Source: Borrelia turicatae 91E135 (GTDB taxonomy: Bacteria > Spirochaetota > Spirochaetia > Borreliales > Borreliaceae). From it: DNA of 64,000 nucleotides. Within the stretch, counting starts at the first letter, position 1, and every line of letters begins with the position of its first letter. Positions 1 to 64,000 of this stretch are shown piece after piece. The stretch spans positions 248,001 through 312,000 of the forward strand of contig NC_008710.1 of the NCBI RefSeq assembly GCF_000012085.2, in the 5' to 3' direction. Made by a program: the position numbers and the translations under genes. The notes under the pieces were generated by a model that ran no database searches, had not been told where the DNA came from, and saw nothing but the letters and a program-made list of their open reading frames with translations.

Positions 1-1
1 A

Positions 2-580
2 TGGTACATAGCTACTGCTAACGCATTTATATACTTTGTCAGATACGGAGTCCTAGACTGGGCACCATCATATCTCTCGCAAGTAAAAAACTTTTCCATC
101 AAAAATTCAGGATGGGCATATTCCCTTTATGAATTTTCAGCTATCCCTGGAACAATAATTTGCGGATGGATATCTGATAAAATTTTTAAAGGAAGAAGAT
201 CTGAGACTGGAATAATTTTTATGACCGCTGCTCTTATTACAATAATTATATATTGGCAACTACCAGAAAATAATCCAACACTTACAACTATTCTCTTAGC
301 AATAATAGGATTTTTAATCTACGGCCCTGTTATGCTTATTGGTCTTCACGCTCTTGATCTTGCACCCAAAAAAGCTGCGGGCACTGCTGCAGGATTTACA
401 GGATTATTTGGATATATAGGAGGTTCTGTTACTGCTAGCGCTATTACAGGTCTTGTACTGCAACACTTTAATTGGAATGTTTATTTTTATCTATTAATAA
501 CTGCTTGCATATTTTCAATACTATTTATAAGTTTAACACTCAAGCAAGAGAAAAAAATTAATAATACCAATAAACAATAA
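2..580 (+). CDS. glpT: Glycerol-3-phosphate transporter GlpT, C-terminal part (5' truncated by window)
   Basis: The reading frame is open from base 2 to a TAA at 578-580, giving 192 residues of the C-terminal part; the start lies outside the window. An early [19 protein letters not shown] stretch matches the conserved core of GlpT/UhpT-type organophosphate:phosphate antiporters of the major facilitator superfamily. Hydrophobic transmembrane helices follow, with a short basic cytoplasmic tail. It should import glycerol-3-phosphate across the inner membrane. The next gene is the periplasmic phosphodiesterase GlpQ, which makes that substrate, and then GlpD, which oxidises it, so the three form one pathway. 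An internal Met at 221 is not the start, because homology continues upstream of it. Confidence 0.93.
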
Positions 581-653
581 TTATATAAATATGGAAGCTT
601 AATAAGTAAATATATTATAATAAGGTAATCATCACAATATAAGGGGTTAAATA

Positions 654-1670
654 ATGAAATTAATTAAAACAAAATTATTAATGCTTACAATGAATATTTT
701 TCTCATCATTGCCTGTCAGAATGAAAAAATGAGTATGACAAACAAAAAACCACCATTAATTATAGCTCACAGAGGTGCTAGCGGGTATTTACCAGAACAT
801 ACCTTAGAAGCTAAAGCATTCGCTTATGCTTTAGGAGCTGACTACCTAGAACAAGATATCGTTTTGACAAAAGATAATGTTCCTATTATAATGCATGACC
901 CAGAACTTGATACAACAACAAATGTTGCAAAACTATTTCCTGAAAGAGCTAGAGAAAACGGAAGATACTATTCTGTTGATTTTACACTAGATGAGCTTAA
1001 ATCACTAAGTCTTAGCGAAAGATTTGATCTAGAAACCAGAAAACCAATATATCCCAACCGTTTTCCCTTAAACGAATATAACTTTAAAATCCCAACTTTA
1101 GAGGAAGAAATACAATTTATACAAGGATTAAACAAAAGTACAGGAAGAAACGTTGGAATTTACCCTGAGATTAAAAAACCCTTATGGCATAAACAACAAG
1201 GTAAAGATATCTCTAAAATTGTAATAGAAATTTTAAATAAATATGGATATAAGTCAAAAGAAGACAAAATTTATCTTCAAACATTCGACTTTGACGAATT
1301 AAAGAGAATAAGGGAAGAACTTGGATATCAAGGAAAATTAATAATGCTTGTTGGCGAAAATGACTGGGATGAAGCACCAACAGACTATGAATACATAAAA
1401 TCACAAGAAGGTATGACAGAGGTTGCAAAATATGCCGATGGAATTGGACCTTGGATACCCCAAATTATAATTGATGGAAAAATAACAGATCTAACAAGTT
1501 TAGCTCACAAATATAACATGGAGGTTCATGCTTATACATTTAGAATTGACTCATTACCTTCATATGTAAAAGATGCAAATGAGCTATTAGATCTATTATT
1601 TAACAAAGCTAAAATAGATGGCCTATTTACAGATTTTACTGATACAGTAGTGAAGTTTGTAAAACAATAA
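654..1670 (+). CDS. glpQ: Glycerophosphodiester phosphodiesterase GlpQ (lipoprotein)
   Basis: 338 residues. It hydrolyses glycerophosphodiesters, which are deacylated phospholipids, to glycerol-3-phosphate and an alcohol. The N-terminus has a basic start, a hydrophobic stretch and a lipobox ending LIIAC at Cys21, so it is probably a periplasmic or membrane-anchored lipoprotein. Catalytic landmarks of the family are present: HRGASGYLPEHT with His39 and Arg40, the metal ligands Glu66 and Asp68 in LEQD, HDPELD with His81, and Glu172 in YPEIKKP. An AAGGGG ribosome site lies just upstream of the ATG. A TATAAT at 616-621 could be its own -10 box, but I see no -35. GlpQ is a known marker separating relapsing-fever from Lyme Borrelia. 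Confidence 0.96.
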   Translation: MKLIKTKLLMLTMNIFLIIACQNEKMSMTNKKPPLIIAHRGASGYLPEHTLEAKAFAYALGADYLEQDIVLTKDNVPIIMHDPELDTTTNVAKLFPERARENGRYYSVDFTLDELKSLSLSERFDLETRKPIYPNRFPLNEYNFKIPTLEEEIQFIQGLNKSTGRNVGIYPEIKKPLWHKQQGKDISKIVIEILNKYGYKSKEDKIYLQTFDFDELKRIREELGYQGKLIMLVGENDWDEAPTDYEYIKSQEGMTEVAKYADGIGPWIPQIIIDGKITDLTSLAHKYNMEVHAYTFRIDSLPSYVKDANELLDLLFNKAKIDGLFTDFTDTVVKFVKQ

Positions 1671-1711
1671 AACGATAACTATAATTTTAATAAGGAGAAT
1701 ATCTGATTTTT

Positions 1712-3274
1712 ATGGGTAAAAATAAAAAAAAAGAATTAAGAGATATTGATAATCAAGATTTTGACTTAATAATAGTTGGAGGAGGAGCAACTGGCCTTGG
1801 CATTGGAATAGACTCAATTACAAGAGGATACAAAACTTTACTCATTGAAAAATTTGATTATGCAAAAGGTACTTCCTCTAGATCAACTAAACTAATACAC
1901 GGAGGCGTAAGGTATTTAGCACAATTAAATGTGCCTTTAGTCAAAGAGGCCTTATATGAGAAAGCTTTACTTGAAACAAATGCACCCCACTTAGTTAGTA
2001 AATGTGAATTTGTTACGCCCATATATAACATTTTAAATATTCCTTACTACTATTTCGGATTAAGTTGGTATCACAACCTTCTTGGCAAGCATAAAAAATC
2101 TCAGTATAAAACAAAGCTATTATCAAAATCCAAAACAATAGAAAAAATGCCAAATATTAAAACCAAAGGTCTTAAATGCTCTGTTTTATACTACGATGCT
2201 TCATTTGATGATGCCAGAATGGCAATAAGTATGCTTAGAACTTTCACTGAAAAAGGAGGAATTGCGTTTAATTATACAGAACCCACAAATTTTATCAAAA
2301 AAAATGGCAAAATATCTGGTGCTATTATTAAAGATAGAATGACTAAAGAACAAGTTATCATTAATAGCAAATGCATAATAAATGCAACAGGAATCTTTGC
2401 AGACGAGATCAGAAAATTAGATGATACTAATGCAGCTAACATTATAAAACCTTCCCAAGGAACACATTTAGTAATTAACAAAGATAAACTACATACCGAA
2501 TACGCAATGCTAATGCCTAAGACAAGTGATAAGAGAATCTTATTTGCTGTACCTTGGTATGATGTCATTGTTTGCGGAACTACAGATATTGCAATAAACA
2601 AAATTGAGGAAGAGCCTAAAAGACTAGAGAGTGAAATTGAATTCATAATAAAAAATATAAATAACTACTTAGATATTAAAATAACAAAAAATGATATTCT
2701 AAGTGTTTACTCAGGAATTAGACCCTTAATAGTAGCTCCCAAAGAGAAAAAAAATACCTCAAAAATATCAAGAAACGATAAAATATTTGTATCAGACTCA
2801 AATCTCATTACAATTGCCGGAGGGAAATATACTACTTACAGAAAGATGGCTGAAAAAGTTCTAAAAAGAGCAATAGAAGAAAATTTAATACCTGATTCAA
2901 AGTCTATAACAGAAAACCTCAAGCTGCATGGGTATATAGAAAGAGAAGAAGCACTTAAAATTCCTGAATATTTTAGAGCTTATGGAAGTGATTTCGAACA
3001 TTTAAGTCAAATGAAAGACTTTAACAAAAAGATTCACACAGACTTGCCATTAAATGAAGCCCAAATAACCTTTGCCATTGAATTTGAACAAGCAAAAACT
3101 GTTGAAGACATTTTATCAAGAAGAACAAGATCGTTACTTTTTAATGCAAAAGCCACAATTGAATCCACACCAAAGGTCGCTGAAATTATGATGCATAAAC
3201 TTGGCAAATCTAAAGAATGGAAAACAGAGCAAATAAAAAACTTTAAAGAGGTAGCAACAAAATATTTAGTTTAA
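1712..3274 (+). CDS. glpD: Aerobic-type glycerol-3-phosphate dehydrogenase GlpD
   Basis: 520 residues, the normal length for this FAD flavoprotein. It oxidises glycerol-3-phosphate to dihydroxyacetone phosphate at the inner membrane and feeds host-derived glycerol phosphate into glycolysis. The N-terminal dinucleotide fold is clear: GGGATG at residues 23-28 with Glu46 at the end of the second strand, then the family block KGTSSRSTKLIHGGVRYL at 52-69. A second conserved stretch, SGIRPLI, lies near residue 337. The ATG at 1712 is preceded by AAGGAG at 1692-1697, a longish 14-base spacing, and no better start is visible. It is the last gene of the glpT-glpQ-glpD group and ends in a strong hairpin. 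Confidence 0.96.
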   Translation: MGKNKKKELRDIDNQDFDLIIVGGGATGLGIGIDSITRGYKTLLIEKFDYAKGTSSRSTKLIHGGVRYLAQLNVPLVKEALYEKALLETNAPHLVSKCEFVTPIYNILNIPYYYFGLSWYHNLLGKHKKSQYKTKLLSKSKTIEKMPNIKTKGLKCSVLYYDASFDDARMAISMLRTFTEKGGIAFNYTEPTNFIKKNGKISGAIIKDRMTKEQVIINSKCIINATGIFADEIRKLDDTNAANIIKPSQGTHLVINKDKLHTEYAMLMPKTSDKRILFAVPWYDVIVCGTTDIAINKIEEEPKRLESEIEFIIKNINNYLDIKITKNDILSVYSGIRPLIVAPKEKKNTSKISRNDKIFVSDSNLITIAGGKYTTYRKMAEKVLKRAIEENLIPDSKSITENLKLHGYIEREEALKIPEYFRAYGSDFEHLSQMKDFNKKIHTDLPLNEAQITFAIEFEQAKTVEDILSRRTRSLLFNAKATIESTPKVAEIMMHKLGKSKEWKTEQIKNFKEVATKYLV

Positions 3275-3310
3275 AATATAAAGGATATGATATAATCCTT
3301 CATATTTTAA
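3271..3310. terminator. Bidirectional hairpin between glpD and the convergent bactofilin operon
   Basis: A near-perfect stem: TTAAAATAT and AAGGAT pair with ATCCTT and ATATTTTAA around an 8-base loop. This gives 15 pairs with one A-C mismatch. The left arm includes the glpD stop codon, and A/T runs flank both sides, so it could end transcripts from both strands. The convergent gene ends at 3360. Confidence 0.75.
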
Positions 3311-3359
3311 AATTTTCATGTATCATAAGCTTATATTATTTTATAAAGAAAAGAGTATC

Positions 3360-3854
3360 TCACTTAAGCAAATTTATAAGCAATCCTTGAATTTCCTCAA
3401 TACTGCTTAAAAGTTTAATCTGAGAAACTTGATTTTGCAAAACAGAATAAGCAAGCCTATCAAGCTTTTCATTAATAATCCTAATAATGCGATATTTGGG
3501 TCTTTTAAGCTCTCCATTATTACCTCCCTTTTGTTCTTTAAGCGAAATAGAAAATGATAAAACAATAGATAAAAATTCTCCTATAGTTTTTTTATAAAAA
3601 ATTACATTTTGACGAGAAGGTTCACTTAACAGCTTTTCACCAACATCATTAATCTTGTCTAACATATCTTTAATTAATTCAAGATTAAATTCACCATTTT
3701 CAAAAACAATAAAATGCTTATCTTCTCTTACAAGTTCGGCTTTAAATATCGAAGAAAAAATATTTGCTCTATTGACATTAACTTTCTTCTTTGCGGCCTT
3801 ATAATCTTTTGAATCAAGATTTAAAACTCCTGCAACCAAATTATTAATCTTCAT
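3360..3854 (-). CDS. DUF327/YaaR-like protein
   Basis: 164 residues, soluble, no signal peptide. From about residue 60 the pattern fits the DUF327 family (Bacillus subtilis YaaR): a helix with DMLDKINDVGEKLLSEPS, then YKKTIGEFLSIVLSFS, then KYRIIRIINEKLDRLAYSVL, and a terminal EEIQGLLINLL. The function of that family is not established. The start ATG overlaps the stop of the bactofilin gene by 4 bases, which implies translational coupling and a linked role in envelope or shape control. It corresponds to the Lyme gene BB0244, annotated as hypothetical. The family call is from remembered motifs. Confidence 0.7.
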   Translation of the reverse strand: MKINNLVAGVLNLDSKDYKAAKKKVNVNRANIFSSIFKAELVREDKHFIVFENGEFNLELIKDMLDKINDVGEKLLSEPSRQNVIFYKKTIGEFLSIVLSFSISLKEQKGGNNGELKRPKYRIIRIINEKLDRLAYSVLQNQVSQIKLLSSIEEIQGLLINLLK

Positions 3855-4393
3855 CTATCTTGCTCGTCATCAAATAAGTACTTATCACACTCATCTATGC
3901 AAGCATCCTTAGTTGATTCTTCCCGACTCATTTCCTTATTTACTTCAATTAAAACATCTTCATCAACCTTATAAGAACCCGTATAAATCAACACATCTTT
4001 TTCAGAAAAACTAAGACTTCCAATACCAATATTCATATACCCATCAATAATTGCTCCTTCTTCAACCTCAATTGACTTACATGAAATATTGCCAATAATG
4101 CATCCTGACTGAAAAATCTTAATTTTATTGCTAGCCTGCACATTTCCAAGAACTATTCCAGAAACAACAACCTCATTTGCATTAATATTTGACTTAACTC
4201 GTCCTGCCTCTCCAATTATAACTCTTTTAGTAGAATTAATAGTGCCTAAAAAATCACCATCAATTCGAATAAAATTATTTGAAATTAGTTCTCCTTTAAA
4301 AAAATCACCTTTTCCAACAATTGTTTTTACATCAGCAAAAATAAAAGATGACGAAATTTTCTTATCCTTTTTAATACTCAATAGATTCAACAT
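3851..4393 (-). CDS. Bactofilin-family cytoskeletal protein
   Basis: 180 residues. The centre, about residues 25-125, is a run of short beta-helix turns of the bactofilin (polymer-forming, formerly DUF583) type: GELISNNFIRIDGDFLGTI, IIGEAGRVKSNINANEVVV, GNVQASNKIKI and GNISCKSIEVEEGAIIDG. Bactofilins assemble into filaments on the cytoplasmic face of the membrane and often guide peptidoglycan hydrolases. That fits its place: its ATG follows directly on the stop codon of a membrane-anchored M23 peptidase (TAAATG), and the DUF327 gene overlaps its end by 4 bases. The C-terminal 50 residues are acidic and probably flexible. Lyme counterpart BB0245. Confidence 0.88.
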   Translation of the reverse strand: MLNLLSIKKDKKISSSFIFADVKTIVGKGDFFKGELISNNFIRIDGDFLGTINSTKRVIIGEAGRVKSNINANEVVVSGIVLGNVQASNKIKIFQSGCIIGNISCKSIEVEEGAIIDGYMNIGIGSLSFSEKDVLIYTGSYKVDEDVLIEVNKEMSREESTKDACIDECDKYLFDDEQDR

Positions 4394-5419
4394 TTATTTT
4401 GAAGCCCCCGTTGCTAAATTTAAATACATATCAGGATTTACAACTTGAGATCCTATGCGAACCTCATAGTGAAGATGCGGACCTGTTGAATACCCTGTTT
4501 GACCAAGAAAACCAATTACTTGGCCCTTCCTAACATAAGAACCCTTAGAAATATTTAAACGAGACATATGCGCATAAAGAGTCGAGAGTCCATACTTATG
4601 CTTAATTTGAACAAAGTTACCATAACCTGTTACCTGATAACTAGCTCTAATAACTTCACCATCAGCAGCTGCCACAATAGCTGTTCCAATTCTCACACCT
4701 GCAAGATCTATACCCTTATGAATATACCATTGTCTGGTAAAAGGCTCAATAGCCGGACCAAAATGAAGAGAAACAATACCATCTCCTTTAACAATCGGCC
4801 AAAGCGAAGGAATATCATTTAATAATTTATTTTGAGAATGAAGTAATTTAACAATACTCTTAAGGGGAGAAATTGACCCTTCTATTGTATTCTTAACATT
4901 CTTAAGATCATTTAATTCTTTAAGTGCATTAGCTTCTAACATTTGCAAATCAAGAAAATCCGCAAGATCCCCATCTAATTTACTTCGATTTAGATCAATA
5001 TTACTCTCTTTTATTTTTAAGGAAACGTTAAGTTCATCCAAAACTTTAGAAAAATTACTAGCAACAGAATTAATTTCTACAACTGTGTTTCTAAAATCCT
5101 CAATTTCAGATTCAGCAAGTGCATAATTTTTCTCAGTAGACTTAACAATAGATTTAAGAGTAACATAATTAATAGAAAGCAAAACAAACCCTATAAAAAT
5201 AAAAAGAAAAAATAAAAAAAATAAAAATAGAGTTAAGAAAGAAATCTTTATATTCTTAACATCCCCTTTAACATGAGGAATAATCATAAAGCTAATATTT
5301 TGCCTAAAAATTGAGTAAACATTACTTAAAAGTTTAAGAAAGGAACTAAAAATCGTAAAAAAGATCTTATCTAATTTTTTAAAAAAAGATAAAATTCTAA
5401 AACCTTTTCTGTCTCTCAT
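4394..5419 (-). CDS. Membrane-anchored M23 (LytM-type) metallopeptidase
   Basis: 341 residues from the ATG at 5419. A GTG one codon upstream is possible, but GAGGGG lies 6 bases before the ATG. One transmembrane segment spans about residues 59-83, followed by a predicted coiled coil to about 200 and a C-terminal M23 domain with all zinc-site residues: HKGID (His234, Asp238), YAH (His284) and PHLHYE (His315, His317). It should cut peptide cross-links in periplasmic peptidoglycan. Anchor, coiled coil and LytM domain together with a downstream bactofilin resemble bactofilin-guided shape peptidases of other bacteria. Lyme counterpart BB0246. Confidence 0.9.
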   Translation of the reverse strand: MRDRKGFRILSFFKKLDKIFFTIFSSFLKLLSNVYSIFRQNISFMIIPHVKGDVKNIKISFLTLFLFFLFFLFIFIGFVLLSINYVTLKSIVKSTEKNYALAESEIEDFRNTVVEINSVASNFSKVLDELNVSLKIKESNIDLNRSKLDGDLADFLDLQMLEANALKELNDLKNVKNTIEGSISPLKSIVKLLHSQNKLLNDIPSLWPIVKGDGIVSLHFGPAIEPFTRQWYIHKGIDLAGVRIGTAIVAAADGEVIRASYQVTGYGNFVQIKHKYGLSTLYAHMSRLNISKGSYVRKGQVIGFLGQTGYSTGPHLHYEVRIGSQVVNPDMYLNLATGASK

Positions 5420-5648
5420 CACAAACCCCTCACCACTTATTCACTAATCAATAGAGATTTCAACATTTAAAACCTATTTGAAAGCCACAAATTCTGATTT
5501 AATGATTTTAATGTTTAATACCAAGTAACACCACCAAATTCTAAAATTTATCTTCCATATAATCACTATCTCCATTAAATCATAAATTATCTCTATAAGT
5601 ACAATAGAAATACCAAAAATATACATAAATGATTTATTATTATATACA

Positions 5649-6248
5649 ATGAAAACATTATTCTTTGCAACTACTAATATAAATAAAATAAACGAAGTAA
5701 AACAAATTTTAGATATACCTAACATAAAAATCAAAATTCCCAAAAACTTCGATGTAAAAGAGACAGGTAAAACTTTTAAAGAAAACTCTTTGCTCAAAGC
5801 AAAAACTCTATTTGAATCTTTAGATAAAAAAAAACCTGTTTTTAGTGAGGATTCTGGATTATGCATAAAAGCTTTAAATTTGGAACCTGGAATTTATTCT
5901 AAAAGATATGATCAATACAAATTAGGAAAAAAACTAGGAACAAATGAAAAAAACCATCTTATTATAGACTTAATGAAAGACAAAGAAAATAGAACAGCAT
6001 ATTTTATATGTATAGTTAGTCATATCTCTATAGACGGAACAATAACCAATTTTGAAGGCATCCTCAATGGAACAATTGCTTTGGATATTGATTGTTACAA
6101 AAAAAACGGATTTGGATATGATCCAATATTTTTAACTGCAAATAATAAAAGACTCAGTGAATTAACTCTTACAGAAAAAAACAAAATATCCCATAGAGGA
6201 ATTGCATTTGCTAAATTTAAAAAATTTTTAATGCAATCTTTGAATTGA
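5649..6248 (+). CDS. rdgB: RdgB/HAM1-family dITP/XTP pyrophosphatase
   Basis: 199 residues, the normal length. It hydrolyses non-canonical purine triphosphates (ITP, dITP, XTP) to monophosphates and so keeps them out of nucleic acid. Family motifs are in order: [16 protein letters not shown] at the N-terminus (Thr9, Asn10, Lys13, Glu16), SEDSG at 66-70 with the catalytic Asp68, EPGIYSKRY at 79-87, GFGYDP at 154-159 and SHRG at 181-184. The ATG fits the family start, yet no Shine-Dalgarno sequence precedes it, only an A/T-rich run containing TATTAT and TATATA. The mRNA may have a very short leader. The 229 bases upstream, shared with the divergent M23 gene, contain no other gene I can support. 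Confidence 0.93.
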
Positions 6249-6300
6249 TACCAAAAAAAACAGATTTTAAAAAACAACATAAATCAAGTATTCAACTCAA

Positions 6301-6329
6301 TTGTAAAATTACAAGTAAAGATTTAAAAT
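6301..6329 (+). promoter_or_regulatory. Predicted sigma-70 promoter of the pepF-pcs-dedA operon
   Basis: TTGTAA at 6301-6306, a 17-base spacer, and TAAAAT at 6324-6329. The -35 box is also the left arm of a short palindrome, TTGTAA-AA-TTACAA (6301-6314). Transcription would start near 6336, about 45 bases before the pepF ATG. Confidence 0.6.
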
Positions 6330-6381
6330 GGTTATTATTTATAAATCACAATTAGTGTCATATTAACAAGGAGCAAGTCTG

Positions 6382-8154
6382 ATGATAGAGAGAAGTAAAA
6401 TTAATGAAGATGACAAGTGGGACTTATCTTCTCTATTTAAAAACAATGAAGAATACAAGGAAACAGTCGAAAAAATAAAACTAAAACTTCAAGACTTCAA
6501 GGAATACGAAAAATTAGAATTCAACCTAAACATCTTTAAACAAGCATTAAATGATTACTATGAAATCGAAGAAGAACTGGAAAGAACAGTATATTACACA
6601 CAAATTCAATTAGAAACAGATGTAAGCAATCAGACCTCAAACGAACTTCGCGCAATCAATATCAACTTAGAAACATACGCATCAAATTCCACCTCATTTT
6701 TTATACCAAAAATTTTAAAAACAGATACAAACCAAATAAGAGAATGGCTGCAGGACATAGAACTCAAAGATAAAAAAATAGCTATTGAAAAAATCTTAAG
6801 AGAAAAAGAACACGTCTTAAGCAAAGACGAAGAGAGAATACTAGCTAACTATACATCTCTTTATTCATCTTATAATGATATATTCTCTGTATTAACAAAT
6901 GCGGACATGGAATTTGGAGAAATTGATGGTAAACCATTAAGTAATGCCACTTACAGTCTATTTCTTCAAAATGAAAATCAAGAAATAAGAAGAGAAGCTT
7001 TTTTGAAATTTTATCAAGAATATAAAAAACATGAAAATACATTATCCAACCTCTTAATTGCCGATATCAATAAAAATAAATTTTTAGCCAAAACAAGAAA
7101 ATTTAAAGATACTATTTCAATGAAACTTTTTCAAAACAATATTGATAAGAAAGTTTATATGAACTTAATTGAAACAGTTAATGAAAATTTATCTGTACTT
7201 CATGAATATTACGAATTTAGAAAAAATATACTTAACCAAGAATATCTTAATCATTACGATGTCTATGTTCCTCTAACAAAAAATATCAAATTCAAAAACT
7301 CCTTTAAAGAAGCCTGTGATAAAATTTTAAAATCGCTAGAAATACTAGGAAGCGAATATACCGAAGTACTAAGAAAAGGACTCTTAGAAGAACGTTGGGT
7401 TGACAAATATGAAAATAAAGGAAAAAGAGCAGGGGCATTTAGTGCAGGATCATATAATGGAAAACCTTATATATTAATGAATTACAAAGATGAATCAATA
7501 AGAGATATGTTTACCCTGGCCCATGAAGCAGGACACTCCATGCATTCCTATTTCAGTATCAAAAATAATCCATTTCCTCAATATCAATATTCTATTTTTG
7601 AAGCAGAAATAGCATCCACAGTGAATGAGCAAATACTTGCAGACTACTTACTAAAAAATGAAAATGATATCGAAAAAATAAAATACATTAAATTAAACCA
7701 AATCGATGACCTACTTGCAACATTTTTCAGGCAAACAATGTTTGCCGAATTTGAATATATCATTCATGAAATGATCAATAAAGATGAGCCAGTGGTAAAA
7801 GAAACACTTAAGCAAACCTATTTAAACTTACTAAAAAAATACTTTGGTCCAAATTTTAAACTCGATGAAAACAGTTCACTCGAATGTCTTAGAATTCCTC
7901 ATTTTTACTCACCATTTTACGTATATCAATACGCAACAGGCATCACAGCTGCTCTTTTGATATATAAAAACATAAAAAATAACAAAAAAGATGCTACTAA
8001 AAATTACATAAATTTTTTGAAAATAGGGGGTTCAAAATATCCCTTAGAATCCTTAAAAGTTACCGGTGTTGATTTAAGCTTAAAATCAACAATAAAAAAT
8101 ACAATTAATATATTCAAAGAACGTCTTGAAGATGTAAAAAAATTATTTGAATAA
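6382..8154 (+). CDS. pepF: Oligoendopeptidase F (M3B zinc metallopeptidase)
   Basis: 590 residues, close to the family length of about 600. It is a cytoplasmic peptidase that cleaves short oligopeptides, useful to an organism that lives on imported host peptides. The active site is HEAGHSMHS at 381-389 with the HEXXH zinc ligands His381 and His385 and catalytic Glu382; the third ligand is probably Glu409 in FEAEIAST. The N-terminal two thirds is helical and acidic/basic rich, as in the family. AAGGAG ends 8 bases before the ATG. It leads the pepF-pcs-dedA run; the pcs ribosome site overlaps the pepF stop. Confidence 0.95.
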   Translation: MIERSKINEDDKWDLSSLFKNNEEYKETVEKIKLKLQDFKEYEKLEFNLNIFKQALNDYYEIEEELERTVYYTQIQLETDVSNQTSNELRAININLETYASNSTSFFIPKILKTDTNQIREWLQDIELKDKKIAIEKILREKEHVLSKDEERILANYTSLYSSYNDIFSVLTNADMEFGEIDGKPLSNATYSLFLQNENQEIRREAFLKFYQEYKKHENTLSNLLIADINKNKFLAKTRKFKDTISMKLFQNNIDKKVYMNLIETVNENLSVLHEYYEFRKNILNQEYLNHYDVYVPLTKNIKFKNSFKEACDKILKSLEILGSEYTEVLRKGLLEERWVDKYENKGKRAGAFSAGSYNGKPYILMNYKDESIRDMFTLAHEAGHSMHSYFSIKNNPFPQYQYSIFEAEIASTVNEQILADYLLKNENDIEKIKYIKLNQIDDLLATFFRQTMFAEFEYIIHEMINKDEPVVKETLKQTYLNLLKKYFGPNFKLDENSSLECLRIPHFYSPFYVYQYATGITAALLIYKNIKNNKKDATKNYINFLKIGGSKYPLESLKVTGVDLSLKSTIKNTINIFKERLEDVKKLFE

Positions 8155-8165
8155 AGGAGTAAGCT

Positions 8166-8873
8166 TTGAAAAAATTATTAAATCTTATTTTAGCCTGGTC
8201 AGTACATATTTTAACAGCTTCCGGATTAATAGTTAGTCTTTACTCAATAATATCCATAATAAACACAGATTATAATCTTTTATTAAAACTTACCATCCTT
8301 GGACTTTTAATTGATGGGATTGATGGTACACTGGCAAGAAAATTAAAAATAAAAGAAATAATTCCAACAATAAATGGAGAACTCCTTGACAATATAGTAG
8401 ACTACATAAACTATACGTTCATTCCCACAATATTTTTTTATTACGGTAACTTCATAAGCAATGAATACAAAATAATAACTTGCATTGGAATTTTATTGGC
8501 ATCAGCATACCAATTCTCAAGATTAGACGCAAAAACTAGCGACGATTACTTTAGAGGTTTTCCATCTTTATGGAATTTTTTAATAATCTTTAACATAATT
8601 TTCAAATTAGACCAAATCACAAACCTTAGTATAATATTATTATGTATCATATTCAGTTTTGTACCAATTAAAGTCATCTACCCTTCAAAAACAAAAGAAT
8701 TCAAATATATAACACTTCCTGTAACAGTAATAGCAGCCCTATCAGTAATACTTATAACATTCGCAAAGCTGCCAGACACTTACTTAAAGATAGGTAAAAC
8801 ACTAATAATTTTTTATTGTCTATATCTAATCTTAATGAGCATATATTTAACTTACAAGACAAAAAAAAAATAA
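8166..8873 (+). CDS. pcs: Phosphatidylcholine synthase Pcs
   Basis: 235 residues, with a TTG start supported by AAAGGAG at 8153-8159, six bases upstream. It joins choline to CDP-diacylglycerol in the inner membrane and releases CMP. The CDP-alcohol phosphotransferase signature has the Pcs spacing: Asp50, DGTLAR at 53-58, then GELLDNIVD at 71-79 (Asp75, Asp79), 12 residues after the Arg; ordinary family members have about 8. About eight hydrophobic segments follow. Borrelia makes phosphatidylcholine by this one-step route from host choline and lacks the methylation route. It sits between pepF and dedA, the latter also a phospholipid-linked membrane protein. Confidence 0.93.
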   Translation: MKKLLNLILAWSVHILTASGLIVSLYSIISIINTDYNLLLKLTILGLLIDGIDGTLARKLKIKEIIPTINGELLDNIVDYINYTFIPTIFFYYGNFISNEYKIITCIGILLASAYQFSRLDAKTSDDYFRGFPSLWNFLIIFNIIFKLDQITNLSIILLCIIFSFVPIKVIYPSKTKEFKYITLPVTVIAALSVILITFAKLPDTYLKIGKTLIIFYCLYLILMSIYLTYKTKKK

Positions 8874-8882
8874 CGAGGTATT

Positions 8883-9491
8883 ATGCATATCATACTAGAA
8901 TTTATAGATCTCAATATAGCTTATTCACCAATTGTATTTTTCGGACTACTTATTCTTGCAGGTTTTAACATTCCCATTTCTGAAGATGCAATAGTAATAA
9001 TGGGTGGCATACTTTCTAGTCGAAAAAATGAGTATACAATCTTAATCTTCCTAGGAATTTTCTGGGGTGCTTATATTGGCGATATAATTTCATTTTATAT
9101 AGGCAAATTCTTAGCTAACAAATTCTTAAAACAAAAAAAACAAACAAATAAATTGATCGATAAAATGAATTATTACTATAAACGCTACGGAAGCTTAACT
9201 TTACTATTTGGAAGATTTATTCCATTTGGATTTAGAAACGCAATATTTATATCAGCAGGAATGGGAAACATGAGTACCAGTAACTTTCTTATAACTGACT
9301 TTTTTGCAGCCATGATATCAATTACAACTTACTTTACACTAAGCTTTAAGATAGGTGAATCGTTTAAATTAATCTTTCCTAAAATTAGGATCATATCACT
9401 AATAGCACTTATCATCATCACAATAATAATTTTAATAATTTACATTATAAGAAAGAAAAAAATTAAAAAAGTTGACAAACTTTTCAAATAG
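8883..9491 (+). CDS. dedA: DedA-family membrane protein
   Basis: 202 residues, mostly membrane. Family marks: an early re-entrant hydrophobic segment with NIPISEDAIVIMGG near residue 30, then FWGAYIGDIISFYIGKF, and FGRFIPFGFRNAIFISAGM at about 111-129, the arginine-containing F-x-R-F-x-P block. DedA proteins are undecaprenyl-phosphate or phospholipid flippases/scramblases. The single Lyme homologue (BB0250) is needed for normal cell division. The coding end contains the -35 and part of the -10 of the following tRNA promoter. The spacing from pcs is 9 bases with a weak GAGG ribosome site. Confidence 0.92.
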   Translation: MHIILEFIDLNIAYSPIVFFGLLILAGFNIPISEDAIVIMGGILSSRKNEYTILIFLGIFWGAYIGDIISFYIGKFLANKFLKQKKQTNKLIDKMNYYYKRYGSLTLLFGRFIPFGFRNAIFISAGMGNMSTSNFLITDFFAAMISITTYFTLSFKIGESFKLIFPKIRIISLIALIIITIIILIIYIIRKKKIKKVDKLFK

Positions 9492-9501
9492 CAAATATAA
9501 T
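9472..9501 (+). promoter_or_regulatory. Consensus sigma-70 promoter of tRNA-Leu
   Basis: Perfect TTGACA (9472-9477), an 18-base spacer and perfect TATAAT (9496-9501). The predicted start, about 9508, falls two bases before the mature tRNA. The -35 lies inside the last codons of dedA. It is the best promoter match in the window. Confidence 0.85.
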
Positions 9502-9509
9502 ATGTATGC

Positions 9510-9593
9510 GCTGTGGTGGTGGAAGTGGTATACACGCTAGCTTGAGGGGCTAGTGGGCGTAAGCCCATGCTGGTTCAAGTCCAGTCCACAGCA
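9510..9593 (+). tRNA. tRNA-Leu (anticodon GAG)
   Basis: 84 bases. The acceptor arms GCTGTGG and CCACAGC pair perfectly, with discriminator A at 9593. The anticodon stem CTAGC/GCTAG encloses TTGAGGG, giving anticodon GAG (codons CUC/CUU). The long variable arm GGGC-GTAA-GCCC is typical of a class II leucine tRNA, and the T-loop is TTCAAGT. The CCA end is not encoded (TGC follows), so it is added enzymatically. The leucyl-tRNA synthetase gene starts 142 bases downstream on the same strand. Confidence 0.96.
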
Positions 9594-9670
9594 TGCTTTA
9601 AGAGCAAATCTAACGTTACAAACTGTTAAGTTAATAAAAGGATTAAATATTTAATTTGCTTTTCAATGAA

Positions 9671-9700
9671 GTGACTATGAATATAAAAATGCTATATAAA
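9671..9700 (+). promoter_or_regulatory. Possible leuS promoter
   Basis: GTGACT (9671-9676), an 18-base spacer and TATAAA (9695-9700), 35 bases before leuS. The -35 is only a moderate match. leuS could also be read from the tRNA promoter, as I see no clear terminator hairpin between them. Confidence 0.3.
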
Positions 9701-9735
9701 CCTTAAATAAAATATTACTATTTACTGAGGGGCAG

Positions 9736-12264
9736 ATGTCTGAATACAATTTTACCAAAATAGAAAAAAAATGGCAGAATTATTGGGATAAACATAAAAC
9801 ATATAAAGTTAATGAAGATCCAAATATTCCTAAAGAGAAAAGAATCTATATTCTTGATATGTTCCCCTACCCTTCAGCTAATGGACTCCATGTCGGTCAT
9901 CCTGAAGGTTACACAGCAACTGACATATTAACAAGATATAAACTCTTAAATGGGTTTAATGTACTTCACCCAATGGGATTTGACAGTTTTGGATTACCCG
10001 CAGAAAATTACGCAATACAAACAGGGGAGCATCCCAAAAAAATAACAGAAAAAAATATTGAAAAATTTAAAGAACAAATTAAAGCATTAGGATTTGCCTA
10101 TGATTGGGATAGAGAAATCAGAACCCACGATGAAAATTACTACAAATGGACACAATGGATTTTTCTAAAACTATACAAAAAAGGTCTAGCTTACATAAAA
10201 GAAATGCCCGTATGGTACTGTCCTGATCTTGGGACAGTATTATCGAACGAAGAAGTTATCCAAACACCTGATGGGCCCAGATCTGAGAGGGGTTTCCATA
10301 AAGTACAAAGAAAACCTTTAAGACAATGGGTTCTTAAGATCACAGAATATGCAGAGAGGCTAATTAAAGATCTTGAAGAGATAGACTGGCCTGAATCTGT
10401 TAAAGAAATGCAAAAAAATTGGATTGGAAAATCAATAGGAGCCGAGATTGAATTCTCAATAAAGGCAAGCAAAGAAAAGATAAAAGTATTTACAACAAGA
10501 CCAGACACAATTTTTGGAGTAACATATTTAGTACTGGCACCAGAGCATAACATAGTAGATAAAATCACAAAAGATGAACTTAAAACTATAATTGCAGAAT
10601 ATAAAGACAAAGAAATCCTTAAAAGCGATCTTGAAAGAACTTCTCTTGAAAAAGATAAAACAGGAGTATTTACAGGAGCATATGCTATTAATCCAATAAC
10701 TGAAGAAGAAATCCCAATCTGGATAGGCAGCTATGTACTTGGAATTTATGGTACTGGAGCTGTGATGAGTGTCCCAGCACATGACGAGAGAGATTTTGAA
10801 TTTGCAAAAAAATACAACCTGCCAATCAAACAAGTAGTGTCTCAAACAGGAAACAATGAAATACTAACAAAACCATTTACTGAGAATGGCATTTCAATTA
10901 ACACCCCAGAAGAATTTAACAACCTCAAAACTGAAAAGGTAAAAACGAAAGTAATAGAATGGCTTACAAAAAACAAAAAGGGTCAAAAAAAAGTCAATTA
11001 TAAACTTAGGGATTGGATTTTTTCAAGACAAAGATACTGGGGTGAACCCATTCCTATTATAATTGATGATGATTTAAATGAAATACCATTAGAAGAAGAT
11101 GAATTACCTTTAAGACTCCCAGAAATAGAAAATTATAAACCATCAGATACAGGCGAATCTCCTCTCTCAAAAGTCCAAAATTGGGTAAATGTTAAACGTA
11201 ATGGCAAAATATACAAAAGAGAAACAAACACAATGCCTCAATGGGCAGGTTCCTGCTGGTATTACATACGTTACCTTGATCCAAATAACGAAAAAGAATT
11301 TGCAAGTAAAGAAAAAATTAATTACTGGATGCCCGTTGATCTTTATATTGGAGGTGCTGAGCACTCAGTATTACACTTGCTATACGCAAGATTTTGGCAC
11401 AAAGTTCTCTATGATCTAGGATATGTCAATACAAAAGAACCCTTTAAAAAACTCATAAACCAAGGAATGATAACATCATTTGCATATCAAGATGAAAATG
11501 GCATTTTAATTCCCAATGATGAGGTTAAAAAGAGAGATAATAAGTTTTTTTCCAAAACAAATAATAAGGAACTAAAACAAATAATTGCCAAAATGTCAAA
11601 ATCACTCAAAAATATAATAAATCCAGATGATATTATTAAAGAATACGGCGCAGATTCAATGAGAATCTACGAAATGTTCATGGGACCTTTAACTGATTCA
11701 AAACCTTGGAATACACAAGGACTAATTGGAATTTTTAGATTCTTAAACAAAATATGGGCTATTAAAAACAAAGAACTAACAAAAGAATCAGCAGCAAAAG
11801 AAATAATATCCGGACTTCACAAAACAATAAAAAAAGTAACAGAAGATATAGAAAATTTAAATTTTAATACCGCGATTTCATCATTGATGATATTTATAAA
11901 TGAACTTTTAAAACATGATAAAAATTATTTAGAAATCTTCAAACCCCTAACCATTATCCTAGCACCATTTGCGCCTCATTTAGGAGAAGAACTATGGGAG
12001 TATATGGGAGAACAACCTAGTATATTCAAAAACGCAAAGTGGCCAAAATACGATCCAAATCTCATTATTGATAATACAAGAGAGATTGTACTACAAGTTA
12101 ACGGAAAAATTAAAGACAAAATTATATTAAACAAAGGCATAAATGAGGACACTCTTAAAGATATTGCACTTAAAAATCATAAAATCATGCAAAATATACA
12201 AAATAAGCAAATAATAAAGATCATTACGGTCAAAGATAAACTTATAAATATAGTAACAAAATAA
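9736..12264 (+). CDS. leuS: Leucyl-tRNA synthetase
   Basis: 842 residues, normal for bacterial LeuRS. It charges tRNA-Leu. The class I motifs are intact: [17 protein letters not shown] with HVGH at residues 52-55 and KMSKS at 619-623, which bind ATP. Between them lies the CP1 editing domain (about 220-420), including the T-rich [11 protein letters not shown] segment and [15 protein letters not shown] with the conserved editing aspartate. The C-terminal anticodon-binding and tRNA-contact domains complete it. GAGGGG precedes the ATG. It follows a leucine tRNA gene and is followed after 10 bases by an exporter gene, probably cotranscribed. Confidence 0.97.
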
Positions 12265-12274
12265 CGAGGCAAAA

Positions 12275-14560
12275 ATGGATTTGGAAACCCTAAGCATTAA
12301 ATACAGAGTTTTTATATTAATAATATTTACATTAATAACAATTTTTTTAGGATTTTTCCTAAAAAACATAAAATTCGATTCCAATATTTTGAAACTTATC
12401 CCAAAAAACAAAAAAACCGAAAAAATAATAGACATAGACAAAAGTAATTCTCTATTATCAACAATAGTAATGTTTAAAGACAAAAAAAGTATTTTTAATA
12501 AAGAAACCTTTGGAAAAATTAATAAAGTAGCAAATGATATAACCAAAATACTCAAAGTAACACCCAACTCTGTTACAAGTATATTTACTTACTTTCCACA
12601 ATTTAAAAAAGATGTATACACAGATGAAGACATAACTGAAATAAGAAACAAAGTAAATTCATCATCATTCATAAAAAACATATTCTTAAATGATGATGCG
12701 ACTTTAATATACTTTATAGTCATATCAACAACAGACGACAAAACAAATTTTAGCCGAAGTTTAAAGAATGAACTTGAAGCAATGGAAGCGGCAATTAAAA
12801 GATATGAGACTGATGATCTTAAACTTTACTTAACAGGAGATCTTATAGTAAGGGAAAAAATACTTAACTACATGGCTGACGATTTTAAATTGTTAGGTCC
12901 ACTTGCTACCCTTGTAGTAATTTTATCACTCTATTTTATTGTAAAAAATGTATTGGGAGCAATACTTCCTGTACTTATTGCAACATTTGCACTAATTTGG
13001 ACATTTGGAATCAAAAGCATTGTTATGTCCCCCATTACTGTTCCAGAAACCACAATGGTCGTTCTCCTTATTTCGATTGGATGTGCTAATGCTGTACATA
13101 TAATAAATGGAATATTAAAGAGAATAAAAAACGAACCTTTCACTGAAAAAACAATAATAACTACAATTAAAACTCTAAGAACACCAATAATTTTAACTTC
13201 TCTTACAACAGCTTTCGGATTTTTATCATTAATAAGTTCTTCAATTCAAGCATACAAAACAATGGGAATTTTTATGTCAACAGGGGTCATTATTGCAATG
13301 CTTATGTCCTTATTAGTGCTTCCTGGAATACTAACCTACATACCATTTAAATACAAAAACAAAGAGAATAAAAATGCAAAAAACGATTTTCTTGAAAAAC
13401 TTTCACTGATAAACCAAACAGTTACACAATGGATATTAAATAACAAATATCTCTCATCTATCATAACTCTAATTATTTTATTAACCTCAATTATAGGTCT
13501 TTTTAAAATAGAAATTAACTTTGACGAGAAAGATTATTTTAAAGAAAATACAAGTGTCAAACAAACACTTAATTTAATGCAAAAAGAAATAGGGGGAACA
13601 TCTATCATCAAAATTGAAATTAATGGAACTACTGGTGAATTCAAAAATGAAAAAAATATGAAAAATTTGGATTTAATTACAGACAATCTTGATAAATTTA
13701 CTGAAAAAACACAATCCAGTTCAATAAATGGAATTATAAGACTGATGAATTTCAAATTCAAAAAAGAAAATCCAAAAGAATATAGACTTCCTGAAAATCA
13801 AGCTATTTTAAACAAGTTAATACTCTTAATTAGTAGAAGCAATTCTATTAAGAACATGACTAAGATGTACATTAATGATGATTGGTCTCAGATATCAATT
13901 ATTGTGAGAACTGACCAAAATTCAACTGAAGAAATCAAAAATTTTGCCAACTATGCAAGCAATTTGATTGAAGAATACATGCCAGGACATGAATATAACT
14001 TCTCAGGAGCGTATGACAAAATATTAATATCTAAAACCATGGTGGTAGAACAAGTCACAAATATTATTACAACACTCAGTGCAATAACAATATTGCTAAT
14101 GTTATTCTTCAAATCCATTAAAACCGGAATAATAATTGTGATTCCAGTAGCCTGGTCAGTATTTTTAAATTTTGCTGTAATGAAACTTTTCGGAATAACA
14201 CTCAATCCTGCAACAGCAACAATTGCATCCGTTAGTATGGGTATAGGGGTAGATTACTCCATTCATTTCTTTAATGCATTTATATTAAATTATCAAACAA
14301 CTAAAGATTATAAAAAAGCTTTAATTAAATCAATTCCCAATGTATTTAATGGAATATTTGCAAATTCAATATCAGTAGGAATAGGATTTTTAACATTAAT
14401 ATTTTCTACTTATAAAATAATCGCAACACTGGGCGCAATCATAGCCTTTACAATGTTAACAACATCTCTTGCATCATTAACACTACTTCCATTACTAATT
14501 TACCTATTTAAACCCACAGTTAAAACACTAAAGACAACAAATGAAATATTAACAGAATGA
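12275..14560 (+). CDS. RND/MMPL-family exporter
   Basis: 761 residues in two similar halves, each with one N-terminal transmembrane helix, a large periplasmic loop and five further helices: the 12-helix plan of MMPL and hydrophobe-type RND transporters. Each half has the charged segment of helix 4: SIGCANAVHIINGI in the first, where the expected Asp is Asn or missing, and MGIGVDYSIHFFNAF in the second with the usual Asp. The single full Asp site may mean asymmetric proton coupling. Substrate unknown; lipids or other hydrophobic compounds are likely for the family. GAGG precedes the ATG. Lyme counterpart BB0252. Confidence 0.85.
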   Translation: MDLETLSIKYRVFILIIFTLITIFLGFFLKNIKFDSNILKLIPKNKKTEKIIDIDKSNSLLSTIVMFKDKKSIFNKETFGKINKVANDITKILKVTPNSVTSIFTYFPQFKKDVYTDEDITEIRNKVNSSSFIKNIFLNDDATLIYFIVISTTDDKTNFSRSLKNELEAMEAAIKRYETDDLKLYLTGDLIVREKILNYMADDFKLLGPLATLVVILSLYFIVKNVLGAILPVLIATFALIWTFGIKSIVMSPITVPETTMVVLLISIGCANAVHIINGILKRIKNEPFTEKTIITTIKTLRTPIILTSLTTAFGFLSLISSSIQAYKTMGIFMSTGVIIAMLMSLLVLPGILTYIPFKYKNKENKNAKNDFLEKLSLINQTVTQWILNNKYLSSIITLIILLTSIIGLFKIEINFDEKDYFKENTSVKQTLNLMQKEIGGTSIIKIEINGTTGEFKNEKNMKNLDLITDNLDKFTEKTQSSSINGIIRLMNFKFKKENPKEYRLPENQAILNKLILLISRSNSIKNMTKMYINDDWSQISIIVRTDQNSTEEIKNFANYASNLIEEYMPGHEYNFSGAYDKILISKTMVVEQVTNIITTLSAITILLMLFFKSIKTGIIIVIPVAWSVFLNFAVMKLFGITLNPATATIASVSMGIGVDYSIHFFNAFILNYQTTKDYKKALIKSIPNVFNGIFANSISVGIGFLTLIFSTYKIIATLGAIIAFTMLTTSLASLTLLPLLIYLFKPTVKTLKTTNEILTE

Positions 14561-14618
14561 AATAATTCTGCTCAAAAAATAGTAAAAGTCAAAATAAAAC
14601 TTAAAGTCTTTTAAAATT

Positions 14619-17039
14619 CTAAAATAATAATTTAATAACTTCTCTCATATTATCTACAAGATGAAAATTTATGCCATTCTTGATGTTAATAGGAATATCA
14701 TCAAGATCCACTTTATTTGATTTAGGAATAATAATATGCTCAAGTCCACTTCGTTTAGCAGCTATTATTTTCGCTCTCAATCCCCCAATAGCCATTACAT
14801 TACCTGTTAATGATAACTCTCCAGTCATAGCCAAATGAGGTCTCACCACTTTATTAAGAGCTAAAGATATAAAAGCACTAGCAATAGTAATACCAGCCGA
14901 AGGTCCATCCTTTGGTATAGCCCCTTCTGGAATATGCAAATGAATCATATATTTTTCAAAAAAAGACTTATTTAACTTAAGCTCATTACTAATGCTATTT
15001 ACATAAGTAAACGCGATATTTGCAGATTCCTTCATCACATCTCCAAGTCTACCTGTCAACTTAATACCAGGGGACTTAGACTCAGTTTTTACAGTTTCAA
15101 TTACCAAAGTTGATCCACCATAATTAGTCCAAGCAAGACCCATTACCATTCCTGGAGACATGACTTTATGCAAAAATTCTTCTTTTCTAAATACAGGAAT
15201 ACCAATATATTCTTCTAAATTTTCCTTAGAAATCTGGTATGCTTTAACAGACTTATCTTCAATAAGCTTTCTTGCAACTTTTCTAACAATTTGTTTTAAA
15301 TACTTTTCAAAATTCCTAAGCCCATTATCTCTTGCATATTCCCTAGCAATTTGAACAAGAGCTGAACCTTGAAATTTTAAGGAATCTTTATTAACACCAT
15401 TTTCATTTAAGACCTTTGGTATTAAATACTTTCTTGCTATCTCTATTTTTTCATCATCAACATATCCTGAAAGCTGAATTATTTCCATTCTATTTAATAA
15501 AGGCGTAGGTATTGTCTCAAGAGAATTGGCTGTTAAAATAAAAAACACATTAGAAATATCAAAAGGCAAATCAAGATAATGATCTCTAAAATTAATATTT
15601 TGCTCAGGATCTAAAACCTCAAGAAGAGCTGAGAATGGATCTCCATAATTAGATGCTGAAACCTTATCAATTTCATCTATTAAAAAAACAGGAGAGTTGG
15701 TCTTTGTAATTCTTAGCCCTTGGATAATTTTCCCAGGTAATGCTCCAACATAAGTTCTTCTATGCCCTTTAATCTCTGACTCATCTTTCATACCACCTAC
15801 AGAAAATCTAAAAAATTTTGTTTTCAGAACTTCAGCAATAGCTGTTCCTATCGAAGTTTTACCAACTCCAGGAGGTCCAACTAAAAGCATAATAGCTCCT
15901 TTTTGAGATTTTCTTAATTTAAGAACAGAAATATATTCAATAATTCTATCTTTAACTTCTCTCATTCCATAATGCGTCTTATCTAAAATCTTTTCTGCCC
16001 TTTGCAAATTAAATTTATCAAAATTAACTTTAGATTCTCCCCAAGGAAGGTTAGTAATAAGTTCAAGATAATTTCTAACCACAATATACTCAGATGAATG
16101 CTTTTCAAGAAATGAAAATTTTTCAAGTTCCCTCTCAACTGCTTCTAAAGCTTCTCCTTTTAAAGCTAAAGAATCGATCTTGGCTTTAAGTTTTAAAAAT
16201 TCATTACTTTTTTCATCTCCTACACCAAGTTCAGCCTTAATAGCTTTAAGTTGTTCCTTTAAAAAAAATTCTTTTTGTTGTTTTTCTAACTTTTCCTGAA
16301 TGCCCTTAGCAATTTTATTTTGAATCTCAATTAAATTTAATTCTTCATAAATCAATTCCAAGACCTTTTTTAGCCTATCCTTAACACTTAAAGTTTCAAG
16401 CACTTCTTGATGAGCATCTTTTGAAGATGAAATCATTCCTGCAACAACATCACACAATCTACCTTTATCTTCAATGTTAACCATATTTAACTGAAATTCG
16501 GGCATCTTTCTATGTGAGAATATTTCTTTAGTTCTAAGCAAAATACTACTATAAATTGCCTTTGACTGAACATCATCTTTTTTAATCGGAATTTGCTTTA
16601 AATAATCAACTTCAATTATCGGAAAATCTTCATTAAGAACAACCTTGACAAACTTCACTCTATCAATAGTTGAAACAAAAATATTATATCCACCATCAGG
16701 AAGATTAATTTTCTTAACTATTTTAGCAGTAATACCAACAGAATAAATATCCTTTTTATAATTGATAATTAATTTATCATTTTTAGTTCTTGATTTTTCT
16801 AAAAATTTATCACGTAATACGAATAAGGAGATAATGCCGTTACCTTTAATCACATAATCAACAGCCTTCATATCAGTATCAGAGACTATAACAATTGGAA
16901 TAAACATACCTGGAAACACAGGATGTGATGGCACAGCAATTAAAGGTACTCTCACAGGCTTATCAAAATGCGGCAGAATGCCTCCAGAGTTTTTTGAACG
17001 CTTTTTTCCCTTAGAAACAGTATTTTTTACTTCTTCCAT
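14619..17039 (-). CDS. lon: ATP-dependent protease Lon (Lon-1)
   Basis: 806 residues from the ATG at 17039. A longer start at 17066 is unlikely, because a TATAAT box overlaps that ATG and AAGGAG lies 12 bases before the inner one. Order: N-terminal substrate domain, coiled coil near 240-330, AAA+ module with Walker A GPPGVGKT at 388-395 and Walker B VFLIDEIDK, then the protease domain with Ser714 in DGPSAG and Lys757, 43 residues apart as in other Lons. It degrades unfolded and regulatory proteins in the cytoplasm. Borrelia carries two lon genes, and this position is lon-1 (BB0253). It is convergent with the MMPL gene and divergent from recO/recJ. Confidence 0.95.
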   Translation of the reverse strand: MEEVKNTVSKGKKRSKNSGGILPHFDKPVRVPLIAVPSHPVFPGMFIPIVIVSDTDMKAVDYVIKGNGIISLFVLRDKFLEKSRTKNDKLIINYKKDIYSVGITAKIVKKINLPDGGYNIFVSTIDRVKFVKVVLNEDFPIIEVDYLKQIPIKKDDVQSKAIYSSILLRTKEIFSHRKMPEFQLNMVNIEDKGRLCDVVAGMISSSKDAHQEVLETLSVKDRLKKVLELIYEELNLIEIQNKIAKGIQEKLEKQQKEFFLKEQLKAIKAELGVGDEKSNEFLKLKAKIDSLALKGEALEAVERELEKFSFLEKHSSEYIVVRNYLELITNLPWGESKVNFDKFNLQRAEKILDKTHYGMREVKDRIIEYISVLKLRKSQKGAIMLLVGPPGVGKTSIGTAIAEVLKTKFFRFSVGGMKDESEIKGHRRTYVGALPGKIIQGLRITKTNSPVFLIDEIDKVSASNYGDPFSALLEVLDPEQNINFRDHYLDLPFDISNVFFILTANSLETIPTPLLNRMEIIQLSGYVDDEKIEIARKYLIPKVLNENGVNKDSLKFQGSALVQIAREYARDNGLRNFEKYLKQIVRKVARKLIEDKSVKAYQISKENLEEYIGIPVFRKEEFLHKVMSPGMVMGLAWTNYGGSTLVIETVKTESKSPGIKLTGRLGDVMKESANIAFTYVNSISNELKLNKSFFEKYMIHLHIPEGAIPKDGPSAGITIASAFISLALNKVVRPHLAMTGELSLTGNVMAIGGLRAKIIAAKRSGLEHIIIPKSNKVDLDDIPINIKNGINFHLVDNMREVIKLLF

Positions 17040-17064
17040 AGAATATTTAATCTCCTTAAGCTTC

Positions 17065-17070
17065 ATTATA
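17065..17070 (-). promoter_or_regulatory. -10 element of lon
   Basis: TATAAT reading on the minus strand, overlapping the upstream in-frame ATG of lon. Transcription would begin about 7 bases later, inside that longer frame, leaving AAGGAG and the inner ATG at 17039 on the mRNA. No good -35 is visible; its expected place overlaps the palindrome at 17090-17113. Confidence 0.5.
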
Positions 17071-17089
17071 ACAAAAGAAAATTTTTCTG

Positions 17090-17113
17090 AGAATTCATTT
17101 AATAATGAATTCT
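17090..17113. repeat. Perfect inverted repeat in the lon/recO divergent promoter region
   Basis: AGAATTCATT (17090-17099), spacer TAAT, then AATGAATTCT (17104-17113): two exact 10-base arms. It covers the expected -35 positions of both lon and the recO-like gene, so it is a candidate operator for a dimeric regulator. It is not the CIRCE heat-shock element. Confidence 0.6.
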
Positions 17114-17133
17114 TTTATTATACAATAGTTATA

Positions 17134-17820
17134 ATGCAGTTTAATAAAGTTAATGCTATCATAACAAATTTATATCATAAAAAAAGTTATTCTCTGTTAA
17201 ATCTATTTCATTCAAAAGGAATTATTCACACAATAATTTATAATTCTACTATAAAAAAATTTAAATCAAACATCAATAACCTAGTAAAAGCCAATTTCGA
17301 GATAGTGAAAGAAAAGAATTTATGCAAAATAATAGAAGTTAATGATGAAGAATTTATAATGCAAGATTTAATCTATGAAAAACTAATAATTATTTATCTT
17401 TGGATCAAGCTTATTAATTTAAGCTTTGATGATGGGGAATGCTTTAAGTTATTTATCGAAGCAACAGAGATACTAAATACCACAAGCTTAGAAAAAGCAC
17501 AATTAATTGACTTACAATACAAAACAAGATTTTTAATAATAAAGGGATTTTTATACTTATCAAAATTATGTTTTCAATGTAATAAACAAATAGACAAGCA
17601 TTACTACTATGATATCCACATTAACGGATTTAATTGCATAAAATGCACCAACAATCAAAATAACTATATTAATACAGGTAGTTTTAAATACTTAGAATAT
17701 ACAACTCAAAAAAACATCAAAGAAACCTTAAATGTAAATTTAATCAGTAAGTCAAAAGAACTTATCAAAATTATGATCAAAAATAAGATCAATACAGAAT
17801 TTGAACAAACGCTACTTTAA
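17134..17820 (+). CDS. recO: RecO-like DNA repair protein (divergent)
   Basis: 228 residues, in the size range of RecO. The N-terminus fits the RecO OB-fold start (Val-x-Ala-Ile-Ile, then LLNLFHSKGI). The C-terminal half has the RecO pattern, an arginine-bearing helix then KGFLYLSKLCFQC, with a four-cysteine zinc site at Cys146, Cys149, Cys168 and Cys171. RecO loads RecA on SSB-coated DNA with RecR. The next gene is recJ, a partner in the RecFOR route. I chose the ATG at 17134; a longer frame back to 16978 runs through the lon promoter and lon coding sequence on the other strand. There is no Shine-Dalgarno sequence, so the message may be nearly leaderless. Confidence 0.65.
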   Translation: MQFNKVNAIITNLYHKKSYSLLNLFHSKGIIHTIIYNSTIKKFKSNINNLVKANFEIVKEKNLCKIIEVNDEEFIMQDLIYEKLIIIYLWIKLINLSFDDGECFKLFIEATEILNTTSLEKAQLIDLQYKTRFLIIKGFLYLSKLCFQCNKQIDKHYYYDIHINGFNCIKCTNNQNNYINTGSFKYLEYTTQKNIKETLNVNLISKSKELIKIMIKNKINTEFEQTLL

Positions 17821-17842
17821 ATAAAGCAAACTGGAATAAGAC

Positions 17843-19957
17843 ATGAAAATTTGGGAAAAAAAAGAAATTGACATCAAAAAAGAAAATATAATCAATATTG
17901 CAAAAAAATATAATATTAGCATTCTTGAAGCAACACTGCTACTTAGAAGAGAAATAAAAGAAGAAGACTTTTTATTTTTTATTGAAAGTAGTGTAAATTT
18001 AATGCACAATCCATTCTTATTAAAAAATATAAACAAATTCATTTATAGAATGAATGAAGCCATTGCAGAAAAGGAAAATGTATTAATCTTTGGAGACAAA
18101 GATGCCGACGGAATCACAGCTACAATAATAATGTATGAAACCCTTAAAGATTTTGGAATCAACGTAACCTATAAAATACCCTCTAATGGAGAATTTTATG
18201 GCCTTACAAAAGAGATCATTGATAAGGCATTGGAAGATAAAATATCAATAATAATTACCGTTGATTGTGGAATTTCTAACATTGAAGAAGCAAATTATGC
18301 AAGATCAAAAAACATAGAAGTAATAATTACAGATCATCATCTTCCAAACAAAGAAATTGACATAGAAAATATAATTATTGACCCTCATTTAAAAGGTGAT
18401 CTCTCTCCATTTAAAGAAATAGCTGGATGTTATGTCAGTTTTAAAGCATGTCTTGCGCTCTACCTCTCCACTACCAATCTTTATAATAAAAACATGGTAT
18501 TTTTATTCCTAGAAAGATTAAATAATAATATTACACTTCATGCAATAGAAATAAACAACTACATTTTAAAAAAGTATATAACTCTAGAAAGCAATAATGA
18601 CTTACAAATCAATATTAATAAACTAGAAGAATTCTCACAAAGTAAATACATAATTGTATTTAATAAAGATGAACAGAATCAACTTCTAAATGAATTCTTT
18701 AATCACAAAATAGATATTGAAACAATTGATATTAGTGAAAATTTTGTCAAAAAATATCCTAAATTTGCTAAAAAAACACTAAAAGAACTCATGCAAATTA
18801 CCAAATATTTTAAATATAGAGAAATTAATATTAAAGAAAAACTATATTACATATTTTACAACATAATATTTGCAATAAATAAAGATTTACTAAAAAACTG
18901 CCTTAAGAGACTTAAATTTGTCGCAATAGGAACTATTGCTGATAATATGCCAATTATTAATGAAAATCGAATAGTTGTAAGAGAAGGACTTAAAGAAATC
19001 GCACTAAGAGAAAACATATCCATCAATTATCTATTAAAAGAGGCCAATATACTAACAAAACCAATGATCACTGCAACAGATATTGCGTTTAAAATTGCTC
19101 CAATATTAAATTCAACAGGAAGACTTGAAAAAGCAGATATTACAATTCAATTTTTATTAACCGAAGATATTAATCAAATAGAAAATAAGTTTAAAGAAAT
19201 TAAAAACATAAATATTTTAAGAAAACGCAAAGAAGATATATCTTGGAATACACATAATGAGAATATTATTTTTAAAAATGATAAATTCATAGTATGTTAT
19301 GACAAACATACTCCAAAAGGAATTAGTTCTAGAATGGCAACAAGACTTTCTACTTATTATCAAAAAGTTGCTGTTTTCTTAACAAGACAAGAAAATATAA
19401 TTAAAGGATCCATAAGATCAAACAATAAAGTAAATTCAAAAGAATTAATTTCGATGATACCAAACCATTTAATAATAAATTCTGGTGGACACAAAGCCGC
19501 TGCCGGATTTACTCTATATGAGAGTGTATTAAATGAATTTATAAAAGAACTTGAAAACGCTCTTGAAAAAATAGAATACAAAGAATTATATGAGGATTCA
19601 ATACTCATAGATGCGATTATACCTAAAGACTTTAATAAAAAAGAACTTTTAAAAATAATAAACTTATTTGAACCTTACGGACATGGTTTTAGAGAATTTG
19701 TTTTTATGATGGAAAATGTATACATTCAAGACCTCAGAACAATTGATAAAAATGGAAATTCAAAACATATAAGCATGAAAATCAAAAACAATAAAGATTA
19801 TTATAAAGCTATCTACTTTAATGGAACTCAAAATATCCAAAAACTCGGTATCAAAGATGGCCAAAATATAGACATAATATGCACAATTAGTGAAGATCTT
19901 TACAATCAAAACGATAAAATTTTAAAAATTATTGATATCAAAAAGAGACAAAATTAG
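17843..19957 (+). CDS. recJ: Single-stranded-DNA-specific exonuclease RecJ
   Basis: 704 residues. A DHH/DHHA1 phosphoesterase: DKDADGITA with Asp85, Asp87 and Asp89, VDCGISN near residue 141, ITDHHLP with Asp164-His165-His166, and the DHHA1 motif NSGGHKAAAGFTL near residue 550. It degrades single-stranded DNA 5' to 3' in recombination and mismatch or base-excision repair. It is about 130 residues longer than E. coli RecJ; a lysine/asparagine-rich insert lies between the DHH and DHHA1 halves, about residues 215-350. It starts 22 bases after recO and its TAG stop shares one base with the GTG of the next gene. Confidence 0.93.
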   Translation: MKIWEKKEIDIKKENIINIAKKYNISILEATLLLRREIKEEDFLFFIESSVNLMHNPFLLKNINKFIYRMNEAIAEKENVLIFGDKDADGITATIIMYETLKDFGINVTYKIPSNGEFYGLTKEIIDKALEDKISIIITVDCGISNIEEANYARSKNIEVIITDHHLPNKEIDIENIIIDPHLKGDLSPFKEIAGCYVSFKACLALYLSTTNLYNKNMVFLFLERLNNNITLHAIEINNYILKKYITLESNNDLQININKLEEFSQSKYIIVFNKDEQNQLLNEFFNHKIDIETIDISENFVKKYPKFAKKTLKELMQITKYFKYREINIKEKLYYIFYNIIFAINKDLLKNCLKRLKFVAIGTIADNMPIINENRIVVREGLKEIALRENISINYLLKEANILTKPMITATDIAFKIAPILNSTGRLEKADITIQFLLTEDINQIENKFKEIKNINILRKRKEDISWNTHNENIIFKNDKFIVCYDKHTPKGISSRMATRLSTYYQKVAVFLTRQENIIKGSIRSNNKVNSKELISMIPNHLIINSGGHKAAAGFTLYESVLNEFIKELENALEKIEYKELYEDSILIDAIIPKDFNKKELLKIINLFEPYGHGFREFVFMMENVYIQDLRTIDKNGNSKHISMKIKNNKDYYKAIYFNGTQNIQKLGIKDGQNIDIICTISEDLYNQNDKILKIIDIKKRQN

Positions 19958-20895
19958 TGATTAACATCAAAAGCCTTTTATTTACATTCATAACAGGATT
20001 ACTTAACATCAATGCAGTAAGTAATGATACCATAAAAAGTTACTATAAAAAAGAAACTTTCCAGGGAGATAATATTTACTTTGCAAGCAATAAAAATTTC
20101 AAAAAACTATCTCTTTTAGGTACAAATCAAAAACCTATTTTAAGTGCATCTCCTTTCAAATTCAACGCAGGAAACAGAGAATACCATATAGCACTAATAG
20201 GAATTACACCAATGATTAAAGAAGGAAAAAGGAAAATTAAAATAGAATTTGAACATAAAACATACATAAAAGAAATAGAGATAAAAAAACTCAAATTTAA
20301 AAAAACAACAGTAAAGCTTAATAAAAACAAATCCAAGCTTATTAAAAGTCAACAATCACCTAAAGAAAAAAAACAAGCTCTCACATTATGGAATATAATT
20401 GGAAATATAGGAGATACAACAATTTACCACTATGATACATTGGTTTATCCAATCAAAGATCAATACAAAATAACCAGTCCTTACGGAGACCAAAGAATTT
20501 ATATGCAAGACAAAAAAAAAATATCAAGCCATAAAATGCATAATGGAAAAGATTATGCCCCACTTAAAAGAGAAAAAACACCTATTTTCGCAGCTGGTAG
20601 AGGCAAAGTAGTATTCGCAAGAGATAGAGAAATTACTGGTAAAACCGTAATAATTCAACATTTACCAGGAGTATTTACAATTTATTTACATCTCTCAAAA
20701 TTTGGAGTTAAAGAGAATACAATAGTAAATACAGGTGAATACATTGGTCATGTTGGCAACACAGGAATTTCAACAGGACCTCATCTACATTTTGAAGTTA
20801 GAATTAATGGAGTTGCAGTAAACCCAGATTTTTTCTTAGAACAAATGCTTATTGACAAAAATCAAATAATCAATAACACTAAAAGGATAGAGTAA
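19957..20895 (+). CDS. Secreted M23 (LytM-type) metallopeptidase
   Basis: 312 residues with a GTG start overlapping the recJ stop by one base. The N-terminus is a signal peptide (basic start, hydrophobic stretch to about residue 20, NINA-VSN). A beta-rich lysine-heavy middle is followed by the M23 domain with HNGKD (His195, Asp199), YLHL (His245) and PHLHFEV (His276, His278), so the zinc site is complete. It probably trims periplasmic peptidoglycan, for cell separation or flagellar passage. Lyme counterpart BB0255. The coupling to recJ looks incidental in function. Confidence 0.88.
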
Positions 20896-20899
20896 AAAC

Positions 20900-20910
20900 A
20901 AGGAGGTGAT
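20900..20910 (+). promoter_or_regulatory. Extended Shine-Dalgarno sequence that fixes the rpsU start
   Basis: AAGGAGGTGAT matches the anti-Shine-Dalgarno tail of 16S rRNA at 11 consecutive positions. It contains a GTG (20906) that could pass as a start, but the proper spacing points to the TTG at 20915. Confidence 0.85.
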
Positions 20911-20914
20911 TTTT

Positions 20915-21124
20915 TTGATAACTGTCAATGTTGACAAAAATGAAGGCTTAGAAAAAGCACTAAAACGTTTCAAAAGAATGATTGAAAAAGAAGCAATAAT
21001 TAGAGAATGGAAAAGAAGAGAATATTATGAAAAACCATCCACCATTCGCGTCAAAAAAGAAAAAGCATTCAAAAGAAAACAAGCAAAAAAAGTAAGAAAG
21101 TTAAAACAAAAAATCGGGAAATAA
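20915..21124 (+). CDS. rpsU: 30S ribosomal protein bS21
   Basis: 69 residues from the TTG at 20915. The sequence shows the S21 core [19 protein letters not shown], then [18 protein letters not shown] and a long arginine/lysine tail that binds 16S rRNA near the anti-Shine-Dalgarno region. Starting at the GTG at 20906 would add four hydrophobic residues not found in the family and place the start inside the ribosome site. It lies 19 bases after an M23 peptidase gene and ends in its own hairpin terminator. Confidence 0.95.
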
Positions 21125-21131
21125 TAAAATA

Positions 21132-21158
21132 GGGATATTCATATTGAATGTCCTTTTT
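21132..21158 (+). terminator. Rho-independent terminator after rpsU
   Basis: GGATATTCA (21133-21141), loop TAT, TGAATGTCC (21145-21153), then five T. Nine pairs including one G-T. It also separates rpsU from the convergent ftsK, which ends at 21164. Confidence 0.85.
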
Positions 21159-21163
21159 AATAT

Positions 21164-23506
21164 CTAAATAAACACATCCCGTGGTTTTGAGCCATTTACA
21201 GGACCTATATATCCCATCTCTTCCATAAGCTCAATAATTCGTGCAGCTCTATTATATCCTATCTTTAATCGCCTCTGTAAATAAGACGCAGATGCTTTTT
21301 TAGTAGAACGAATAATTTCAAGAGCTTCCTCAAACATGGGCTCATCTGAAGGATTTAGAACCACAGTATCAGCTCCCACAATACTATCAATAAATATTTC
21401 ATCATCAATATAATTTGGGGTACCAAATTTTTTCACTTCTTCAACTAATCTATAAACTTCTTTTTCATTCAAAAATCCACCTTGAATTCTTTGAGGAAAA
21501 GGTGTAGTAGGATTAACATAAAGCATATCACCCTTTCCTAAAAGTTTCTCAGCACCTGATGCTCCAAGAATTATTCTTGAGTCCATAGAACTAGCAACCA
21601 TAAAAGAAATCCTTGAGGGAAAATTAGCCTTTATTACTCCCGTAATAACATCAACAGATGGTCTTTGAGTAGCAAGAACTAAATGCATTCCAACAGCCCG
21701 AGCCATAGCTGCAAGCCTAGAAATCAAATTTTCTAAATCCTTTCTTGCAGAAAGGATCAAATCTGCAAATTCATCAATAATGATTACTAAATAAGGTAAT
21801 GGGGCTTCATTTAACCCCTCTTCCAGTATTTTTTTATTATAAGCATTAATATCCCTCACAAGAAAATTATCAAGAAGAACATATCTTCTCTCCATCTCAT
21901 CAAGACACCAACGAAGGGCTTCTAAGGCTCTATTTACATCAGTAATAACTGGGGTTAACAAATGTGGAATATCATTAAAAAGCTTAAGCTCAACCACTTT
22001 AGGATCTATTAGTACAAGCTTAACATCATCTGGGGATTTTGAAAAAATAATTGAAGCAATCAGTGAATTTACACAAACCGATTTTCCAGCCCCAGTAGCA
22101 CCTGCTATTAAAAGATGGGGAGCATTGATAAGATCAAAAACAACATTACTTCCATTAATTTCTTTACCAAGTGCAAAAGGCACTTTAAAATCACTTTGAA
22201 ACTCTTTACTATTTATTATTTCTGAGATCAAAATAAATTCTCGTCTTTTATTAGGAATTTCAATCCCAACAGCTTCTTTACCAGGTATTGGTGCAATAAT
22301 TCTAACCCGAACTGCTGCAAGCCTTAAGGCAATATTATCAGATATAGAAGTTATTCTTGAAAGCTTAATACCTTTATCAGGACGAACAGCATACATTGTA
22401 ACAACGGGTCCTTTAATAACATCAATAAGCTTAGCATTAATATTAAATTCTTTAAAAGTTTCCTGTAAAATCATCGATTGTTTTTGAATTTCTCGATCAT
22501 ATTCAATATCTTCAGTTTCACTTTTAGGTTCTCTTTGATCAAAAACAGAAATATCTATTAAATAATTATCACTACCCTCACCTACTAATAAATTTCCATA
22601 ATCAATCTTAACAAGATTACTTATGATGCCCTTATGCCGTATATCACCAACCTTAATTTTTCCACTAGACACTAACTTATTATCCTCAAATTCTGTTAAT
22701 GCTTTATACTTAGAATCATCTGTAACATTTAGATCACACTGAGAATCTTGAAACGATTGCTCTTCCGATAAGTTGTCATCGCTCACCTCTGATTGACAAA
22801 AAATGGTCTTATCTAAATTAACATCTAAAGGTTTATTGGGTTTTCTTAAAAAGGCTTTAAAAGACCATAAAGCCTGATACTCTTCATCATTAATGATATT
22901 ATCTCCCTTATCAGAAGTCTTAGCTGCATCCAAATTACCATCACAATCTTTATACACTTTAATATTTTTTTTAATTTTTAGAGTATTTAAAAACGGTAAA
23001 AAAGCAAACATACTTTCAAACAAAATTTTCAATTTAAATACTATAAAATGAAAAGTATTTAAAACAAAGCTAGCATCCTTAAAAAGGACATAATTCAAGT
23101 AAATCCAAATAACAAGTTCCAAAATTAAAATAAGAAAAACAAAAAAATTGCCAAGCATAATCCCAAAATTACTCAAAAACCAATTAATAAAATTAGAACC
23201 CTCAAGATCAGAATTAATTCTTAACCAAAATGTCAGCGTAAAAAATAAAATAACCGTATAATTCCAATTAAATACAAATTTCTTGCTAAATATATTGTTG
23301 CGATAAGCATACCAATTTACAAGCGGATAAAGTATTAGATAAAATGATAAAAATGAAAAAGTATTTAGAAGCATATGACCTATTAGATTAAAAACAAAAA
23401 ATATGAATATATTTCCTACAGGGGTTAAAGCAACAAAAAGCGAGAATGATATAACAGCCAACATAAAAAAAAACAAAAAATGAAAATAATGATAAAAATT
23501 TTTCAT
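21164..23506 (-). CDS. ftsK: DNA translocase FtsK/SpoIIIE
   Basis: 780 residues. The N-terminal 180 residues hold about four transmembrane helices that anchor it at the septum, then an acidic low-complexity linker (about 185-300), and the motor: Walker A GATGAGKS at 469-476 and Walker B VIIIDEFADL. The last 65 residues are the winged-helix gamma domain (SASYLQRRLKIGYNRAARI and the GYIGP turn) that reads polar chromosome sequences. It pumps DNA to clear the septum and helps resolve chromosomes; Borrelia's chromosome is linear. The ribosome site is weak. uppP lies upstream on the same strand, 13 bases away. Confidence 0.95.
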   Translation of the reverse strand: MKNFYHYFHFLFFFMLAVISFSLFVALTPVGNIFIFFVFNLIGHMLLNTFSFLSFYLILYPLVNWYAYRNNIFSKKFVFNWNYTVILFFTLTFWLRINSDLEGSNFINWFLSNFGIMLGNFFVFLILILELVIWIYLNYVLFKDASFVLNTFHFIVFKLKILFESMFAFLPFLNTLKIKKNIKVYKDCDGNLDAAKTSDKGDNIINDEEYQALWSFKAFLRKPNKPLDVNLDKTIFCQSEVSDDNLSEEQSFQDSQCDLNVTDDSKYKALTEFEDNKLVSSGKIKVGDIRHKGIISNLVKIDYGNLLVGEGSDNYLIDISVFDQREPKSETEDIEYDREIQKQSMILQETFKEFNINAKLIDVIKGPVVTMYAVRPDKGIKLSRITSISDNIALRLAAVRVRIIAPIPGKEAVGIEIPNKRREFILISEIINSKEFQSDFKVPFALGKEINGSNVVFDLINAPHLLIAGATGAGKSVCVNSLIASIIFSKSPDDVKLVLIDPKVVELKLFNDIPHLLTPVITDVNRALEALRWCLDEMERRYVLLDNFLVRDINAYNKKILEEGLNEAPLPYLVIIIDEFADLILSARKDLENLISRLAAMARAVGMHLVLATQRPSVDVITGVIKANFPSRISFMVASSMDSRIILGASGAEKLLGKGDMLYVNPTTPFPQRIQGGFLNEKEVYRLVEEVKKFGTPNYIDDEIFIDSIVGADTVVLNPSDEPMFEEALEIIRSTKKASASYLQRRLKIGYNRAARIIELMEEMGYIGPVNGSKPRDVFI

Positions 23507-23519
23507 AACTCTATTAAAA

Positions 23520-24314
23520 TCAAAAAAGGAAATAAACTAAACTTACAAGTATAATTAAATAAACCGAAAAATAATAAAGTTTACTATCCTTAAGCATTTT
23601 AACAAACAAACTAATTGAAAATAATCCAACCATAAAAGCAATAATTGCCCCTAAGTTTATCTCAAAAACACTAAAAAGCATATCTGACTCAAATAACTCC
23701 TTATACTTTAAAAGTAAACTTCCAAAAACAATAGGAATCAAAGATAAGAACGAAATCTCAAATGACTCTGACCTGCTAAACCCAAGCAAAACTGAAGCAA
23801 AAATTGTAATTCCTGAACGAGAAATACCCGGCATAGCTCCAATTCCTTGCATGGTCCCAATTAAACATCCTGCAAACAAGATGTTTTTTTTAAAATCAAA
23901 AATTAAAATCTTAAATTCAAGCAAAAACAATAAAATACTTGTCAAAATAAAATTAACTAAAACCAAATCAAGAGTAAATAACTCCTTAAAATTTTCTATA
24001 AAAATTCCAACAAATGCTGTAATAAGAGTGATTATTGATATGAGTAATATTAATCTCAACTTTACAAAATCCAACTTGGTAGTCTTTCTTAAAACAAATT
24101 TTACCAAGACTACCACAAGTTCTAATATTCGTTTGCGATAATAAATCACTACAACCAAAACAGTTGCAAAGTGCAAATAAATATCAAATACCATCGGAAG
24201 ATCAATATGCATAAACTTTTTTAAAAGCAACAAATGCCCTGAACTAGATATAGGCAAAAATTCAGAAATTCCTTGAACAAAGCCTAAAATCATAACTCTT
24301 AAAACATTTTCCAT
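23520..24314 (-). CDS. uppP: Undecaprenyl-diphosphatase UppP (BacA)
   Basis: 264 residues, very hydrophobic, about eight membrane segments. It removes a phosphate from undecaprenyl diphosphate to recycle the lipid carrier for peptidoglycan synthesis. The two family motifs are present: [20 protein letters not shown] at the N-terminus, with the catalytic Glu and Ser residues, and [12 protein letters not shown] in the middle, with the catalytic Arg. The start is taken as the ATG at 24314; the TTG immediately before it is possible. It lies between slt and ftsK, both envelope or septum genes. Confidence 0.94.
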
Positions 24315-24329
24315 CAAGTTCTCGACAAC

Positions 24330-26459
24330 CTAAAAACTTTTGGGAAATTCACCCATAATATATTCTATAATAAAATCCATTCCCTTACTCTCATATAAAG
24401 CATCATACAACACACAATAAACCAATATCTTCTTAACGTAATTTCTAGTTTGCCCAAAAGGAATTGCTTCAATAAAAAACTCCTTAGGTAAATGCCCATA
24501 ATCCCTCTCCCATTTACGCACATTTCCAATGCCACCATTATAGGATGCAAGAGCTTTATATACCTCTCCGATCATTTTTATTCTTTTACTTAAATAATAA
24601 GTTCCTATGATAACATTATCTTTTGGTTGTTTCAAATCATAATCATAATATTTAATTTCTCTAGAAACATCAACTGATGTTAAAGGCATAATCTGCATAA
24701 GCCCAATAGCACCAGGCTTAGACACAGCATTTCCTTTAAAACTACTCTCAGCTTTTATTAAAGAAAACACAAGACTAGGCTCAAGTTTCCGTCTCTTTGA
24801 CCAATACCTAATTAAATCATTATACAAACACGGATAGAGACGCTTATAATCATCTCTACTTAAAGCCGAGTTATCTTGTTTGACAAGATAGTTAATAGCA
24901 AGTGTAGATTCATAATAATATTCATGCCTTACAAGTTCATCATAAAGGTTACGGTAAAAATTAGGAGAAAACCTATAACCATTATTAAAATCACTAGCAA
25001 CAAAAGCACTAACATAAGAATGCAGATTAAATTTTAAAAACCCTTCTAAAAACCTTTCATAATCAGACTGATCATAATGAATATTTAAATCATTTTCAAA
25101 AAAATCATTAATACTTTGATTCAACAAATATTTGCTCATAAATGAGGCATAAGATATCCGATTATACTTAATAGAAGAACGCAAAAGTTCGTCATACTCA
25201 TTTCTTGACTTAGAAGCAATAAATTTATGATATATAAGCCTTGCATTAATAAAGGCAAGTCTAGATAAAACAGCACCATCAATAATATTTTGACCATTAT
25301 GATAAAGTGCATATAAATTATCATAATCCTTAAGTTGCACAGCTTCTAGAATATATTCATCTAATATCTTAATAAAGCCAAGATTATTCCTATCCTTATC
25401 CGTATAAAATCTAGCTACATTTTGAGCAAAATAATTTCTTGTATTCTGCAAAAATATTAAATTGCCAAAAATTTCATTAAGTATTTCTAACCTATAAGGT
25501 TCATTTTCAAGAGAAGCATTTTCTAAATATTTAACTATGGTAAAAAACCCTACGTCCTTTTTTAATCTTAAATTAATAAGCCCTAAATAATAATCCTTAT
25601 AAACACTATTTAAACTACTAAAAAAAGACAACGCCTTACTAATATAACCTGAACCTAGAAAAGCTTTATAAACATCATTTAAAAATACAAAATTATTATA
25701 ATATTTCTTAAAATCATCATTTAATATACTGATTGCGCCCTTTAAATCTCCATTAGCTACCAAGGATTTAAACTTCACAAGATTAAAAAAAACTGAACTT
25801 AAAAGATTGGATCTCTCTTCAAGAACAAGATAATCATGGGCCCTTACGTGTAAATATTCTGCTGGCAAATCTTCAAATAATTTACTGAAATAAATCAATG
25901 ATGAATTAATATCAGAAGCATTAAAATAAAGAACTGCCTTAAATAAAAGATTTTCATTCTCTTGAGATTGTGCAAAATTCATCTTTTCAAGCTTATTTAA
26001 AACCAAAAGAGCTTCATCATTCTTTTTTTGCCAATAAAGACTTTTGAAATATCCTAATATAATAAATTTATTATTATCATATCTTTTGTAAAGTTTGCGT
26101 CCAACAAGTTCAGCCTCAAAATATTCCCTTCTAGCATTATAATATTCAAGAAGCTTAATTCCAGCAAATTGAGATGCAATATCATTGCTACTCTTTATTG
26201 CCTTATACATATATTCCTTAAACTTTTCATCATATCCTATTTTTTTAAAAAGATAGGCAATATACACATAAGAATTTGAATCTATGCCAAAATATTCATC
26301 GAAATTTTTTCCCGCATAGTCAAAATTCCATAACCAATTCAGATGACTTAAATCAAAATTATCAACATTCCTTTTAACTATATTGCTATTTAAAGACCCT
26401 TTCCCAAAAGAACAAGAAAATAAACTTAATAAGAACAAACAAATAATTTGCTTAAACAT
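24330..26459 (-). CDS. slt: Soluble lytic transglycosylase (lipoprotein)
   Basis: 709 residues from the ATG at 26459. A longer frame to 26522 starts inside the upstream gene and would hide the lipoprotein signal: a hydrophobic stretch ending LSLFSC with Cys about residue 15. The first 540 residues are helical solenoid repeats. The C-terminal SLT domain has SLIKAESSF with catalytic Glu571, GLMQIMP, and ALASYNGG. It cuts glycan strands in the periplasm. The Lyme homologue BB0259 has been tied to flagellar assembly through the cell wall. Its ATG overlaps the previous stop by 8 bases, and I see no strong ribosome site, so it is probably coupled. Confidence 0.93.
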   Translation of the reverse strand: MFKQIICLFLLSLFSCSFGKGSLNSNIVKRNVDNFDLSHLNWLWNFDYAGKNFDEYFGIDSNSYVYIAYLFKKIGYDEKFKEYMYKAIKSSNDIASQFAGIKLLEYYNARREYFEAELVGRKLYKRYDNNKFIILGYFKSLYWQKKNDEALLVLNKLEKMNFAQSQENENLLFKAVLYFNASDINSSLIYFSKLFEDLPAEYLHVRAHDYLVLEERSNLLSSVFFNLVKFKSLVANGDLKGAISILNDDFKKYYNNFVFLNDVYKAFLGSGYISKALSFFSSLNSVYKDYYLGLINLRLKKDVGFFTIVKYLENASLENEPYRLEILNEIFGNLIFLQNTRNYFAQNVARFYTDKDRNNLGFIKILDEYILEAVQLKDYDNLYALYHNGQNIIDGAVLSRLAFINARLIYHKFIASKSRNEYDELLRSSIKYNRISYASFMSKYLLNQSINDFFENDLNIHYDQSDYERFLEGFLKFNLHSYVSAFVASDFNNGYRFSPNFYRNLYDELVRHEYYYESTLAINYLVKQDNSALSRDDYKRLYPCLYNDLIRYWSKRRKLEPSLVFSLIKAESSFKGNAVSKPGAIGLMQIMPLTSVDVSREIKYYDYDLKQPKDNVIIGTYYLSKRIKMIGEVYKALASYNGGIGNVRKWERDYGHLPKEFFIEAIPFGQTRNYVKKILVYCVLYDALYESKGMDFIIEYIMGEFPKSF

Positions 26460-27645
26460 AATTACTGTTTTCACATTTAGTAATTTTTTCTTCTTTATAA
26501 AAAGGACAATCATAAATTGCAAAATTTCTAGGATTTAATACTTTAGAAAAAATCAAAAACAATGAAAAAAATATCAAAAGAAATAAAGAAATAAGACTTA
26601 AATAAAGCATAGAAGTTTGAATCAAACCTTCTTCCGAATCTAAATCCAATCGACTCTCTTCAATATCTGTAGCAAAATCTTCCTTACTAAAATCCAAAGC
26701 AACATCATCAAATTCACTCTCACCCAACCCATTATCAAGGTCGGTAATAATGTCCTCAACGTCCCAATTATCAGAATACGAATCTTGAAGAGTATAAACA
26801 TTAACACTCTTAAAATCAGTGTCCTTATCTTCAACTAATTTCACAGCATTAGCAGCAGAATTATCAGAAGCAGCACTCGAATCACTAATATCAACAGAAA
26901 TGTTATCTAAATCGAAATCATCTCGGCTGACAGTATCTTTATCATTAAGGACGTGTTCTTCAAGATCATTCCCTTCATCAATATTATTCTCAAACCCATC
27001 TCCTGTAAGCCCAAAATCAAAATTTTCTAAATTAAGATCAGAGTCAGAATCCAAATTTTCACTTACCAATGTACCATTATCTGAATTTAAAGAATCCGAT
27101 AATAAATTAAAATTATTCTCATTACTAAAAAGCTTTTCGTCTGCAGACAAATTTTGAGAATTAGGTAAATCATTAAAATTATCTAAATCACCATCTAAAG
27201 AATCATACTGCCCAGCAACACTGCCAAATTCTTTAACAAATTCCTCTTCACGCTCTACACCACTAAAACCAACGGGCAAATCACTCGACTTAGCACTCTC
27301 TAAATCATTAATTTCTTCTGAATCTACAGCAAGATTAATTAAGCTTAAATCAAACTTAGACTTATTTGCAATTCCATCACACTCACCATAAACATAAAGC
27401 ATCATAGAATCTATTTTGAAATAAACATTTATATTAGCACTCTCTTTCCTAAGATTATCTAAGAAAAAAGACCCAATAATAACAGAATTAGAAAAGTCAT
27501 CATGTTCACTAATATAAAAATCCAATTTTACATTAGGTTCATCTGCAATCTTACCTAATACCACTCTCTTTACAGCAGTATCATCCAAACTTAAAATTGA
27601 AAAATATTCATCATTAGACAGCCTTATGGCTAAAAACCCTTTCAA
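26452..27645 (-). CDS. Acidic membrane-anchored protein with Hsp70 substrate-domain-like N-terminus
   Basis: 397 residues from the TTG at 27645, chosen because AAAAAGG lies 9 bases upstream and the extra 30 residues of a longer frame look spurious. Residues 1-100 align by eye with the beta substrate-binding domain of the Hsp70 at 31074-32582: LSNDEYFSILSLDD, then IGSFFLDNLRK, then INVYFKID. There is no nucleotide-binding domain. Residues about 110-340 are extremely rich in Asp, Ser, Asn and Glu, probably disordered. A single membrane helix spans about 345-370, with a short tail carrying two cysteines. Annotated as hypothetical in Lyme Borrelia (BB0260). Its function is unknown. It is coupled to slt, which suggests envelope work. 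Confidence 0.8.
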   Translation of the reverse strand: MKGFLAIRLSNDEYFSILSLDDTAVKRVVLGKIADEPNVKLDFYISEHDDFSNSVIIGSFFLDNLRKESANINVYFKIDSMMLYVYGECDGIANKSKFDLSLINLAVDSEEINDLESAKSSDLPVGFSGVEREEEFVKEFGSVAGQYDSLDGDLDNFNDLPNSQNLSADEKLFSNENNFNLLSDSLNSDNGTLVSENLDSDSDLNLENFDFGLTGDGFENNIDEGNDLEEHVLNDKDTVSRDDFDLDNISVDISDSSAASDNSAANAVKLVEDKDTDFKSVNVYTLQDSYSDNWDVEDIITDLDNGLGESEFDDVALDFSKEDFATDIEESRLDLDSEEGLIQTSMLYLSLISLFLLIFFSLFLIFSKVLNPRNFAIYDCPFYKEEKITKCENSNYV

Positions 27646-27834
27646 GAATTCCAACCTTTTTGTTCTTTTGTAAAAAACAAATTTATATATAATCAAACTA
27701 TAACAATAATATAATATAATTAATACTATGTTCAACTTACAAGTAATCTTTTATTTAACAGAAAAAACATTCAAAGGCTATAAACTACTGTTTTATATGA
27801 TATTACTAAATATGACTTTTTAGGAGAAGTTAGG

Positions 27835-29205
27835 GTGTTACCGTTATTCATAATACTTTCCTCAGCTGCAATATCTCTTTTGATATTTTTATTCTTCAAA
27901 ATTGCAATATCAAACACAAAAATAAGAAAAAAAGGTAAACATAATAAAACAAAAAAACTAACAGACAAAGCTGCAAACATATTAAAAACAAATCCAAACG
28001 AAATAAGTGCTTTACAAACTCTAAACGATTATTATTATTCCAATAAAGACTTTGAAAATGGTATTAAATATGCCAAAAAATTATGCCAACTTATAGAAGA
28101 AAATCCTACAAATCAAAGAATAGATTCTTTTAAGGCTTTCTTAAGTTACGGTTTTTATAATCTTGAGAGAAATTTTAATTCAGAAGCATTGGTATTTCTT
28201 AAAAAAGCATACATCATGAAAAAAACCGATGTAGATGCAAATTACTACCTTGGAATAGCCTTCTTAAGAAATGCACATTATAAAGAAGCACTACATTATC
28301 TCACAAAAATATATAAATTTGATAAAAACAATAAGGATGCCTTAAAATACATAGGAATAACGCTTTTTCATATGGAAAACTATACTAAAGCTGTCGGGAT
28401 ATTTAACAGCATAAGCAAATATATACAAAATGACGTAAATGCTCTATTAGCATATGCCCAATCTCTATCTCAATTAAATCAGGACCGGCTTGCATTTTCA
28501 ATTGCAAACAAAATAAGAAACAAAGATGGAAGGATATATGAAGCTCTTTTAATTGAATCTGAAATTAATTCAAAAAATAACAACTTAACAAAATTAGAAG
28601 ATAACATTAGAGAAATGATGAAGATCAAACCTGATTTACCAACAAAAACATTCCTTAAACTATTTTACAAACTAGGAGAGCTGTATATAGAACATGAAAA
28701 CTACAAAAAAGCAACTGAAGCGTTTACTCGAGTTGAAAGAATTGATCCACACTATCAAAAAATTACTGAAAAATTAGAATTTAGTAAAAGACTGAATGAA
28801 AATTTAGCATTAAGAATATATCTTAGAAGTCCAAAAGAAAAGTTTGATAATTTAGCTAATGCAATTATCCTTAAACTCTATAAAAACAAGTTTCAAGTAA
28901 GAGATAAAAAGATAAATGAAATAACCTCACAATTTATAGACATAAATTTCCAACTATCAAATAATCAATGGGAAGAAAATTTAATAGTTCGATTTGTCAG
29001 AACAGATCAAAAAAATTTTGGAGAATTATTCCTAAAAGACCTTATTGCAAAAACCAAAGAAAGCAAATTAAAAGGACTCTGTATTGCACCAGCTACATTT
29101 TCTGATAAAGCCAAACAAATCATTGAAGGGAGGTTAATTGACCTCATAGAAGGAAAGAAACTAATACAAATATTAAAAACACTGGATATATCAAAATACG
29201 TATAG
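27835..29205 (+). CDS. Membrane-anchored TPR protein
   Basis: 456 residues, GTG start with AGGAG 8 bases upstream. One membrane helix at residues 5-22, a basic stretch, then at least five tetratricopeptide-type helical pairs from about 50 to 310, for example ALVFLKKAYIMKKTDVDANY, EALHYLTKIYKFDKNNKDAL and KATEAFTRVERIDPHYQKI. The C-terminal 130 residues (from LRIYLRSPKEKF) form a separate alpha/beta domain that resembles a restriction-endonuclease-like fold (NLIVRFVRTD, LCIAPATFS), a weak suggestion only. TPRs usually scaffold protein complexes. Lyme counterpart BB0261. It ends one base from the convergent LysM/M23 gene. Confidence 0.85.
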   Translation: MLPLFIILSSAAISLLIFLFFKIAISNTKIRKKGKHNKTKKLTDKAANILKTNPNEISALQTLNDYYYSNKDFENGIKYAKKLCQLIEENPTNQRIDSFKAFLSYGFYNLERNFNSEALVFLKKAYIMKKTDVDANYYLGIAFLRNAHYKEALHYLTKIYKFDKNNKDALKYIGITLFHMENYTKAVGIFNSISKYIQNDVNALLAYAQSLSQLNQDRLAFSIANKIRNKDGRIYEALLIESEINSKNNNLTKLEDNIREMMKIKPDLPTKTFLKLFYKLGELYIEHENYKKATEAFTRVERIDPHYQKITEKLEFSKRLNENLALRIYLRSPKEKFDNLANAIILKLYKNKFQVRDKKINEITSQFIDINFQLSNNQWEENLIVRFVRTDQKNFGELFLKDLIAKTKESKLKGLCIAPATFSDKAKQIIEGRLIDLIEGKKLIQILKTLDISKYV

Positions 29206-29206
29206 C

Positions 29207-30472
29207 CTATCTGAGATATTTCATAGGATTCCCCGTTTTTCCATCTTTAAAAATAGTAAAATGTAAATGATTGCCCGTGCTATACCCTGTACTTCCCATA
29301 CGTCCTATTATTTGTCCTCTTGAAACCCTCTGTCCAACTTTCACTGCAAAAGAACCTAAATGAGCATAAAGAGTTTGAAAACCATTATTATGAGAAATAA
29401 TAATATATTTTCCATATCCTCCAACACTAAATCCAGCTGTTACCACAATACCTTCTTTTGTTGCAAAAATAGGTGTATTAGCTACATTTGCAATATCAAT
29501 CCCATTATGAAAACTAATAATTTTGGTAAAAGGATCAGGACGATAGCCATAACCTGAAGTAATAACGCCTTGAGTTGGAAATAAAAAAGTCTCTCCTAAA
29601 GCATTTCTAAGTAATTCTTTAGCCATTTTTCCCCCAGGAATAAACAATTTTTGCCCTAAATACAAAACTTCATTATCAAGGTTATTAGCATCAAGAATAT
29701 CTACTTTGGGAATCTTATATTTTTTTGCAATTGATGAGAGAGAATCACTTTTCTCAACAGTATAAAGAACGCCTTTCATATTAGGCACATTAATAACAAA
29801 ATTAGGCCTAATGCTCCTTACATCTTTAATATCATTATAAGAAATTAAAGTCTCACTCGTTATGCTATATCTGGCTGCAATATGAGAAAGTGTCTCTCCA
29901 GGATTAATTTTATGTTTAACTACCTTTAAAACAAAAGGCTTCCTTACAGTTGCTTCATAACTATTTGTATCCACTCCAAATAGATGATTATTGATCTGAC
30001 TTAAATCTTGATCGCTATAATATAAAAAAGTATCAATAAAATAATCCTTGGGAAAACTCAGCCTACTTAAAAAAATGTACGAACCATAATACGAAAAAAT
30101 ATTTAAGTAAAAGACTAATACTAAAACAAAAATTATCGCATTAAATCTAAAAATAAAAATATAAGTTAGATTGATATCATAATCATTAATCATTTTAAGT
30201 CGAATCTTATTATAAGAAGATCGATACTTATAATTATCAATGATTACCATCCTACCAAATAAAGTCAAAAATAATAACTTAATTACATCTAAAAGTTTGT
30301 TTGGAATATTCATAAAACGAAAAAATTTTTTCCGTTTTTTTCTATGAAAGTTACGAATATTACCAAAATCTCTCAATTCAAAATCACCTTTAATAGCCCT
30401 ATCAAATAAAAAATTTCTATTTCTTTTTAATACATTCTGATCCTTTTTTGGTATAATCATAATATGACTCAT
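29207..30472 (-). CDS. Membrane-anchored LysM/M23 peptidoglycan peptidase
   Basis: 421 residues. A basic cytoplasmic head of about 100 residues (dense Arg/Lys near 41-53), one membrane helix at about 105-128, two LysM peptidoglycan-binding repeats (about 186-229, HKINPGETLSHIAARY, and 236-279, YTVEKSDSLSSIAKKY), then an M23 domain with HNGID (His322, Asp326), YAHL (His371) and HLHFT (His402, His404). It should bind and cut the cell wall, in the style of NlpD/EnvC but with its own active site. The start could also be Met5 at 30460; TATAAT overlaps the first ATG and there is no ribosome site. Lyme counterpart BB0262. Confidence 0.9.
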   Translation of the reverse strand: MSHIMIIPKKDQNVLKRNRNFLFDRAIKGDFELRDFGNIRNFHRKKRKKFFRFMNIPNKLLDVIKLLFLTLFGRMVIIDNYKYRSSYNKIRLKMINDYDINLTYIFIFRFNAIIFVLVLVFYLNIFSYYGSYIFLSRLSFPKDYFIDTFLYYSDQDLSQINNHLFGVDTNSYEATVRKPFVLKVVKHKINPGETLSHIAARYSITSETLISYNDIKDVRSIRPNFVINVPNMKGVLYTVEKSDSLSSIAKKYKIPKVDILDANNLDNEVLYLGQKLFIPGGKMAKELLRNALGETFLFPTQGVITSGYGYRPDPFTKIISFHNGIDIANVANTPIFATKEGIVVTAGFSVGGYGKYIIISHNNGFQTLYAHLGSFAVKVGQRVSRGQIIGRMGSTGYSTGNHLHFTIFKDGKTGNPMKYLR

Positions 30473-30524
30473 TATACACTAGAAATTTCAATTTGCTAAA
30501 AGATATCAATTGGAAATTTAAAAA

Positions 30525-31028
30525 ATGATCAAAACTCATAAACAAGTACTAATACCCATTATACTGGCTTTATTATTAATGATAGCAATCATAAAAATAT
30601 CTCTGTCTTTTCATTTAGTCAAAGGTTCTTCAATGTCACCAAAAATTTTAGAAAAACATTGGATAATCAATAACAAACTAGCTTATGGAATAAGACTAAA
30701 GAACAGCAAAACATATATTATATTATGGGGCTTGCCTAAAAAAAACGAAATGGTACTTATTAAAGACCCTATAACAAAAAAAATATCCATTAAAAAAATT
30801 TTTGCCATACCAGGCGAAAAATTTATAAAGCTAAAACAAAATGTAATATCCATACATAATTTAAACTTTAATATAGATAAGGAACATCTAAAAATTTTAG
30901 AAAATATATATATCCCAAAGGATTATTACCTGGTAGTAGGAGAAAACAAAAAAGTTTCCCTTGATTCAAGAGAATATGGGTTTATAAACATCAATGATAT
31001 CATTGGAAAAATAATATACTGCCTGTAA
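30525..31028 (+). CDS. lepB: Type I signal peptidase
   Basis: 167 residues, short for the family. It removes signal peptides from exported proteins on the outer face of the inner membrane. One N-terminal membrane helix (about 8-28) is followed by VKGSSMSP with catalytic Ser36, and the lysine of the Ser-Lys dyad is Lys90 in SIKKIFAIPGE. The last conserved box is DSREYGFI near residue 146. Borrelia has more than one signal peptidase I gene; this position corresponds to BB0263. It is divergent from the LysM/M23 gene across 52 bases and convergent with the Hsp70 gene. Confidence 0.93.
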   Translation: MIKTHKQVLIPIILALLLMIAIIKISLSFHLVKGSSMSPKILEKHWIINNKLAYGIRLKNSKTYIILWGLPKKNEMVLIKDPITKKISIKKIFAIPGEKFIKLKQNVISIHNLNFNIDKEHLKILENIYIPKDYYLVVGENKKVSLDSREYGFININDIIGKIIYCL

Positions 31029-31073
31029 AAAAACTTATAATAACAAAATTAATATCTCAATTCAAATAAATGT

Positions 31074-32582
31074 TTAAGTCAATTCAATACTGTCTTCTAA
31101 CACCCTACTAGATCTCATGTCTTCTAATGAAGCAAGAACACCTTCGTTTTCAAAACCACTATCAAAAGAAGAACTTGTCATTCTTATTTGAATTGACTTA
31201 GAAACATGCGTATCTAAATCTTTTGCAGAAATGCTTAAGATACCACTTTCATCCAAACTAAAAAGTATCTCTATCTTTGGCATACCTCTTAAAGCCTTTT
31301 GTATATTACTAAAAAAGAATCTGCCTATAGAATAATTCAAAGATGCTTTCTTATATTCACCTTGAAGGACATGTATCTCAATCTCTTCCTGATAATCATT
31401 AGTTGTTGTAAAGATTTTTCGCTCACAAACCGGTAATAAAGTATTTCTCTTAATTAACGTAAAAAATCCATCATTACAAGTCTCAATGCCAAGAGAATAA
31501 GGGGTTACATCTTTAAAATCAATAAGAGTACTATTATTTGACAGACTACAAGCATGAATGCCCGCACCATTTGCAACAACTTCATCTTGATTTAAGGAAT
31601 CCAATACTTCAATTTTAGGAAAAATTTCCTTCAATCTCTCTTTAACTAAAGGAATTCTTGTTGAACCTCCTGAAAGTATTATTTTTGAAATACGTTCAAG
31701 ATCAACACCTGAATCGGCAATACATTCATTTGTAAGACTAATAGTTTTCTCTATAAATTCCTTAATCATAGAATTAAAATCATTTCTCTTAAGTTTATAA
31801 TTCAAATGCTTGCCATCAAGAAAAGGTAATACAATACTAACCTCATCCATAATAGATAAACTTTTTTTAGCTTCTTCAATTTTGTCTCTTATCTGTTCAA
31901 GAATAACAATATCATCTAAATCAATATCAGGATATTCTTCCTCAAAACTGGTTAAGACATGCCTTTCTATGACTTCATTAAAATTATTTCCGCCAAGTTT
32001 ATTCTCGCCCTTAATTGCAAGAACAGTATAAGTATCATTTTGTTTTTCTAAAAGAGTAACATCAAAAGTTCCACCACCAAGGTCATAAACAAGAAATAAT
32101 CCATCTATTTGTTTTTCAAAAGCATAAGACAAAGCGGCTGCTGTTGGTTCATTAAGTATTGCACGACATTTCAATCCCGCAAGACTTGCAGCTTCTACAA
32201 CACCTCTTCTTTGAATTTCAGAAAAATAAGCAGGAACAGTTATTACAACATCACAAATCTCTGTACCTAAAAATTTCTCAGCATTCATCTTCACATTTAA
32301 AAGTAAATAAGAAGCAATATCCTCAGCTCTATATGTATTATTACCCACTTCATAAGAGACTTCGGTACCTATATCAACTTTAAAATTATAAAAAGTCTTA
32401 TCTGGGTTTACCAATATTTGATGTCTAGCAATACTACCAACAATAATACCAGAATCTGTAAAAGACACAATAGAAGGTGTCATTCTCTCACCCCTATCAT
32501 TTAATATAACCCTAGAATTAGCATCAAAATAAGACGCTACAGTATTTGTAGTCCCAAGATCTATGCCTATCCATTTTTCCAT
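31074..32582 (-). CDS. Hsp70-family chaperone without lid domain (DnaK-2 type)
   Basis: 502 residues against about 640 in DnaK. The start is the ATG at 32582, with AGGGG 6 bases upstream; a TTG one codon earlier is less likely. The nucleotide-binding domain is intact: WIGIDLGTTNT at the start, VVITVPAYFSEIQRRG, FLVYDLGGGTFDVTLL and KIILSGGSTRIP. The beta substrate-binding domain follows (TPYSLGIET to SISAKD). The protein ends about 30 residues later, so the alpha-helical lid and the C-terminal tail that contacts cochaperones are missing. Substrate release should be fast. It shares one base (TGATG) with the upstream HTH/coiled-coil membrane gene. Lyme counterpart BB0264. Confidence 0.92.
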   Translation of the reverse strand: MEKWIGIDLGTTNTVASYFDANSRVILNDRGERMTPSIVSFTDSGIIVGSIARHQILVNPDKTFYNFKVDIGTEVSYEVGNNTYRAEDIASYLLLNVKMNAEKFLGTEICDVVITVPAYFSEIQRRGVVEAASLAGLKCRAILNEPTAAALSYAFEKQIDGLFLVYDLGGGTFDVTLLEKQNDTYTVLAIKGENKLGGNNFNEVIERHVLTSFEEEYPDIDLDDIVILEQIRDKIEEAKKSLSIMDEVSIVLPFLDGKHLNYKLKRNDFNSMIKEFIEKTISLTNECIADSGVDLERISKIILSGGSTRIPLVKERLKEIFPKIEVLDSLNQDEVVANGAGIHACSLSNNSTLIDFKDVTPYSLGIETCNDGFFTLIKRNTLLPVCERKIFTTTNDYQEEIEIHVLQGEYKKASLNYSIGRFFFSNIQKALRGMPKIEILFSLDESGILSISAKDLDTHVSKSIQIRMTSSSFDSGFENEGVLASLEDMRSSRVLEDSIELT

Positions 32583-33079
32583 CAAGTACCCCTATGAATT
32601 GAAACAATTAATTCAATTTCACCCAAATCCAATTTCAACTTTTTAGCAATAACTTCTAAAGACATTCCTTGCTCATAAAGTGAAATAACTTGCTGGCGAA
32701 TATTATATCCTTCCTTGATTATATTTTTCTCAATAGTAGGTATTGAATAATCTAAATTACTCTTATAAACACTACTATCCCCTTTCATGCTAAAATTATT
32801 ACTTCCCATTGAAATCGAATGAGCATTAAATCCCAATAGTCTTTGATCAAGTATTTCTATCCTCTCATCAACTTCCTTAATAATTCTATTTAAGCTTTCA
32901 ATCTTTATCTCAATAATATTTATATTTCTATCAGTTGCTTGATTAATTTCAATAATAGTTTTATCTACCTCACTCCTAAATTTCCTAAGTATACTATTAG
33001 ATTTGATTTTCAAACTAATATAAATATGAAAATATATAAAAATAAATATAATCAAAATAAAACAAAAAACAACAAACAT
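32582..33079 (-). CDS. Membrane-anchored coiled-coil protein with C-terminal helix-turn-helix
   Basis: 165 residues. One N-terminal membrane helix (residues 2-23), a coiled coil to about 85 (ATDRNINIIEIKIESLNRI), a polar linker, then a helix-turn-helix-like end: RQQVISLYEQGMSLEVIAKK, then LKLDLGEIELIVSIHR, the shape of sigma-region-4 type domains. Such anchored HTH-like proteins occur near motility genes in other bacteria; DNA binding is not shown here. Its stop overlaps the Hsp70 start, so the two are coupled. AGGA lies 8 bases before the ATG. Lyme counterpart BB0265, hypothetical. Confidence 0.8.
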   Translation of the reverse strand: MFVVFCFILIIFIFIYFHIYISLKIKSNSILRKFRSEVDKTIIEINQATDRNINIIEIKIESLNRIIKEVDERIEILDQRLLGFNAHSISMGSNNFSMKGDSSVYKSNLDYSIPTIEKNIIKEGYNIRQQVISLYEQGMSLEVIAKKLKLDLGEIELIVSIHRGT

Positions 33080-33100
33080 ACAGAATGTCCTATACTTAAA

Positions 33101-33412
33101 CTATCGCTCAATATCAATGTTTCTTCCAATTTTTGGATCATGAAAATTAATATCATATATGCCAGGTGAATTTCTCTTAGCAGTCTTAATTTTTGACATT
33201 GTAATAAAATTGACATTACCATCCATGCTTTCATCAGCTGGATATATGCTATTTATTTCAGAGTCAACATGATAACTCTTGCTTTGATTTAAACTCAGAT
33301 TTTTATTTTCTCTTATCTTTTTTTTCCTTAAATCTTCATTTGAAATTTCACTAGCCTTAAAAGCACCTTGTGTAATTATCTTTACAACTTCAGATGAACC
33401 ATTAATATCCAT
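33101..33412 (-). CDS. Small hydrophilic protein of unknown function
   Basis: 103 residues; I recognise no family. No signal peptide or membrane helix. It is rich in Ser, Asn, Lys, Asp and Ile, with a basic/acidic stretch DLRKKKIRENKN near 27-38, and looks largely disordered. The gene is real by context: AGGAGG sits 6 bases before the ATG, it lies 24 bases after the FapA-like gene on the same strand, and it ends 21 bases before the next gene. Lyme counterpart BB0266. It may belong to the tail of the motility operon. Confidence 0.75.
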   Translation of the reverse strand: MDINGSSEVVKIITQGAFKASEISNEDLRKKKIRENKNLSLNQSKSYHVDSEINSIYPADESMDGNVNFITMSKIKTAKRNSPGIYDINFHDPKIGRNIDIER

Positions 33413-33436
33413 AAAGCTCCTCCTACAATTTGCAAC

Positions 33437-35335
33437 CTATTTAGATTTAAAAGGAACATAAGCTAACATTTTAATAATATTGTCATCCTCTACAAAAGTA
33501 ATATTATTATAATCTCTTGGAAGTTCATAATAAGCATCTTTAATATGCAACTTAACGCCAGTATAAGCTATGTACTCAACAAAAATTTTGCCATCAATCT
33601 TACTATCTTCAAGTGCATCTTGCAAACTTTCTTGCTTATCTTTTACCATCTTTATTTCCAAAATTAAAATATCTCGCTCATTAATAAGCTCATTACAACT
33701 GTCAATTTTTAAAGATTTCTCAGCTTTATCAACAGTAAGTTGAATGTTCTTCTTTAAAGCAGAAATATCTTTTGTTAAAACTTCCAACCGTTTCTCAATC
33801 TTCACAAGATATTCAGTAAATCTAGATAGCAAAACTTTTATTTCAGGATCACACCCAACACAAATAGAAGTCTCAGCATTACCCTCAGATCCAATAGAAT
33901 ATGCTCGAACCTCTTCTCTCGCACGAACATCAGAACCAACTATCTTAGATTTTTTTCCAATGCAAAGCACCTTCTTTGTACAAGAAACAAAAGAATTGAC
34001 AATTCCTCTTACAACTTCAATATTGCCTTCACATCGTACATTAACATTTTCTAAAAATTTAGACTTAATAGACTTCTTTGCATAAATCTCTGAACCACCC
34101 TTTCCATTAGCCCCACTTCGAAGAACAATAGAACCATCAGTTCTCAAATTACACCTACCAACAAGTCCATTGACTTCTATTCCACTCTTAGCCATAACAT
34201 TATATCCATCTAAAACACTTCCCTTAACAAGCACCATACCATTATTTACTATATTTCCAGTACCAGGTCCAACATCACCCTCAACAACATAAACATCATG
34301 CACAGAAATAATACCATTTGAAATAGATATATATCCATCACACCCTGCAATAATCTTATTTCCTTCCATGAAAGTATTATCTCCCAAAATCAAATCCAGC
34401 TCTCGACCATGCTCTGCTCTTAATATTTTTCCAAAAACAGTATACCCTTCAATACCCTCTGATAAGGGAATAATTTCTGCCAATTCATCTCCTCTATTAA
34501 CATTTCTAAACTCATTACCTACAGCACCATACTCACCTGAAGACTTACTCTTAGCAATAAAATTAATATAAGCATCTCTTCCCTTAACAGGATTTACTCC
34601 CCTTGCCATCTCAACTGGTTCACCATAAAAAGGATAATCTACAAATTCTTTTATTTTATTCTTAAGCAATGCTCGATCTGATACTCCATATTTCTTAAGA
34701 ATACTATAAATATCTTTTTCCAAAACTTCAGCACCATTAGGTCCAGGAACAGTAAATTCAACAGTTACTGACATTGAATCTTCTGATATATGAACCATCA
34801 TAGTTACACTCTCAACAAGATCGGCCTCAAAAACAGATACTTGTTCATACTTACCATTAGCATCCTCAATAACCGATCTAACAAAATTTTCATCCAAATC
34901 TTTGATATTACTATATGAAGCAAATTTATCCATTACATCTTTAAACTTAACAACACTCCCATCTCCTTGAGCAGGAGTAACCTTCAAAAATACCCCCTTG
35001 GCAGTTCTCCTGATAAAAAATTTCCCATCCAGAGACGCAACTTCTTCAAATTCACTTTGTGAACTTAAAACATCAGTAACACCAAACTTTGAATAAGAAT
35101 TCTTATAAGCAACTATTTTCCAGTTTTTCTTACCATATCCAAATAGTCCATTATTTCCACGTACCAAGACCTCATAATTCAAGTCTTTATAAGGAACTGA
35201 AAGTTCTAAAGAAGCATCATTTAAAGCCTCTTCAAGCGTATCTGATTCCACCTCTATTAAATTAATACGATTTTCTCTTTCTAAATAATTCTTAATTCTA
35301 TTCCTAAAATCCGCAAAATCGCTAATCGTAGCCAT
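33437..35335 (-). CDS. FapA-like (DUF342) protein
   Basis: 632 residues. The N-terminal 60 residues resemble a Jag-N type domain (TLEEALNDASLELSVPYKDL, VLVRGNNGLFGYGKKNW). The centre, from about 205, fits DUF342/FapA: GRDAYINFI, GDELAEIIPLSEGIEGYTVFGKIL, then a parallel beta-helix run (VEGDVGPGTGNIVNNGMVLVK) to about 480. A coiled coil follows (about 485-580) and a small beta C-terminus. FapA relatives influence polar flagellar assembly in other bacteria. It lies directly after flhG and the small membrane protein, so a motility role is likely. AAGGA precedes the ATG. Lyme counterpart BB0267. Confidence 0.85.
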   Translation of the reverse strand: MATISDFADFRNRIKNYLERENRINLIEVESDTLEEALNDASLELSVPYKDLNYEVLVRGNNGLFGYGKKNWKIVAYKNSYSKFGVTDVLSSQSEFEEVASLDGKFFIRRTAKGVFLKVTPAQGDGSVVKFKDVMDKFASYSNIKDLDENFVRSVIEDANGKYEQVSVFEADLVESVTMMVHISEDSMSVTVEFTVPGPNGAEVLEKDIYSILKKYGVSDRALLKNKIKEFVDYPFYGEPVEMARGVNPVKGRDAYINFIAKSKSSGEYGAVGNEFRNVNRGDELAEIIPLSEGIEGYTVFGKILRAEHGRELDLILGDNTFMEGNKIIAGCDGYISISNGIISVHDVYVVEGDVGPGTGNIVNNGMVLVKGSVLDGYNVMAKSGIEVNGLVGRCNLRTDGSIVLRSGANGKGGSEIYAKKSIKSKFLENVNVRCEGNIEVVRGIVNSFVSCTKKVLCIGKKSKIVGSDVRAREEVRAYSIGSEGNAETSICVGCDPEIKVLLSRFTEYLVKIEKRLEVLTKDISALKKNIQLTVDKAEKSLKIDSCNELINERDILILEIKMVKDKQESLQDALEDSKIDGKIFVEYIAYTGVKLHIKDAYYELPRDYNNITFVEDDNIIKMLAYVPFKSK

Positions 35336-35337
35336 AA

Positions 35338-35823
35338 TTATTCCTTTTTATTAATCAAACTCTTAATAGTCTCAGCAACAATTTTTGGATCAGTATTCTC
35401 AACATGTGAAATTTGATCTAATAACTTACTACTTAATTTACTCTCTTTAGCAACTGTATCATATTTACTCAATTTGTCTGAAAGACTATAATTGTCATTA
35501 TCACCACTTTTATTATTATCAAGATGAATATTTTTAGAAAAAGAATTCTTATCATCTGTTTCAGGCTTACAGTTACTATTCTCATCAATATCCTTCTTCC
35601 TTGTATCATTACTCAAACTATCATCTTTAAAAAGATCATACAAATATTTCTTGTATATAAATTCAAGTAAAAGTCCAATACAAAAAAAAACTATAAACTG
35701 AAAAACCGCTCTAAACAATACTGTAATAAAAGGCACGCGAGCAAAAATGCCAAGAATCACCGCAAGAACAAATGCAAACGCACTAAATAATAAAACATAC
35801 TTGCGTCTTTTAGTAAATAACAT
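35338..35823 (-). CDS. Two-helix membrane protein at the position of the reported Borrelia Hfq (BB0268)
   Basis: 161 residues. Two hydrophobic segments, about 10-32 (LLFSAFAFVLAVILGIF) and 33-56 (FITVLFRAVFQFIVFFCIGLL), are followed by a polar tail rich in Asp, Ser, Asn and Lys (about 60-125) and a helical end (LLDQISHVENTDPKIVAETI). By gene order it matches BB0268, which to my memory was reported as an atypical RNA chaperone Hfq in the Lyme spirochaete. I see no Sm1/Sm2 motifs of Hfq here; the sequence by itself says inner-membrane protein. It lies between flhG and the FapA-like gene, 2 bases from the latter, so it may serve flagellar assembly. Confidence 0.8.
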   Translation of the reverse strand: MLFTKRRKYVLLFSAFAFVLAVILGIFARVPFITVLFRAVFQFIVFFCIGLLLEFIYKKYLYDLFKDDSLSNDTRKKDIDENSNCKPETDDKNSFSKNIHLDNNKSGDNDNYSLSDKLSKYDTVAKESKLSSKLLDQISHVENTDPKIVAETIKSLINKKE

Positions 35824-35828
35824 ATTAC

Positions 35829-36719
35829 CTATTCCATCCCAAAAAATTTAGATATAAAACCTATGACACCTCTTCTTTTTTTATTATCAAGAGTAATTTC
35901 TTCAAGAGCAGCCACAATAGAATCAAGACAATAACTAGCCTTACTATTGGGATTTAATAAAATAAAAGGTCTTTGTTTAAAAACAGAATTCCTAATATTT
36001 TGATCTTCATAAACATATCCTAAATAATCAATATTTAAATTCAAAAACTGACTTGATATATCAATAACTTTTTTAGCCACTCCTTTTCCCTCACTTACAT
36101 TAGCCACTCTATTGACAACCAGTCTTAAATTTTTTAAATTTTCCATTTTATGAGATAAAACCTTGATTATACCATAAGCATCCGTTATAGAAGTAGGTTC
36201 TGGCGTTGTAACAATAACTACGTCATCACTAGAAAACAAAAACGAAATAACCTGTCTTGAAATTCCAGCACTGGTATCTATTATCACTATATCATATTCA
36301 TAAACTTTTAATAACTCCTTTATAAACTGATTCATCTCGGTCTCTGATAAATCTAAAAGTTCTGTTGTCCCAGAAGCACCAGCTAAAAGATCAATATTAT
36401 ATTCTGTCTTTGTTATTACGTCCTTAATACCTCGCCCTTGCATAATCATGTGATAAATACTGTACTTTGGAATGACTCCAAGCAAAATATTAATATTAGC
36501 CATACCAATATCTGCATCAAAAACTAAAACTTTTTTACCAAGATTTGCATATTTAAGAGCAAGACCCACAGCAATATTACTTTTGCCAACACCACCTTTA
36601 CCACTAGTAACGGCAATAAATCTTGTTCTATTATTTTGAATTTTATCATCAACAACAAAACTAGCCCTATTATTCAATCTCATAATATCACGTAAACTTT
36701 GAGCCTGATCTTCTATCAT
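35829..36719 (-). CDS. flhG: FlhG/YlxH, MinD-like ATPase of flagellar number control
   Basis: 296 residues. A ParA/MinD-type ATPase with the deviant Walker [11 protein letters not shown] at about 39-48, switch I region [16 protein letters not shown], and Walker B-like [12 protein letters not shown]. The N-terminal 20 residues hold the [10 protein letters not shown] motif that in FlhG proteins activates the FlhF GTPase. The C-terminus has a basic amphipathic end ([15 protein letters not shown]) suited to membrane binding. It should limit flagellar number with FlhF, whose gene lies 9 bases upstream. Lyme counterpart BB0269. Confidence 0.94.
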
Positions 36720-36728
36720 ATATTATCC

Positions 36729-37895
36729 TTAATAATAAGATTTACCTTTTAGCTTTCGAATAAATTCAATATCATCACTTATTCTATATCCATTTATTTT
36801 TTTGATAAAGGTAAGCGGTTCTGCAATACTAATATTATGAGGAACAATTTGCCCATCAGTAACATAAGAAACTTCCTTTCTCATTTCATGAATTAAACTT
36901 ATTAAATTACCAACACATGTTGTCTCATCTAACTTCGTAAAAATCACGGTCTTGTAGCTAAAGGGAGAAAATTGATGAAATATTTCTTTAATATCTGCCG
37001 TCTTTGTAGTAGAGCTGACAGCCAAATGAAATTCAGCATCACGACCACAAGCATTAAGAAGTTCCTTCATCTCAGCAAGTTTCATAAAATCTTTAGGACT
37101 CTTACCAATTGTATCAATAAGAACAAGATCAAAATCCTTTGACTGTGTAATTTCTTCTTTTAAATCTTTAAAAGATTCAATCGCCTTAACAGGAATCCCC
37201 ATAATATCACCATATGTTTGAATTTGTTTCTTAGCTCCTATACGATAGTTATCAATGGTAATAATCTTAATATTCAAACTCTTATCATCACTATTAATTC
37301 CATAGATCGCTGCAAGTTTTGCAATAGTAGTGGTCTTCCCAACACCCGTTGGTCCAACTAAAATAAAAATTCTTTTCTTAAGATTATCAATAATAGAACC
37401 TGAACATTTAATAGTTTTAGCAATGTATATTATAACACTATCTCTAACTTTATCATAATCATCAAGATCTGATAAACTAAACTCTCTCTTAATAAAATCA
37501 TTAATATCTCTAATGTAACTTTCAGAAAAATCATTACTACGTAAAATATCTTCTATTTTTAAAATTGTTGGATGATTAATTTCTTCCTTTTTATGTGCAA
37601 GTTCATTTTTTAGAGATTTAACTTCCTTAATTACATCCTCAATTGAAGAACTCTCTTCTTTTTTAATGCTTTGAAGAATTTTACGCTTCTCCTCTTCGAC
37701 ATTTATTTGTTGTTGTCCAATGTCATATCTAACATAACCTGAAACTTCAATCCAATCTCTACTAAACAAGCCAAATATTCCTCCATGAGCTATTGTCTTA
37801 TAAGTCATAACTCTAGCATTCTTTCCATATTTCTTCTTAACAGTTTCTATGACCTCATTATAGGTCGGACCTCTTTCTGTAAAATACTGAACCAT
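36729..37895 (-). CDS. flhF: FlhF, SRP-type GTPase of flagellar placement
   Basis: 388 residues from the ATG at 37895; a TTG at 37910 would overlap flhA by 11 bases and has no spaced ribosome site, while GAAGAG precedes the ATG. The N-terminal B domain (KKKYGKNARVMTYKT) is followed by the N domain and the SRP-like G domain with GPTGVGKTTTIAKLAA (G1), DTIGKSP (G3) and TKLDET (G4). FlhF sets the polar site of flagellar assembly and recruits early components such as FliF. It lies between flhA and flhG in the motility operon. Lyme counterpart BB0270. Confidence 0.95.
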   Translation of the reverse strand: MVQYFTERGPTYNEVIETVKKKYGKNARVMTYKTIAHGGIFGLFSRDWIEVSGYVRYDIGQQQINVEEEKRKILQSIKKEESSSIEDVIKEVKSLKNELAHKKEEINHPTILKIEDILRSNDFSESYIRDINDFIKREFSLSDLDDYDKVRDSVIIYIAKTIKCSGSIIDNLKKRIFILVGPTGVGKTTTIAKLAAIYGINSDDKSLNIKIITIDNYRIGAKKQIQTYGDIMGIPVKAIESFKDLKEEITQSKDFDLVLIDTIGKSPKDFMKLAEMKELLNACGRDAEFHLAVSSTTKTADIKEIFHQFSPFSYKTVIFTKLDETTCVGNLISLIHEMRKEVSYVTDGQIVPHNISIAEPLTFIKKINGYRISDDIEFIRKLKGKSYY

Positions 37896-37899
37896 AATA

Positions 37900-39990
37900 C
37901 TACTCTTCAACCTCTACTGTTTTAAGCACATTAACTTTAACATTTTTAGGAACCTCTAAAACAGATATAACAACAATATCTGGAAGTTCTCTACTGGTCA
38001 AGACCCTTATTACAGGTCGTGCGGATTCACTCGATAGTATAACAGGATAATATCCTTGTGATTGAACCTCATTTACAAGTCTAAAAAGTTCATAAATAAA
38101 TTTAGTTTTTAAATTTGGATCAAGAGAACTTATAAGATCGTTATTTGTCTCAAATCGTGAATCAATTATTTTTTGCTCAAATTCTGGATTTATTGTTATC
38201 ACATTAAGTTCTAAATTAGAATTTAAATATCCACTAACTATCTGTCTTCCAATTGCTTGTCTACATTTTTCAATTAAAAAAAATGTATCTTTAGTAATAC
38301 TCGTAAAGTCTGCTATTGTTTCAAAAATTGTCACTAAATTACGTATTGAGACTTGTTCTTTTAAAAGACCTTGTAACACTCTTTGAATTTCTCCCACTGA
38401 AAAATCTTTTAAAACTTCTTCAACAATAGCTCCATAATCTTTTTTAAAAATATCAAGAATATTTTGAACATCTTGACGTGTCAAAATCTCACAAGCATGC
38501 CTCTTAATAAGTTCAGTCATATGAGTAGCAATAATTGAAGGAGGATCAACTACAGTATAACCCAATTTTTCAGCAATTTCCCTCCCATTGTCATTTACCC
38601 AAAGAGATGGAAGTCCAAATGAAGGATCTTTTGTAAGATCTCCTTCAATACCAGAATCAGATCCCACATTTATAACCAAAAACTTACCTAACTTAATTTC
38701 CCCATGTCCAATCTCTACTCCCCTAAGCTTAAATGAATACTCATTTGGTTCAAGTCGCATATTATCCACTATTCTAATCTTAGGCACAACTATTCCCAAT
38801 TCAAGAGCAATTTCACGACGTATTTTCACAATACGATCAAGAAGTTCTGAGGTCTTTGAATCATCAACTATTGGAACAAGATTATACCCAATCTCTAAAG
38901 CCAATGGATCTAGTGGCACTACAGGAGCAATCTCCTTATCAGCATAACTTAATATTTGCTCTTCGGCTTTTTGTTTTTCATGAAGTTCTCTATTCCTATC
39001 TAAGTTAGACAGTGAATAAGCTAAAAAGGCTATCAACATACCTAAAAGAATGAGTATTAATGTAGGGAACCCTGGAAGAAATGCCAAAAATAATAAAAAC
39101 CCAGATACAATCCAATAAATTCCTGAATAGGAAGTAAATTGTTCAATAATCTCAACTCCAAAACTATTTTTTGATATCGATCTAGTAACAATAAGCCCTG
39201 TTGCTGTTGAAATTAACAACGCTGGAAGCTGAGAAACAAGTCCATCCCCAACAGTCAAAGACACATAATTATTGACCGCATCGCTAAAACTAAGTCCTTG
39301 AAGAGTAACCCCTATTATAAGTCCTCCAAGAATATTTATAAGCGTTATTAAAAATCCAACCTTCACATTGCCTGATACAAATTTAGAAGCACCATCCATA
39401 GCACCATAAAAATTTACTTCAGCTTGCAAATCATTCTTCTGCCTTGTAGCTTCCTCTTCTGTTAAATTTCCAGAACTATAGGCAGAATCAATAGCCATCT
39501 GTTTTCCAGGAAGAGCATCAAGAGCAAAACGAGCGGCCACTTCAGCAACTCTTGTAGAACCCTTAGTGATAACAATAAATTGAACTGCAATTATAATAAG
39601 AAATATTATAAAACCAACAAAGAGACCTTGAGTTCCAGAACTTCCAACAACAAATGTTCCAAAGGCCCTTATCATTTGACCATCAAAACTTATTCCTTTT
39701 ATCAAAATTAATCTAGTAGAAGAAATATTTAAAACAAGACCAAAAATGGTCATCACAAGTAAAAGCGTTGGAAAAACTGAAAAATCAAGTGAACGTTTAG
39801 AATAAAGAACAATAAGCATAACTAAAAGACTTATTACCAAATTAACTGCAATCAAAGCATCTAAAATAAATGCAGGAAGTGGCAAAATAAAACTAGCAAC
39901 AACAAGTATTAAACCAACTGAAACTACCAAGTCCGCTTTATTATTAAGTCCAAAATATACTAATACAGAGTTTTTTCTTGCATCCAACAA
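37900..39990 (-). CDS. flhA: FlhA, flagellar export gate protein
   Basis: 696 residues. About eight membrane helices in the first 320 residues include the conserved cytoplasmic loop VAEVAARFALDALPGKQMAI (FHIPEP signature). A cytoplasmic domain of about 370 residues, which docks chaperones and late substrates, follows. It forms the nonameric ring of the type III export gate and takes part in proton-driven export. The start is a TTG (39990 or the next codon), with AGAGG upstream. The C-terminal end is 5 bases from the flhF ATG. Confidence 0.96.
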   Translation of the reverse strand: MLDARKNSVLVYFGLNNKADLVVSVGLILVVASFILPLPAFILDALIAVNLVISLLVMLIVLYSKRSLDFSVFPTLLLVMTIFGLVLNISSTRLILIKGISFDGQMIRAFGTFVVGSSGTQGLFVGFIIFLIIIAVQFIVITKGSTRVAEVAARFALDALPGKQMAIDSAYSSGNLTEEEATRQKNDLQAEVNFYGAMDGASKFVSGNVKVGFLITLINILGGLIIGVTLQGLSFSDAVNNYVSLTVGDGLVSQLPALLISTATGLIVTRSISKNSFGVEIIEQFTSYSGIYWIVSGFLLFLAFLPGFPTLILILLGMLIAFLAYSLSNLDRNRELHEKQKAEEQILSYADKEIAPVVPLDPLALEIGYNLVPIVDDSKTSELLDRIVKIRREIALELGIVVPKIRIVDNMRLEPNEYSFKLRGVEIGHGEIKLGKFLVINVGSDSGIEGDLTKDPSFGLPSLWVNDNGREIAEKLGYTVVDPPSIIATHMTELIKRHACEILTRQDVQNILDIFKKDYGAIVEEVLKDFSVGEIQRVLQGLLKEQVSIRNLVTIFETIADFTSITKDTFFLIEKCRQAIGRQIVSGYLNSNLELNVITINPEFEQKIIDSRFETNNDLISSLDPNLKTKFIYELFRLVNEVQSQGYYPVILSSESARPVIRVLTSRELPDIVVISVLEVPKNVKVNVLKTVEVEE

Positions 39991-39998
39991 CTTAACCT

Positions 39999-41120
39999 CT
40001 AATTAAATTTTTTAGCGATAGAATACACTTTCACAAGAATTTTAGAAACAATTTCCCAATATTCTCTTGGAATTTCTTCATTAACATCAACATTAGCATA
40101 AAGATCCCTTGCAAGAGGCTTATTTTCCATCACAGGAATATTATTTTCCCTGGCAATTTGCTTAATTACAAATGCAATTTCATCTTGCCCCTTTGCAAGC
40201 ACCCTTGGTGCTAACATAGTATTACTATCCCACTTAATAGCAACAGCAAAATGTTCCGGATTCGTAATTACTACATCCGCTTGAGGAACCGTTACTTTTA
40301 AATTAGCATTCAAAATTTCTCTCATTCGCTCCCGCATTCTAGAACGAAGCAGAGGATCTCCTTCCATTTCTTTTCTCTCTTGCTTCACTTCTTCTTTTGT
40401 CATTTTCAAATTTTCAATATAACGAGTTCTTTGAAAAAGATAATCCAATATACTAATACCCATCAATACTATTACTGAAAAAAAACATATTCTGTAAGCA
40501 AGACTTAATATAACAGAAATACCATCTTCAAGACTATATTCAAACATTCTTGAGATTTTACCTATATTGCTTCTTAGCATTATATAATATATAAAAGATA
40601 TTATAGCAATTTTTGATAAACTTTTAAACAAATTAAAAAAAGCATCAAATGAACCAAAAGAATTTTTAATCCACTTTGAAAAATTTGGATTTACTCTATC
40701 CCATTTGGGAACTATAGGTTTAAAGGTTATCAAAAAGCCAACTTGCACAACGTTAATTAAAAAAACAACTATAAACGATATCAAAAGAAATACAATCACA
40801 TATCCAAGCATCGATCTAATATATGCAAACCCCAATGAATAAATACTAATCGACATTATCTCTGGAAGCTTACCAGCTTGCCACCTAAAAACATCCATTA
40901 ATTCGTAAGCAAAATAAGATAACATAAAGAAAAACACAGCAAATAATATGCAAAGAGTAACTGCCATATTAATTTCGGTTGATTTTAATACTTGCCCTTC
41001 TTCTCTTGCTTTTTGTTTTTTTTGTTCAGTAGGAAGTTCAGTTCTACCCTCATCCTCTGAGGCAAAAAAATTAAGAGGGATATACCAATTTTTACTTAAA
41101 AATTCATTTCTAGTATTCAT
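39999..41120 (-). CDS. flhB: FlhB, flagellar export switch protein
   Basis: 373 residues. Four membrane helices after a short head (EGRTELPTEQKKQKAREEG, the family start), a charged linker (KEEVKQERKEMEGDP), and a cytoplasmic domain that normally cuts itself at NPTH. Here the site reads NPEH at 287-290 (VVITNPEHFAVAI). The Asn, Pro and His that matter chemically are kept. The protein switches export from rod-hook to filament subunits together with FliK. Its ATG overlaps the fliR stop by 4 bases (ATGA). Confidence 0.95.
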   Translation of the reverse strand: MNTRNEFLSKNWYIPLNFFASEDEGRTELPTEQKKQKAREEGQVLKSTEINMAVTLCILFAVFFFMLSYFAYELMDVFRWQAGKLPEIMSISIYSLGFAYIRSMLGYVIVFLLISFIVVFLINVVQVGFLITFKPIVPKWDRVNPNFSKWIKNSFGSFDAFFNLFKSLSKIAIISFIYYIMLRSNIGKISRMFEYSLEDGISVILSLAYRICFFSVIVLMGISILDYLFQRTRYIENLKMTKEEVKQERKEMEGDPLLRSRMRERMREILNANLKVTVPQADVVITNPEHFAVAIKWDSNTMLAPRVLAKGQDEIAFVIKQIARENNIPVMENKPLARDLYANVDVNEEIPREYWEIVSKILVKVYSIAKKFN

Positions 41121-41905
41121 TTTAAGGTCTCAGAAAATAAATTTAAAGCATTCCTCATAGATTCTAAAGCAAGTTCAATGACTCTCTTAACGGACATCAC
41201 CAAACTTGGAAAACCAATATATAAAATAATTAATCCCAATCCCAACGAAACTGCAAAACTAATCATTAATAAATTAATCTGGGGAGCGGTCTTTGAAAGT
41301 ATGCCTAAAATTAAATATAAAAGTAAAAGAACTCCCAATATTGGAAGAGAAATTATCAAAGCTTTTTCAAAAAGAATAACAAAAGAATAAAACATCAACT
41401 CAATAAATTCATAATTTTTTATATTAACCATATTTTCAACTCTAACATTTAAAACAGAATCATGCACTCCAATCATAAAGAAACGTAATAAAACATTATT
41501 TGATAAAAATAAAAGCAAAAAAAGACAAGTAAATATTTGAGATATTACTAAATTATCCTCTTCTGCAAAAACATCGAAAATATTTGCATAAGCAAGACCC
41601 ATCTGATTTGAGAAAAAAAATCCAAGCAAATGAAAAACACTGAAAATTATGCTTACAAAAAAAGCCTGAATAAGACCTAAAATAGCTTCTCCTGCCAATA
41701 TCAACGTAAATGCAATCAAATTATCTAAAGGGTAAACAACATTTATCTTATCTACAACAATAATAGACAAAATTAAAGCAAAGAAAAAATTTAAATAACT
41801 CATTCTTATAGTTGCAAAAAAAGGTGAAAACCTTAGGAAAAGAAAAATCCTAACAAACACAGGCAAAATCACAAAAGATTTTAAAACTAAAAAATTCATA
41901 TTCAT
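41117..41905 (-). CDS. fliR: FliR, export gate component
   Basis: 262 residues, six hydrophobic segments, family length. FliP, FliQ and FliR form the helical export channel. Recognisable parts: the N-terminal VFVRIFLFLRFSPFF, LAGEAILGLIQAFF in the middle and a C-terminal LILGILSKTAPQINLLMISF stretch typical of the FliR/SctT family (K/R-x-x-P-Q-x-N). The start is one of two nearby ATGs (41905 or 41899). It overlaps flhB by 4 bases and follows fliQ by 15. Confidence 0.94.
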   Translation of the reverse strand: MNMNFLVLKSFVILPVFVRIFLFLRFSPFFATIRMSYLNFFFALILSIIVVDKINVVYPLDNLIAFTLILAGEAILGLIQAFFVSIIFSVFHLLGFFFSNQMGLAYANIFDVFAEEDNLVISQIFTCLFLLLFLSNNVLLRFFMIGVHDSVLNVRVENMVNIKNYEFIELMFYSFVILFEKALIISLPILGVLLLLYLILGILSKTAPQINLLMISFAVSLGLGLIILYIGFPSLVMSVKRVIELALESMRNALNLFSETLK

Positions 41906-41920
41906 ACTTTAATCCATACA

Positions 41921-42184
41921 TTATATATTTTGTATTTGACTAAAAACCATAAAAGCAAAAAGCATAAGCTTTTTTAAAATCCAAGGACCAAATATAACAA
42001 GAGTTAAAAGTATTATAATAATCTTAGGAATAAAACTAAGTGTTTGATCTTGAATAGATGTAACAGCTTGAAAAATTGAAATTAGAAGACCAACTATAAG
42101 AGCTGTAATCAACATTGGCGCTGAGAGAATAATAATATTCTCAATAGAAATTCTAATTAAATAAATAATTTGTCCTGTTGTCAT
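41921..42184 (-). CDS. fliQ: FliQ, export gate component
   Basis: 87 residues with two membrane helices, the standard FliQ/SctS size. Conserved features: a hydrophobic first helix ending in LLISIFQAVTSIQDQTLSF, and PKIIIILLTLVIFGPWIL in the second. Four copies of FliQ wrap the FliP/FliR channel. AAGGA lies 5 bases before the ATG. It lies between fliP and fliR, the usual order. Confidence 0.95.
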   Translation of the reverse strand: MTTGQIIYLIRISIENIIILSAPMLITALIVGLLISIFQAVTSIQDQTLSFIPKIIIILLTLVIFGPWILKKLMLFAFMVFSQIQNI

Positions 42185-42193
42185 TTAAATCCT

Positions 42194-42958
42194 TCACATA
42201 AAGCTTTTCACAAGCCCACTAGTAATCAAAGTCCAACCATCTACCATTACAAAAAGCATAAGTTTAAATGGTAAAGATATCATTACAGGCGGCAACATTA
42301 TCATTCCCATCGCCATTAAAACGGCAGCTACAATAATGTCTATCACTATGAATGGTAAAAATATTAAAATGCCCATTTTAAAAGCAACTTTCAGCTCGTG
42401 CAAAACAAAAGATGCAATAAGAACATGAGTAGGAACTTCACTAAAATTCTTAGGCCTGGGATAATTACTAATACTCATAAACAATCTAATCTCTTCATGC
42501 TTACTATTAGACATTTGCTTATACATAAAATTTCTAAGAGGAGCAATTCCCCTATCATAAAATTCATTAAAACCTATTTTTGAGTCCTGAAGAGGCAAAT
42601 ATGCTTCTTTATATATTATGTTAAAAGTTGGCCACATAGTAAAAAGAGTTAAAAATAAAGCCAATCCCATTATTACCTGATTAGGTGGTGATTGTTGAAG
42701 TGATAATGCCCTTCTAATAAAATCTAATACTATTGCTATCCTTAAAAAAGAAGTCATCAAAACTAAAAAAGCTGGAGAAAGAGTTATTATAGTTAATATC
42801 AATAACAGTTGCAAAGGAAAAATTATTCCACCGCCAACAGAATTTACAAGATCAACAAACGGAAAATTTAAACCAGTAGTAGTTTGCAAAGATTTAGTTT
42901 GAGCAAATGCAAAATTTATAACTCCAAAAAATAAGAAAAAACTTAATTTTTTACTCAA
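42194..42958 (-). CDS. fliP: FliP, export gate component
   Basis: 254 residues from a TTG at 42958. A TTG two codons earlier abuts the AGAGG ribosome site, whereas the inner one is six bases away. FliP is unusual in having a cleavable signal peptide, visible here (FFLFFGVINFAFAQT). Signature segments: LTLSPAFLVLMTSFLRIAIV, RRALSLQQSPPNQVIMGLALFLT and the terminal IDIIVAAVLMAMGMIMLPPV. Five FliP subunits build the export pore. It follows fliO by 9 bases. Confidence 0.95.
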   Translation of the reverse strand: MSKKLSFFLFFGVINFAFAQTKSLQTTTGLNFPFVDLVNSVGGGIIFPLQLLLILTIITLSPAFLVLMTSFLRIAIVLDFIRRALSLQQSPPNQVIMGLALFLTLFTMWPTFNIIYKEAYLPLQDSKIGFNEFYDRGIAPLRNFMYKQMSNSKHEEIRLFMSISNYPRPKNFSEVPTHVLIASFVLHELKVAFKMGILIFLPFIVIDIIVAAVLMAMGMIMLPPVMISLPFKLMLFVMVDGWTLITSGLVKSFM

Positions 42959-42967
42959 ATTCAACCT

Positions 42968-43612
42968 CTAAAACTTTTTCAGCCTATCTTGTTTACTTTT
43001 TAACGAAGTCTCAATATCATTCTCCAATGCCGCATACTCAGTCTTATCAAAAGATAATTCATCTTTTTTGTTCTTACGCAATATTTTATTAAAAATTGAC
43101 TTAAATGAAGTTATATCACTAAGACTTTTAGCTTTATCAAGCTCAAATTTTAAATTATCTAGTTCTTCACCCTGTTTGATCTCTCTTAGCAAAATAGAAG
43201 AATTACTTGATACTAAAAATACATAAACATTACCTAGTATATTGATAACCCTTACAGAATTTTTATTATCTATTTCATAAAAAGCAAGCTCTCTTATAAA
43301 ATTTGATTTATAACTATTTTTAACTTTCTTATGATTTAGAATCATTTTCTTGAACAAAAAAATACAAATAAGAAAAAAAAGAAAGAACAAAAATATAGTA
43401 ACTAAATCTGAAATATTGAAAAGAGATATATTTTGTATATCTTTATTATTCAAATTAGCCTTATCACCCTCAAATATCGGTAAATTAACCTCATTCTCTA
43501 AACTAGAAGAAGAAATATCTAAATCAACTCCATTCTCCTGTGCAAACAAATTTTTAAAAAAAAATATAAAAATAATTAAAAACACAAACTTAAATAAAGT
43601 TAATCTACTCAT
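42968..43612 (-). CDS. fliO: FliO-like export assembly protein (fliZ in older Borrelia annotation)
   Basis: 214 residues. Signal-like hydrophobic N-terminus ([16 protein letters not shown]), a short periplasmic part, one strong membrane helix at about 69-90 ([20 protein letters not shown]) and a cytoplasmic domain whose [21 protein letters not shown]-like strand pattern fits FliO. FliO scaffolds FliP ring assembly. The sequence is poorly conserved and the call leans on position between fliN and fliP. Its ATG overlaps the fliN stop region by 8 bases. Confidence 0.82.
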
Positions 43613-43949
43613 TTTTAATTTTAATTATTTCGGTAATTCTAACACCAAAATTCTCATCAATTACAACAACCTCTCCTTTAGCTATCACTTTACCATTTAC
43701 CAAAATATCTACAGGCTCACCAGCAAGTTTATCAAGTGTAATAATCGTTCCCTCAGACATGCCAAGTATATCTTTTATTTTACGCTCAGTTCTACCAAGT
43801 TCAACAGTGACTTGCATAGAAACATCCATCAAAAGACCAAAATTACTAGGATCAACACCTTCAGGCAAAGTATCAATTAAATCAGGAAGTTTAACACCCT
43901 TTATCTCAGGTTTCTCTTCACCAATATCACTCTTATCATCTATAGCCAT
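43605..43949 (-). CDS. fliN: FliN, flagellar switch protein
   Basis: 114 residues. A short acidic head, then the SpoA domain from about residue 38: [56 protein letters not shown]. With FliM it forms the C-ring base that receives export cargo through FliH and changes rotation sense. GAGGTGA precedes the ATG. It lies 49 bases after fliM and overlaps fliO by 8. Confidence 0.96.
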
Positions 43950-43998
43950 TAATTCACCTCTTCATTAAACTTATTAACACATTTAAACTTTTAACAAC

Positions 43999-45057
43999 CT
44001 ATTCAACCTCTTCCGTGAGTTCCTTTAACAAATCAAAATCCTCTACTTCACCAACTTTTTCTGTAACCTGAACTGAAATCTTATTTCCAACAAGACCCAT
44101 TCTACACTTAAATTTCTGTTTAGTCCCTACCTTTAAGATCAAATCCTTATCTATTGGAGAATTTTCAAGATTAAGCACATCACCTTTTGCTAAGGATAAT
44201 ATTTCTCTTACCTTTAATTTAACCTCTCCGATTTCAGCCACTAAAAGCATATCTGTATTCTCAAGCTTTTCTCTAAGGATGTCAAGATTTTCACTAGTAG
44301 TGCCTACACCAATTAAAGAATGCCAATATCTTGTTGAAAGCTTAGATACAATAGGCTCTATTGTAATATAAGGCAAACAAAAATTCATAAGCCCTTCAAC
44401 TTTACCTATCTTAACTTCAAGAGTTACTAAAATAACCATTTCTGTTGGAGGAACTATTTGGGCAAATTGAGGATTAACCTCTATATGCCCAAAACGAGGC
44501 CTAAGATCGACTACCTGCGACCAAGCTTCTCTCATGTTAGCAAGTATACGGATAATAACACTTTCCATGACAGACTGTTCTATTTCTGTTAAATCTCTAC
44601 TCTTATCCTTAATAGTATCTCCATCTCCTCCAAAAAGTCTATCAACTATTGCAAACGCAATGGTTGGATCAACCTCAAATATAGCAGAACCCTTAAGAGG
44701 ATCCATGTTAATTATTGCTAAAGTAGTAGGATTTGGAATAGATCTAATAAACTCTTCATAAGTCAACTGATCAACTGAAGCTACATGTACATGAACCATC
44801 TTTCTCAAAAGTGCTGAGAGTGAAGTTGTAGTATATCTTGCAAATGCTTCATGAAAACTTGATACTGTCCTTACTTGTTCTTTTGAGAATTTATCTGGTC
44901 TTTTAAAATCATAAACTTTAATTTTCTGTTTTTTGCCCATAGGACTGGATATGATATTAGAAAGTGAATCATCTGATGATAAATTATCAGATGAATTAAT
45001 AGATTCTAAAAGACTATCTATATCATCTTGTGATAATGCTCCCGGATTACCTGCCAT
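43999..45057 (-). CDS. fliM: FliM, flagellar switch protein
   Basis: 352 residues, normal length. The N-terminal LSQDDIDSLLESI is the phospho-CheY binding motif. The middle CheC-like domain contains the conserved TTSLSALLRKMVHVHVASVDQ and NPTTLAIINMDPLKGSAIFE. A C-terminal SpoA domain (KVREILSLAKGDVLNL) binds FliN. It transmits chemotaxis signals to the rotor. AAGGA precedes the ATG; fliL lies upstream by 19 bases. Confidence 0.96.
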   Translation of the reverse strand: MAGNPGALSQDDIDSLLESINSSDNLSSDDSLSNIISSPMGKKQKIKVYDFKRPDKFSKEQVRTVSSFHEAFARYTTTSLSALLRKMVHVHVASVDQLTYEEFIRSIPNPTTLAIINMDPLKGSAIFEVDPTIAFAIVDRLFGGDGDTIKDKSRDLTEIEQSVMESVIIRILANMREAWSQVVDLRPRFGHIEVNPQFAQIVPPTEMVILVTLEVKIGKVEGLMNFCLPYITIEPIVSKLSTRYWHSLIGVGTTSENLDILREKLENTDMLLVAEIGEVKLKVREILSLAKGDVLNLENSPIDKDLILKVGTKQKFKCRMGLVGNKISVQVTEKVGEVEDFDLLKELTEEVE

Positions 45058-45076
45058 TCAAAATTCCTTTTAAAAA

Positions 45077-45610
45077 TCACATATCAAAAATATCAATTTG
45101 TGTTAATGCTATCTCTTTTATTTCACCATTTCTAAGAATACTATTAATTCTAGCCTTAATTTCCGCCTTAATCTGACTTTCGTTCTTTATCTCTTGTCCT
45201 GTTCTTTGACTAAAATATTCTCTAATAATATCTTTTAATCGCACTTTCTGTCTTCCAAGCTCACTTAAAATATTTACATTATTCTCAGCATAACCTAACG
45301 CAAGTTTTATGACAAAAGTCTTTGGAGGAGTATCTTGAGTAGTTCCCCTAATTTCATCTATGCTTTCATACCATATAAGCATAGGGGGTTTCCCCAAATA
45401 TTCATTAGAAAAAATTGGAAAATTATTAGGTGCCCCACTTTGACTTACTACCATCTTAGAAACAAAATAAGCAACTATTATCATAATAACAACAGTAAAT
45501 AATCCTATTGCTAATATTTGCAAGATTTTTATTATAACATCAGGTAGAAGTCCCATTCTTTTACTATCCGCACCACCTACATCAATACTACCATCATCTC
45601 TCTCAGGCAT
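45077..45610 (-). CDS. fliL: FliL, stator-associated membrane protein
   Basis: 177 residues. One membrane helix at about 32-53 (ILQILAIGLFTVVIMIIVAYF) and a periplasmic domain with the FliL pattern: FVIKLALGYAENN, LGRQKVRLKDIIREYFSQRT, KARINSILRNGEIKEIAL. FliL rings surround stator units; in Borrelia loss of FliL alters flagellar orientation and motility. GGAGGTAAT lies directly before the ATG. It is between motB and fliM. Confidence 0.94.
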   Translation of the reverse strand: MPERDDGSIDVGGADSKRMGLLPDVIIKILQILAIGLFTVVIMIIVAYFVSKMVVSQSGAPNNFPIFSNEYLGKPPMLIWYESIDEIRGTTQDTPPKTFVIKLALGYAENNVNILSELGRQKVRLKDIIREYFSQRTGQEIKNESQIKAEIKARINSILRNGEIKEIALTQIDIFDM

Positions 45611-45651
45611 ATTACCTCCTATAAATTTCTTCTTTTATTACTAAAACATTA

Positions 45652-46437
45652 TTAGTGATTAATACCTTTAGTAGAACTCAAAGAAGCATCACTAGTAATC
45701 AAAATATCTATTCTTCTATTATAAGCTCTACCTTCAGGAGTATCATCTGTAGCAACCGGTCTACTTCCCGCAAATCCAGATACCTCAAATTTACTCTCAA
45801 TGCTTTGTATCTTAGACTGATCGGTGTAATTCAAAATCTGCTCTAACATATTTACTGCTCTTGCCGATGAAAGCTCCCAATTGCTTTTCCAAATTCCATT
45901 TATATTAACATCAACATTGTCTGTATGTCCTTCGATTTTAAAATTATACCCTTGATTATCCAAAAACCCAATAAAAGAAGCTATCTTTTGTATAGTTTCC
46001 CTATTATCATCAAGCTTAACCTCAGCACTAGCTGAATCAAAAAAAGCATCGGCCAAAAGAGATACAACAACACCGCGTTCATAATGTCTCACAATAACCC
46101 TATTAGACTGAATCTTTTCAATAAATTCAATAATAGACTTATTTTTAGACGCCTGAGAAGCTTGCTTATTCTTCTCAGTAGAGGGTAAAGACATAAAACT
46201 ATTACTCAAATAAGAAAGCTTATTAATATCTAAGGTCTTCCCGCCCTTAAAAAATCCGGATCCTGTAAATGAAGCTGACATTATTTTTAATACATTTTCT
46301 TTGAGAATAATATCATTTAATGAAAACATAGTAACAAAAAAAACAAGTAACAAGGTAACCATGTCTCCATACGTTAACATATATTCAGGAGTACCTTCAG
46401 CACACTTTGAACGCTTCTTCCTATCTCTCAATGACAT
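45652..46437 (-). CDS. motB: MotB, flagellar stator protein
   Basis: 261 residues from the ATG at 46437, six bases after the ribosome core GGGGG; the GTG one codon upstream sits too close to it. The single membrane helix TYGDMVTLLLVFFVTMFSL begins with the proton-carrying Asp25. The C-terminal OmpA-like domain binds peptidoglycan: FKIEGHTDNVDVN, WELSSARAVNMLEQ, YNRRIDIL. It anchors the torque generator, with MotA, around the periplasmic motor. The start shares one base with the motA stop. Confidence 0.95.
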   Translation of the reverse strand: MSLRDRKKRSKCAEGTPEYMLTYGDMVTLLLVFFVTMFSLNDIILKENVLKIMSASFTGSGFFKGGKTLDINKLSYLSNSFMSLPSTEKNKQASQASKNKSIIEFIEKIQSNRVIVRHYERGVVVSLLADAFFDSASAEVKLDDNRETIQKIASFIGFLDNQGYNFKIEGHTDNVDVNINGIWKSNWELSSARAVNMLEQILNYTDQSKIQSIESKFEVSGFAGSRPVATDDTPEGRAYNRRIDILITSDASLSSTKGINH

Positions 46438-47222
46438 CACTCACCCCCAAGAATACCGCTTCCAAGCTGACTCCTATCTTTAGGAGTTAAAAACGTTACC
46501 AATTTTTGTTCTAAAATTCTAGGGTTATCCCCTGCCTGGATTGATAAAATACCCTCAACGATCATCGTCTTAACTGATGCTTCCTCAATATCTATAGACT
46601 CTAATTTAATTTGAATAGGAAGCAACATTAAATTTGCCATTATTGTACCATAAAGAGTTGTAATAAGAGCAACAGCCATAGAAGAACCAAGAGCTGATCT
46701 GTCTTCTAAATTTCCAAGAAGAGCTATAAGCCCAATAAGCGTACCTGTCATTCCAAAAGCAGGAGCAAGCTTTGCCCAAGTTCCAAAAAGATCAGCACCA
46801 ATCTTATGTCTCTCTTGCATTTGATCAAGTTCAAGATAAAGCATAGTTCTAATTATCTCAGGATCAGCACCATCAACAACAAGTCTCATTCCAGACTTAA
46901 AAAAAGGATCATTGATTTGATCAAGTTCATCATCAAGAGATAAAAGCCCTTCTTTTCTGGCTTTTTCTGAGAGTTCAACTAAAGTCTTTATAATAAAAAC
47001 TTTACCAAAAGAACTCTTTTTAAAGAACAATCCTAGATATGTAGGGATTCTCTTTACAGTGGGAATCTCTGAGGAAGCCACAAGTGCAGAAAAAGAACCA
47101 ACAACCGTAATAAACACAGAACTCAAATCCCAAAAAACCCCTAATCCTGTAGGAGTAAATGCCATAGAAATTAAAATAGCACCAAATCCAACGCCCCATC
47201 CAACTATACTAGCTAAATTCAT
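46437..47222 (-). CDS. motA: MotA, flagellar stator protein
   Basis: 261 residues with four membrane helices. Conserved parts: the first helix GWGVGFGAILISMAFTP, the cytoplasmic charged loop that touches FliG, and KLAPAFGMTGTLIGLIALLG with the proton-path Pro (about 167-186), followed by MAVALITTLYGTIMANLMLLPI. It pairs with MotB as a proton-driven stator. AAGGGAG lies 7 bases before the ATG, which overlaps the flbD stop by 4 bases. Confidence 0.96.
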   Translation of the reverse strand: MNLASIVGWGVGFGAILISMAFTPTGLGVFWDLSSVFITVVGSFSALVASSEIPTVKRIPTYLGLFFKKSSFGKVFIIKTLVELSEKARKEGLLSLDDELDQINDPFFKSGMRLVVDGADPEIIRTMLYLELDQMQERHKIGADLFGTWAKLAPAFGMTGTLIGLIALLGNLEDRSALGSSMAVALITTLYGTIMANLMLLPIQIKLESIDIEEASVKTMIVEGILSIQAGDNPRILEQKLVTFLTPKDRSQLGSGILGGE

Positions 47223-47440
47223 AGCTCAACTCCCTTATTCTCTTGTATAATTCTATCTAACAAAGCAATCTCTCTCCTACACATCTTGATTTTATCCACA
47301 ACCTCTACTACATCTTCTTTTACAATCAATTTTTTACCATTCATAAGAAGAATCGTAGTATCAGGATTAGCCTCAATACTCTCAATATGACAAGGATTTA
47401 AATAATACCCATCGCCATTAAGTTTAGTTACATAAATCAT
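47219..47440 (-). CDS. flbD: FlbD-family small flagellar protein
   Basis: 73 residues. It matches the FlbD/SwrD family: IYVTKLNGDGYYLNPCHIES, then TTILLMNGKKLIVKEDVVEV. In Bacillus the SwrD homologue raises motor torque by favouring stator function, which fits the adjacent motA. I see no ribosome site before the ATG, so it is probably translated after flgE, which ends 17 bases upstream. Confidence 0.92.
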   Translation of the reverse strand: MIYVTKLNGDGYYLNPCHIESIEANPDTTILLMNGKKLIVKEDVVEVVDKIKMCRREIALLDRIIQENKGVEL

Positions 47441-47457
47441 AAACTAAAACAAAAAAA

Positions 47458-48786
47458 TTAATTCTTAAGTCTTACAAGCTCTTGTAATAACTGATCCGAA
47501 GTGGTTATAGTTTTAGCATTAGCCTGAAAACCTCTTTGAGTAACTATCATATCTGTAAATTGTTCAGCAAGATCAACATTAGCCATTTCTAAAACTCCTG
47601 CTCTAATAGTACCAAGGCCTGCCAAACCAGTTTCACCTATCCTAGCCTGACCTGAATTACTTGTCTCACTAAAATTAGTATCACCTACCTTTGCAAGTCC
47701 CCCAGGATTAACAAATGAAGCAAGCGCAATTTTGCCAATATCTCGTCTAATACCATTTGAATAAACTCCCATTATTATGCCATTTTGATCTATTTCATAG
47801 TTTTCCATATATCCCATACCATATCCATCTTGAATAATAGCCTTTGTAGTACTTGCATCAGCAAATTGAGTAATTGAATCAGTATAACTACCAACATTAC
47901 CAAGTCTAAGATTAATAGTTTGCTGCTCACCAACTTCTCCGGCATTAGCATTCACAACACCAAAAGTTATAGGAAACTCAAGTAAATCACCAGGCTGACC
48001 TGCCTGACCATTTAAAGAAAGCAATGCTCCTTCATTATTAAAGCCTATTGTAAAATTGGAATTTGTCTCTCCATTTACTAAAACTGTAGCGTTCCATAAA
48101 TTAGGAGTAGTTGTATCCTTTACAACTCTAAGTTCAACAACACTAGTATTTCCAAAACTATCATAAATAGTCTTATTAACAACCCAAGTACCACGAGCAA
48201 CATCCACTTCACTTGCACCTTCCTCAATTATAGGTAATCTTTTATCAAGATTACAAGCAAAAGTAATGTGTTCAGTAGCCTTAGCACTTTCTTTATCCCC
48301 AATAGGAATAACTAAATCTTCAACATCAGCAGATGTATTAATAACCTGTTCTCCTCCAATAGACTTTGCCATCCAACCTTGAATTCTCATACCATTTGCA
48401 GGATTTACAAGACACCTATTAGAATCAACATCAAATGCACCAGCTCTTGTATAAAAAGAATTATTACCATCTCTTAAAATAAAAAAACCATTACCACTAA
48501 TTCCAAGATCAGAAGCTTTTTGGGTACTTTGAAAGGATCCTTGAGTATGAATAGTATCAATAGTAGCAACACTCATTCCAAGACCAACTTGTTTTGGATT
48601 AACACCTCCGCGCCCATCAGTAGGACGAGACGCTCCAGAAATACTCTGAGATATCATATCTTGAAAATTAACTCTTCCTTTCTTAAAACCAATAGTATTA
48701 ACATTGGCAATGTTATTACCAACAACATCCATTCTTGTTTGATGATTCTGAAGACCAGAAACACCAGAATATAAAGACCTCATCAT
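47458..48786 (-). CDS. flgE: FlgE, flagellar hook protein
   Basis: 442 residues. The N-terminal rod-hook signature (SLYSGVSGLQNHQTRMDVVG, then NNIANVNT) and the C-terminal helix (DLAEQFTDMIVTQRGFQANA) are typical. Spirochaete hooks are covalently linked by lysinoalanine bonds; in Treponema denticola the residues are Lys165 and Cys178, and this protein has Lys165 (PIGDK) and Cys178 (FACNLDKR) at the same numbers. A second cysteine lies at 125. GGAGG is 9 bases before the first of two ATGs. It follows flgD by 4 bases. Confidence 0.97.
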   Translation of the reverse strand: MMRSLYSGVSGLQNHQTRMDVVGNNIANVNTIGFKKGRVNFQDMISQSISGASRPTDGRGGVNPKQVGLGMSVATIDTIHTQGSFQSTQKASDLGISGNGFFILRDGNNSFYTRAGAFDVDSNRCLVNPANGMRIQGWMAKSIGGEQVINTSADVEDLVIPIGDKESAKATEHITFACNLDKRLPIIEEGASEVDVARGTWVVNKTIYDSFGNTSVVELRVVKDTTTPNLWNATVLVNGETNSNFTIGFNNEGALLSLNGQAGQPGDLLEFPITFGVVNANAGEVGEQQTINLRLGNVGSYTDSITQFADASTTKAIIQDGYGMGYMENYEIDQNGIIMGVYSNGIRRDIGKIALASFVNPGGLAKVGDTNFSETSNSGQARIGETGLAGLGTIRAGVLEMANVDLAEQFTDMIVTQRGFQANAKTITTSDQLLQELVRLKN

Positions 48787-48790
48787 ATAA

Positions 48791-49225
48791 CTACTCCTCC
48801 AATCCTACTGACAAAATATTATTATAAACATAATACTTGCCATCAATCATAATTTGTGGAACTATTCCTGTTTTAATATTTGTAACTTTACCCTTAATAA
48901 TCTCTCCATCAACATGTTCAAATTCAACTATTTTGCCCAATAAATCCAAATCCTTATTTATACCAAGAACAGATGAGAGGCTCTCAAAAGATTTACTCAT
49001 ATTTGTCATTTGTTCAAGAGCTGAAAATTGTGCCATTTGAGCAATAAACTCTTTATCTTTCATTGGATCTGTAGGATCTTGATATTTAAGTTGAGTAATA
49101 AGTAGTTTCAAAAAATCATCTCGACCAAGATTATTACCCTTCACACCTCTTTGTACCTTAGAATTAGATATTTCCTTAGCTCGGCCTATACCGACTAAAT
49201 TGTCAATATAATCAACTCTACCCAT
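48791..49225 (-). CDS. flgD: FlgD, hook capping protein
   Basis: 144 residues, shorter than enteric FlgD (about 230). The conserved N-terminal cap motif is present: LGRDDFLKLLITQLKYQDPT, then DPMKDKEFIAQMAQFSALEQ. A short C-terminal beta domain (GKVTNIKTGIVPQIMIDG) replaces the usual larger one. It scaffolds hook polymerisation by FlgE. GGAGG sits 4 bases before the ATG. Its neighbours are fliK upstream and flgE downstream. Confidence 0.95.
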   Translation of the reverse strand: MGRVDYIDNLVGIGRAKEISNSKVQRGVKGNNLGRDDFLKLLITQLKYQDPTDPMKDKEFIAQMAQFSALEQMTNMSKSFESLSSVLGINKDLDLLGKIVEFEHVDGEIIKGKVTNIKTGIVPQIMIDGKYYVYNNILSVGLEE

Positions 49226-49237
49226 CTATCCTCCATT

Positions 49238-50407
49238 TTAAACAATAAAATTAATACTTTTTTCTAAATCACCAGAAATCTCAACATTATCCTCAATTTT
49301 AAAGATATTATTCTTATTCAAAGAAGATGATTGGCTTTCAACATCATCCTCAAAATTACCAGAAAAAAACCCAGAACCACTACCTGCAAGAGAAAGATTT
49401 AAACTAGTATTAAAACCATTATCATTTAACATTTTACTGATTGAATACATATTTTGTTCAAAAAGAGTCCTAACATTATGATTGTCAACTATAATCTTAC
49501 CTAATAAATTATTATTAGAATCAAGATTTAAATTAATTCTTATACTACCAAGTCTTTTGGGCTTTAAAATCAGCCTAATTTCTCCTGTATCATTCGATTT
49601 TAACACAATTTTGGCCTTGTTCACAATATTATGATTTATTTTTAAATTCCATTCTGACATTAAATTATCAGCAATGTGACCAATAAAAGATCCTTTAACA
49701 GGTTTTGCATTAAAACTAGAAAGATCACCTATAGATTCTGTCAATCCATCAAACGTTTCTTTAAGACCATATTTGCGAACACAATTTTCACTATCAATTA
49801 ACCTAAACCTAAAACCTGAATTAAAAAATTCCTTAACACTATCATTTTTTTTAAAATTTTTAACATCAATACCAATAACATTTTTTTCCCTCTCTCTCTT
49901 TACAATATTCAAATCTCTATGATTAGAATTAAGATCAACACTTAAAACATCAAAATTAAAAAGAGAAGTTACATTATCAAACAAAATGTTAAGATCAGAT
50001 AGAACTTTTTCAAAATTTTTTAATATTTTTATTTTGTCACTAAGTTCAGAATCAAAAGACAAACTCTCACTTAAAACTTTCAGACTATCAAAATCAAATA
50101 AATTATTCACCTTTTTTATTAAAGATTTTAAATCAGACACGAAACCGTTATCACTAAATTTTTCAAAGGCAAAGGGCTTCTTTAAAGAGATATTCTTAAA
50201 ATCCTTACTTATAAGGCCATTACTTTTTAAAAATTTTAAAAAGTCTAGTATTGAATCCCTAAACTTAGACAGATTTTGAATCTCTGAAGAAATAAGATCT
50301 GAAAAAACACCCTTTTTAGCTTGACTAAAAATACCACCTACATTCACAAAATTAAAATCCTTGTTTAGACTTGGCAAACTAACAATAATCTTACTTACAT
50401 TATCCAT
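49238..50407 (-). CDS. fliK: FliK-type hook-length control protein (FlbC)
   Basis: 389 residues. The N-terminal two thirds is low-complexity, rich in Phe, Ser, Asp, Lys and Leu. The C-terminal FliK domain is recognisable from about 275: IVLKSNDTGEIRLILKPKRL, GSIRINLNLDSNNNLLGKI and NVRTLFEQNMYSISKML. FliK measures the hook and triggers the FlhB switch. GGAG lies 6 bases before the ATG. It follows flbB by 3 bases. Confidence 0.9.
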   Translation of the reverse strand: MDNVSKIIVSLPSLNKDFNFVNVGGIFSQAKKGVFSDLISSEIQNLSKFRDSILDFLKFLKSNGLISKDFKNISLKKPFAFEKFSDNGFVSDLKSLIKKVNNLFDFDSLKVLSESLSFDSELSDKIKILKNFEKVLSDLNILFDNVTSLFNFDVLSVDLNSNHRDLNIVKREREKNVIGIDVKNFKKNDSVKEFFNSGFRFRLIDSENCVRKYGLKETFDGLTESIGDLSSFNAKPVKGSFIGHIADNLMSEWNLKINHNIVNKAKIVLKSNDTGEIRLILKPKRLGSIRINLNLDSNNNLLGKIIVDNHNVRTLFEQNMYSISKMLNDNGFNTSLNLSLAGSGSGFFSGNFEDDVESQSSSLNKNNIFKIEDNVEISGDLEKSINFIV

Positions 50408-50410
50408 ACA

Positions 50411-51025
50411 TTACTCCAATGAACTAACAGACATTTTTCTAATTAGTACAGCGGCCTTCTTAGAATCCATAAGAGACAACCAATAAGGCACAATAGACGC
50501 ACGTCCCTCTTTTTTAGCAATATCTTCCACCTTACGCATATAAGATATTGCAATCTCATCATTAAGTTCTTCAAGCCTCTTAACAGCATCCTTTGGTGGC
50601 ATATTAATTAAATATAAAGCAGCCTGAGCAAAATTTGCGTCTTCATCTTTATATTTATTGACAATATCATCGATTACTTTCTGTTTCAGATCTAAATCTT
50701 TTTGCTTTTGATTAAGTTCGGCTTCTAATTTATTCAAACTATCTTCTCTCTTTTTCAATTCTTCTCTCAATTTTTCAACCTGCTGACCTTTAATATAAAT
50801 CGCCTCTTTTTCCTTTATCATTCTAATCTCTTCAAGACTAATATGTGTATATTCAGGTGGCTGAGCATCTCCCTTAAAAAGTAAAGCCCTGATATACACA
50901 GGCAAATAATCTCTAGTTTGATATATGCCAAATAAATCGACCAAAAAAAATGAAAACACTAAGAAAAAAATAACTAAAAATAACCACAAAAAAAATCTAA
51001 GTAAAAATGACAAGCAATCATTCAT
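50411..51025 (-). CDS. flbB: FlbB, periplasmic-flagellar collar protein
   Basis: 204 residues. One strong membrane helix (about 6-32), then a coiled coil at about 65-125 (EKLREELKKREDSLNKLEAE, LNQKQKDLDLKQKVIDDIVN) and a helical MgtE-N/FliG-like end (MPPKDAVKRLEELNDEIAIS). In the Lyme spirochaete FlbB is a base of the collar, a spirochaete-specific motor structure needed for stator assembly. It overlaps fliJ by 4 bases and precedes fliK by 3. Confidence 0.93.
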   Translation of the reverse strand: MNDCLSFLLRFFLWLFLVIFFLVFSFFLVDLFGIYQTRDYLPVYIRALLFKGDAQPPEYTHISLEEIRMIKEKEAIYIKGQQVEKLREELKKREDSLNKLEAELNQKQKDLDLKQKVIDDIVNKYKDEDANFAQAALYLINMPPKDAVKRLEELNDEIAISYMRKVEDIAKKEGRASIVPYWLSLMDSKKAAVLIRKMSVSSLE

Positions 51026-51450
51026 TGATTATTCCCTAATTTTTTACAAATTCTATAATTAACATATTCATCCAAAAACAAGCTTTCGCTTTTTACTTTT
51101 TCTTTAATTATAGTATCATTTAAAGTTTTTATTAATATGTCAACCTTTTTTTCTTCTCCATATTTTTTCAAATAAATATCATGATACTTATCATACTCAT
51201 GCTTAAGTTTTTCAAGCTTTTTCAACTCTTTCCCTTTTCTATAAGTCAAATAATCTAAATAATTTCCTTTCGAAAAAACATCCATATTGTTTAATTTGTT
51301 TAAACCTGCAGAAATTCCTTCTAAAAATTCTTCTATTTTTGAAATCTTATTATTTACATTCACTAAAGCGTTTTCGCTAGACTTCCTATCATAAGTCCTA
51401 ATACTCAATATTTTTTCAAAAATTTTTTTCTTAAAAATTAAATCATTCAA
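51022..51450 (-). CDS. fliJ: FliJ-type export chaperone (FlbA)
   Basis: 142 residues, a nearly continuous helix of coiled-coil type with alternating Lys/Glu (KIFEKILSIRTYDRKSSENA, RKGELKKLEKLKHEYDKY), the size and form of FliJ. FliJ is the stalk of the FliI hexamer and passes chaperones to FlhA. Identification leans on position: it overlaps fliI and flbB by 4 bases each, the usual fliI-fliJ order. Confidence 0.88.
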   Translation of the reverse strand: MNDLIFKKKIFEKILSIRTYDRKSSENALVNVNNKISKIEEFLEGISAGLNKLNNMDVFSKGNYLDYLTYRKGKELKKLEKLKHEYDKYHDIYLKKYGEEKKVDILIKTLNDTIIKEKVKSESLFLDEYVNYRICKKLGNNQ

Positions 51451-52754
51451 GCTAATATTTCTCTCAATTCACTATCCAAATTTTCAAAATCAAACTCCTC
51501 TTGTATTCCTTGAGACAAAAAATCAATAATCTTTGGATATTTTGCAACTGCCAAATCAACTTCTTTATTAGAACCTTTAATATAAATTCCCGTCTTAATT
51601 AAATCTTCATAACTTTTATAAATTGATAATAAATTCCTAATTTTAGATATCAATTTTTGTTTTTCAAAATTTACTATTCTATGAAGAGATCTTGAAGTAG
51701 AACTCAAAATATTTACAGAAGGATAAATCCCTCTATCAGATAAATCTCTATCCAAAATAATGTGCCCATCTAAAACAGCTTTCATATTATCAGCTATCGG
51801 TTCTGTAAAATCATCACCCTCAACAAGCACAGTATAAAACCCTGTAATACTACCCTTAGAATTAAGTCCTGAACGCTCAAGCAAAATAGGAATTTCTACA
51901 AAAACAGAAGGGGGATATCCTTTAGTAGCAGGTGGCTCTCCCATAGAAAGACTAATTTCCCTTTTAGCATTTGCAAATCTTGTAATTGAATCAAACAGCA
52001 ACATAACATCCATTCCACAATCTCTAAAATATTCAGCTATTAATGTTGCGGTATAAGCCCCTTTATATCTTGCGATAGGAGATGCATCAGAGGTTGAAAC
52101 AATCAAAACACTTCTCTTAAAGCATTCTTCTCCAAGATCATATTTAATAAACTCATTAAGCTCACGGCCTCTCTCACCAATAAAGGCAATAACATTAACA
52201 TCTGCCTTAGAATTTTTAGCAATCATACCAAGCAAAGTAGACTTACCAACACCCGCACCTGAGAAAATGCCTACACGTTGTCCCTTTGCAACTGGTAAAA
52301 ACCCATCAAGAACTTTAACACCAGTAACTATTTGCTCAGAAAAAACACCTCTACTTAAAGGATTAATATTACTAAAACTTAATTCTTTATAATAATTACA
52401 AAAAAACTGCCCCTTATTATCAATAGGTCTACCAAGAGAATCAATCACCCTACCAAGTAATTCATCGCTAAGATTAATCTGAAGCTTTTTACCTAAAGAG
52501 CAAACTTGATCGCCAATCTCAATTCCATCAAATCCTTCATAAGCCATAAGATTAACAAACGATCCATTTAAACCTAAAACTTCAGCATATATTTTCTTAC
52601 CACTTCTCTGCTCTATTAAACATAAATCACCAATACCACATTTTGGACCCAAACTTTCTACTAAGAGACCTTTAATCTTCCTTACTTTACCAATAAGAGA
52701 TATAGGCTCAACATCATCCAACATTTTTGAATAACCTTCAAAAAAGATGTCCAT
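51447..52754 (-). CDS. fliI: FliI, flagellar export ATPase
   Basis: 435 residues from the ATG at 52754, with AAGGA six bases before it; the TTG one codon earlier has only three. F1-beta-like ATPase: Walker A FSGAGVGKSTLLG near residue 165, AFIGERGRELNEF, Walker B LLFDSITRFA, and the conserved GEPPATKGYPPSVF. It unfolds and delivers export cargo. It follows fliH by 16 bases and overlaps fliJ by 4. Confidence 0.96.
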   Translation of the reverse strand: MDIFFEGYSKMLDDVEPISLIGKVRKIKGLLVESLGPKCGIGDLCLIEQRSGKKIYAEVLGLNGSFVNLMAYEGFDGIEIGDQVCSLGKKLQINLSDELLGRVIDSLGRPIDNKGQFFCNYYKELSFSNINPLSRGVFSEQIVTGVKVLDGFLPVAKGQRVGIFSGAGVGKSTLLGMIAKNSKADVNVIAFIGERGRELNEFIKYDLGEECFKRSVLIVSTSDASPIARYKGAYTATLIAEYFRDCGMDVMLLFDSITRFANAKREISLSMGEPPATKGYPPSVFVEIPILLERSGLNSKGSITGFYTVLVEGDDFTEPIADNMKAVLDGHIILDRDLSDRGIYPSVNILSSTSRSLHRIVNFEKQKLISKIRNLLSIYKSYEDLIKTGIYIKGSNKEVDLAVAKYPKIIDFLSQGIQEEFDFENLDSELREILA

Positions 52755-52770
52755 CAATATTCCTTAATCC

Positions 52771-53691
52771 CTAAAATATAGAAGAAAAATTTTTAAATTT
52801 CTCCTCTATTCTATCCAGTTGGGATGAAATTCGTGCATCTATTTCCCCAAAATCAGTCTCAATAATACATCCACCCTTGCCTATATTAACGTCTTCAACA
52901 ACTTCTAAATTTTTTATAAAATCAAATTTAGAAATAAACTCATGTTTTTGATGACTCACAACATCTATATCATCAAGATTAACACGAATAATAATATTTG
53001 TTTTGCTTTTTACTTTCTTTAAAGCCTCATTTATATTTTCTATGACAATACCTGTCTGAGAATCTATAATTTTTTTAACCACCTTAACTGCAATCTGCAT
53101 AACAAGATTCATTATGTGTTCCCCTGAGGATTCAAGGATCTCCTTCCTCTTTGCAACCAAAGAAGATATTATGCTATTTAACTTTCCTAATATTTTATCA
53201 CAATCTTCACGTCCCTTATTAAACCCTGCATCATACCCTTCATTTCTTCCTCTTGCCATTTCCGTTTCAAGTTCCCTTTTTAATCGCTCTTCATGTTCCC
53301 TAACTATTTTTTCAATTTCTAAATTAGACTCTTGCTCAATAGCCCCTTTTTTGTTCTCAGCTTCCTTTTGCAAAGCTTCAGCTCTCTCACTAGCAAAACT
53401 TACTATTTTGTTAGCCTGTTCTTTAGCTTCTTCAAGAATCTTAGAACATTCAGCATCTATTTCCTTTTTAGCAAACTCATGTTCACGTTCAATTTCCTCT
53501 TGAAGCTTTGCTCTTTGATTCATTAAATCTTCAAGTTCATTGCGAAGCTTAATGCTACGACTATCTATGTCACAAAGTTCATTTTCTTTTCTCTTAATTT
53601 CTAACGATTTAAAAATAGGATTTGTAATCTCAACAAACTCTAACTTTACTGCATTTACAACTTCTTTTGATTTATATAAAACCTTAGGCAA
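52771..53691 (-). CDS. fliH: FliH, regulator of the export ATPase
   Basis: 306 residues from the TTG at 53691. A TTG two codons upstream directly abuts the AAGGAG site, while this one has a six-base spacing. The long N-terminal coiled coil (about 30-140) is Glu/Lys/Ala rich. Then come GRNEGYDAGFNKGREDCDKI, with the glycine repeats of FliH, and a C-terminal domain (IMNLVMQIAVKVVKKIID, GGCIIETDFGEIDARISSQL) like the V/F-type ATPase stator. In Borrelia FliH builds the spokes joining FliI to the C-ring. Confidence 0.94.
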   Translation of the reverse strand: MPKVLYKSKEVVNAVKLEFVEITNPIFKSLEIKRKENELCDIDSRSIKLRNELEDLMNQRAKLQEEIEREHEFAKKEIDAECSKILEEAKEQANKIVSFASERAEALQKEAENKKGAIEQESNLEIEKIVREHEERLKRELETEMARGRNEGYDAGFNKGREDCDKILGKLNSIISSLVAKRKEILESSGEHIMNLVMQIAVKVVKKIIDSQTGIVIENINEALKKVKSKTNIIIRVNLDDIDVVSHQKHEFISKFDFIKNLEVVEDVNIGKGGCIIETDFGEIDARISSQLDRIEEKFKNFSSIF

Positions 53692-53705
53692 ATACAACTC
53701 CTTCC

Positions 53706-54740
53706 TCAGACAAGTACATCTTCTTCACCACCCCTTGAGATTACTATTTCACCCTGCTCTTCTAATTTTCTAATAAGAGAAACAATTTTTTGCTGAGCTT
53801 CCTCAACATCCTTACGTCTAGTAGGCCCCAAAAATTCCATATCTTCCTTAAGCATTCCAGCAGCCCTCTTAGACATATTTTTAAAAATCTTATCTTGAAC
53901 AGGTGCATCAACTGATTTTAAAGCTTTTGCTAACTCCTGACCATCTATTTCTCTTAAAATTCTCTGTATTGATCTATCATCAAGAAGAACAATATCTTCA
54001 AATACAAACATTTTCTTTTTAATTTCCTCTGCAAGTTCAGGATCCTCTTCTTCAAGGGATTCAATAATAAATTTCTCTGTCTTTCGATCGGCCATGTTAA
54101 TTATTTCAACAACATTATCAACGCCTCCAGCTGAAGTATAATCCTCTGAAGATAAAGAAGCTAACTTTTTCTCAAGCACTCTCTCAACTTCTCTTACCAC
54201 TTCAGGAGAAGTTCTATCCATCAATGCAATTCTTCTTGCAACATTAGTCTGAATTTCAGTAGGAAGGCTAGAGAGAATAAATGAAGCCTTTTGAGGATCA
54301 AGATACGAAAGTATTAAAGCAATTGTCTGTGGATGTTCTTGTTGAATAAAGTTTAAAATATTAGCAGGATCTGCTCTCCTAACAAATTCAAAAGGCCTTG
54401 ATTGCAAAGCAGAACCTAAATTATTAATAATATCTACCGCTTTTTGAGTACCAAGAGATTTCTCAAGAAGCTCCCTAGCATAATCTATTCCACCCTTTTG
54501 AATAAACTCTTGAGCCATCATCAACTCTTTAAATTCTAAGAGAACACTATCTTTAAGATCAGAAGTAACAACATCAAGTCTTGCTATTTCAAAAGTTAAA
54601 GATTCTATCTCCTCTTGAGATAAATACTTAAATATTTTAGATGAAATTTCAGAACCTATTGAAACTAACAAAATAGCAGCTTTCTGTTTTCCCGTTAAAG
54701 TAGAAACACCTAATATCTCTTTTTCTTTTTGCTCTTCCAT
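53706..54740 (-). CDS. fliG: FliG, flagellar rotor switch protein (FliG2 type)
   Basis: 344 residues from the ATG at 54740. The GTG at 54752 would fall on the AAAGGGTGAT ribosome site, whereas the ATG is 11 bases beyond it. Full FliG: N-terminal FliF-binding domain (GKQKAAILLVSIGSEISSKI), the EHPQ motif (IQQEHPQTIALILSYLDP) in the middle, GGVDNVVEIIN linker, and the C-terminal torque helix with charged residues (DDRSIQRILREIDGQELAKA). Borrelia has two fliG genes; the one in the flgB operon is the motor-essential FliG2. Confidence 0.97.
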   Translation of the reverse strand: MEEQKEKEILGVSTLTGKQKAAILLVSIGSEISSKIFKYLSQEEIESLTFEIARLDVVTSDLKDSVLLEFKELMMAQEFIQKGGIDYARELLEKSLGTQKAVDIINNLGSALQSRPFEFVRRADPANILNFIQQEHPQTIALILSYLDPQKASFILSSLPTEIQTNVARRIALMDRTSPEVVREVERVLEKKLASLSSEDYTSAGGVDNVVEIINMADRKTEKFIIESLEEEDPELAEEIKKKMFVFEDIVLLDDRSIQRILREIDGQELAKALKSVDAPVQDKIFKNMSKRAAGMLKEDMEFLGPTRRKDVEEAQQKIVSLIRKLEEQGEIVISRGGEEDVLV

Positions 54741-54755
54741 ATAAATTATCACCCT

Positions 54756-56462
54756 TTATACATTCTTCACAATCCATGTTCTAATAAGCTTAGCAACATC
54801 TTCTGGTTTCTCTCTAGCTAAAAGTTCAGCATTACTTTGAAGCTCATCCTCTTCTCTAATTCCACCAACAACATCATCAACACCAATATCATCGCTATCC
54901 ATTAATGCTTGTTGGCGTCTTAAATGTGCTTGTCTTGAAAATTCTTCTTCTCTAAGGCGTCTTCTTCTCTCAAGTTCTCTAGACACAATGAAAAATACCG
55001 TAAATATTAATATCAACAATGCAAATATTATACTTACTGTAAAAATAAGAAACTTAAATTTTTCAGTTGAAAAATAATCTTCATCTATCTTTCTAAATTC
55101 ATTCACTCGATCAAAGGCAACATTCCTAATGGCAATTGAATCCCCCCTCTCCGGCTTATACTCAAAAGAACTCTGCAAAACATCTGTAATATTTTTTAAA
55201 GCTTCATCAGAAATAGGCTTATATTCCCTTTTACGCATGCCATTTTCTATAATAAAATTTCCAGACTCATCATAAACAAAATCCCAAACACCATCTATAA
55301 AAATACCAAGAGAAATCCCTGCAATCCTAGCAGGCTCCTTTTCGTTTAAAGATTTTTTCTCATTAAGAGCAACATTCTTTATTTCTTTAAACTCATTTGA
55401 CTTACCGATAATATCACTTAAATCTCGGTATTCAGGAGGAGTATTACCTTCTTGACCAGGTGGCCCCCATGGACTATAACCTTGTCCCTCGTATTCTCTT
55501 TTATGCACTTGAGAAGAAAGCAATGTAGAATCACTAACTTTTCTTGTGTTATAAGAAACTTTTGGATCCTGAGGCTCAATCTCAATAGGAGCATACTCTT
55601 TAGATTCCGTAGTTTGACGAGAAGTATCAAGTGTCACATTAACTCTTGCAATCATAAACCTATCAACAGACAAAACCTTACTTAAAGCGGAATCAATTTC
55701 ATCTCGAAGCATAGATTCATATTTTAATTTAAGCTTTCTTTCCTTTTCAGCCAAATCAATCCTATCAATGCCATCTAAATTAGAAAAATCATTTAAAACA
55801 GTCCCTTTATTATCAACAATAGCAATGTTATCTGATTCAAGACCCTCAATAGCATATTGAATCAGCTTAACAAGTCCTTCCACCTTTTTACGATTAGTCA
55901 CGATATCAGAACCAGGCTTAGGAGTGATTCTAACAGACGCTTTAACTGCTTCCTGTGATTCTTTAAAAAGAGCCTTTTCTGGCATCACAAGATTAATACT
56001 AACAGCATCAACATCATCAAGAGCAACAATATGCTGTTCAACAGCTCTTGTAATTGACCTTCTAAGATTAACATTTCTCTCAAAATCCGTAATGGTCCAT
56101 CTATCAATATCAAAAAGAGACCAAGGATCCATATGCACAGGAACAAGCTCTTCTCTTACAAGAATTGCTCTCATTTTTTTTGACATATTTTCATCACTTA
56201 AGTAAATTTTTCCATCAGCAGTAATAATATATTCAACACTTTCTCTATCCAATCTTTGCACTATTCTATCTAACAAGTACTGATCCTTAATGCCAACACC
56301 AAAAAGAGCAACACCTTGTTTTTTAGTAGAAAATCCTATTAAAAAAATAAATGCTAAAATTATGAATAAAGCAATAACACCAAAAGCCACTTTTTGAACC
56401 ATACTGGCCTTTTGGAATTTTTTATTTACTGATGCAAAAAACTTAGTAATAAAATTGTTCAA
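54756..56462 (-). CDS. fliF: FliF, MS-ring protein
   Basis: 568 residues, TTG start with AAGGAG 9 bases upstream. Two membrane helices (about 26-45 and 455-478) flank the periplasmic ring-building motifs, including VNLVMPEKALFKESQEAVKA and VKGLVKLIQYAIEGLES-like stretches. The C-terminal cytoplasmic end (ELLAREKPEDVAKLIRTWIV) binds FliG. FliF forms the motor base in the inner membrane. It lies between fliE and fliG, 13 and 15 bases away. Confidence 0.96.
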   Translation of the reverse strand: MNNFITKFFASVNKKFQKASMVQKVAFGVIALFIILAFIFLIGFSTKKQGVALFGVGIKDQYLLDRIVQRLDRESVEYIITADGKIYLSDENMSKKMRAILVREELVPVHMDPWSLFDIDRWTITDFERNVNLRRSITRAVEQHIVALDDVDAVSINLVMPEKALFKESQEAVKASVRITPKPGSDIVTNRKKVEGLVKLIQYAIEGLESDNIAIVDNKGTVLNDFSNLDGIDRIDLAEKERKLKLKYESMLRDEIDSALSKVLSVDRFMIARVNVTLDTSRQTTESKEYAPIEIEPQDPKVSYNTRKVSDSTLLSSQVHKREYEGQGYSPWGPPGQEGNTPPEYRDLSDIIGKSNEFKEIKNVALNEKKSLNEKEPARIAGISLGIFIDGVWDFVYDESGNFIIENGMRKREYKPISDEALKNITDVLQSSFEYKPERGDSIAIRNVAFDRVNEFRKIDEDYFSTEKFKFLIFTVSIIFALLILIFTVFFIVSRELERRRRLREEEFSRQAHLRRQQALMDSDDIGVDDVVGGIREEDELQSNAELLAREKPEDVAKLIRTWIVKNV

Positions 56463-56475
56463 ACTGCATAGCTCC

Positions 56476-56805
56476 TTAACGAATATTAATTACATCTTGA
56501 TAAGCCTTTATACTTCTCTCAACAACAGCCTTTGTAATACTTAAATTCATATTAGCTTTAGCCATTGCTATTGTAATATCATGCACATCGACACTATTTG
56601 GTTGCAAAATAGCTTGTTGAGACATTCTAGATACATCTAATTGGCTATTATTCACATCAGATATTAAATTCAAGAACAAATCTTTGAAAGACTCTGCCTT
56701 TACCTCACGTTTAACGTCAAAAACAGAAAAACTTTTATCAAAATGCAAAGGATTTTTACGAACTAAATAAACATTATTATCTGTAAAAAAAGAATCTACT
56801 TCCAT
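56476..56805 (-). CDS. fliE: FliE, rod-MS ring adaptor
   Basis: 109 residues, normal size. The C-terminal half matches FliE: ESFKDLFLNLISDVNNSQLD, then VDVHDITIAMAKANMNLSIT and VVERSIKAYQDVINI. It links the proximal rod to the FliF ring and plugs the export gate. AAGGAGG sits 10 bases before the ATG. It follows flgC by 15 bases. Confidence 0.95.
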   Translation of the reverse strand: MEVDSFFTDNNVYLVRKNPLHFDKSFSVFDVKREVKAESFKDLFLNLISDVNNSQLDVSRMSQQAILQPNSVDVHDITIAMAKANMNLSITKAVVERSIKAYQDVINIR

Positions 56806-56820
56806 TGCTCACAAACCTCC

Positions 56821-57279
56821 TTAATTCTGCAATATTGATAATGCACTCCTAAATATTGCTTTGCTACTATTAATGACAGTAGAATTTGCTTCATAAGCAC
56901 GCGAAGCAGATATCATATCCACCATCTCTTCAACTGCATTCACATTAGGAAATTCCACATAACCCTTTCGCTCACCAGATTTTATTGCATCAGGATGAGT
57001 TGGATCATACTTTAATTTCAAAGGAGACTTGTCTCTCTCAATACCAGCAACCCTTACACCCTGACCAATTCCATTATCAAGATAATCAGGAACAAAAGGA
57101 CCCTTCCAATACGGACTTACAACCCTTGGAGAAAAAACTATTCTCTGTCTTCTATAAGAGCCCCCCTCAGAAGTTCTAGTAGTCTCCACATTAGCAATAT
57201 TATTTGCAATAACATCTAGTCTCAATCTTTGAGCTGTCAAACCCGTTGCAGCAGTATTAATACTTGAAAATAATCCCAT
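56821..57279 (-). CDS. flgC: FlgC, proximal rod protein
   Basis: 152 residues. Rod-family N-terminus (SINTAATGLTAQRLRLDVIA followed by NNIANVET) and C-terminus (VEEMVDMISASRAYEANSTV). In the middle is YDPTHPDAIKSGERKGYVEF, typical of FlgC. It forms the proximal rod with FlgB, FlgF and FliE. AAGGA is 9 bases before the ATG. flgB lies upstream by 25 bases. Confidence 0.96.
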   Translation of the reverse strand: MGLFSSINTAATGLTAQRLRLDVIANNIANVETTRTSEGGSYRRQRIVFSPRVVSPYWKGPFVPDYLDNGIGQGVRVAGIERDKSPLKLKYDPTHPDAIKSGERKGYVEFPNVNAVEEMVDMISASRAYEANSTVINSSKAIFRSALSILQN

Positions 57280-57304
57280 ATGTAATATTCCTTGAGGTTA
57301 TAAC

Positions 57305-57712
57305 TTATTTTATTACAATATTTACACTTTTAAAATGATGGGCTTGAATATTTGTAAACAAACTATACATCATTTGATTCTGAGCAAGATTTTTCATCTC
57401 AGAATCAATATCAACATTATTACCATTATTATTGAGAGTAGAGAGATAATCAAGCATTCTGCGAGGTTTAACATCTAAATATCCCAACTCTTTAAAACCA
57501 TCCAAATGCTTACCATTACCCCTTCTTAAAGATAAACTGCTTGCTCCTTCATTAAAAATTGCTCGTTCAAGCTCAGACTCAAAAGTGACCTTACTTCTCT
57601 TAAAATTTGGAGTATCTACATTTGCAACATTATCAGCTATAACACTTTGTCTCAAACTAAGAACATCCAAATATCTATGTGCTAAATCAATTGACCTATC
57701 AAAAATATTCAA
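57305..57712 (-). CDS. flgB: FlgB, proximal rod protein
   Basis: 135 residues from the TTG at 57712. The GTG at 57718 (137 residues) stands one base from AGAGGG, and the TTG seven; either is possible. The N-terminus RSIDLAHRYLDVLSLRQSVI followed by ADNVANVDTPNFKRS, and the C-terminal DIDSEMKNLAQNQMMYSL, are typical rod motifs. It is the first gene of the large motility operon, transcribed from a sigma-70 type promoter inside the end of hslU. Confidence 0.95.
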   Translation of the reverse strand: MNIFDRSIDLAHRYLDVLSLRQSVIADNVANVDTPNFKRSKVTFESELERAIFNEGASSLSLRRGNGKHLDGFKELGYLDVKPRRMLDYLSTLNNNGNNVDIDSEMKNLAQNQMMYSLFTNIQAHHFKSVNIVIK

Positions 57713-57745
57713 GCTCACACCCTCTATATCACAAAATACTTTTTA

Positions 57746-59098
57746 CTATATTATATAATAATTTAAGTCTTTTTGTTCGTTAATTTTTATTTTTTCATTA
57801 ACATAGTCCAAGTTTATTTCAAATTTTTTTAACTTGCTACCGGGTGCTTCAAAAAAAAGATCGGCAAGAATCTTTTCCATAACTCCATGCAACCTTCTTG
57901 CTCCAAGATTCTCTCCTTCATAATTCATATCAAAAGCAAGTTCAGCAATTCTATCAATCGCTTCTTCACTAAATGTCAAAGTCAAATTATAAACTTTAAA
58001 CATTGCAATGTACTGTTTTATTAAAGAGTTTTTAGTGTGTTTTAAAATATTTTTGAAATCATTCACACTTAAACTTTTAAGCTCAACCTTAATTGGAAAC
58101 CTACCTTGAAGTTCTGGTATTAAATCGGATGGCTTTGATAAATTAAAAGCACCTGCAGCAATGAACAAAATATGAGAAGTATCCACTATCCCATATTTTG
58201 TATTAACCTTAGATCCTTCAACAATTGGCAAAATATCTCTCTGAACGCCTTCTCTAGATATATCATTTCCGGTTCTATTCTTAGTAACTATCTTATCGAT
58301 CTCATCAATAAAAACAATTCCCATATTCTCAACTCTTGATTTGGCAACTTCTACAATATTCTCATGATCCACTAACTTTTCAAGCTCCTCAGATATAATT
58401 ATCTCCCTGGCTTTTTTTATTTTTAACTCCCGTCTCTTCTTCCTATCAAATATATTATTAATCAATCCTCCAATACTCATATCAATCTCTTCGAAATTAC
58501 TACCGGAAAATATTTCGATAGTAGAAACGGGCATTTTTCCTGAAACATAAATATCAATAAGATTATCATCAATATCCCCACTTCTTAATTGTTTCCTAAA
58601 CTTATTTCTTAATTTATCACGAATTTTTCTTTCTTCTTCACTTGTATTATCATTCTCAGAACCCTCAGAAGTTTTCAAAAGTTTGTCAATTATTCTCTCC
58701 TCAGCACGCTTGCTTGCCTCTTCGCGAACAGAATCATACATCTCTTCCCTTACCATATTCACCGCAATACTCATCAAATCACGAATCATAGACTCAACAT
58801 CACGACCCACATAACCTACCTCGGTATATTTTGTAGCCTCGACTTTAATAAAAGGAGCCTTAATAAACTTTGAAAGCCTTCTTGCAATCTCAGTTTTACC
58901 AATTCCAGTTGAGCCAACCATAATAATGTTTTTAGGCATAACATCATCTCTTATTTCCTTGGGAAGCTTAGATCTTATATATCTATTAACAAGAGCAATT
59001 GAAACCAATTTCTTAGCTTCAACTTGCCCTATTATATATTTATCTAGCTCTGCAACAATCTCTTTAGGCACTATATTTTGATTTTCAGTCTTATCCAT
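57746..59098 (-). CDS. hslU: HslU, ATPase of the HslUV protease
   Basis: 450 residues from the ATG at 59098, with GAGGAG 8 bases upstream; it shares one base (TGATG) with the hslV stop. Features: the N-terminal IVAELDKYIIGQ, the Walker A VGSTGIGKTEIARR near residue 60 with KVEATKYTEVGYVGRDVES just after it, an acidic I-domain (about 110-230), Walker B GIVFIDEIDK, and the C-terminal LGARRLHGVMEKILADL sensor-2 helix. It unfolds proteins and feeds them to HslV. The end of the gene contains the flgB promoter. Confidence 0.96.
   Translation of the reverse strand: MDKTENQNIVPKEIVAELDKYIIGQVEAKKLVSIALVNRYIRSKLPKEIRDDVMPKNIIMVGSTGIGKTEIARRLSKFIKAPFIKVEATKYTEVGYVGRDVESMIRDLMSIAVNMVREEMYDSVREEASKRAEERIIDKLLKTSEGSENDNTSEEERKIRDKLRNKFRKQLRSGDIDDNLIDIYVSGKMPVSTIEIFSGSNFEEIDMSIGGLINNIFDRKKRRELKIKKAREIIISEELEKLVDHENIVEVAKSRVENMGIVFIDEIDKIVTKNRTGNDISREGVQRDILPIVEGSKVNTKYGIVDTSHILFIAAGAFNLSKPSDLIPELQGRFPIKVELKSLSVNDFKNILKHTKNSLIKQYIAMFKVYNLTLTFSEEAIDRIAELAFDMNYEGENLGARRLHGVMEKILADLFFEAPGSKLKKFEINLDYVNEKIKINEQKDLNYYII
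57750..57755 (-). promoter_or_regulatory. -10 element of the flgB motility-operon promoter
   Basis: TATAAT on the minus strand, overlapping the last codons of hslU, with a start expected near 57743. No good -35 is visible at 16-18 bases; GAACAA lies at the 17-base position. This is the place of PflgB, the well-known strong constitutive Borrelia promoter. Confidence 0.75.
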
Positions 59099-59640
59099 CA
59101 ACTAATCTCCTCAAGCACGATATTTGAATTTGTATATATACAAACTCTTGCTGCTACCTTTAAAGACTTAAAAGCAATATCAGCAGCACTTAATTTTTTA
59201 TTTTCCATATAAGCAAGCGCTGCTGAATATGCATAATTCCCTCCACTACCAATCGAAATCACATCTTCTTCAGGCTCAACAACATCTCCGGTACCTGAAA
59301 TTAATAAAATATTTTCAGAATCAGCTACGAGCATCATTGCTTCAAGTTTATGAAGTATTTTGTCAGACCTCCAATCTTTTGCAAGCTCTACAGCAGCTCT
59401 CTTAATATCAATAATTCCATCTTCTCTAGCTTTAACCTTTTCTTCAAACTTCTCAAAAAGAGTAATAGCATCAGAAGTTGAACCTGCAAATCCTGCTAAA
59501 ATTTTTCCATTAAACAACTTTCTTATTTTAATAGCATTGGATTTCAAAACAGTATATCCAAAAGTCACTTGTCCATCTGCTGCTACTACAGTCTTCCCAC
59601 CCCTTCTTATTGCAATAACTGTAGTTCCTTTAAAACTCAT
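59098..59640 (-). CDS. hslV: HslV, peptidase of the HslUV protease
   Basis: 180 residues. The N-terminus reads MSFKGTTVIAIRRGGKTVVA. The catalytic Thr of this proteasome-like fold should be Thr6, so a five-residue prosequence must be removed; E. coli HslV loses only Met. GDGQVT-like VAADGQVTFG and KIRKLFNGKILAGFAGSTSDAI follow. The two-gene order hslV-hslU is normal. A GGGGGG-containing ribosome site precedes the ATG by 5 bases. Confidence 0.95.
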   Translation of the reverse strand: MSFKGTTVIAIRRGGKTVVAADGQVTFGYTVLKSNAIKIRKLFNGKILAGFAGSTSDAITLFEKFEEKVKAREDGIIDIKRAAVELAKDWRSDKILHKLEAMMLVADSENILLISGTGDVVEPEEDVISIGSGGNYAYSAALAYMENKKLSAADIAFKSLKVAARVCIYTNSNIVLEEIS

Positions 59641-59651
59641 GATGTCCCCCC

Positions 59652-60596
59652 CTATTTAGATATTTCATTCAATAACTTATTAATAAGCATACTCGATGTA
59701 TCTTTGCATATACAACAGACCTTTGAGTTATCACTAATTTCAGGCTCATTATACTGAACATTTAGTATCTTATAAAGATCTGATACAGATTTTATCTCTT
59801 GAGCTCCAGAATCATATAAAACTCTAGAACCATCACCAGAATAATCAATATTATAAACATAAACATCAAGACCCAAATCAAGTCCAAGCTCAGCAGTAAT
59901 TAAGGCTCCTGATTTCCTTGGTGCACAAGTAATAAAAACAACATCTGAAAGACCAGCCACTATTCTATTTCTCTTTGCAAAAAAATAATTTTGTATCTTC
60001 TCATAAGGCAAAGTTTCAGTAAGAACACCTCCACCATTTTCTAAAAGGCAAGCAACATACTTTCTATTTTGCTTTGGATAAATATTATCAATATCTGTTG
60101 CAATAACTGCATATGTTCTTTTTTTCTCATTCATTGCACCAAAATGCGCTGCAATATCAGCTCCTATTGCAAATCCAGATATTATTTCTACATGATTCTT
60201 AGCAAGATGAGACGACAACTCTTTAATTTTATCTGCCAACACTCTACTGATTTGCCTTGAACCAACAACAGCCCAAGACAAAGAATTAGAATCTGGAAGA
60301 TTACCTTTATAATAAATAGCAAACGGAGGATTATAGATCCTCTTAAGCTTTAAAGGATAATCTTTAGATCCAAAAACAGCAATTCTTGCACTTGTTTTAT
60401 TAATAATTTTTTGTTGCATCTCTATCAATTTTAAATCTGGAAGCTTATAGTCTCTCCTAAAAACCCTAGATAAATAATTAGAAATATCTCTTAAACTTAA
60501 CTTACAAAGACAACTTAAATCAAAATCATTAAAAATTCTAAGTTTCTCTTCACCCTTTAAAAATCTTAAATTATCAACATAAAGCAATTTAAACAT
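59652..60596 (-). CDS. dprA: DprA/Smf-family DNA processing protein
   Basis: 314 residues. The Rossmann-like DprA domain is clear: YPLKLKRIYNPPFAIYYKGN, WAVVGSRQISRVLADKI, IISGFAIGADIAAHFGA, YPKQNRKY, and FAKRNRIVAGLSDVVFITCA, then KSGALITAELGLDLGLDVYV. DprA loads RecA on incoming single strands in transformable bacteria. Borrelia is not known to be transformable in nature, so the role is open. An SAM-like N-terminal region covers about 80 residues. There is no clear ribosome site; the upstream TPR gene ends 5 bases away on the same strand's other side. Confidence 0.93.
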   Translation of the reverse strand: MFKLLYVDNLRFLKGEEKLRIFNDFDLSCLCKLSLRDISNYLSRVFRRDYKLPDLKLIEMQQKIINKTSARIAVFGSKDYPLKLKRIYNPPFAIYYKGNLPDSNSLSWAVVGSRQISRVLADKIKELSSHLAKNHVEIISGFAIGADIAAHFGAMNEKKRTYAVIATDIDNIYPKQNRKYVACLLENGGGVLTETLPYEKIQNYFFAKRNRIVAGLSDVVFITCAPRKSGALITAELGLDLGLDVYVYNIDYSGDGSRVLYDSGAQEIKSVSDLYKILNVQYNEPEISDNSKVCCICKDTSSMLINKLLNEISK

Positions 60597-60601
60597 AAAA
60601 G

Positions 60602-61291
60602 TTACTTAAAATTATTCATTATTCTATCAACTCCATCTATTTGCTCTTGAGTCAAAGCTTTATCCTTTGCCTTCTTGTAAAACAACAAAGCATTATCAAA
60701 ATCACCAAGAGAATAATAGTTTGCACCCCTCAGCATAAAAAATTCAAAATAATCCTCTCCCATAGACTCAAGTCTGCTTAAATATCCTTTAGCTTCCAAC
60801 TGTTTATCAAGGTCATAAACATACATAGTAGAGAGAGCAAAAATCGCCTCTTTAAAATCATCTTTAATAGAGATTGATTTTAAAAAAGAACCTTCAGCAA
60901 GAATAAAATATTCACGAACCTTTTCTTTGGTTTCAATCCCCTTGGCTAAATTATAAGAAGAAACTCCTATATAAAAATGAGATAAATGATTATCAGGGCC
61001 ATATTCCAAATTTTTATTCAAATACTCAATAGCAGGTCCATATTGACCAAGCCTAATAAGCTCAAGTCCAATCAAACTAAAAAATCTAGCCTTTTTATCA
61101 ATTGAATTTATTATTTTTAAAATATTTTGCTCTTCTTTATCAATAAATTCCTTATAAACTTCAATTTTTTCTAATGAACCACCACCTGCTATCTCTATTT
61201 CTCTTATTCTAAGTCCAAGATTTACTTTTTCCTTAGATTCATCTCCACAAGAAATAACTAAAAACAAAAATATTGGTATCCATCTTTTCAT
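60602..61291 (-). CDS. TPR-repeat lipoprotein
   Basis: 229 residues. Lipoprotein signal: basic start, hydrophobic stretch and FLFLVISC with Cys15. Three or more tetratricopeptide pairs follow, such as EFFMLRGANYYSLGDFDNAL with its partner helix FYKKAKDKALTQEQID, and LIRLGQYGPAIEYLNKNLEY. It is probably periplasmic and a protein scaffold. Its ATG stands directly after the ftsZ TGA (TGAATG), so the two are coupled and a link to division is plausible. Lyme counterpart BB0298. Confidence 0.9.
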   Translation of the reverse strand: MKRWIPIFLFLVISCGDESKEKVNLGLRIREIEIAGGGSLEKIEVYKEFIDKEEQNILKIINSIDKKARFFSLIGLELIRLGQYGPAIEYLNKNLEYGPDNHLSHFYIGVSSYNLAKGIETKEKVREYFILAEGSFLKSISIKDDFKEAIFALSTMYVYDLDKQLEAKGYLSRLESMGEDYFEFFMLRGANYYSLGDFDNALLFYKKAKDKALTQEQIDGVDRIMNNFK

Positions 61292-62488
61292 TCAATTATC
61301 GCTATTTTTTTTATTTAAATTTCTAAGAAATGTAGGGACATCAATATCATCTTCAAAATAATTAACATTTTTTGACTTCGCTATAAAATTATCATTCGCC
61401 TCATAAACACTTCCTGAAACATCTTGACTACCTGACATTAAACTATCAAATTCTTTTGAACTTAAAGTATTATTTTCAACAGCACCGGATAAATCTTTCT
61501 GTTTTTTAGAAGAAAAACCAGTAGCAACAACTGTAACATAAATCTCATCATCAAGATTTGAATTAATTGCATGCCCATATATTACGGTAGCCTCATCATC
61601 AACACTAGCTGTAATAATTCCCATAATCTCTTCAAGCTCAAGCAATGAAAAATCTTCACCCCCAGTTATATTAACAAGAAGCCCTTTAGATCCTTCTATT
61701 CTAACCTCTTCAAGCAAAGGATTGCTAATAGCAGAAGTAGCCGCATCAACAGCCCTATTCTCACCCTTACCATAACCAATACCCATCAAAGCATCACCTT
61801 GTCCTTGCATAATGCTCTTAACATCAGCAAAATCAATATTAACTTCGCCATGCTCAATAATAAGACCTGCAATCCCCTGCACACCCATCCTTAAAACATC
61901 ATCAGCCCTTTTGAAAGCATCCTTAATAGTAGTTCGCTTATCAACAACAGTTAAAAGTTTTTGATTTGGAATAATGATTAAAGTATCAACAGATTTTCTT
62001 AAATTATTTATTCCCTGTTCAGCAAGCCGCATCTTTTTAGGGCCTTCAAATTTAAAAGGCTTAGTAACAACCCCAACAGTCAAAATTCCAAGTTCTTTAG
62101 CCACTTGAGCAATAACAGGTGCAGCGCCTGTTCCAGTTCCTCCACCCATTCCAGCAGTAATAAATACCATATCAGCACCTGCTAGATGATTTTTAATAAT
62201 ATCAATATCTTCTTCTGCAGCAGCTTGTCCAATCTCAGGTCTCCCACCGGCCCCAAGACCTGAAGTAACTTTAGCACCAAGCGCAATCTTTATTGGAGCA
62301 ATAGAAGTTTGAAGAGCTTGAAGATCAGTATTTGCTACAATAAACTCAACATCTCTTACTCCATATTCAATCATACGATTGACAGCGTTGCTACCGCCAC
62401 CGCCTGCACCAATTACTTTAAGAACCGTAGGATTTGTAGCAGAATCAAACCTTTTTGAATGACTATCAATAATATTATAATCTTTCAT
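61292..62488 (-). CDS. ftsZ: Cell division GTPase FtsZ
   Basis: 398 residues from the ATG at 62488, with GGAGG seven bases upstream. A longer frame to 62533 would run back into ftsA and lacks a ribosome site. GTP-binding: [15 protein letters not shown] near 25-39 and the tubulin signature GGGTGTG at 115-121. T7 synergy loop: [12 protein letters not shown] variable acidic linker leads to the conserved C-terminal peptide [15 protein letters not shown], which binds FtsA. It forms the division ring. It follows ftsA by 20 bases. Confidence 0.97.
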
Positions 62489-62508
62489 TAAACTTCCTCC
62501 ATGACTGG

Positions 62509-63750
62509 TCAAAACCACTCTTTCAAAAACCAACCTTTCAATTTTGAAGATATTTTACTTTGTCTCTTAGATTTATTATTTCCCTTCTTTAATTTATTGA
62601 ATTTTTGCTGTTCATGCTTATAAAGAACAAGACCAAGAGCTGAGGAAAATTTAGGACCAATATATTCCTCTCCAACCCCATTAATATTCATTGGAAATCC
62701 TATTCTTGATGGATATTTAAATATTTCTTCTGTTAAATTAGAAATACCGGGAAACAAAGAGCCTCCTCCAGTTAAAACAATTCCTCCATTAATCTTATTA
62801 TAAAGCCCTCTCTTCATTATTTCAGCTTTTATCATCTCAAAAATCTCACTTAATCTTGAATTAATTATTATAGCCAATTCTTTTCGACTTTTCTCTTGAG
62901 GCGGCCTGGTTCCAAGATTAGGAATAATAACACTTTCCACTTGACTCTCAAGAGCAGAAATATGAGCAACACCAGCCGTTATTTTAATATTCTCAGCAAT
63001 ATCTTCAGGTACTTTCCATACTTGTGCAATATCAAGAGTAACTCTATTTGCACCTATAGGAATTACTCCGGTATAATAAGGAGAGCCATCAATATAAAGA
63101 ATTATGTCTGTTGTACCTTTACCCATGTCAACAAACAAAACTCCCATTTCTCTCTCTTCCTTAGATAAAGTAGCATAAGATGAGGCCAAACTTCCAAGCA
63201 CAACTTCATCAACAGAAAATCCAGCACGATTCACACACCTAACCAAATTCTGACTTGAAGAACTAGATCCAGTAATAATATGCACTTCACCCTCAAGGCG
63301 GATTCCCATCATATCTATTGGATTTTTTATATGAGGAATTCCATCCACAATAAATTCTTGAGGAATCACATGTAAAATTTCTCTATCCATCGGAATCACA
63401 ATTGCCTTAGCAGCTTCAATAACACGTTCAACATCTTCATTATCAATCTCCCTGGTTTTTGAATTTATTGCAACAACCCCACGAGAATTAGTACCCTCGA
63501 TACTACTACCTGACATAGACACAGAAAGAGCGGAAATATCACACCCAGAAATAAGTTCAGCAGCTTCAATAGAACTAGAAATTGAATCAAGTGCAGCTTC
63601 AATATTTATAAGAACACCTTTCCTCACACCTCTTGATACACTAGTGCCTATTCCAACTATTTCCAACTGATTATTCAAGTTTACCTCAGCTACGACAGTA
63701 CAAATCTTTGAAGTTCCAACATCTAATCCTACTATCAAATCCCTAGACAC
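62509..63750 (-). CDS. ftsA: Cell division protein FtsA
   Basis: 413 residues, GTG start with AGGAG 8 bases upstream. Actin-like ATPase: [19 protein letters not shown] at the start, the 1C domain, [16 protein letters not shown], and [14 protein letters not shown]. The last residues ([12 protein letters not shown]) form the amphipathic helix that ties FtsZ to the inner membrane. Its start shares one base (TAGTG) with the ftsQ stop. The ftsQ-ftsA-ftsZ order is the standard end of the dcw cluster. Confidence 0.97.
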
Positions 63751-64000
63751 TAATCTTCTCCTAACAAAATGATATTACCGCTTCTTAAATCAACAGTATC
63801 AGACCTTCCCTTAAGCAAATCAGATATCATGAATACCTTATGCATTACACTTATTAAATCCATATCCGTTGTTATTAATATCTTATTATATATATTTTTT
63901 ATATACAAAAAAATCTTGTAATCATAAAAATTCAACTTCAAAAAATTAATTTCCGATATTAAATTATACAAAGTATTTTGATTTATTTTAACATAGTTAA
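63750..64000 (-). CDS. ftsQ: Cell division protein FtsQ/DivIB, C-terminal fragment (5' truncated by window)
   Basis: The frame is open from the window end to a TAG at 63750-63752, giving about 83 residues; the start lies beyond base 64000. The visible part is a lysine/isoleucine/tyrosine-rich beta domain (KIFLYIKNIYNKILITTDMD) ending DLRSGNIILLGED. By its place just before ftsA and its make-up it is the C-terminus of FtsQ/DivIB, a periplasmic divisome protein. The identification rests mainly on context. Confidence 0.8.
   Translation of the reverse strand, partial: NYVKINQNTLYNLISEINFLKLNFYDYKIFLYIKNIYNKILITTDMDLISVMHKVFMISDLLKGRSDTVDLRSGNIILLGED

Follow-up and report, generated by a model that had tools for sequence, protein, structure and literature searches.

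A membrane-anchored Hsp70 substrate-binding domain without its ATPase, encoded beside a lytic transglycosylase in Borrelia and other spirochaetes

The window analyzed here is the whole 64,000-nucleotide stretch of the Borrelia turicatae 91E135 genome (contig NC_008710.1, positions 248,001 to 312,000), and all coordinates below are counted within it. The computations covered domain homology and fold, the absence of an ATPase domain, the transmembrane (TM) helix, the LysM domain of relatives, gene order, and cleft conservation. From gene order, which also supplies the locus name, we infer that the protein encoded at 26452-27645 is the ortholog of B. burgdorferi BB0260; orthologs were present in all 36 Borreliaceae genomes searched. 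The genes and features of the locus are as follows.

21164-23506, minus strand: FtsK DNA translocase homolog, at the end of the conserved cluster
23520-24317, minus strand: UppP/BacA undecaprenyl-pyrophosphate phosphatase homolog, the next gene in the conserved cluster
24330-26459, minus strand: mltS (BB0259), flagellar lytic transglycosylase (NCBIfam NF047373, E=5.4e-226)
26452-27645, minus strand: the whole open reading frame, 397 amino acids, with a TTG start at 27645
26455-26547, minus strand: short basic tail, residues 367-397, at the position of the LysM domain in other spirochaetes
26548-26610, minus strand: single TM helix, residues 346-366 (MLYLSLxSLFLLxFFSLFLxF), nearly invariant in Borreliaceae
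26614-27330, minus strand: acidic linker, residues 106-344 (about 240 residues), Asp/Ser/Asn-rich, 28% D+E, predicted to be disordered
27331-27645, minus strand: Hsp70 substrate-binding domain beta (SBDbeta), residues 1-105, eight strands, with nothing ATPase-like before it
27655-27661, minus strand: Shine-Dalgarno-like AAAAAGG upstream of the TTG
27835-29205, plus strand: divergently transcribed gene for a membrane-anchored TPR protein, BB0261-like, a conserved upstream neighbor

The names UppP/BacA and FtsK are those that we take these two genes to deserve from family knowledge and conserved homology. Both the TTG start of the central gene and the AGG core of the motif upstream of it are kept in 30 of 30 Borreliaceae. 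Residues 1-105 are the best conserved globular part of the protein, family members being about 60-97% identical to the window sequence here, and the TM helix is the last nearly invariant block. A sequence-only reading of this locus had described a domain without an ATPase, followed by an Asp/Ser/Asn-rich region and one membrane helix, and this description holds. The open reading frame begins at the SBD, and no match to the N-terminal actin-like nucleotide-binding ATPase domain was found in the window protein or in the orthologs scanned; residues 106-344 are followed by one hydrophobic helix. Further, a helical lid (SBDalpha) is not predicted in the low-confidence model of this part, which has no helix between SBDbeta and the TM helix (339-369 in the model), the acidic linker lying there. 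We regard this anatomy of the BB0260-type protein (SBDbeta, acidic linker, and TM helix) as established with near certainty.

The starting point for the Hsp70 assignment was an alignment made by eye between the first 100 or so residues and the SBDbeta of an Hsp70 encoded nearby at 31074-32585. It proved to be identical to the optimal Smith-Waterman alignment of residues 1-105 with that domain (score 52), and residue shuffling gave p=0.001 against the SBD and p=0.011 against the whole Hsp70. BLASTP between the two proteins detects nothing, and phmmer and profile searches with the Borrelia sequence alone returned no Pfam, NCBIfam, or PDB match, a result that would fit an unrelated beta-sandwich resembling the SBD by chance. 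The hhalign comparison of a Borreliaceae-only profile with Hsp70 SBDs was weak (probability 23%), with a score of 25.3 that exceeds all 60 column shuffles (maximum, 22.2). Taken alone, the pair formed by the window protein and the neighboring Hsp70 is thus suggestive of homology.

Proof comes by way of intermediates, because the Pfam, profile, and fold matches of its relatives link the Borrelia domain to Hsp70. The Borreliaceae-only domain profile reached about 16 other Spirochaetia genomes (E values of 6e-13 to 1e-4), and it also matched true Hsp70s, aligned over the SBD, in two genomes. Of 10 Spirochaetia orthologs scanned, 9 match the Pfam HSP70 model above the cut-off and in its SBDbeta part only (model positions of about 387-559, with the best stretches mostly at 395-508), Hsp70 being the top family for the orthologs, as had been predicted. 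A profile of 28 diverse family domains retrieved DnaK SBD structures, best 1dg4 (E=2.9e-14), and all of the 60 matches listed for it are Hsp70s. With an alignment of 121 sequences, AlphaFold folds the window domain into the anticipated Hsp70 beta-sandwich of eight strands (E4-8 to E92-99), with a pLDDT of 86 and a pTM of 0.76; the Borreliaceae-only alignment gave a pLDDT of 39.5, and it was the addition of the distant orthologs that raised it. Each of the 50 Foldseek matches listed is a Hsp70 SBD or a full Hsp70 (probability 1.00, TM score up to 0.72). In a tree, the family domains and spirochaete Hsp70 SBDs part on one branch with a support of 1.0. Hence, residues 1-105 are a true homolog of the Hsp70 SBDbeta (DnaK 393-507) without the ATPase. 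The ortholog Pfam matches, the profile matches to DnaK SBDs, and the Foldseek results rule out a chance resemblance, against which gene order traced through the intermediates speaks as well, and we give that explanation practically no weight.

The proposed search across Borrelia and other spirochaetes yielded, besides the Borreliaceae, orthologs throughout the class Spirochaetia. Their usual order outside Borrelia is SBDbeta, acidic linker, one TM helix, and a C-terminal LysM domain. The last of these was detected in 102 of 112 sequences from outside Borrelia. Among the remaining ten, four (L066, L085, L092, and L148) stop at contig ends and one (L097) is masked, while L065, L070, L175, L195, and L197 appear to be genuine losses. 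The LysM domain is also absent from all Borreliaceae, which we read as a secondary loss; these are counted as family members because orthology rests on the SBDbeta domain and gene order. A search for a LysM domain encoded beside the gene in Borrelia turned up a single LysM-like match in the whole window, to the M23 protein at 29207-30472. The linker has a median length of 58 residues outside Borreliaceae (up to 388) versus a median of 216 within them. SBDbeta-TM-LysM is an old spirochaete family rather than a peculiarity of Borrelia. A more distant protein (L258:3059-4285, family f26) combines an SBD-like N terminus, a TM helix, and a long STTG repeat with OmpA as its C-terminal domain, which is another peptidoglycan-binding module; its gene neighborhood differs.

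One ortholog with a LysM domain (L254:4012-4944, genome G108) is followed by a transglycosylase (SLT) gene and then by a GidA-like gene, and from this gene order it is very probably the Treponema pallidum protein TP0042 (TPASS_0042). TP0042 would accordingly share with the family an SBDbeta-like domain, a TM helix, a LysM domain, and an adjacent transglycosylase gene, whereas the published in silico annotation is that of a LysM peptidoglycan-binding protein only (PMC5951579), leaving the Hsp70 domain unrecognized.

As to its distribution, 257 relatives were confirmed when GTDB genomes were scanned with a close-group alignment; among the 80 retained, 79 have spirochaete titles and the remaining one (L135) is titled as bacterium only, and relatives outside the phylum may exist. 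A family profile, with which family members score E values below about 1e-17 versus about 1e-12 for DnaK, places the gene in most Spirochaetia families and in a few genomes of three families outside the class (f46, f59, and f72). The T. pallidum-like copy is highly divergent (E=5e-12) and is therefore missed by the threshold of about 1e-17, so that some absences may reflect divergence.

The gene neighborhood is conserved in the order divergent TPR gene, SBDbeta gene, lytic transglycosylase, UppP, and FtsK. By profiles of the window's neighbors applied to 138 loci, the SLT transglycosylase is the next downstream gene in 118 and the TPR gene is divergent in 99; UppP and FtsK come next wherever the retrieved flank is long enough, and in genus g50 of family f12, FtsK directly follows the SBDbeta gene. 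In Borrelia, the ATG of mltS sits about 8 bases inside the 3' end of the SBDbeta gene. Periplasmic flagella, motility, and the flat-wave (wavy) cell shape all depend on BB0259 (PMC8517470), and BB0259/MltS has lytic transglycosylase activity (PMC12279116). In the T. pallidum interactome, the nearby TP0046-TP0048 region has been tied to motility (PMC2386257).

Reading the presence tables family by family against FliM suggests a partial association with flagella. Families f3, f4, f9, and f18 have neither the SBDbeta gene nor FliM, and families f7, f10, f15, f20, f21, and f26 possess FliM and lack the gene, except that in f10 the FliM score is weak and one genome (G207) does show a family-level match. 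In genus g13 of f12 (L256 and L257), FliM is degenerate or absent, yet the SBD-LysM gene is kept beside FtsK. We rejected a strictly flagellar role as too narrow, given the flagellated families f7, f15, f20, f21, and f26 without the gene and its retention in g13.

Outside Borreliaceae, a basic flank on the N-terminal side of the TM helix fits an N-in/C-out orientation, and these relatives would thus combine a cytoplasmic clamp with a periplasmic peptidoglycan binder, the LysM domain. In Borreliaceae (L001-L030, n=30, and the window protein at 26548-26610), the flanks are acidic on the N side and basic on the C side, the reverse of the average of other orthologs, which by the positive-inside rule would point to N-out. 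A changed topology is one possible reading, an unusual tail another; export of a folded N-terminal part of 345 residues without a signal peptide is unlikely. SBDbeta most likely faces the cytoplasm, although the topology in Borrelia is uncertain. The sequence-only reading had envisaged a tethered chaperone-like module in the envelope, coupled to a lytic transglycosylase: the tether is borne out by the TM helix, and a tight linkage to the transglycosylase gene by the mltS overlap in Borrelia and the recurrent transglycosylase neighbor, while the domain itself was probably placed on the wrong side of the membrane.

The fold and the hydrophobic cleft positions are those of the DnaK/Hsp70 SBD (the C-terminal part of PF00012; 1dkx and 1dg4). 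At the cleft, DnaK I401, V436, and I438 were compared together with F426 (to L), A429 (to V), and M404 (to A). Over 102 non-Borrelia sequences, conservation at these positions exceeds the average (p=2e-5) and also that of other hydrophobic columns (p=0.006). Such conservation would be compatible with peptide binding in the cleft. It runs against the alternative that the SBDbeta fold has been reused as a plain protein-protein or dimerization module with a functionless cleft, an alternative that draws its strength, at least for Borreliaceae, from that family itself: the cleft shows no preferential conservation there (p=0.07 overall and 0.43 when set against hydrophobic columns), Q433 is missing and the 3-4 loop has become shorter, and it is the strand motif LYVY that is invariant instead. 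The Borreliaceae pocket positions are still mostly hydrophobic, and we consider the plain-module explanation fairly unlikely.

Conservation of the cleft would also serve a membrane-localized holdase, in which many different nascent or unfolded chains, such as flagellar or secreted precursors, are bound by the lidless SBDbeta before being passed to DnaK or Sec, the link to the wall doing no more than positioning it. Indeed, isolated lidless Hsp70 SBDs bind peptides with fast exchange. However, the protein has no ATPase, lid, or docking-loop residues for cooperating with a Hsp70 ATPase, and a general holdase needs neither a LysM domain nor a fixed place beside MltS, UppP, and FtsK; we deem it unlikely. 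A peptide-binding adaptor or tether is at least as likely as a chaperone. A third possibility is a split Hsp70, in which the SBDbeta protein would act in trans, either with DnaK or with the Hsp70 whose gene (31074-32585) lies 4 kb away in the window. The interdomain linker of Hsp70 is absent from the window protein, and P419, a loop residue shared by all aligned Hsp70s, is deleted in every ortholog, in line with the family's freedom from an ATPase. In addition, every Hsp70 has its own SBDbeta, and in the non-Borrelia genomes searched, Hsp70 genes sit away from the SBDbeta locus. On the missing linker and P419 and on these locations, we rejected a partnership with the neighboring DnaK-like gene and regard a split Hsp70 as highly improbable.

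Taking these findings together, we propose that BB0260-type proteins might be nucleotide-independent trans-envelope adaptors linking a cytoplasmic partner to wall remodeling, a proposal in which topology, peptide binding, partner identity, and process are the parts that we infer and which we hold with evenly balanced confidence. Having lost the lid, the ATPase-docking loop, and the ATPase domain itself, SBDbeta cannot cycle with ATP. It would most likely act as a peptide clamp that is constitutively open and that, at the cytoplasmic side of the inner membrane, grips an extended hydrophobic segment of a partner protein. The TM helix, together with the LysM domain outside Borrelia, would fix that partner at a chosen peptidoglycan site. 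The co-encoded MltS, UppP, and FtsK suggest that this site might be a place of wall opening, for flagellar insertion and/or division. Since Borreliaceae lack the LysM domain, wall contact there would have to come from a partner, for which MltS is the obvious candidate; it is a conserved neighbor whose gene overlaps in Borrelia, but as a separate protein it is the enzyme and not the clamp. More tentatively, the family could constitute a new class of adaptors in which an ATPase-stripped Hsp70 clamp, as a permanent cytoplasmic grip, couples a specific partner to peptidoglycan and thereby places the flagellar or division transglycosylase.

A parallel is offered by the polar landmark proteins HubP, FimV, and TspA, which are single-pass LysM proteins with a periplasmic LysM domain, a TM helix, an acidic cytoplasmic region, and polar localization. 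The spirochaete relatives appear analogous in having one TM helix, an acidic part that is probably cytoplasmic, and a probably periplasmic LysM domain; they differ in that the order is reversed, with the cytoplasmic part N-terminal, that SBDbeta replaces the TPR/FimV domain, and that the LysM domain is lost in Borrelia. Hsp70s are classically taught as two coupled halves. Compared with DnaK/Hsp70, the window protein lacks the ATPase domain, interdomain linker, P419 loop, and helical lid, and the SBDbeta of the family is N-terminal and membrane-anchored. The family is widespread and vertically conserved; it retains the substrate grip of Hsp70 alone, joined in most spirochaetes to membrane and wall, and illustrates that evolution can take an SBDbeta out of ATP-driven chaperoning. 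We found nothing relevant in the literature on BB0260 or on the SBDbeta-TM-LysM architecture, and the arrangement of SBDbeta, acidic linker, TM helix, and LysM domain in about 100 non-Borrelia orthologs is newly seen here. Among the relatives are the agents of Lyme disease, whose protein has no wall domain, and in all probability the agent of syphilis, and the family provides a concrete candidate for how spirochaetes might position a wall-opening enzyme for periplasmic flagella.

Two neighbors in the window deserve separate mention. In the TPR protein at 27835-29205, whose gene is conserved as the upstream neighbor throughout the class, the approximately 150 C-terminal residues after residue 307 match no Pfam family besides TPRs. 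The Hsp70 at 31074-32585 (minus strand, 503 amino acids) ends about 40 residues past its SBDbeta, seemingly without a helical lid, and its orthologs in other Borrelia are equally short.
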